This document shows positions 1 to 26,080 of a stretch of DNA of 26,080 nucleotides, piece by piece. Location: the IMG/VR virus record IMGVR_UViG_3300021964_000446, positions 1 to 26,080 of that record; one strand, written 5' to 3'. Below the pieces are notes generated by a model, which worked only from the letters and a program-made list of their open reading frames with translations, was not told the DNA's origin and made no database searches. Positions within the stretch are counted from its first letter, which is position 1. Each line of letters opens with the position of its first letter. The translations under genes and the position numbers were made by a program. Source of the DNA: a virus.

Positions 1-3000
1 TGGTTGTTAAATCCTTGTCCTACCGATGTTCCAAATAAATCATTGGCATCTTCAGCTGATGCCTTTATTGAATTATTAGATGAAAATGGATTATTTTTCT
101 GATAAACAGCCCAATGATCGGTCCCATCGTTGTCTACCCAAATCTGACTTTTAGCAGTCAAAGAATTTACTATTCCGAGGTTGGCTATATCACTGGCTTG
201 CGCTACCCTTACACTTCGTAAAACAAAAACGGTACCATTACCTGTAGAAACTGTTTCGTCCCCAGGTAGACTTAATTCAAGAGTTATTGTTTTTAATCCT
301 GGAACGGTTGCTACTTCATAGGCGCCATCAACATCTGCATCAAAATATTTTATGACTACACGATCACCTTCAATTAAACCATGATTACCATTAAAGGTTA
401 GAGTCGAAGTTCCGTCAAGATTATCTCTTACTTGCACCAGCGGTGGATCAACTATGTTTGCTCTATAGATGTTCCAGTCAAACGGATTACTTTTCGCTAC
501 CCATACAACCGTACCAAGTGCAATATTATCGATCTGGCCTATTAAACTTGTTAAATCGTTAAGATCAAAAACTTGCAAATCTACATCATCAGCGTTAACG
601 TACCCGGCACTTGGCAACGAAGTATCATCATTGCCATATACCTCAGCCGGCAAAATATCAGTACTGGTTAATTTATAACTTTGCTTGTAAATGTCACTAA
701 GCAAAACTTGTTGATCTGCTGTGTTTGTTTCTTGCGGTTGTATTACGCTCACGGTTGACGGATTAGACAATAATAAAGATTCGTCTAACTTTAATTCATA
801 ATAACTTCTGTTAGCATTAGCCCCATAATATGCACGTTGTATCGCCCAGTTTTCAAAAATATCATATTCAGCAACTTCCTTATCCAGCCTTGCATTGCTG
901 AAAACATCAGTGGCTTGGGTTGTACCTTTGGTTCCAATAAACTGTTGGAAAAGGTTAACCTGACTTATGTCATCAAGATTTAATGCCTCCATGTAATCTC
1001 TTGGGCGGAATCCAATCAAACCAAATGCTAGCAAGTCAGCATCTTGTTCAGTGTTTGCTGTTTTAGTATCGTAATAGTTTTCAACTAATTCACTCTTTTG
1101 TGCAAGGTTTGGTAACAAGCCTTTTGAAATACGTTCATAATCACTTTTAATCCAATCATTAAAATTGAATTTTTCAGCCGGAGGCAGAATTGCTCCAGCA
1201 CTCCAATACGAATCTTTGTAAAGAACTATTTCGCCTTTGCTGTATGCGCGGTTTGGCAACCATTCTTGAATGTTATCCTGGTTTAAAATAAAACCTTGGG
1301 CATTCAGTGTGCCATTCCAATCGCTGGTGATGTTGCCATCAAACAACAGACGTGTTTGCCTTGCACCAGTGCCTGGACTGTATAATAAATCATTAAAAAT
1401 ACTTGTGTTATCAAAAATAAGAATGTGCTCGTAACTAACAAATTGTGCATTAAGATAGTTGAATGAAGTATTGTTCTGCGATAACAATGTAAATGTATTG
1501 TCAAGTCTTTCAATCACATAATCTTTTGACTGAATCGGCTGCCTATTAGCATCTAACAAAGCAGTTTCCCGTCCAGGTTCAACAAGGCTATCAACCACCG
1601 TGTTGTTGCCTGTCATTTCAAGTTTTCCTGCGCTCGGATTTAAATTGATAATTGCTCCGGCACTCCAGCCTTGCTGTGACCAGTACACAAACTCTTCTGC
1701 CATTTGTGTCCAGTTTAATACAATATTGTTGTACTGGGAATCGAAATTCATACCAAGGTCACTTAGGCGTTGTCCGTAACTTATAAGAAAGTCAACAACA
1801 CTGCTAATGCTGGTAAATGAATATCCGTATGGTACCCTTACAACAGTATCTGAAAAATCTTTGGCAACCCTAACTGTTTGGCCAGCAACCTGTATTGAGT
1901 TGTAATTGCCATTGGTTAGGCTGCGATAAATCTCAAAATATGGTTTTGTGGTGCTGTATCCATAAACAGCATAGCCTGTTGCTGTGCTTTGTATAATAAC
2001 ACTGCTCCAGTTTATTTCACTGCTGGCAGGATTTTTATACAATACTAACTGCAAACTCTCATCTGGCCACAGCAAACTTGCATTTAAACTGTTAGGCGAA
2101 CTTTTTTCGCTGTAAATTCTGAAATACTTTTGATCGGTAAAACCTGCCACACGATAGCACAAGCGGATGTCTATGTTTTGTAATGTTGTAGTCAATGCTG
2201 TGGTGCTGTCAAGCCCTTTTATTCTGTTGTAATCAACAATGTAATTGATATAACTGTTTTTTGCTGTTCCGTTACCATAGATTACAACATCGTTTGAATT
2301 CAAACGGTAACGGTTGTTGTATAAAAATTGGTTGTAATTGGTGTTTTCTTTATACAAATCAAGATCTGCAAAAAGTGAAAAATACTGTGCTGGCTTTGTT
2401 AATGCTAAAAGTTTTTGTAACGCAAATCTATACTGACTACTACGCCTCCAGGCTGTTTCAGTTGGTCCTTGATCTCCAAAGTTCCAACTCTTTTGGAAAC
2501 TGTTTTGATCATAATTGCCGACAATAACATACATTGGTGCAAGTAGGTTGCCTTCACTATCCGTAGGAATAATATCGAGTAATTGTGGACGCTTGTATTT
2601 TTCTACAACTACCGAACCAGTTGGATAAGCAATTTTACCGTCGCGTAGATCCTCCCACAGCACCAGGTTGCCGCTGGTATAGGGAGCAGGTCCATAGGCA
2701 TTTTGCCACCATGTTGGTTCTTCTGTGATGCCAAGCATTTCCCACGGACGGGTGTGAGGACTATCTGTGTCATAAAGATCAAAGTAGATTCCTCTCCACC
2801 CACCGAGAAGGATGGTACCGTCTAGTTTGTTTTGACTGTTGCTGTAGTTCCATGTAAACGCATTGTTAGCATCATAAACCTGTGTTTTGTAATCAAGTTT
2901 ATTTGTTCCAACCCAACTGAGGAAACTCTGTGATAGCATTTCATTTACTTCGGCCATGGTATACTCTGTGGTTCTGAACTGTCCTGGAACCACATCAGTG

Positions 3001-6000
3001 TACTCAATGGCTTCATTGTATCTATTTGCAACTTTAGTGTTATTATAAATGCGTGTTTCAAACTCAAGTAATATATCATCTCTAATATCACCAAACGCAA
3101 CAGTTAAACTTCCGTCATGACCTCGAATTACATCGGTTGGTGTAACATAGGTGTTGTCTGTAAATTTTTCTGGTTGGTAAAGTGGAGAGAGTCCTAAACA
3201 AGCAGCGCTAGGAGGCACATAATTACCGTAGGTTGTAGTGTACTCACGAATCGTAATTACATCATTGACCGCAAGTGTTACATTGTCGGTGTTAATAGTA
3301 ATGCGAGGCCCGTCTGTTGCCACTGTGTAATCATGCCCAAAACCAGTAAGAATCGTATCGTTACGATACACAAGGATTCCTTGATAATTTGCTTTAGTTA
3401 GGTCATATGAGTACAAAATGTCAAACACGTTTGTAGATATTGCGGTGTAAGTATACTTTGTTTCAGCATAGGTGTTACCCGTTGGCAGTGTATCGCTCCA
3501 ATAAAATGGACTAAATTGGTTTTTCCCCGAATTAATTGTTTGTAAACAGGTGTCTAAAATATATGCATTTGTTTTACCCGACCAATCAATTCGAGCCACT
3601 GTATCTAATACAACGTTTTTGTATTTCTCATACTCATAGCTTGACCAGTCAATGGCATTGTAGTAATCAAAATCTTTATCTTTTAAGAATGTACCAGCAA
3701 ACGTCAGTGGCGAACTTTGTTGTTGGATACTCTCTCCGTAAGGAGTTATATTTCCAAGATCACGGATGTTGTTAGCGCCATTAATTTTTCCAGTAAAGTC
3801 TTGTAAATTTTGGCAAATTGTGTTATAATGATTTCGTATAGTTCCAAGCGTAAACTCTTTTGTATCAATATTGATAGCATTATTTTCTAAGTTTGCAGGG
3901 ATAGAATAGTACGCAATCTGACTAGGTGTATTACTGGTTACGCTTACTTCGATTGGAGTGCCAGTGGCAGGAGCAGTGATAAACGTTATCACACTTAAAC
4001 CACTTGAATTTGTTGTAACAGTATAAGTGCTTGGTAATACAAACTCACCGTCCACAAAAACTTTGACTGGTACAGCCGTTCCAATTGTGTCAACCTTGAT
4101 ATCTAACACCAATGGAATAGCATTGTAGGTGAAACTGAATATTTGCCTACTTGTTATTTGATTGGTTGCTGTTTGCCAGCCTAATTGTTTAGTATATGCC
4201 GTAAGTGAACTATACTGTTGGACATGCCCGAGACTAATGTTTTCTGTAACACTAACCGAATCGTCTACATATAAGAATGTGTCGCTGTATAGATTGTTTG
4301 TAAATGTTATGTCTCCAACATTGTTAATGCTTTGGTACTTCAAAGGAGTTCCAAGGACGCTGTCTGCAACACCTGTGCCAACTGCGTAACTGAATAACTT
4401 GCTTCCTGCAAAGGTACTGCTTGGATAAACATCGGTATCACTAAAACTGTTTTCAAGATTATCAAACAAATCAAAAAGTGGTGCTTGATTGACAGCGGTT
4501 TTTTGTTGTGCTTCTATCCATCCGGTACCATTGTAGAAATATGATTTTCCTTGTCCCTTAACACCATTTAATTGGACAACCATGTGATTTGTGCTAACAC
4601 CTGGTGACGAAATATCAGCAGGTTGTAAATCAATAACTGGATCGCTGCTCGGGTTTGGCCGAACAAAACTTACCACATATACTTTGTTGCGTACAGCAGT
4701 GTCTAAATCTGCCGCAAATATAATCCTACTGCCCTCGGTTAAAGAATAACCATCTGTGCTGTATCCCAACGACCCATTGACATTACTAAAAGCATCTTGT
4801 TCAGTGGTATCAATTACGTTCACTGGTTGGATACCTTCTACTCCAGAATTATAGAGTTTATAACTTGGTTTAAATTCAAGTATTGGACGCTTTGCTCGAT
4901 TATCATTGTCTAATACCGCTACTGAATTATTGTACTGTGCGGTAACATTAATGATGTCTACATGAAACCAGCGATTGCTCCGAGTCCATGCATTTAAATC
5001 AAGACTTGCACGATTAATGGTCAGGTAATCTTGCACTGTTGGAGCATTTAGGCTGTCATCAAATGCTACCGCATCAAAGCCAGTGCTGTCAAACGGAACC
5101 GTTGAACTAGTTGTGTAGGTTTCTGGGGTTTTAAAATCAGTAACTGGCAACAATTTTATTTGTGTACCTACGCCTTCAATATAATATTCCTTTCCACTGT
5201 AACTTGCTGGTTGTGTCAACCCTTCAAATTGTACCTTAAGTCCGTTGGTAAATGTGACACCGTTTGGACTTGTATATGTGCTAGATTGCAATATTTCTGT
5301 AACATTTACAAATGCGTCGTCAGATTCTTCGATAAAATTAATTACTCCGAAGAAATTATCATTGGTACCATCTTGATAGTACAGGGTGTCAGCATTTGCT
5401 GTTATCAATGGTTGTCTTACATAATATCCATTTGCATCTTTGTACCAGGTGGAGCTTGCATTTGCGGTGCCGTAGTTTATGTTAAACTTAGTTAAATTTG
5501 ATACTGACTGCACAAGGCTCAGTGTTATAATTGGATCTTCAGCAGCTGATAAATTAATTCTCCAAATACCATACTTGGTTGCGTCGTCGGTGATATAGGT
5601 TGCACCGCCGTCATCGGTCCAGCCACCTGCTTCTCCGTCGGCTGTTTCAGTGAAAATAAGTGTGCGACTTCCAATGTCTGTAAATCCATCTATTCCGCCA
5701 TATGTAGATTTTAGGTTGCTTAGTGTTGATCCATATATTTGATTAAATTTAAGATCAGTTACAAGATCAACAGAACCACCATCAGCAAGTGTAAAATAAA
5801 AATTCTGCGCATCAACATCAGGTACATTAAAAGTGATTGTTCCTAAATCATCGCCATTATTTGATACGCCAAGAACCTCCCTGCTACTCTGGCTCGAAAA
5901 AGGAAGCGTTCCTGACTTTCCAGGAGCTGCTTGGATCCAAAAAGGATTGCCAGTTTGCGACACATCAAAGGTGTAGTTGCCTCCCCTTACCAGTGTAATT

Positions 6001-6530
6001 GTTGGTAATACGGCACTATAACCCGATAAGGTGTAACCATTGGTGCCTCGGGTAACCGTGAAATCATCGGTCAATGGAATAGCAGTTGCACTCACATCTA
6101 CGCTATCCGGTCCTTCAGGTAACCAATAGTATTGTCCAAAGTTTACAAACTTATCAAAGTCTACAAACGAATCCCATGAGTAGTATTCACTATTGAATAA
6201 TCGATCAGCACGGGTTACGTTTGCACCTTTAAGTGCAAGAGTATCAATCATTCCTGGGTAGGTGATTACATCGTCAACAACATTTTGATTTGGTTTTAAA
6301 AATACAACCCCGGGCTCTAATTGATAATCTGATCGTTCAGCGGAAGGTTCAACAAGATAACTGTCGTTCGGGTCTACCCCAACTCCAACTTTTCGTCCAA
6401 TATAGCCTTGACGCTGTGTAACTTTTGGTTCTTGAACCAACTGATCAAGTGTGCTACTTAAAAATTGTTTGTTTGTATTTGTGCGAAAGATTTCAGGTAA
6501 AAAATCAACGCTACGAACTGAAGTTGCCAT
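1..6530 (-). CDS. Giant baseplate/tail structural protein, partial (C-terminus beyond left edge)
   Basis: The frame starts at the ATG at 6530 and is open to base 1, giving at least 2,176 residues; I checked it on sampled lines along its length and at the left end and met no stop. The start overlaps the gp6 stop by one base (TAATG). The protein is rich in Asn, Thr, Ser, Tyr and Trp and looks beta-rich. Residues about 178-250 contain a stretch with YTFDV and NPFWIQAAPG that resembles a cupredoxin-like beta-sandwich. Residues about 1250-1300 contain HTRPWEMLGI, PTWW and LVLWEDLRDG, a block I associate with very large structural proteins of marine T4-like phages. At the left edge an LFGTSVGQGF segment resembles the start of an FG-GAP repeat. 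T4 has gp7 and gp8 wedge genes after gp6, so an outer wedge or fibre-anchoring role is inferred from position. The exact function is unknown. Confidence 0.85.
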   Translation of the reverse strand, partial: MATSVRSVDFLPEIFRTNTNKQFLSSTLDQLVQEPKVTQRQGYIGRKVGVGVDPNDSYLVEPSAERSDYQLEPGVVFLKPNQNVVDDVITYPGMIDTLALKGANVTRADRLFNSEYYSWDSFVDFDKFVNFGQYYWLPEGPDSVDVSATAIPLTDDFTVTRGTNGYTLSGYSAVLPTITLVRGGNYTFDVSQTGNPFWIQAAPGKSGTLPFSSQSSREVLGVSNNGDDLGTITFNVPDVDAQNFYFTLADGGSVDLVTDLKFNQIYGSTLSNLKSTYGGIDGFTDIGSRTLIFTETADGEAGGWTDDGGATYITDDATKYGIWRINLSAAEDPIITLSLVQSVSNLTKFNINYGTANASSTWYKDANGYYVRQPLITANADTLYYQDGTNDNFFGVINFIEESDDAFVNVTEILQSSTYTSPNGVTFTNGLKVQFEGLTQPASYSGKEYYIEGVGTQIKLLPVTDFKTPETYTTSSTVPFDSTGFDAVAFDDSLNAPTVQDYLTINRASLDLNAWTRSNRWFHVDIINVTAQYNNSVAVLDNDNRAKRPILEFKPSYKLYNSGVEGIQPVNVIDTTEQDAFSNVNGSLGYSTDGYSLTEGSRIIFAADLDTAVRNKVYVVSFVRPNPSSDPVIDLQPADISSPGVSTNHMVVQLNGVKGQGKSYFYNGTGWIEAQQKTAVNQAPLFDLFDNLENSFSDTDVYPSSTFAGSKLFSYAVGTGVADSVLGTPLKYQSINNVGDITFTNNLYSDTFLYVDDSVSVTENISLGHVQQYSSLTAYTKQLGWQTATNQITSRQIFSFTYNAIPLVLDIKVDTIGTAVPVKVFVDGEFVLPSTYTVTTNSSGLSVITFITAPATGTPIEVSVTSNTPSQIAYYSIPANLENNAINIDTKEFTLGTIRNHYNTICQNLQDFTGKINGANNIRDLGNITPYGESIQQQSSPLTFAGTFLKDKDFDYYNAIDWSSYEYEKYKNVVLDTVARIDWSGKTNAYILDTCLQTINSGKNQFSPFYWSDTLPTGNTYAETKYTYTAISTNVFDILYSYDLTKANYQGILVYRNDTILTGFGHDYTVATDGPRITINTDNVTLAVNDVITIREYTTTYGNYVPPSAACLGLSPLYQPEKFTDNTYVTPTDVIRGHDGSLTVAFGDIRDDILLEFETRIYNNTKVANRYNEAIEYTDVVPGQFRTTEYTMAEVNEMLSQSFLSWVGTNKLDYKTQVYDANNAFTWNYSNSQNKLDGTILLGGWRGIYFDLYDTDSPHTRPWEMLGITEEPTWWQNAYGPAPYTSGNLVLWEDLRDGKIAYPTGSVVVEKYKRPQLLDIIPTDSEGNLLAPMYVIVGNYDQNSFQKSWNFGDQGPTETAWRRSSQYRFALQKLLALTKPAQYFSLFADLDLYKENTNYNQFLYNNRYRLNSNDVVIYGNGTAKNSYINYIVDYNRIKGLDSTTALTTTLQNIDIRLCYRVAGFTDQKYFRIYSEKSSPNSLNASLLWPDESLQLVLYKNPASSEINWSSVIIQSTATGYAVYGYSTTKPYFEIYRSLTNGNYNSIQVAGQTVRVAKDFSDTVVRVPYGYSFTSISSVVDFLISYGQRLSDLGMNFDSQYNNIVLNWTQMAEEFVYWSQQGWSAGAIINLNPSAGKLEMTGNNTVVDSLVEPGRETALLDANRQPIQSKDYVIERLDNTFTLLSQNNTSFNYLNAQFVSYEHILIFDNTSIFNDLLYSPGTGARQTRLLFDGNITSDWNGTLNAQGFILNQDNIQEWLPNRAYSKGEIVLYKDSYWSAGAILPPAEKFNFNDWIKSDYERISKGLLPNLAQKSELVENYYDTKTANTEQDADLLAFGLIGFRPRDYMEALNLDDISQVNLFQQFIGTKGTTQATDVFSNARLDKEVAEYDIFENWAIQRAYYGANANRSYYELKLDESLLLSNPSTVSVIQPQETNTADQQVLLSDIYKQSYKLTSTDILPAEVYGNDDTSLPSAGYVNADDVDLQVFDLNDLTSLIGQIDNIALGTVVWVAKSNPFDWNIYRANIVDPPLVQVRDNLDGTSTLTFNGNHGLIEGDRVVIKYFDADVDGAYEVATVPGLKTITLELSLPGDETVSTGNGTVFVLRSVRVAQASDIANLGIVNSLTAKSQIWVDNDGTDHWAVYQKNNPFSSNNSIKASAEDANDLFGTSVGQGFNN

Positions 6531-9500
6531 TAGTATGAACTTCCTCCACCGCTGCTACTACTACCACTGGTTGTACTGCCGCTAGTTGTACCATTGTTTG
6601 AACTGCCTGATGTTAATCCGCTTACTGGAGCACCGCTACGCAACTGACTACTGGTTAATGCAGTAATTACTTCGACGTTATTTACTGTTGCGGCATTAAC
6701 AAAAATTTCATTTGCTTGGCTTCTAATTTCGTATAAATCACCAAAACTCTTCAGCGGATCAACTGGAACCAGTACAACCGTACTAATTATATCGCCTAGC
6801 TCATCATGTAGGTAGGCACTCAGTTCACTAAAATAGAATGTATCACCAAAGTCCCATTTATCAATAGTAAAGTAATTGTTCATCTCGGCGATAACTCGAC
6901 TCTTAATTTCACTTTCACTAACAGTGCTGTTTGCATTCTTTACGCACTTTATTGTTGCTCGTAATTCTGTAGCAGCTTTATTGCCAAATAACGGTTTGAA
7001 TATAACACTGTTTAATATCACGTTATCAGAAATCATTTTGTACTGATTAAGTCCATTGTAATCTGTGTTTAATTCATCGATTGTAGGTAATGCAGGTTGT
7101 GGAACAGTGCCTGTGCTGTCTTTGATATAGTTTTGGTAAGCAATATAGTAGGCGCTGGTAACCAAGTATACGTCGATAATATTTGTAGAGCCTGGGTCAA
7201 TCCGACGGCTCAACGGAGCATTGTGTCTATATTGAAAATCAAGACTATTACGACCAACAAAGGCTTCATAGCCTGCCACTGATGCGATTGTTCTAACGCC
7301 ACTTACACTTATACTTAATATATAAAAGGCTTTGTCACTGGTAGCATAGAATACCTGTCCGTCTGCGTATTCGCTCTTAGCAAGCTCGATTGCATCTAAT
7401 GTTGCAAATGTGGAAACAATAACTCCAGCAGCCAATGGCAAATACCTTTCTAAATTATCAAAATCAGTGGTGCGTTGTAGGAACACCAACTTGGAATTAG
7501 GATTTACAGATGGATCAACAATGGTAGTAAAGTAATCTGGATCATCTGGAACGTTATCATTGTCGAAGTCACCAAAACTTATCTGCACCCTAAAATCGTC
7601 AACAAAGCCGTCGGCTTCAACTGGCTGCCCTACAATATCTAAAATTTGATCTACATTTAAAGGGGTGCTTGCATCCGGAACTGTGTTGATTTTTAAAACA
7701 TTAACGAAGTCATTGATTGTTTTTCCTGTCTTGGTATCATAAACTTCTTGACTACCATCCCAGAAAAATCGTGTTTGTAAAACACTGCCGAAATATCTTG
7801 CTAGATTTCTACTGGTTACGGTATAGGTCACACCATCAGTTTCAAATCTAACTAACCAACTATTGTCTAATCCGGCACCAGTAGTGTTTTGTGCGTTTGC
7901 TAAACTAAATGAATTTGACGCATCCAAATTTGTTGATGAAATAAGGTACCATACACTGTTGAGATTATCGTACCCTAACCCAAATTCTCTATAAAGTTGT
8001 ACCTGGGTATTAATAGTCTGCTCGAGTGAGCTTGGTAAGTCAGTTATCAACTGTGGTATAACCTGTATTGCAATAGCCCCGGTTGGAATATCTTGATTTA
8101 TACTTACTGGTCCGGTGCCATCTGCAAGATTACCTTTTCCAAAATTTGTTCCGTCAAGCGTTAACGCACTAACTGTGGCCCACAGTGTGTCTGTAGCATT
8201 AGGATGATTTGCGCTGCCAGACATTAGACGGTTATTTTGGTCAGTCATGAAATGATAACCAGTAGGAGCCTTAAACTTGACCAAACTATTTACTACGATG
8301 TATTTTTTATTATCGCTTACACTAGGTCCAACAGGTGCTGGAGCACCATTGGTTATGAATCGAAAATACCCTGTTGACTGATTAGTGCTGGTGGTACTTT
8401 TTACCCAATCAATGTTTAGCACTGCGAGGTCAGGACGGTCGAAGTTGTTATAATAGAATTCCAACATGCCTCGACTTTTAATTACAGGTTCCAGTTGATT
8501 TTGAATTACATTGTTAATGTCATTTATATCTAAGAATTCAAATGTAAAGTTTGGTAATTCATCTTTTTGATAGATTAATCCATCGTCGGCGAATACATTT
8601 GTGCTTGAATACTTTCCTGTGATATCAACTAGATCTAGGTATCTGCTGGTTCCTATACTGCTACGATTGACTGCTTTACTTTTAATAATGGTGCTGAATA
8701 GACTATATGGTAAATTGTTATAATCCTCACCATTCACCATACGATTTTGTGTATAGAACTTTGCAGGTGCTCGACCTTTGATGTCAGCAATGCCTTCCCT
8801 ATTGGTTGCGTTGCTTACTGGTTGTGCCAATGCACATGTAAATGTAATTGTTTCTTGCCTTCCTGCTCTGCTGGTATATGTAAGCGATAGTTGAACATTT
8901 TGCATGTCCTCAGGGTTAATAATATATCGTAGTCCGTTGCTGGAACGGACATAGGTTCTAAAATTGCCCACCGGTATTTCACTGAATACACCATCGCCAA
9001 AGTTTAAGGCTATCTGATCATTGCTACGGCTTGTAACGCTAAAATACTGGCGTACGTCAGCGGCAGTTTGTTCCACTGCTCCAGCAAAGATATTATCTAC
9101 CTCTGTCCATTCTTTGTCAATTGCTCCTACTGAATCCAATTGGTACAACCAAACATCACTATTGTTAATTCCTTCGATGTTTACATCAACCACACGATTG
9201 CTTACACGCTCCGCAAGGTTGAAATCAAGATTTTGTAAACTTCCTTGTTTGAAGTAGAAGAAGAATCCTGTATTTGGACTTGCAAACCCTGCCCTATCAT
9301 TTCTGTAAAGTATGTTAAAAGCAGCATTTGGTTGTGGTGCTGGTTCATAAACATAGTTGGCATTTTGAGTACTTGCACTTACTGCTTCAAATGACATATC
9401 CACACCATTCACAGTGGTGCTGTAAGGAATCACTGGCAAGAATCCAGGTATCAAATTTACCGTGTACTCGTCTGTTTGAATGCCGAGAATGTCTTGGCTA

Positions 9501-10024
9501 GATCCAGGTTTTCCAATGCGTTGACTGCTGGTTAATGCAGCATTTAGTACAACCGTGAACTGCTCAAACCAATTAGCGTTTGTTGCATCATTCCAGTTTA
9601 TTGTAACATTTGAGAGGTTGTTACCATTGTAATCGGTCACATTTTCTGTAGTAATAACGCTAGTAACTTTTATGAAACCACTGGCTTCGGTGTTGCGTTT
9701 TGGTGTGTAGCCAACCAACTCAGCCAGCCGGATTACACTGTCTCTACGTTCGGCTGTGTCTAGGAAATTTTCACGAGTGTTTAAATCATTACGGAAACTT
9801 AATGCCTGGCCCATGAATGCCATAACATCCAGCAGAGCCACAAACTCTGAACTTTCAGTATAGTCATTAAAACTTTCTGGATAATACAAACGAATATAAT
9901 CAATGAAACTTTTTCTTATTGTTTCAAAATCATAACTTTGAAGATCAGCCTCTCTATAAGTCTGATAGATGCGTCTCCAATCTTCAACACCAAAAATTGC
10001 TGTTTGTCTAGTTGTCTTTGCCAT
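6530..10024 (-). CDS. 6: Baseplate wedge protein, gp6-like
   Basis: This is a homologue of T4 gp6, the protein that joins wedges into the inner ring of the contractile-tail baseplate. Residues about 41-110 hold the family hallmark: an Asp-rich YYPESFNDY segment, then LLDVMAFMGQALSFRNDLN, ENFLDTAERRDSV and LAELVGYTPKR. A FGDGVFSEIPVG segment follows in the middle. Near the C-terminus a WDFGDTFYFSELSAYLHDEL block followed by FGDLYEI matches the conserved end seen in marine gp6 proteins. At 1,164 residues it is far longer than T4 gp6 (about 660), with the extra length mainly in a beta-rich middle part. The last 35 or so residues are almost only Ser, Gly, Thr and Asn. A GGAAGG ribosome site lies 4 bases before the ATG at 10024, and a late-type promoter lies in the 44-base gap upstream. 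Confidence 0.93.
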   Translation of the reverse strand: MAKTTRQTAIFGVEDWRRIYQTYREADLQSYDFETIRKSFIDYIRLYYPESFNDYTESSEFVALLDVMAFMGQALSFRNDLNTRENFLDTAERRDSVIRLAELVGYTPKRNTEASGFIKVTSVITTENVTDYNGNNLSNVTINWNDATNANWFEQFTVVLNAALTSSQRIGKPGSSQDILGIQTDEYTVNLIPGFLPVIPYSTTVNGVDMSFEAVSASTQNANYVYEPAPQPNAAFNILYRNDRAGFASPNTGFFFYFKQGSLQNLDFNLAERVSNRVVDVNIEGINNSDVWLYQLDSVGAIDKEWTEVDNIFAGAVEQTAADVRQYFSVTSRSNDQIALNFGDGVFSEIPVGNFRTYVRSSNGLRYIINPEDMQNVQLSLTYTSRAGRQETITFTCALAQPVSNATNREGIADIKGRAPAKFYTQNRMVNGEDYNNLPYSLFSTIIKSKAVNRSSIGTSRYLDLVDITGKYSSTNVFADDGLIYQKDELPNFTFEFLDINDINNVIQNQLEPVIKSRGMLEFYYNNFDRPDLAVLNIDWVKSTTSTNQSTGYFRFITNGAPAPVGPSVSDNKKYIVVNSLVKFKAPTGYHFMTDQNNRLMSGSANHPNATDTLWATVSALTLDGTNFGKGNLADGTGPVSINQDIPTGAIAIQVIPQLITDLPSSLEQTINTQVQLYREFGLGYDNLNSVWYLISSTNLDASNSFSLANAQNTTGAGLDNSWLVRFETDGVTYTVTSRNLARYFGSVLQTRFFWDGSQEVYDTKTGKTINDFVNVLKINTVPDASTPLNVDQILDIVGQPVEADGFVDDFRVQISFGDFDNDNVPDDPDYFTTIVDPSVNPNSKLVFLQRTTDFDNLERYLPLAAGVIVSTFATLDAIELAKSEYADGQVFYATSDKAFYILSISVSGVRTIASVAGYEAFVGRNSLDFQYRHNAPLSRRIDPGSTNIIDVYLVTSAYYIAYQNYIKDSTGTVPQPALPTIDELNTDYNGLNQYKMISDNVILNSVIFKPLFGNKAATELRATIKCVKNANSTVSESEIKSRVIAEMNNYFTIDKWDFGDTFYFSELSAYLHDELGDIISTVVLVPVDPLKSFGDLYEIRSQANEIFVNAATVNNVEVITALTSSQLRSGAPVSGLTSGSSNNGTTSGSTTSGSSSSGGGSSY

Positions 10025-10040
10025 AGTACCTTCCGTGAAG

Positions 10041-10048
10041 TATTTATG
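10041..10048 (-). promoter_or_regulatory. Late-type promoter box upstream of gp6
   Basis: The minus strand reads CATAAATACTTC here, one base from the T4 late promoter TATAAATA that gp55 recognises, and with the same following CT. It lies between the gp25 stop and the gp6 start, 16 bases before the ATG. The same octamer occurs at 17832-17839 with nearly the same spacing to its gene. Transcription would begin about six bases further on, next to the GGAAGG ribosome site. Confidence 0.7.
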
Positions 10049-10068
10049 GCTTTAATTATAGTGGTAGT

Positions 10069-10443
10069 TTATACAAACGAAACTCTGCTGCTTTGTTGAT
10101 CAAAAAATGCCGCTAAACGTTGAGCTTCTGTGCTTCCTACAACTTGAACTGCCATTTCAACTATTATTCCGTTATTCTGAGTACTAACAGTTAGATCAGT
10201 AATTGCTACACGAGGATCAAGGCCTACCACCCTGCGCATTTCTGCCTCTATTTGCCTCACGGTTTCTGTGCTTTGATTATCAAAAATAAAATTCCACATG
10301 CTGGTACCAACCAGTGGACGTCCAGGAACTTCACCTTGTCTGATGCTAAGGCTATTAAGGACATCTCTTTTAATCAAATCAAAGTCTACCAGTGTGTATC
10401 TTTTGTATTGATTTATTGTGTTGAATCCTACGAAAGTTGGCAT
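10069..10443 (-). CDS. 25: Baseplate wedge protein, gp25-like
   Basis: This 124-residue protein is a homologue of T4 gp25 (132 residues), a small wedge component at the sheath end of the baseplate that belongs to the wider gp25/IraD-like family of contractile injection systems. Residues 35-50 carry the family signature RQGEVPGRPLVGTSMW. It is followed by FIFDNQS and by a helix and strand pattern (VRQIEAEMRRVVGLDPRVAI) typical of the family. The ATG at 10443 follows the gp5 stop after seven bases, and an AAGGGG ribosome site lies inside the end of gp5. The gene sits between gp5 and gp6. The family assignment is secure; I see nothing unusual in length or residues. Confidence 0.93.
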   Translation of the reverse strand: MPTFVGFNTINQYKRYTLVDFDLIKRDVLNSLSIRQGEVPGRPLVGTSMWNFIFDNQSTETVRQIEAEMRRVVGLDPRVAITDLTVSTQNNGIIVEMAVQVVGSTEAQRLAAFFDQQSSRVSFV

Positions 10444-10450
10444 AGTGTAT

Positions 10451-12883
10451 TTAACCCCTTCTTGCTTCTTCTAATTCGGCCTGTAGTCTATCACGTTTTT
10501 TGCGTAAGGCTTCTGCTTCACTGCTACGCAAAAAGTCCTTGAACTTTTTATCTGGGTTTGCAAGTAGATAGGCTTTTTTAGCTGCCACCATTTCACTCTT
10601 TGTAACATTGTTAATCTGGCGTAGAAGTTCCTTGGTTCGTTCATTATTAACCCTTGGAGCACTGGTTCTGGTGTATGTAGGTCCTTGAGTTTTTGTTGTG
10701 TTAATGGTTGTGGTCACCGCAACATCAACTTCTTTGCGTATTGTTTTAGATCCACTAGGCGTTGGAACCGTATATCCTTGTATGCTATTACTAATCTTCT
10801 GATCTACTAATTGAACGCTGTAGGTACCGCCAGCCATTGCTTTATCCATGCTTGATTTTGTTTCGGTAGTAACTTCATTGTTGAGATACTTTTTAAAGGT
10901 ACTTGCATCTGTTAAACTGGTTGCAGATACCACACTGGCTAGATCATCAGGTGATTCTGCACCAGTAACTATACCTTCAGCCCGAAGGTCATCAAGGCTG
11001 CTCTTAAACAAACTTGCTTTAGTATTGTCTTGTAGTGATTCGTCAGTTAAGAACAGGCTAACATTAGTAACACCATCTTTACCAGACCATACATCAGGAC
11101 TGCTTAGGACCGTGCTTAAATTAGCAGTCGATCCTTTGATATAGAAGTCTTCTGTGCCTGGCTTGAGATATCCGGCTTTTTCCAAATTACCTGCTGAAAA
11201 ACCATATGTGCCTACTCCTATGTTATCACTTATAACGTTTGATGCCTGCGGTACTTCAGCCTTTGCTTGAGCAAGCATACCAGTGACCTGCTCTGGTGCA
11301 ATGCTACCTACGCTGATTTCTGCTTTTGTTTGGGTCTCGTATTGGGTGGCGTCGATTGCATTGAAATCTTTATCTTTTGCTTGATTTATTGCATCAGTAA
11401 CTTCGGGTTGGGTAGGTACCGTTTCTGTGACATTTGTAATGTTGGTCACAGTACCAGTACCGCCGCCATGCAACGGGTAAGGTTCATGGGTTGGAGCTCG
11501 AGTTACGACCGTATCAATTTTATTCTGTTCAACCGTCCAACCACTGGTACTGTCAAAAATTACATCTGGGAGTTTCTGTCTTGGTATTTTGGTTGTTTTT
11601 GCTACGCTAGCTGCACTGCCGCTGTTTAAACTGATACAACCTGCTTTTAAATTAAGGGCACTACCACCATTCCAACTTCCTGTTTTTGAATTCTGTAATG
11701 CCAGGCTACCATCACTTTTTACACCAACATACTTTTCACTATAAGCAGTTAAAGTGTTTTTTCCTGTAAGTTGTAAAGCCGTGGTTTCAAGATTCATTGT
11801 GAACTCGCTATACATATTCATTGTACTACCACTGTTCAAGTTAATGCTGGCATCGGCATGCAGGTTAATATCACCCTGGCTACGAATATTAACACTGTTT
11901 GTTGCAAATAAATCAATGGTGCCTTCGAGACCAAGCTCAACCCAACTCTGTCCATTTGCATGCATGATATGAAGGCTGTCTCCGCTATCACTGAGCATGA
12001 TTTGATGGCCTTTTGCCGTTCTAATACGCACCAGTTGATCGTTGCCATTTATATCACCATCATCCATAATGAAACTATGGCCGCCTCTGCGTCCGATTAC
12101 CTTCATTGAGCCAATTGGTACGCTTCCAGGATTATTTGCATCTTGGTTAAGTCTTGCTGTAATTTCAACGTCACTATAACCGCCGCTGTAAATTGGTCTT
12201 CCTGGTGTGCTTACACCATAGACCGTGCTGGGACTTTCACGGTAACTGTTACTGCCAATTGTCCCCCGCACGTTGTCTGAAATAACTCCTTGCTGAACTA
12301 AAACACCAGCAAGATAGTTGTGTACAGGATAAGGTACACGAGGCCAGTTTGGTGCCTCGGTTATTGCAGGGTTTTCGTCATTGTATTCAACAACAGGCAG
12401 TTGGGTGCTGTTTGCAAAAAGTCCTGGTTGTTGCCCTGCTTCAAGCACATAGTTTGATGTACTACCTATGGCTGGTACCATGTGGTGCGGTTCATCGCCA
12501 GTAACAACGCTTCCAAGATAGTATCCTTGGTTCGGATCACCATTAGCAAAGAAACAAATAACTCGTGTGCCCACGTCTGGTGGCGTGTACCACATACCAT
12601 AACTGTGTTTGTTCTGTAGGAAACTTCCTGCTCCAGTATCCGGACTATCAGGATCAGTAGATCCATAAAATGGACTGATATAACTCATTGGTTTCCAGAA
12701 GTCTGGATTGTTTTCATCTGGCCCGCTTAAGAATTCTATGTAGACGTCAATTTTTCCACTGCGTGTGCTGTCAACGTTGTTTTTTACAATGCCAATAAAA
12801 GGACCGCTTTCTGCCGGTACACCACCTGCTCCGGTGGTGAAGGCTTTGCTTACTCCTTTGGTACGTTGTACGTTTTCTGCCAT
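10451..12883 (-). CDS. 5: Baseplate central spike/hub protein, gp5-like
   Basis: This 810-residue homologue of T4 gp5 would form the trimeric needle under the tail tube. Residues about 28-130 look like the OB-fold domain (GPFIGIVKNNVDSTRSGKID, later MWYTPPDVGTRVICFFANGD and YYLGSV). Residues about 265-320 hold GGHSFIMDDG and KGHQIMLSD, the gp5/VgrG-type lead-in. Residues about 320-425 are short alternating strands (VNIRSQGDINLHADASINLN) expected of the triple-stranded beta-helix. I do not see the T4-type lysozyme domain found in the middle of T4 gp5. Instead there is an extra C-terminal part of about 350 residues with a YGFSAGNLEKAGYLKPGT motif and a lysine- and arginine-rich helical end. The ATG at 12883 directly follows the stop of the upstream gene (TAAATG), so translation is probably coupled. 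Confidence 0.92.
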   Translation of the reverse strand: MAENVQRTKGVSKAFTTGAGGVPAESGPFIGIVKNNVDSTRSGKIDVYIEFLSGPDENNPDFWKPMSYISPFYGSTDPDSPDTGAGSFLQNKHSYGMWYTPPDVGTRVICFFANGDPNQGYYLGSVVTGDEPHHMVPAIGSTSNYVLEAGQQPGLFANSTQLPVVEYNDENPAITEAPNWPRVPYPVHNYLAGVLVQQGVISDNVRGTIGSNSYRESPSTVYGVSTPGRPIYSGGYSDVEITARLNQDANNPGSVPIGSMKVIGRRGGHSFIMDDGDINGNDQLVRIRTAKGHQIMLSDSGDSLHIMHANGQSWVELGLEGTIDLFATNSVNIRSQGDINLHADASINLNSGSTMNMYSEFTMNLETTALQLTGKNTLTAYSEKYVGVKSDGSLALQNSKTGSWNGGSALNLKAGCISLNSGSAASVAKTTKIPRQKLPDVIFDSTSGWTVEQNKIDTVVTRAPTHEPYPLHGGGTGTVTNITNVTETVPTQPEVTDAINQAKDKDFNAIDATQYETQTKAEISVGSIAPEQVTGMLAQAKAEVPQASNVISDNIGVGTYGFSAGNLEKAGYLKPGTEDFYIKGSTANLSTVLSSPDVWSGKDGVTNVSLFLTDESLQDNTKASLFKSSLDDLRAEGIVTGAESPDDLASVVSATSLTDASTFKKYLNNEVTTETKSSMDKAMAGGTYSVQLVDQKISNSIQGYTVPTPSGSKTIRKEVDVAVTTTINTTKTQGPTYTRTSAPRVNNERTKELLRQINNVTKSEMVAAKKAYLLANPDKKFKDFLRSSEAEALRKKRDRLQAELEEARRG

Positions 12884-15877
12884 TTACCCTATTCCTTTTC
12901 CATAACCACCCACTCCACCAAAGACAACTTCGGTGCCTGCATCATCACTGACTACCGGACTACCAGGCTTGGGTTGTACCGCCTGCTCTCCTACAAATTT
13001 AGTCAAATCTCGATCACTGCCGTAAACTCTTACGGTCTGACCTCCAATTTGTGTGTCTCTAAACGGTAATTTCTTGTCAATGTTAAAGTTTTTACTACCC
13101 GTGGGTGTAAGTTGAATGCTGCGATTTGGTTGCGAGGCACTCTTAGGAGTGCTTCCGATTGGGCTGGTTGGCCACTGTTCCAAGCCATCTGCTTCCTGCT
13201 GTGCGCCAATATCAGCAATGCTGGTGTCAAAGGCTGAACCTAGGGTTATGTTTTCATCAGCCTTGGCATTACCACGATTGATACCTTTGGTTGGACCTCC
13301 GGTGGCGCCTTCAAACTCTCGTATGGTGCCATGTAGTGTTTGTGTAAAAGCACCCTTGCTGAAACTGTTCTCTACCCTGTTGGCAGCAAACACCAGACTC
13401 TCTTGCGCAACGTTGGTCTCACCTACAACATTCTTTACAGTATTGTTTTCATACACAGGACTTAAACCCGTGGTTAGGTCATAGTCCACCACTGGATTAA
13501 ATCTTATTTCGTAGAGTACTTCACTGCCATCATAGTTTACACTGCCATCTGGCATAAATGGTTTGAGGTTTATTTTTTCGTTGTAGAGCACTTCAGACTG
13601 TTGTACCCAATCCGGGTCACCAACAATGGTAATCTTGTTGTTGGCCACATCGGCATAGTAGTACAATCTATCACTGAGGTTAGCGGCGGGTATGCTACTG
13701 CCTTTGGAACCGCCTTGTTGACTGGCATTAGGTGGCCCATAATTGTTTTTCACAGGATATCTACCCTGTGGACTATCCTCCACGCTACCATCATTTCCAA
13801 TGGTAACCAAGAAGTTGCTGTTCACCTCAATCACAAAGTCAAGTACCTCTGTGTTTTCACCAGTAAACCAATATGGATACAACTTGTGCGTTCCCCTGTA
13901 GGTTGCCGGCGGAAAGTATGGACTGCGTGGGGTGTTGATCTGGTAGGCACTGATGGTGTACTTGATCTTGTATGCATAGTCCCTGCGCTTGTTATCGTAC
14001 GCTATGGGAGTACACTGAGTTCTAACCCTGTACCACTGGACCGTTTGTACCTTGCTCTGCTGAGATTTAATTTTGCCTGTTTTTGAATCAAACACAACAT
14101 TTTGTTGGCTTGTTATATATGTGCTACTGCGCATCACTAGATCGATCAACTGCACAATCTGTTGTCCAGCGGCTACGCTCCAGTTTTTGGTTGCACTATC
14201 ATAGTTGAGTTTGCTGCCAAGATATTGCTGTGAACTGCTGGTTGTTTTTTTATTGGGTGCATTTTGTTTGGATTGCTGAGGCTGTGGTTTTTCTAACTTA
14301 GCATCTTTTAATCCTGGCAGATCTTGCAAAACAATTTCGTACACATCGGCCACTTCATATGTGCCTTGCCGAACCAAACGCTGTTGATGCTCGTTAAGTG
14401 CTTCACATAGTCCCTGCGTAATAGTAGATCCTGTTAATCCACTTGCACTGCTGGTTGGTGCGTCGCCCGCGTCGCCTTCGTCGATGTCGTCGTCATCTCC
14501 TTGGGAGAATGAAAAACCTAACTTGCCATTTAACAGGGTTTGTACATCAGGTGCTACAAGTTGCAAGTTAAATGGAATACTTCCACGGGCCGTGCTTAGT
14601 GCAACTTGGGTTTGAGGAATAGTTCCTTCTACTCGGTACTCTACGTTTTGATTTTTTATCTGATAGGTAATGTTTGCAATCTGGAATGGGATAAACTTTT
14701 CAGCCACGGCATTCTGATCGGTCACGTTTGCGTTTTTAAAAACCTGATCTGCTGTTACACGATTGCCCGCCTCATCATAACCGTACCAGCGTATAACCAT
14801 TAGATAGTTTTGTGCTAGTTCACTGGTTGTGGCGGCTGTTAGTCCTGTGTGTTCTATGCATGCATTGTTTAATCTGTTTAAAAATGTGATTCCGTTTGGT
14901 TCAACAACCGTAAAGTTTAACAGCACTGCATTGTTTGCACTGCCAACCTCCTGCGTTCCAACAACGCTGGTTATGTTTAAATCTTCTATGTAGAGATCAA
15001 GATCAAACCACTGATTACGCTCGCCAAGTGGTGCTCCTCCGCTTTGAATAATCAGTTGCTTGCTGGGTAATTTTTTGTCCTGGCTGATGAGCAAATCTAC
15101 AAATTCCCTGCGATCCAACAGGTAAATGCTGATGCTGTAGGTCATGTTGCTCAAACCGGCAAGCATGTTTGGCGTCGGTTCAATTTTTTGTAAAAACTCA
15201 GCGGAGATGGTAGGACGTCCATCGCTACCGGTTGATGCTCCTTTGGTGTCACGCGGGATTTCGTATGCATCATCCGTGTTGCTAGCACCGCCAGGGTTGG
15301 TTTGTGTTTGTTTGATAGTGCCGTTGGCACCCGGTTGTTGCCTTAAACCACCTCCCTCAGGACCATAATCGTTTGCAGGATCAGCAAGTTCATACTCATT
15401 TGCGTTGCTACCACTTGGCGTAATAGGTGTCTGTGGTGGTACTGCAGGACTCTGCGTAGCGGCATTTTCGTCCTGTGCCGCTGCTCCAGTTTCAACTTCC
15501 TGTCCTGCGCTGTTGCTTGTAGGCAATGGCGGCGCCTTGCGTCTTTCAAAATCCTGCCTTTCGGCTTGTCTAAAAATCGAATTCAGTCTTGAGTTTGCGT
15601 CATTAAAACCCTCGCCCAAGGCATCAATCGCACTTAATAAGTTTGTTTCCTGTTCATCTGTGAGCGTGGTGTTGGAGACAACTTTATCAATGAGATCGTT
15701 TAGTGCATCGATAGCATCACCAATTTCACCACTAATTGCATTCACTTGATTTGTAATTTCAGCCGCTGTCGCACCGTTGTCTACAGCACTTTGTATACCA
15801 GCGACTTGAGCAGAGATCCTGCCTAATAGGCTTCGGTAGAAATTATATTCGTTGTAGTAGTCTTGGGACGTGGCCAT
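12884..15877 (-). CDS. Large virion protein, possible baseplate hub (gp27-like role)
   Basis: I do not recognise a T4 gene name with certainty. The 997-residue protein begins with about 110 helical residues, then a low-complexity linker rich in Pro, Gln, Asn and Gly (about 110-230). From about residue 235 it becomes beta-rich (MTYSISIYLLDRREFVDLLI, then WFDLDLYIEDLNITSVVG and FTVVEPNGITFLNRL). An acidic run (DDDDIDEGDAGD) lies near residue 460, and the C-terminal tail ends in a glycine-rich GGVGGYGKGIG. It sits between gp53 and gp5 and its stop abuts the gp5 start. In T4 the partner of gp5 is the hub gp27, so a hub role that seats the spike is an inference from position and beta-rich content. 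The ATG at 15877 follows the gp53 stop by three bases, with AGGGTT upstream as a weak ribosome site. Confidence 0.75.
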   Translation of the reverse strand: MATSQDYYNEYNFYRSLLGRISAQVAGIQSAVDNGATAAEITNQVNAISGEIGDAIDALNDLIDKVVSNTTLTDEQETNLLSAIDALGEGFNDANSRLNSIFRQAERQDFERRKAPPLPTSNSAGQEVETGAAAQDENAATQSPAVPPQTPITPSGSNANEYELADPANDYGPEGGGLRQQPGANGTIKQTQTNPGGASNTDDAYEIPRDTKGASTGSDGRPTISAEFLQKIEPTPNMLAGLSNMTYSISIYLLDRREFVDLLISQDKKLPSKQLIIQSGGAPLGERNQWFDLDLYIEDLNITSVVGTQEVGSANNAVLLNFTVVEPNGITFLNRLNNACIEHTGLTAATTSELAQNYLMVIRWYGYDEAGNRVTADQVFKNANVTDQNAVAEKFIPFQIANITYQIKNQNVEYRVEGTIPQTQVALSTARGSIPFNLQLVAPDVQTLLNGKLGFSFSQGDDDDIDEGDAGDAPTSSASGLTGSTITQGLCEALNEHQQRLVRQGTYEVADVYEIVLQDLPGLKDAKLEKPQPQQSKQNAPNKKTTSSSQQYLGSKLNYDSATKNWSVAAGQQIVQLIDLVMRSSTYITSQQNVVFDSKTGKIKSQQSKVQTVQWYRVRTQCTPIAYDNKRRDYAYKIKYTISAYQINTPRSPYFPPATYRGTHKLYPYWFTGENTEVLDFVIEVNSNFLVTIGNDGSVEDSPQGRYPVKNNYGPPNASQQGGSKGSSIPAANLSDRLYYYADVANNKITIVGDPDWVQQSEVLYNEKINLKPFMPDGSVNYDGSEVLYEIRFNPVVDYDLTTGLSPVYENNTVKNVVGETNVAQESLVFAANRVENSFSKGAFTQTLHGTIREFEGATGGPTKGINRGNAKADENITLGSAFDTSIADIGAQQEADGLEQWPTSPIGSTPKSASQPNRSIQLTPTGSKNFNIDKKLPFRDTQIGGQTVRVYGSDRDLTKFVGEQAVQPKPGSPVVSDDAGTEVVFGGVGGYGKGIG

Positions 15878-15880
15878 GGT

Positions 15881-16186
15881 TTAGAACCCTAGCACTGTTT
15901 TCAGTGTGCTTTTTTTTGGCAGGTAAATTGTGGTGCCTGTGGTAAAATCATTCAGTGGGTTGACCAATGTATTAGGATTACGTTGAGCAAACACCCACCA
16001 CAACGTTGCATCTTCATAAAGATCGTAGGCCAGCAAATCTGGACGTAGATTGTATGTCACTGTTATTGTATACTCAAGATCATCCACTAGTTTTGGAATA
16101 TTTCTGTTTACCATTAGGCTGAGATAGTTATCGTCCCTGGTAGGAGTATCAAAGTACGGGCTGGTAGGTTTGTACTGTACGGCCAT
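15881..16186 (-). CDS. 53: Baseplate wedge protein, gp53-like
   Basis: This 101-residue protein belongs to the T4 gp53 family, a small wedge subunit with a LysM-like fold that helps close wedges around the hub. Residues about 47-72 give the signature: LRPDLLAYDLY followed by ATLWWVFAQRNPN, then the NDFTTGTTIYLP ending typical of the family. I place the start at the ATG at 16186, which shares one base with the stop of the upstream gene (TAATG), the same junction as between gp6 and the giant gene. An in-frame TTG two codons earlier (16192) is a possible but less likely start. T4 gp53 is about twice as long, while short versions like this fit marine relatives. Confidence 0.9.
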   Translation of the reverse strand: MAVQYKPTSPYFDTPTRDDNYLSLMVNRNIPKLVDDLEYTITVTYNLRPDLLAYDLYEDATLWWVFAQRNPNTLVNPLNDFTTGTTIYLPKKSTLKTVLGF

Positions 16187-17814
16187 TACCAAAATCCTCT
16201 TTTAAGTAGGTCGCCATTTGCATATTTCTGCAGGCTGAATACCTGGCTAACTTCCCTGCGACTCTGTACCGGAAGCAGCAAAACGTTTAATTCAATCTTG
16301 GTTGGCACATAGGTTGGCGAGTTTTGTCCAAGGTTAGGCCCACTTGGAGTGGTATTGTTTGGATCCGCACCGGTTGGTAGCCCATTAATCAGTGCCCTTA
16401 TTCGACTGCTAGGAAGTGTTGAATTATTTGTGTTTAGATTTTGTCTAAATTGCAATGTTCCAGCCTGTCCATTTATCTGTGTTGCGTTGGCCCTAATGTA
16501 GTTAACATCATCTGGCAAGTTATAGTTAAATTGTGTAATTACCACTGGATGTTGGTTAAATTGATACTCACCAAATCCGCTTAAAAATAAAACTGGAGGT
16601 GGGCTTCCCCTGTCAGCATCCTGTCCGTAAAACATTTTGCTTGCTGCTTTTAGGAATGTGATTACAGCCAGCATGTAGTTTGCTTCTGCGGTATCTTGTG
16701 CTGTAAAAGTTGCATCCATGTTTATCTCGCCAACGTCACTGCCTTGGTACCAGTAGTGCTTATAGTTGCTGTGTGTTGGCTCATAAGGGGTGTACCTTGC
16801 ACGATAATTGAGATTTACTCTTGGAGTATATGGAAATATAATGCCATCTGTTACTCTGAGTGGTGCCAATAAACGATTAGCAGGATCATTGTAAAAGTAC
16901 GGAGCATTTGGCGCAAGTTGTAGCCTAACACGCCAATCTCCCTTGCCAATGCTTGGTTCTCTGGTAGCACGAATTGCCGCTTGGCTTTTTAAACGTTCCA
17001 AGGCGGCGCTGTTTACCTGTGGTACTGGATCTGGTGGAGTAACCGGAAAATCTTCTTCGTCTTCGTCATCTTGACCGTATGGGTCAACACCATCTGCTGG
17101 TGCTCTCTTAAGGTTTGCTCCAAACTCTAGTTCTTGAAATGGATCTTCACCAGGATAACCCGTGTCGTCGGTATCTTCAGTATCGGTGGAATTTAGGTTA
17201 GATCGTTGCTCCTGAGCCCTTTGTCTATTACTCTCTACCTGTTCGGCGGCTGGACTAGTAAGAGAAACTCCTTCTGCGCTGGCATTTTGAACTCTTTGTG
17301 CCTGTGCTCGTGCCCTGTTATTTTCTTGGGTATTAACTGGTTCGTCTTGAGTTGGTACCTCAGGCTCAACTGAAATATCTCTTTGAATATCTGAGAACTC
17401 ATCAAAACTTTCTTCTGCTTGCTGTTGTACTTCAGGATCTTGGGCAGGTGATCTTTGTGCTTGTGCTCTTTGACGATTATTTCTTCTAGTTGGAGCTTCT
17501 GCTTGTTCTGCTACTGGACTTTGTGCAGGACTTACGGTTGGAGGTGCTTGCGTGGCAGCACCAGCAGGAACATACTGATCAAGTTCTAATTGTGCTTCAA
17601 AGATCTCTCCGTCTACTTCAATCATGCTGGCCGCGGTAGCTTCCAATGATCTTTCTAATCTTTCGCTTTCAGCAAACTGTTGAAAAGTATTGAATCCTTG
17701 CTGTTGTATAGTGGCATTGAGTGCATCTATCCGGGAAGTGGTAGACGTATATTGTTGAATCAATCGTTTTTTCTGATTTTGTAAAGCAATCAAATCATTT
17801 TGAGTGTAGGCCAC
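16186..17814 (-). CDS. Baseplate/tail-tube-cap structural protein (gp48-like, tentative)
   Basis: First gene of the leftward block, 542 residues from a GTG start. The start is chosen because AGGAG lies six bases upstream of the GTG at 17814; an in-frame TTG at 17847 would lie upstream of the late promoter box and lacks a ribosome site. Residues about 5-85 are helical and probably coiled coil. Residues about 90-280 are low-complexity, acidic and Gln/Ala-rich, with three copies of an NRxRAQxQR unit. The C-terminal 270 residues form the conserved part: RVTDGIIFPYTPRVNLNYRA, THSNYKHYWYQGSDVGEIN, DATFTAQDTAEANYMLAVI and PPPVLFLSGFGEYQFNQHPV. I associate this block with tube-cap (gp48) type proteins of marine myoviruses, but the gp48 label is not certain. 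The end overlaps the gp53 start by one base. Confidence 0.82.
   Translation of the reverse strand: MAYTQNDLIALQNQKKRLIQQYTSTTSRIDALNATIQQQGFNTFQQFAESERLERSLEATAASMIEVDGEIFEAQLELDQYVPAGAATQAPPTVSPAQSPVAEQAEAPTRRNNRQRAQAQRSPAQDPEVQQQAEESFDEFSDIQRDISVEPEVPTQDEPVNTQENNRARAQAQRVQNASAEGVSLTSPAAEQVESNRQRAQEQRSNLNSTDTEDTDDTGYPGEDPFQELEFGANLKRAPADGVDPYGQDDEDEEDFPVTPPDPVPQVNSAALERLKSQAAIRATREPSIGKGDWRVRLQLAPNAPYFYNDPANRLLAPLRVTDGIIFPYTPRVNLNYRARYTPYEPTHSNYKHYWYQGSDVGEINMDATFTAQDTAEANYMLAVITFLKAASKMFYGQDADRGSPPPVLFLSGFGEYQFNQHPVVITQFNYNLPDDVNYIRANATQINGQAGTLQFRQNLNTNNSTLPSSRIRALINGLPTGADPNNTTPSGPNLGQNSPTYVPTKIELNVLLLPVQSRREVSQVFSLQKYANGDLLKRGFW
17203..17481 (-). repeat. Three NRxRAQxQR protein repeats in the tube-cap-like gene
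   Basis: The units are coded at 17452-17481 (NNRQRAQAQR), 17293-17322 (NNRARAQAQR) and 17203-17232 (SNRQRAQEQR), separated by acidic and Gln-rich linker. The first and third also share an upstream SPxAEQxE element. They are direct repeats at protein level in an otherwise low-complexity region, suggesting duplication within the linker. Confidence 0.75.
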
Positions 17815-17820
17815 ATCATT

Positions 17821-17825
17821 CTCCT
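17821..17825 (-). promoter_or_regulatory. Ribosome binding site that decides the GTG start at 17814
   Basis: The minus strand reads AGGAG followed by six bases (AATGAT) and then GTG. This is the only strong ribosome site near the start of the leftward block. The ATG inside the spacer is in another frame, so GTG is the best start for the tube-cap-like gene. Confidence 0.7.
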
Positions 17826-17831
17826 GTCTGT

Positions 17832-17839
17832 TATTTATG
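17832..17839 (-). promoter_or_regulatory. Late-type promoter box for the leftward virion block
   Basis: The minus strand reads CATAAATA, one base from the T4 late promoter TATAAATA. It is 17 bases before the GTG at 17814 and six bases before its AGGAG site. The same octamer with almost identical spacing lies before gp6 (10041-10048). gp55, expected to read such boxes, is encoded divergently next to it. Confidence 0.7.
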
Positions 17840-17865
17840 GCAAGCAAAAACGGCTAAGTTAATGA

Positions 17866-17893
17866 TTGACAACCCCGCTCAGACCTGTATAAT
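17866..17893 (+). promoter_or_regulatory. Consensus sigma70-type early promoter for gp55
   Basis: TTGACA (17866-17871) and TATAAT (17888-17893) are both perfect matches to the bacterial housekeeping hexamers, separated by 16 bases. Transcription would start near 17900. The ACGGAG ribosome site at 17906-17911 then lies six bases before the ATG at 17918. This implies that host RNA polymerase can make gp55 early, without any phage factor. Confidence 0.88.
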
Positions 17894-17917
17894 AAGTACA
17901 TTCCTACGGAGATTTCA

Positions 17918-18823
17918 ATGGCTATCAAGCAACCTAAAAAAGTAAATTATCTTAATAATCGTGACATTTTGAAAGAAATTCACCGCAGTAAAAACACCTA
18001 CTGTTCGTATCTAGATCGTGAAACTGATCATCAATATGATATTATTTTACCCAGCGTTGACAAAATTAATCAACGCACTGTAGCCGAAGCAAGACGCAAT
18101 CGAGCAGATCGTATCAAAAGAGAGACAGGAGAAATACTAGATCCTAAAAAAGATATAGCAAACACAGATCTTGTTTTCCGTATCACTTGTTGGGAACACA
18201 TACCCAAGGTACCAAAGAAACTTACAAAAGCACAGGAAAAGAAAAAATCAAAACTGGAAGAACTACTCGAAATGGACGATGTAGACTATGAAGATGATGG
18301 TTTACAAGAACTTATGGAAGATGTCAAACAGGATCTCAACTATGTAAAACTGCCATTCCCACCATTCTATCATTATCGGATCAACGAAAACAAACAGCCA
18401 TACCTAGTAGGCAAAAGCCACTGGAAAGGAGACTTAGATTCAGGAGAGTTTCGCAAGGATCATGGCATGATGACTCCAAAACTAGCACACATGTTTATCA
18501 AACTGTGCGAACGTTATGCTACACGAAGCAACTGGCGTGGCTATACCTACAACGAAGAAATGCGTGGACAAGCACTGCTACAACTCAGCCAGATTGGATT
18601 GCAGTTTGATGAGAGTAAATCACAAAACCCATTTGCATACTACACAGCGGCCATTACCAACAGTTTTACAAGGGTGTTGAACATTGAAAAGAAAATGCAG
18701 AACATTCGTGATGACATCTTGGAACAGAATGGCTTGAACCCAAGTTATACAAGACAGTTTAAAAACAGTCGCGAAGCAAAGGTACTTGCAGAGTACGAAG
18801 CAGGCGGCGCAGTTGAAGAATAA
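17918..18823 (+). CDS. 55: Late-transcription sigma factor, gp55-like, with long N-terminal extension
   Basis: The C-terminal half matches the T4 gp55 family, the divergent sigma factor that directs host RNA polymerase to TATAAATA late promoters with help from the sliding clamp. Recognisable parts are a helix with FIKLCERYATRSNWRGYTY, NEEMRGQALLQ, then DESKSQNPFAYYTAAITNSF and IEKKMQNIRDDILEQ (residues about 190-270), which parallel the T4 gp55 core ending in the NPFAYFT and KEKKQ region. The 301 residues exceed T4 gp55 (185). The first 165 residues are extra: YLNNRDILKEIHRSKNTYCS, a basic segment, an acidic lysine-rich linker (about 100-140), then PFPPFYHYRI. I do not see a clear clamp-binding tail. 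A consensus early promoter and ACGGAG site precede the ATG. The last 38 bases overlap the next gene. Confidence 0.87.
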   Translation: MAIKQPKKVNYLNNRDILKEIHRSKNTYCSYLDRETDHQYDIILPSVDKINQRTVAEARRNRADRIKRETGEILDPKKDIANTDLVFRITCWEHIPKVPKKLTKAQEKKKSKLEELLEMDDVDYEDDGLQELMEDVKQDLNYVKLPFPPFYHYRINENKQPYLVGKSHWKGDLDSGEFRKDHGMMTPKLAHMFIKLCERYATRSNWRGYTYNEEMRGQALLQLSQIGLQFDESKSQNPFAYYTAAITNSFTRVLNIEKKMQNIRDDILEQNGLNPSYTRQFKNSREAKVLAEYEAGGAVEE

Positions 18824-20408
18824 CCAAGGTTATCTTGAGCAATACATCTATAAAGAAATTGTTTACTTAAAAAAATATTTGTATTTGCCTAGCAGTAGTT
18901 TGTATAAAAAATGCAAAGAATTATACAAGCCCAGTTACGCATCCAATGAAAGATTAATCTTTAGCTTTCAAGGAGCAATACCGCGAGACTTATTGGCCCA
19001 TCTTCAACGTGTAATAACTCATTTAGATATTTCTGATTGTTTTGTACTAATATGTAATACTCATCAAGGTACAAAAAAATTAATCAAAGATGTGCATGAT
19101 GCTTACAGTATCGATGAGGACAATATTTTTGAACTCTTGAAGATTGATTTACATGATGATCACCTGGTTGAAAATTTACCAGATTGCAAACCTTTGTTAA
19201 ATCCGCCCGAAAGCATGTGCATGTATCCTTGGACACAACTTGAGTTCAAGCCCAATGGCACAGTGCGTCCTTGTTGTGTATACAAGCACGAAATTAAAGA
19301 TGAACTTGGCAATGTAATAAATCTCAATGACAACAACAATATTAAATTTGAAGACTTGTATTTTAGTCACGACGTTAAACTGTTACGTGATCAATTCCGC
19401 CAAGGAAAATATCCATCAGGCTGTAGTAAGTGTTGGAACGAAGAAAAAATTGGAAAACAAAGTGATAGAGTACTATATCAATGGCTTGCTAGAGATAAAC
19501 TTTTTAACATTGATTATGAATCTGAAAATTTTGAAAACCTAACCAGTTTTAATTTGAAACTTGGATCCATGTGTAATCTTAGTTGTAGAATTTGTAACAT
19601 GAATTGGAGTAGTAGTGTGGCAGCAGAAATATTAAAAGATGTTCCTGTATCTGAGAAGAAACAACACGAAGCATATCTAGCACTTCGACGAGGCGAGTGG
19701 CCTAAGAAAAACAAAAATTTTTGGAGCGAACTAACCAAGTTGCTTAAGAATGTAGACTACATTGAATTTGCTGGCGGCGAACCACTGTTAAGCCAGCATC
19801 ATTGGAAAGTTTTAAACATAGCTTGTGATTTAGGCTATGCAGAAAATATTGTTTTAAGATACAATTCAAATGCTACAGTTCTGCCAACACAAAGTCAACT
19901 GGATCTCTGGAAACAATTTAAATTAGTACGTTTGGATCTCAGCATCGATGACATTGAAGATAGATTTGATTATCAAAGATACGGGTCACAATGGGAAATT
20001 GTACAAAATGTAGTATCGGTTATAAATCAAGACAAAATTAAAAACATTGTTACCCAAGTAAGTATTACTATCAACATGCAAAATGTTTACTACATACCTG
20101 AACTAGTTCAGTGGGCAGACCAACAGAACTTTGACCATGTTTGGTTTAATCACCTACAGGCCCCTGAATGCTTAAATTTATCAAGCATGAATTCAACTTT
20201 TCAACAGCAAGTTATTGATAAATGGAATAATACCGATTTCGGTCGACACACCGCCCAAATTCATGTATTCTTAGACTACATCAGTAGTATCGACCTATCT
20301 GGGCCAGATGAATTCATCAAATACACAAGAAAAATTGACAATGTTAGAAATCAAAACTTTGCAGACGCACATCATGAAGCTGCACTTATACTGGGATATG
20401 TTAAATGA
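18786..20408 (+). CDS. Twitch-type radical SAM protein, substrate unknown
   Basis: The radical SAM core is clear: CNLSCRIC (Cys263, Cys267, Cys270) fits CxxxCxxC for the SAM-binding [4Fe-4S] cluster, and GGEP (330-333) is the SAM-contacting motif. Before it lies a second cysteine set expected to hold an auxiliary cluster: Cys145 in CMYPW, Cys163-Cys164 in RPCC, and GCSKCW (213, 216) followed by EEKIGKQS. This order fits the twitch-domain radical SAM family. The first 140 residues match nothing I know. Such enzymes often modify peptides or proteins; here the target is unknown. No ATG is available near the start. The frame can begin at TTG 18786, or at TTG 18813 with AGGCGG five bases upstream, so the gene starts inside gp55. 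The stop overlaps the gp47 start (ATGA). Confidence 0.88.
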   Translation: MQSTKQAAQLKNNQGYLEQYIYKEIVYLKKYLYLPSSSLYKKCKELYKPSYASNERLIFSFQGAIPRDLLAHLQRVITHLDISDCFVLICNTHQGTKKLIKDVHDAYSIDEDNIFELLKIDLHDDHLVENLPDCKPLLNPPESMCMYPWTQLEFKPNGTVRPCCVYKHEIKDELGNVINLNDNNNIKFEDLYFSHDVKLLRDQFRQGKYPSGCSKCWNEEKIGKQSDRVLYQWLARDKLFNIDYESENFENLTSFNLKLGSMCNLSCRICNMNWSSSVAAEILKDVPVSEKKQHEAYLALRRGEWPKKNKNFWSELTKLLKNVDYIEFAGGEPLLSQHHWKVLNIACDLGYAENIVLRYNSNATVLPTQSQLDLWKQFKLVRLDLSIDDIEDRFDYQRYGSQWEIVQNVVSVINQDKIKNIVTQVSITINMQNVYYIPELVQWADQQNFDHVWFNHLQAPECLNLSSMNSTFQQQVIDKWNNTDFGRHTAQIHVFLDYISSIDLSGPDEFIKYTRKIDNVRNQNFADAHHEAALILGYVK

Positions 20409-21421
20409 GTAATCTTTTTAAAAAAGCCATAGTGTTCACGGACATTCACTTTGGGCTGAAAAGTAACAGCCTTCTACACAACCAGGACTGTGAAAAATTT
20501 GTAGAGTGGATCATTGAAACAGCAAAACAACGAAATATCTCAACTGGACTATTTCTTGGTGATTGGCATCATCATAGAGCTAGTATTAACCTTCATACTC
20601 TTGATTATTCATTGAGAGCACTAGAAAAACTCAATGCAGCATTTGATCAATTTTACTTTATTCCTGGCAACCATGATTTGTACTACAGAGACAAACGTGA
20701 CATCACAGGAGTAGAGTGGGCCAAACACTTGCCAAACATCCACATCTGCAACGATTGGTTTGAAGATGGTGATGTGGTTATTGCTCCTTGGCTGGTTGGC
20801 GATGATCACAAACGCATTCAAAAGATGAGTGCTCAGTATATCTTTGGACACTTCGAACTGCCGCACTTTAAAATGAACGCAATGGTAGAGATGCCAGACC
20901 ACGGTGAGGTAAAAGCAGAACACTTTGGACAGTACGGCAAGGTGTTTTCAGGACACTTTCACATGCGGCAAACCAAGAACAACATCAACTACATTGGTAA
21001 TGCTTTCCCTCATAACTTTTCGGATGCAGGAGATGCTGAGCGTGGTTGTATGATACTGGATTGGGGAGGTGAGCCAGAATACCTTGCTTGGCCAGATCAA
21101 CCGTTGTACAAAGTGCTAAATCTTAGTACAGTAATAGATAACGCCGCTACAATACTCAAACCCAAAATGCATGTGCGAGTAAACTTGGATATAGACATAT
21201 CTTACGAAGAAGCAAACTTTATTAAAGAAAAATTTGTAACAGATTACAATCTGCGTGAAATGGCACTAATACCAAACAAGCGCGGCGCACTTGAAGACAC
21301 AGTAAGTGTTGGCGAAATTAAATTTGAAAGTGTAGATCAGATTGTAACTGATCAAATCACAAACATTGAAAGTGAGTTTTACGATAACAAACTACTGTTA
21401 GAAATATATCAAAATCTATGA
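20405..21421 (+). CDS. 47: Recombination nuclease subunit gp47 (Mre11-like)
   Basis: The 338-residue protein is the calcineurin-like nuclease half of the T4 gp46/gp47 complex, which resects DNA ends during recombination-dependent replication and host DNA breakdown. The metallophosphatase motifs are in order: DIH (Asp13, His15), GDWHH (Asp53), GNHD (Asn89, His90, Asp91), GHF (His149) and GHFH (His184, His186). All expected metal ligands are present. It follows the first radical SAM gene with a four-base ATGA overlap and overlaps gp46 the same way, so the pair is probably translated in a coupled manner. Length is about normal for the family. Confidence 0.95.
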   Translation: MSNLFKKAIVFTDIHFGLKSNSLLHNQDCEKFVEWIIETAKQRNISTGLFLGDWHHHRASINLHTLDYSLRALEKLNAAFDQFYFIPGNHDLYYRDKRDITGVEWAKHLPNIHICNDWFEDGDVVIAPWLVGDDHKRIQKMSAQYIFGHFELPHFKMNAMVEMPDHGEVKAEHFGQYGKVFSGHFHMRQTKNNINYIGNAFPHNFSDAGDAERGCMILDWGGEPEYLAWPDQPLYKVLNLSTVIDNAATILKPKMHVRVNLDIDISYEEANFIKEKFVTDYNLREMALIPNKRGALEDTVSVGEIKFESVDQIVTDQITNIESEFYDNKLLLEIYQNL

Positions 21422-23181
21422 TTCATATAAAAGACCTTACGGTTAAAAACTTCATGAGTGTGGGCAATGCCACACAGGCCATTAACTTTGACAGGCAAGA
21501 CCTTACACTGGTACTAGGTGAAAACCTAGACCTAGGCGGTGATGGTAGCCGTAATGGTACAGGTAAAACCACAATCATTAATGCACTCAGTTACGCACTG
21601 TATGGCAGTGCATTAACCAACATCCGCAAGGATAACTTGATTAACAAAACCAACGGCAAGAACATGTTGGTAAGTTTAGAGTTTGCGGTTAACGGGCAAG
21701 AATATCGTGTGGAGCGGGGACGTAAACCTAACCTGCTCAAGTTCTTTGTGAATAATCAAGAACAGGAAACAACGGACAACGCTCAGGGCGACAGCAGACA
21801 AACACAAGCAGAGATTGAACGTATATTGGGTCTCAGCCACGACATGTTCAAGCATGTTCTGGCGCTGAACACATATACGGAACCGTTCCTAAGCATGCGA
21901 AGCAATGATCAACGTGCTATCATTGAAGAACTATTGGGTATTACACTGCTTTCGGAACGTGCTGAAGCAATTAAAGAACGTATAAAAGAGACCAAAGATG
22001 CGCAGAAAGAAGAAGAGATGCGCATCAAAGCGGTGCAAGAAGCCAACAAACGAATTGAAGACCAAATTGTAAGCCTAGAAAAACGTAGAACCCTTTGGGA
22101 ACGCAAGAAAACAGAAGATGTTGAAGGTTTAACCACCGCTATCGACAGCCTAAGCCATGTAGACATTGACGCAGAGATCGCCGCACACAGGGCTTTAGAC
22201 ACGTTCTACGACACCAAAAAAGCCATTGAAGATGCATACAAATGGATACGCAGTATAGATCAAGACAACGCTAAACTAGAAAAATTACAAGCAAAACTGG
22301 AAAAAGAGATTGAAGACTTACAAAGCCACAAGTGTTATGCTTGTGGACAAGAACTGCACGACAACAAGCATGAAGAAATACTAGAAGGCAAACGTGCTAC
22401 ACTAGAAGAAACAGCACATCAAATACTTGCTAATCAAACACAAGAACAAGAACACAGAGATACTCTTGCTGAACTAGGTGAACTGGGCACTGCACCCACG
22501 GTGTTTTACGACACCGTAGAACAAGCATACGAACATCAGAACACACTTAGTGGACTACAACAGCAACTAGAAAATCGCAGTGCTGAAACAGATCCGTACA
22601 GTGAACAAATTGAAGAAATGAAACAACAGGCGCTTCAGTCTGTGAACTATGATGTTATAAATGAACTAACCAGACTGCAAGAACATCAGGACTTCTTATA
22701 CAAACTGCTTACCAACAAAGATAGTTTTGTGCGTAAACGTATCATTGATCAAAACTTGAGTTACTTGAATGCAAGACTTACGCACTATTTGGATAGAATT
22801 GGATTGCCACATCAGGTTGTGTTCCAAAACGATCTTAGTGTAGAAATAACCGAACTTGGTAGGGACTTGGACTTTGATAACTTGAGTCGAGGCGAGCGCA
22901 ACAGACTTATACTTTCAATGAGTTGGTCGTTCCGTGACGTTTGGGAGAGCTTGTACAAACCAATCAACCTGTTGTTCATCGACGAGTTAGTCGATTCAGG
23001 CATGGATAGCAGTGGTGTTGAAAATGCACTTGGACTGCTCAAACACATGGCTAGAGAAAGACACAAGAGTGTATGGTTAGTGAGCCACAAAGATGAACTA
23101 GCAGGGAGAGTTGGTAATATTCTGAAGGTAATCAAGGAGAACGGATTTACCAACTACAACACAGACGTGGATGTACTATGA
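21418..23181 (+). CDS. 46: Recombination nuclease subunit gp46 (Rad50-like ATPase)
   Basis: The 587-residue SMC-type ATPase partners gp47. The N-terminal Walker A loop is NGTGKTT (about 46-52). A long coiled coil runs through the middle and is split by a zinc hook CYAC (Cys306, Cys309). The C-terminal half carries the ABC signature LSRGERNR (from about 489) and Walker B LLFIDELVDSG with Asp522 and Glu523. A final SHKDE supplies the switch histidine. All parts needed for ATP-driven end processing are present and the length is ordinary for T4 gp46. No clear ribosome site is seen; the ATGA overlap with gp47 suggests reinitiation. The stop again overlaps the next gene (ATGA). Confidence 0.95.
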   Translation: MIHIKDLTVKNFMSVGNATQAINFDRQDLTLVLGENLDLGGDGSRNGTGKTTIINALSYALYGSALTNIRKDNLINKTNGKNMLVSLEFAVNGQEYRVERGRKPNLLKFFVNNQEQETTDNAQGDSRQTQAEIERILGLSHDMFKHVLALNTYTEPFLSMRSNDQRAIIEELLGITLLSERAEAIKERIKETKDAQKEEEMRIKAVQEANKRIEDQIVSLEKRRTLWERKKTEDVEGLTTAIDSLSHVDIDAEIAAHRALDTFYDTKKAIEDAYKWIRSIDQDNAKLEKLQAKLEKEIEDLQSHKCYACGQELHDNKHEEILEGKRATLEETAHQILANQTQEQEHRDTLAELGELGTAPTVFYDTVEQAYEHQNTLSGLQQQLENRSAETDPYSEQIEEMKQQALQSVNYDVINELTRLQEHQDFLYKLLTNKDSFVRKRIIDQNLSYLNARLTHYLDRIGLPHQVVFQNDLSVEITELGRDLDFDNLSRGERNRLILSMSWSFRDVWESLYKPINLLFIDELVDSGMDSSGVENALGLLKHMARERHKSVWLVSHKDELAGRVGNILKVIKENGFTNYNTDVDVL

Positions 23182-24209
23182 ACATCGCCTGGGATCATTG
23201 GCATATTGAAGTAAGCAGTATCTGCACATTGAAATGTCCAAGGTGCCCAAGGGCCGAAGTACCTGAGAGTTTACTTAACACATCACTGAACCTAGATTTT
23301 TTCCAAAACAACATCAGTGCTAACGTTGTGCGCCACATGAAAAAAATTACTTTCTGTGGCAACGATGGTGATCCAATTTATTGCAAAAGTTTTTTGGAAA
23401 TTTGTGCATGGCTTAAAAGTGTAAATCCTTCCTTGCAGTTAGTGATAGTAACCAATGGTAGTTACAAGAGTGCAGAATGGTGGGACTCGTTAGGTAGTAC
23501 TCTCAATGAGCACGACGAAATTCATTGGAGCATTGACGGTTGGGACCAAAAGAGTAACGAGCAGTACCGTGTTAATTGTGATTGGAATAGCATTGTTGAA
23601 GGCATACTAGCGTTCCGACAGGCCAATCAAACTTCATACAGATTATGGGCTAGTATTGCCTTTGCTTTCAATGAAAACCATTTACAGCGGTTACAAGATC
23701 TTGCAAAACTTTGGCAGTTTGATGCTTTCCAACTTACAAAAAGCACAAAGTTTTCATTAAAATATCCTGAGATTTACAATTCGCAGGACAATCTACAACC
23801 AAAGAACAAAGATCTAATTGCGCTCGGTGATAGATTTCAGCGGGAGGTTGTAGAACTAAGCGATAAAGTTAGACCAGGTTCGGATCTTAAACAAATGTAC
23901 AAAAACCGTGCTAAAAATCTAATTACCAGTACAAAGGCTTTTGGTTTATGTCACATCGGAGCCAAAGGAGTATTTTTAAACAGTCGTGGAGAATTTTATC
24001 CTTGTTGTTGGGTTGCAACTCGTTACGAACATAACCAGCAATGGCAAACATTAGCCAAAAACAAATTTAATCTGTATCATAACAGTGTTGAATCTGTAGT
24101 TAACGATCAGTTTTGGCAAACAGAGTTTATGAAGTTTGATACTCTTGAATGCCGGACCAAGTGTACAAAAAATAAACTCACAGATCTGGAATACGTGTCT
24201 GAATGGTAA
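23178..24209 (+). CDS. Radical SAM protein with SPASM-like C-terminus, substrate unknown
   Basis: This 343-residue protein has CTLKCPRC (Cys16, Cys20, Cys23), the CxxxCxxC site of the radical SAM cluster. The next element reads CGNDGDP (60-66) where most relatives have GGEP; a Gly-Asp-Pro form is still consistent with SAM binding. A C-terminal cysteine set (LCHIG Cys258, YPCC Cys276-Cys277, ECRTKC Cys325 and Cys329) looks like a SPASM-type auxiliary-cluster region. It differs from the other radical SAM protein in this window, where the accessory cysteines come first. SPASM proteins commonly modify peptides, but no precursor peptide is evident nearby. The gene overlaps gp46 by four bases (ATGA), so it is made with the nuclease. 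The 66 bases after it hold a likely promoter. Confidence 0.87.
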   Translation: MNIAWDHWHIEVSSICTLKCPRCPRAEVPESLLNTSLNLDFFQNNISANVVRHMKKITFCGNDGDPIYCKSFLEICAWLKSVNPSLQLVIVTNGSYKSAEWWDSLGSTLNEHDEIHWSIDGWDQKSNEQYRVNCDWNSIVEGILAFRQANQTSYRLWASIAFAFNENHLQRLQDLAKLWQFDAFQLTKSTKFSLKYPEIYNSQDNLQPKNKDLIALGDRFQREVVELSDKVRPGSDLKQMYKNRAKNLITSTKAFGLCHIGAKGVFLNSRGEFYPCCWVATRYEHNQQWQTLAKNKFNLYHNSVESVVNDQFWQTEFMKFDTLECRTKCTKNKLTDLEYVSEW

Positions 24210-24215
24210 GCAACA

Positions 24216-24244
24216 TTGACACAATAAATTACTTGTATTATTAA
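24216..24244 (+). promoter_or_regulatory. Probable sigma70-type promoter before the GIY-YIG gene
   Basis: TTGACA at 24216-24221 is a perfect -35 match. After 17 bases, TATTAA at 24239-24244 matches the -10 hexamer at four of six bases. It lies in the 66-base gap between the second radical SAM gene and the endonuclease gene, so the last two genes may be transcribed on their own as well as by read-through. Confidence 0.6.
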
Positions 24245-24275
24245 CCAGGACTAAGTAAGAGCCCAGAGGAGCACT

Positions 24276-24704
24276 ATGGATTGGACCTATAATGGTAAGA
24301 CGGTAGAAGAACTACCCAAAGACTGCGAAGGATTTGTTTACCTTATCACCAATCTAACAAACAACCGCAAGTATGTGGGCAAGAAGCTGGCCAAGTTTTC
24401 CAAGACACGGCCACCGCTTAAAGGCAGAAAAAACAGGCGTAGAGAAAAAGTAGAAAGTGATTGGCAGGATTACTGGGGTAGTTCAGACAATCTAAAGGCA
24501 GACGTAGAAAAGTTAGGCGCAGACAATTTCACACGAGAGATCTTGCACTTTTGTAATAGTAGAGGCTTGATGAGTTATCTGGAAGCAAAAGAGCAGTTCG
24601 ATAGAAGAGTTCTAGAAACAGACGAATACTATAATGGCATTATAAACGTTCGTGTAGGCAGTAGTAAAATTCTCCAAGAAGGCTTGAAAAATATTAAAAC
24701 ATAG
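24276..24704 (+). CDS. SegE-like GIY-YIG endonuclease, probably a free-standing homing enzyme
   Basis: The 142-residue protein matches the GIY-YIG nuclease fold as seen in T4 SegE-type enzymes. GFVYLITN (19-26) stands for the GIY part and KYVGKK (32-37) for YIG. A basic stretch (RPPLKGRKNRRREK) follows, then DWQDYWGSS (62-70) and a helix with YLEAKEQF (101-108), whose Glu103 or Glu106 would be the metal ligand. Such genes spread by cutting alleles that lack them and repairing from their own copy. It is small, has no separate DNA-binding domain, and sits between genes rather than in an intron. A GAGGAG site lies four bases before the ATG at 24276. A structural or DNA-repair nuclease role cannot be excluded. 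Confidence 0.82.
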   Translation: MDWTYNGKTVEELPKDCEGFVYLITNLTNNRKYVGKKLAKFSKTRPPLKGRKNRRREKVESDWQDYWGSSDNLKADVEKLGADNFTREILHFCNSRGLMSYLEAKEQFDRRVLETDEYYNGIINVRVGSSKILQEGLKNIKT

Positions 24705-24714
24705 GTAGATCGTT

Positions 24715-25734
24715 GTGATAAAAATTTATGTAGGTGATATCTATGAAGACTTGGCTGTGTATGCATGCAGTCAACATTCAGATGCAAAATTGCTATCAAC
24801 AAACAATCTAAAAGAATTTTATTCTAGTAGCAGTGGTGTATATTATACCGCATTGGGAGATCTACCTAAAGACGAATTAACAATTTACAATATTCTCAAC
24901 AAGGCAGACCAAATTGAATATTTTACTCCACAAACTTGGTGTGATGGTAAGTCTGTTGAAACAGATTTTTTAGAAAGTGTGCAAGGTGCAACAGAACTTA
25001 TACTGAGTTACTTTGCCAAAGAAAAACAAAATGTTATTGGTTTAAATTATTTAAATCAGCATTATGTTGATGTGCCTGAGATAAAATCAGACGAACACGA
25101 TCTAGAAAAACGAAAAACAGATGCGTCACAACTTTGGGTGGCAGGATGTAGTATAACTTTTGGAAAAGGTGTAGATAAAAATCAACGCTACGGAAATTTA
25201 GTTGCACAACATCTTGATAAACCGGTAAGTCATCTGACTTGTGTTGGTAGCAGTATACCATGGCAGGCTGACCAAATTTTAAGATCAGACTTACGCAAAA
25301 ATGATATTTTAATTTGGGGGCTCACGTCAGAGAATAGATTTGATTATTGGTCTGAGGTGGATACAGTAAGGCATGTAAATCCAAACTTTAGAAAATCATC
25401 TTACAATAGCACTGATCCATTGTGGATGAATGACAAAACTGTAGAACGAATGCTTTTGCATGAAAATACGAAATACCAGGCATTAAAAAACATTTTACAG
25501 GTAATAAATTATTGCAAAAAAACAAATACAAAACTCTTACTATTAGGCTTATTAAACAGTAAAACACTATCAATGCTACTAAATCAATTTCCGTTCTATT
25601 TTTATTACTTAGACTTAAACAATTACCAGCATTACAAAGACTTAGGCACCGATAACGAACATCCAGGTCCACAACAACACAGGCTCTATGCAGATTACGT
25701 CTTGAAAAAACTCAAACAACTAGAATACATTTAA
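24715..25734 (+). CDS. SGNH-hydrolase-like protein with unknown N-terminal domain
   Basis: Residues about 140-330 resemble an SGNH/GDSL hydrolase: AGCSITFGKGV (143-153) would be block I with Ser146 as nucleophile, CVGSS (176-180) a glycine turn, and DNEHPGPQQH (from 313) the DxxH block with Asp313 and His316. Such enzymes hydrolyse or transfer acyl groups on sugars and lipids, and in phages they are often linked to surface glycan handling. The first 130 residues form a separate part with no motif I can name. There is no signal peptide. The start is GTG at 24715, eleven bases after the endonuclease stop, with only a weak AGGTAG upstream. Substrate and expression stage cannot be read from the sequence. 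Confidence 0.75.
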   Translation: MIKIYVGDIYEDLAVYACSQHSDAKLLSTNNLKEFYSSSSGVYYTALGDLPKDELTIYNILNKADQIEYFTPQTWCDGKSVETDFLESVQGATELILSYFAKEKQNVIGLNYLNQHYVDVPEIKSDEHDLEKRKTDASQLWVAGCSITFGKGVDKNQRYGNLVAQHLDKPVSHLTCVGSSIPWQADQILRSDLRKNDILIWGLTSENRFDYWSEVDTVRHVNPNFRKSSYNSTDPLWMNDKTVERMLLHENTKYQALKNILQVINYCKKTNTKLLLLGLLNSKTLSMLLNQFPFYFYYLDLNNYQHYKDLGTDNEHPGPQQHRLYADYVLKKLKQLEYI

Positions 25735-26080
25735 CAGCACACAAGGTTAGCGGGCCAGATATCAATACCGCTGTGGAAAAACTGATGGATAAAATCAGAC
25801 ACGCAACACGCTGAGCGAAAGCCCATTGGCTGTAGGTTGGCGTAGAATCAATGCTGTGATTCGAAAACACATACACTCCTAAAAACCGTGTACTAGGAAC
25901 GAAGTAGCGGGTAATGTATTATACATAAAGCATAAGAGCGTCTTATGCACTACATATAGTACATAATGTCGACGCAGGTAGGGAAAGGTCAGAGCCCATG
26001 GAGTAGTGTATAAACAAAACACCTGCTTCCAAGGTCTAGGCTGGGGCATACTCACAGGAAGTACCAAGAAGATGGAACCT
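25735..26080 (+). other. 346-base tail without a convincing gene; several inverted repeats
   Basis: All three forward frames carry frequent stops, and the only reverse frame of note (25879-26067) has no recognisable content. Perfect inverted repeats are AGCGG/CCGCT (25749/25768), CTGAT/ATCAG (25782/25794), AGCC/GGCT (25820/25828), GAATCA/TGATTC (25845/25857), TCCTA/TAGGA (25877/25894), the 13-base palindrome 25914-25926, GCATAAG/CTTATGC (25930/25942), ACTA/TAGT (25949/25957), GCAGGT/ACCTGC (25974/26021) and CTTCC/GGAAG (26026/26057). Short stems are expected by chance in 346 bases; the six- and seven-base ones are only modestly above that. A structured RNA, a leader region or a decayed gene are all possible. 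No U-rich terminator follows any stem. Confidence 0.35.

Follow-up and report, generated by a model that had tools for sequence, protein, structure and literature searches.

Organization of the gp55–gp46 Locus

The window analyzed here is a virus record of 26,080 bases, a T4-like phage fragment of approximately 26 kb. Its plus-strand genes, which follow 3′ of baseplate and virion genes encoded as a block on the minus strand, are ordered gp55, rsamA, gp47, gp46, rsamB, a SegE-like GIY-YIG gene, and a GDSL/SGNH-like gene. We refer to the gaps gp55/gp47, gp47/gp46, and gp46/GIY as slots 1, 2, and 3, to the position past the GIY-YIG gene as the fourth slot, and to the nearest relative of the window as L006.

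17866..17893, + strand: sigma70-type promoter TTGACA-N16-TATAAT upstream of gp55, likely the early operon promoter (12/12 consensus; conserved in L006)
17918..18823, + strand: gp55-like late sigma factor, left constant gene (PHROG 12791, E 2e-71)
18786..20408, + strand: rsamA, N-terminal-Twitch radical SAM protein, 540 aa, slot 1 cargo (NF033640)
19218..19433, + strand: rsamA N-terminal Twitch cysteines C145, C163, C213, C216 (invariant, 22 aligned sequences)
19572..19595, + strand: rsamA radical SAM motif C263-x3-C267-x2-C270 (invariant, 22 aligned sequences)
20405..21421, + strand: gp47, SbcD-like nuclease subunit, constant gene (PHROG 100, E 2e-62)
21418..23181, + strand: gp46, SbcC/Rad50-like subunit, constant gene whose stop overlaps the next ATG (PHROG 77, E 7e-104)
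23178..24209, + strand: rsamB, radical SAM protein with C-terminal Twitch, 343 aa, slot 3 cargo (PHROG 21308, E 2e-24; Pfam Radical_SAM E 4e-4, below cutoff)
23223..23246, + strand: rsamB radical SAM motif C16-x3-C20-x2-C23 (invariant, 34 aligned sequences)
23949..24164, + strand: rsamB C-terminal Twitch cysteines C258, C276, C325, C329 (invariant, 12 closer sequences)
24276..24704, + strand: SegE-like GIY-YIG endonuclease, right constant gene of the block (Pfam PF19835, E 9e-36)
24715..25734, + strand: GDSL/SGNH-like protein, assigned by eye, fourth variable slot (absent from L006; no significant family match)

The spacing at successive junctions from gp55 to the GDSL-like gene is −38, −4, −4, −4, +66, and +10. 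As an earlier sequence-only reading of this DNA had described, all three internal 4 bp overlaps (rsamA/gp47, gp47/gp46, and gp46/rsamB) read ATGA, and rsamA overlaps gp55 by 38 bp. rsamA has a TTG start codon (18786); a second TTG in the same frame, at 18813, is an alternative start, and each lies inside the gp55 overlap. Searches for plus-strand terminator-like sites in positions 17500–26080 found none, and an Rfam search gave zero matches. Promoter-like sites with at least 10 of 12 consensus positions are present upstream of gp55 in 52 of 96 regions, versus 4.9 in shuffles, and those upstream of rsamB genes show no enrichment (4/120 versus 3.5 expected from shuffles). The perfect gp55 promoter, its conservation in L006, its enrichment in relatives, and the lack of enrichment at rsamB make it well supported that gp55-rsamA-gp47-gp46-rsamB would form one operon that is co-transcribed and translationally coupled. 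The proposal that all five proteins are made together is likewise supported by the 12/12 promoter and the absence of a plus-strand terminator-like site.

Two Twitch Radical SAM Proteins with Permuted Domain Order

We assigned RsamA to NCBIfam NF033640, for which it scores 302.6 bits against a curated cutoff of 170. Members of this family carry an N-terminal Twitch domain followed by a radical SAM core, as in RsamA, which differs in having an additional N-terminal region of ~140 residues. To our knowledge, no function has been assigned to the family. The RsamA Twitch domain aligns by sequence with the auxiliary domain of BtrN, and the A1 profile matches 8vpo (TigE) and SkfB. A structure model was obtained with a pLDDT of 83.7, in which residues 1–107 are predicted, on viewing by eye, to form alternating strands and helices. 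RsamA used as a single protein in a scan of viral sequences gave zero matches, and an alignment was required to find relatives.

The accessory cysteines of RsamB, C258-x17-C276 and C325-x3-C329, show the Twitch pattern of CX9-15GX4C with two further cysteines, located past the core, and CX9-15GX4C is present in all 40 motif-bearing relatives (40/40). The match to the Pfam SPASM model PF13186 reaches 16.1 bits, below the cutoff of 21.5, and four accessory cysteines are conserved rather than the seven-cysteine signature. Because the accessory set comprises four cysteines, we classify RsamB as Twitch and not SPASM. The sequence-only reading, which had paired a twitch-type with a SPASM-like protein, was thus right about RsamA but not about RsamB. 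The RsamB structure model has a pLDDT of 89.5. Fold matches from Foldseek are general; they include SkfB, sactipeptide thioether enzymes, anSME, and viperins, none of them close, and BtrN, which has the highest target-normalized TM-score for RsamB, 0.62. BtrN, a 2-deoxy-scyllo-inosamine dehydrogenase, resembles RsamB in combining a radical SAM core with a Twitch domain that holds an auxiliary cluster, although the two are only 11% identical; in RsamA, the Twitch domain lies on the opposite side from that in BtrN.

By hhalign, the two window proteins share homology in their Twitch domains (probability 91%, E 1e-6) and also in their radical SAM cores (98.9%), indicating that domain order is permuted between RsamA and RsamB. 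The observation that the accessory cysteines lie on opposite sides of the core therefore holds, N-terminal in RsamA and C-terminal in RsamB. All cluster cysteines are kept in both proteins, and across the aligned relatives cluster residues are not often lost, as the invariance of the radical SAM motifs in 22 RsamA and 34 RsamB sequences attests. Since close homologues of the window genes are lacking, dN/dS was computed from pairs of relatives, giving medians of 0.085 for the rsamB family and 0.088 for the rsamA family (~0.09). RsamA and RsamB are intact enzymes, and purifying selection acts on both of their families.

Comparison with the Nearest Relative

The constant genes of the window and L006 are closely similar in nucleotide sequence (gp55 91%, gp47 88%, gp46 88%, and GIY 95% identity), but the contents differ in all four gaps, with the breaks in similarity falling at gene boundaries. 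Slot 1, the place of rsamA in the window, is empty in L006. Slot 2, empty in the window, holds three ORFs in L006, one of them an amidinotransferase that matches HsvA, StrB, and AGAT. In slot 3, an unrelated 330-residue ORF takes the place of rsamB and begins at the same gp46 ATGA. The GDSL-like gene is missing as well, with similarity resuming at window position 25714. L006 thus lacks both rsamA and rsamB.

Variable Slots between Constant Genes

We fetched and parsed 80 related gp47 loci. The order gp55-gp47-gp46-GIY-YIG nuclease is invariant across them; the GIY-YIG gene is present in nearly all loci having sequence beyond gp46 and stands on both sides of most comparisons. By automatic slot calls, on a set in which some contigs are fragments, the gp55/gp47 gap is occupied in 17/76 loci, gp47/gp46 in 46/75, and gp46/GIY in 41/61. 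Radical SAM proteins account for 67 of the 175 inserted ORFs, and three radical SAM classes occur in the gaps. Other cargo includes B12-type radical SAM, sulfotransferase, DUF6071/GDSL, AMP-binding, TctC, SDR, and amidinotransferase genes along with many unknowns, and the majority of cargo families carry no annotation. An SDR gene adjoins radical SAM genes in four loci (L059, L063, L064, and L026) and appears to be fused to one in L085.

Where two loci have 90% or higher identity in gp46+gp47, all three slots agree in only 12% of pairs. Over all pairs, slot sharing at gp47/gp46 and gp46/GIY is equally low above 90% and below 70% core identity. Cargo turnover outpaces core divergence, and phages that are nearly identical in other respects have exchanged the contents of their slots. 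Assembly error is an unlikely cause of this variation, as the same pattern recurs over dozens of contigs.

Distribution of the Two Families

A profile scan with rsamB recovered 78 new loci, 74 of which place the gene in the gp46/GIY slot; 27 have two such genes, and 35 have the −4 overlap. Genetic distances among rsamB genes correlate weakly with those of gp46 (Mantel r 0.16), and rsamB differs more than descent with gp46 predicts, leaving vertical descent along with gp46 a poor account of the family. This weak correlation indicates that rsamB is exchanged, yet lands at the same position. A lasting attachment of the rsamB family to the gp46 end is supported by these loci. Relatives in cellular genomes are scarce: a pattern-limited scan of 84,980 species genomes gave only two matches. 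The first has a lysozyme-like ORF and further phage-like genes, judged by eye, in its neighborhood; the second lies on a contig of 7.6 kb carrying an array of N_Twi genes, the type to which rsamA belongs. Both are probably phage, which argues against a cellular origin of rsamB.

N_Twi radical SAM genes, the larger of the two families, occur in any slot, with a 7/11/4 distribution over the three. Scanning for them recovered mostly arrays of 4–6 N_Twi genes at other places in large genomes, some of which include rsamB-like members and lie near genes for carbamoyltransferase, AMP-binding, and GDSL-like proteins; 17 of 18 long contigs contain 2–11 N_Twi matches. In the N_Twi tree, the window RsamA falls with one array family, as the sole slot member that groups with 58 array proteins (support 0.98). 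The tree requires 9 slot/array changes versus ~35 in shuffles, so exchange between slots and arrays is occasional.

The sequence-only reading had envisaged the two genes as welded to gp47-gp46 with a possible joint role, and had suggested a survey of the pair's co-occurrence in related phages. Among 58 complete blocks, the rsamB family is present in 9/16 with N_Twi and 20/42 without, revealing no excess (Fisher p = 0.77), and neither radical SAM family is present in 22 of the 58. Taken with the free placement of N_Twi genes and the lack of both genes in L006, this contradicts a fixed rsamA-rsamB pair, and a joint role of the two is not supported. On gene position, that reading fails for rsamA but stands for rsamB, whose family is position-specific.

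Comparison with Known Systems

The closest precedent is the interchangeable radical SAM/amidinotransferase module of the T4-related Campylobacter phages CP220 and CPt10, which comprises five radical SAM genes and a putative amidinotransferase in genomes with 11–12 radical SAM genes each (Timms 2010, PMC2853527). We found that the CP220 copy also holds two nucleotide-sugar-transferase-like genes beside these. As in CP220/CPt10, radical SAM content at one place differs between close relatives of the window, evident both against L006 and in the slot survey. The Campylobacter phages differ in having one cluster of 10–12 genes, whereas the window group has one to a few genes per gp55-gp47-gp46-GIY gap, other radical SAM families, and rsamB bound to the gp46 end.

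Aquatic T4-like phages are also rich in radical SAM genes, as here, with up to 12, some gained as cassettes: passages of PMC5332604 report an environmental T4-like genome with 12, and passages of PMC7029224 place pelagimyophage radical SAM cassettes in the host-recognition cluster. The passages in question do not describe gp47/gp46 slots. In the Pelagibacter isolate Mosig, we observed MoaA-like genes grouped with those for a carbamoyltransferase and an ArnB-like sugar aminotransferase. Judged by gp46, the nearest isolate is Pseudomonas phage MIJ3 (50%), in which gp55-gp47-gp46 stands without cargo. Our literature search on radical SAM genes combined with gp46/gp47 found no relevant work in the library covered.

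Nuclease genes mark boundaries of phage gene exchange in HEG islands (Barth 2023, PMC10448857). The window block is similar in that cargo sits beside a homing-type nuclease at an exchange boundary, but it has one GIY-YIG gene, on the right side only, that is fixed in nearly all relatives.

Proposed Role and Alternatives

We propose, with about equal confidence for and against, that RsamA and RsamB are separate, exchangeable, co-expressed tailoring enzymes acting on a glycan or small molecule, made early with gp46/47. Cargo could be moved by homologous recombination through the constant genes, a process to which the SegE-like nuclease at the block edge may contribute. An incoming gene whose ATG overlaps the preceding TGA would be made from the early gp55 promoter and so would need no promoter of its own. 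Each protein would hold a radical SAM cluster and a fully ligated Twitch [4Fe-4S] cluster and, by analogy with BtrN-type dehydrogenases, may oxidize or otherwise modify a substrate carbon. The substrate is most likely a sugar, glycoconjugate, or small metabolite remodeled by the phage, for example a host-surface or virion glycan, given the adjacent and alternative cargo (amidinotransferase, carbamoyltransferase, sulfotransferase, SDR, GDSL-like, and AMP-binding). Shared expression would suffice as the sole link to gp46/47 biochemistry.

A possible alternative, which we regard as unlikely, is maturation of a phage or host peptide (RiPP-like) or of a virion protein. The homology of Twitch/SPASM domains to RiPP maturases, seen in the A1 matches, is consistent with this, as are SkfB and sactipeptide thioether-forming enzymes among the top Foldseek matches. 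The gaps between gp55 and rsamB (−38, −4, −4, −4), however, leave no space for a precursor ORF, which eliminates a local precursor gene though not a distant one; the predicted alternating β/α character of the RsamA N-terminal region, judged by eye, appears unlike an RRE winged helix, and the surrounding cargo is sugar- or metabolite-like. Counter-defense by viperin-like chemistry, in which the enzymes would generate or degrade a nucleotide signal or analogue, is less probable again. Viperins are among the top matches of the RsamB model, weak PADLOC pVip matches (27–41 bits) were obtained, and early expression with fast-swapping cargo would suit an arms race. Those pVip matches are confined to the radical SAM core, however, and with viperin_w_prok RsamA scores 36 bits against a cutoff of 180 and RsamB gives no match, so neither protein belongs to the viperin/pVip family; viperins are, moreover, not known to carry a Twitch domain.

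We consider two further roles very improbable, to a similar degree. Modification of the recombination nuclease or of DNA ends by RsamB, and perhaps RsamA, would fit the adjacency of the rsamB family to gp46 (74/78 loci, 35 overlapping), but the same gp46/47 often has empty slots or unrelated cargo, the 22/58 blocks with neither family and cargo-free MIJ3 among them, and the rsamB–gp46 distance correlation is weak. DNA base hypermodification would suit the T4-like context, and radical SAM with carbamoyl- or amidino-transfer chemistry could serve it, but no base-modification genes were found in the block, and the slot survey gave no indication of nucleobase substrates.

Extending the tailoring-enzyme proposal, we suggest more tentatively that aquatic T4-like phages rapidly trade a shared pool of Twitch radical SAM enzymes, housed in the slots around gp47-gp46 and in N_Twi arrays of 4–6 genes elsewhere, that jointly make or modify a so far undescribed molecule carried by phage or host, with the gp46 stop serving as a docking point for rsamB-type genes. 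The slots show the sites and the manner of enzyme-gene trade among T4-like phages, namely as single genes entering early-operon gaps with translational coupling ready-made. They also point to an extensive and nearly uncultured reservoir of Twitch radical SAM enzymes, for which the substrate of one enzyme would probably account for many.

In the slot between gp46 and the GIY-YIG nuclease gene of four related viral loci, rSAM genes with C-terminal and N-terminal Twitch domains lie side by side as a conserved pair; no other arrangement comes nearer to a genuine pairing of rSAM genes.

Adjacent C-/N-terminal-Twitch rSAM pairs (gp46/GIY-YIG slot)
L007:5842-8054
L035:12770-15008
L046:13477-15751
L057:4183-6451

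Dozens of viral contigs (L164-L243) carry arrays of four to six different N-terminal-Twitch rSAM genes, and the same paralogue types recur from contig to contig, often beside GDSL-like, carbamoyltransferase or AMP-binding genes. Relatives among isolates are few.

Example N-terminal-Twitch rSAM arrays
L164:2184-11669
L141:4548-12131

Other slot cargo includes an amidinotransferase (HsvA/StrB/AGAT-like; L006:3277-4431) in the gp47/gp46 slot of the window's nearest relative and an AMP-binding enzyme adjoining a TctC-type solute-binding protein (L083:11030-13440, also L080).

Window positions 25714-25885 and L006:7665-7841 are 88% identical without a convincing long ORF, with no matches in Rfam or among isolate phages.

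An rSAM protein and a short-chain dehydrogenase form one apparent fusion in L085 (6679-8391), and the two genes adjoin in L026 (9356-11052), L059, L063, and L064, hinting at a two-step oxidoreduction.
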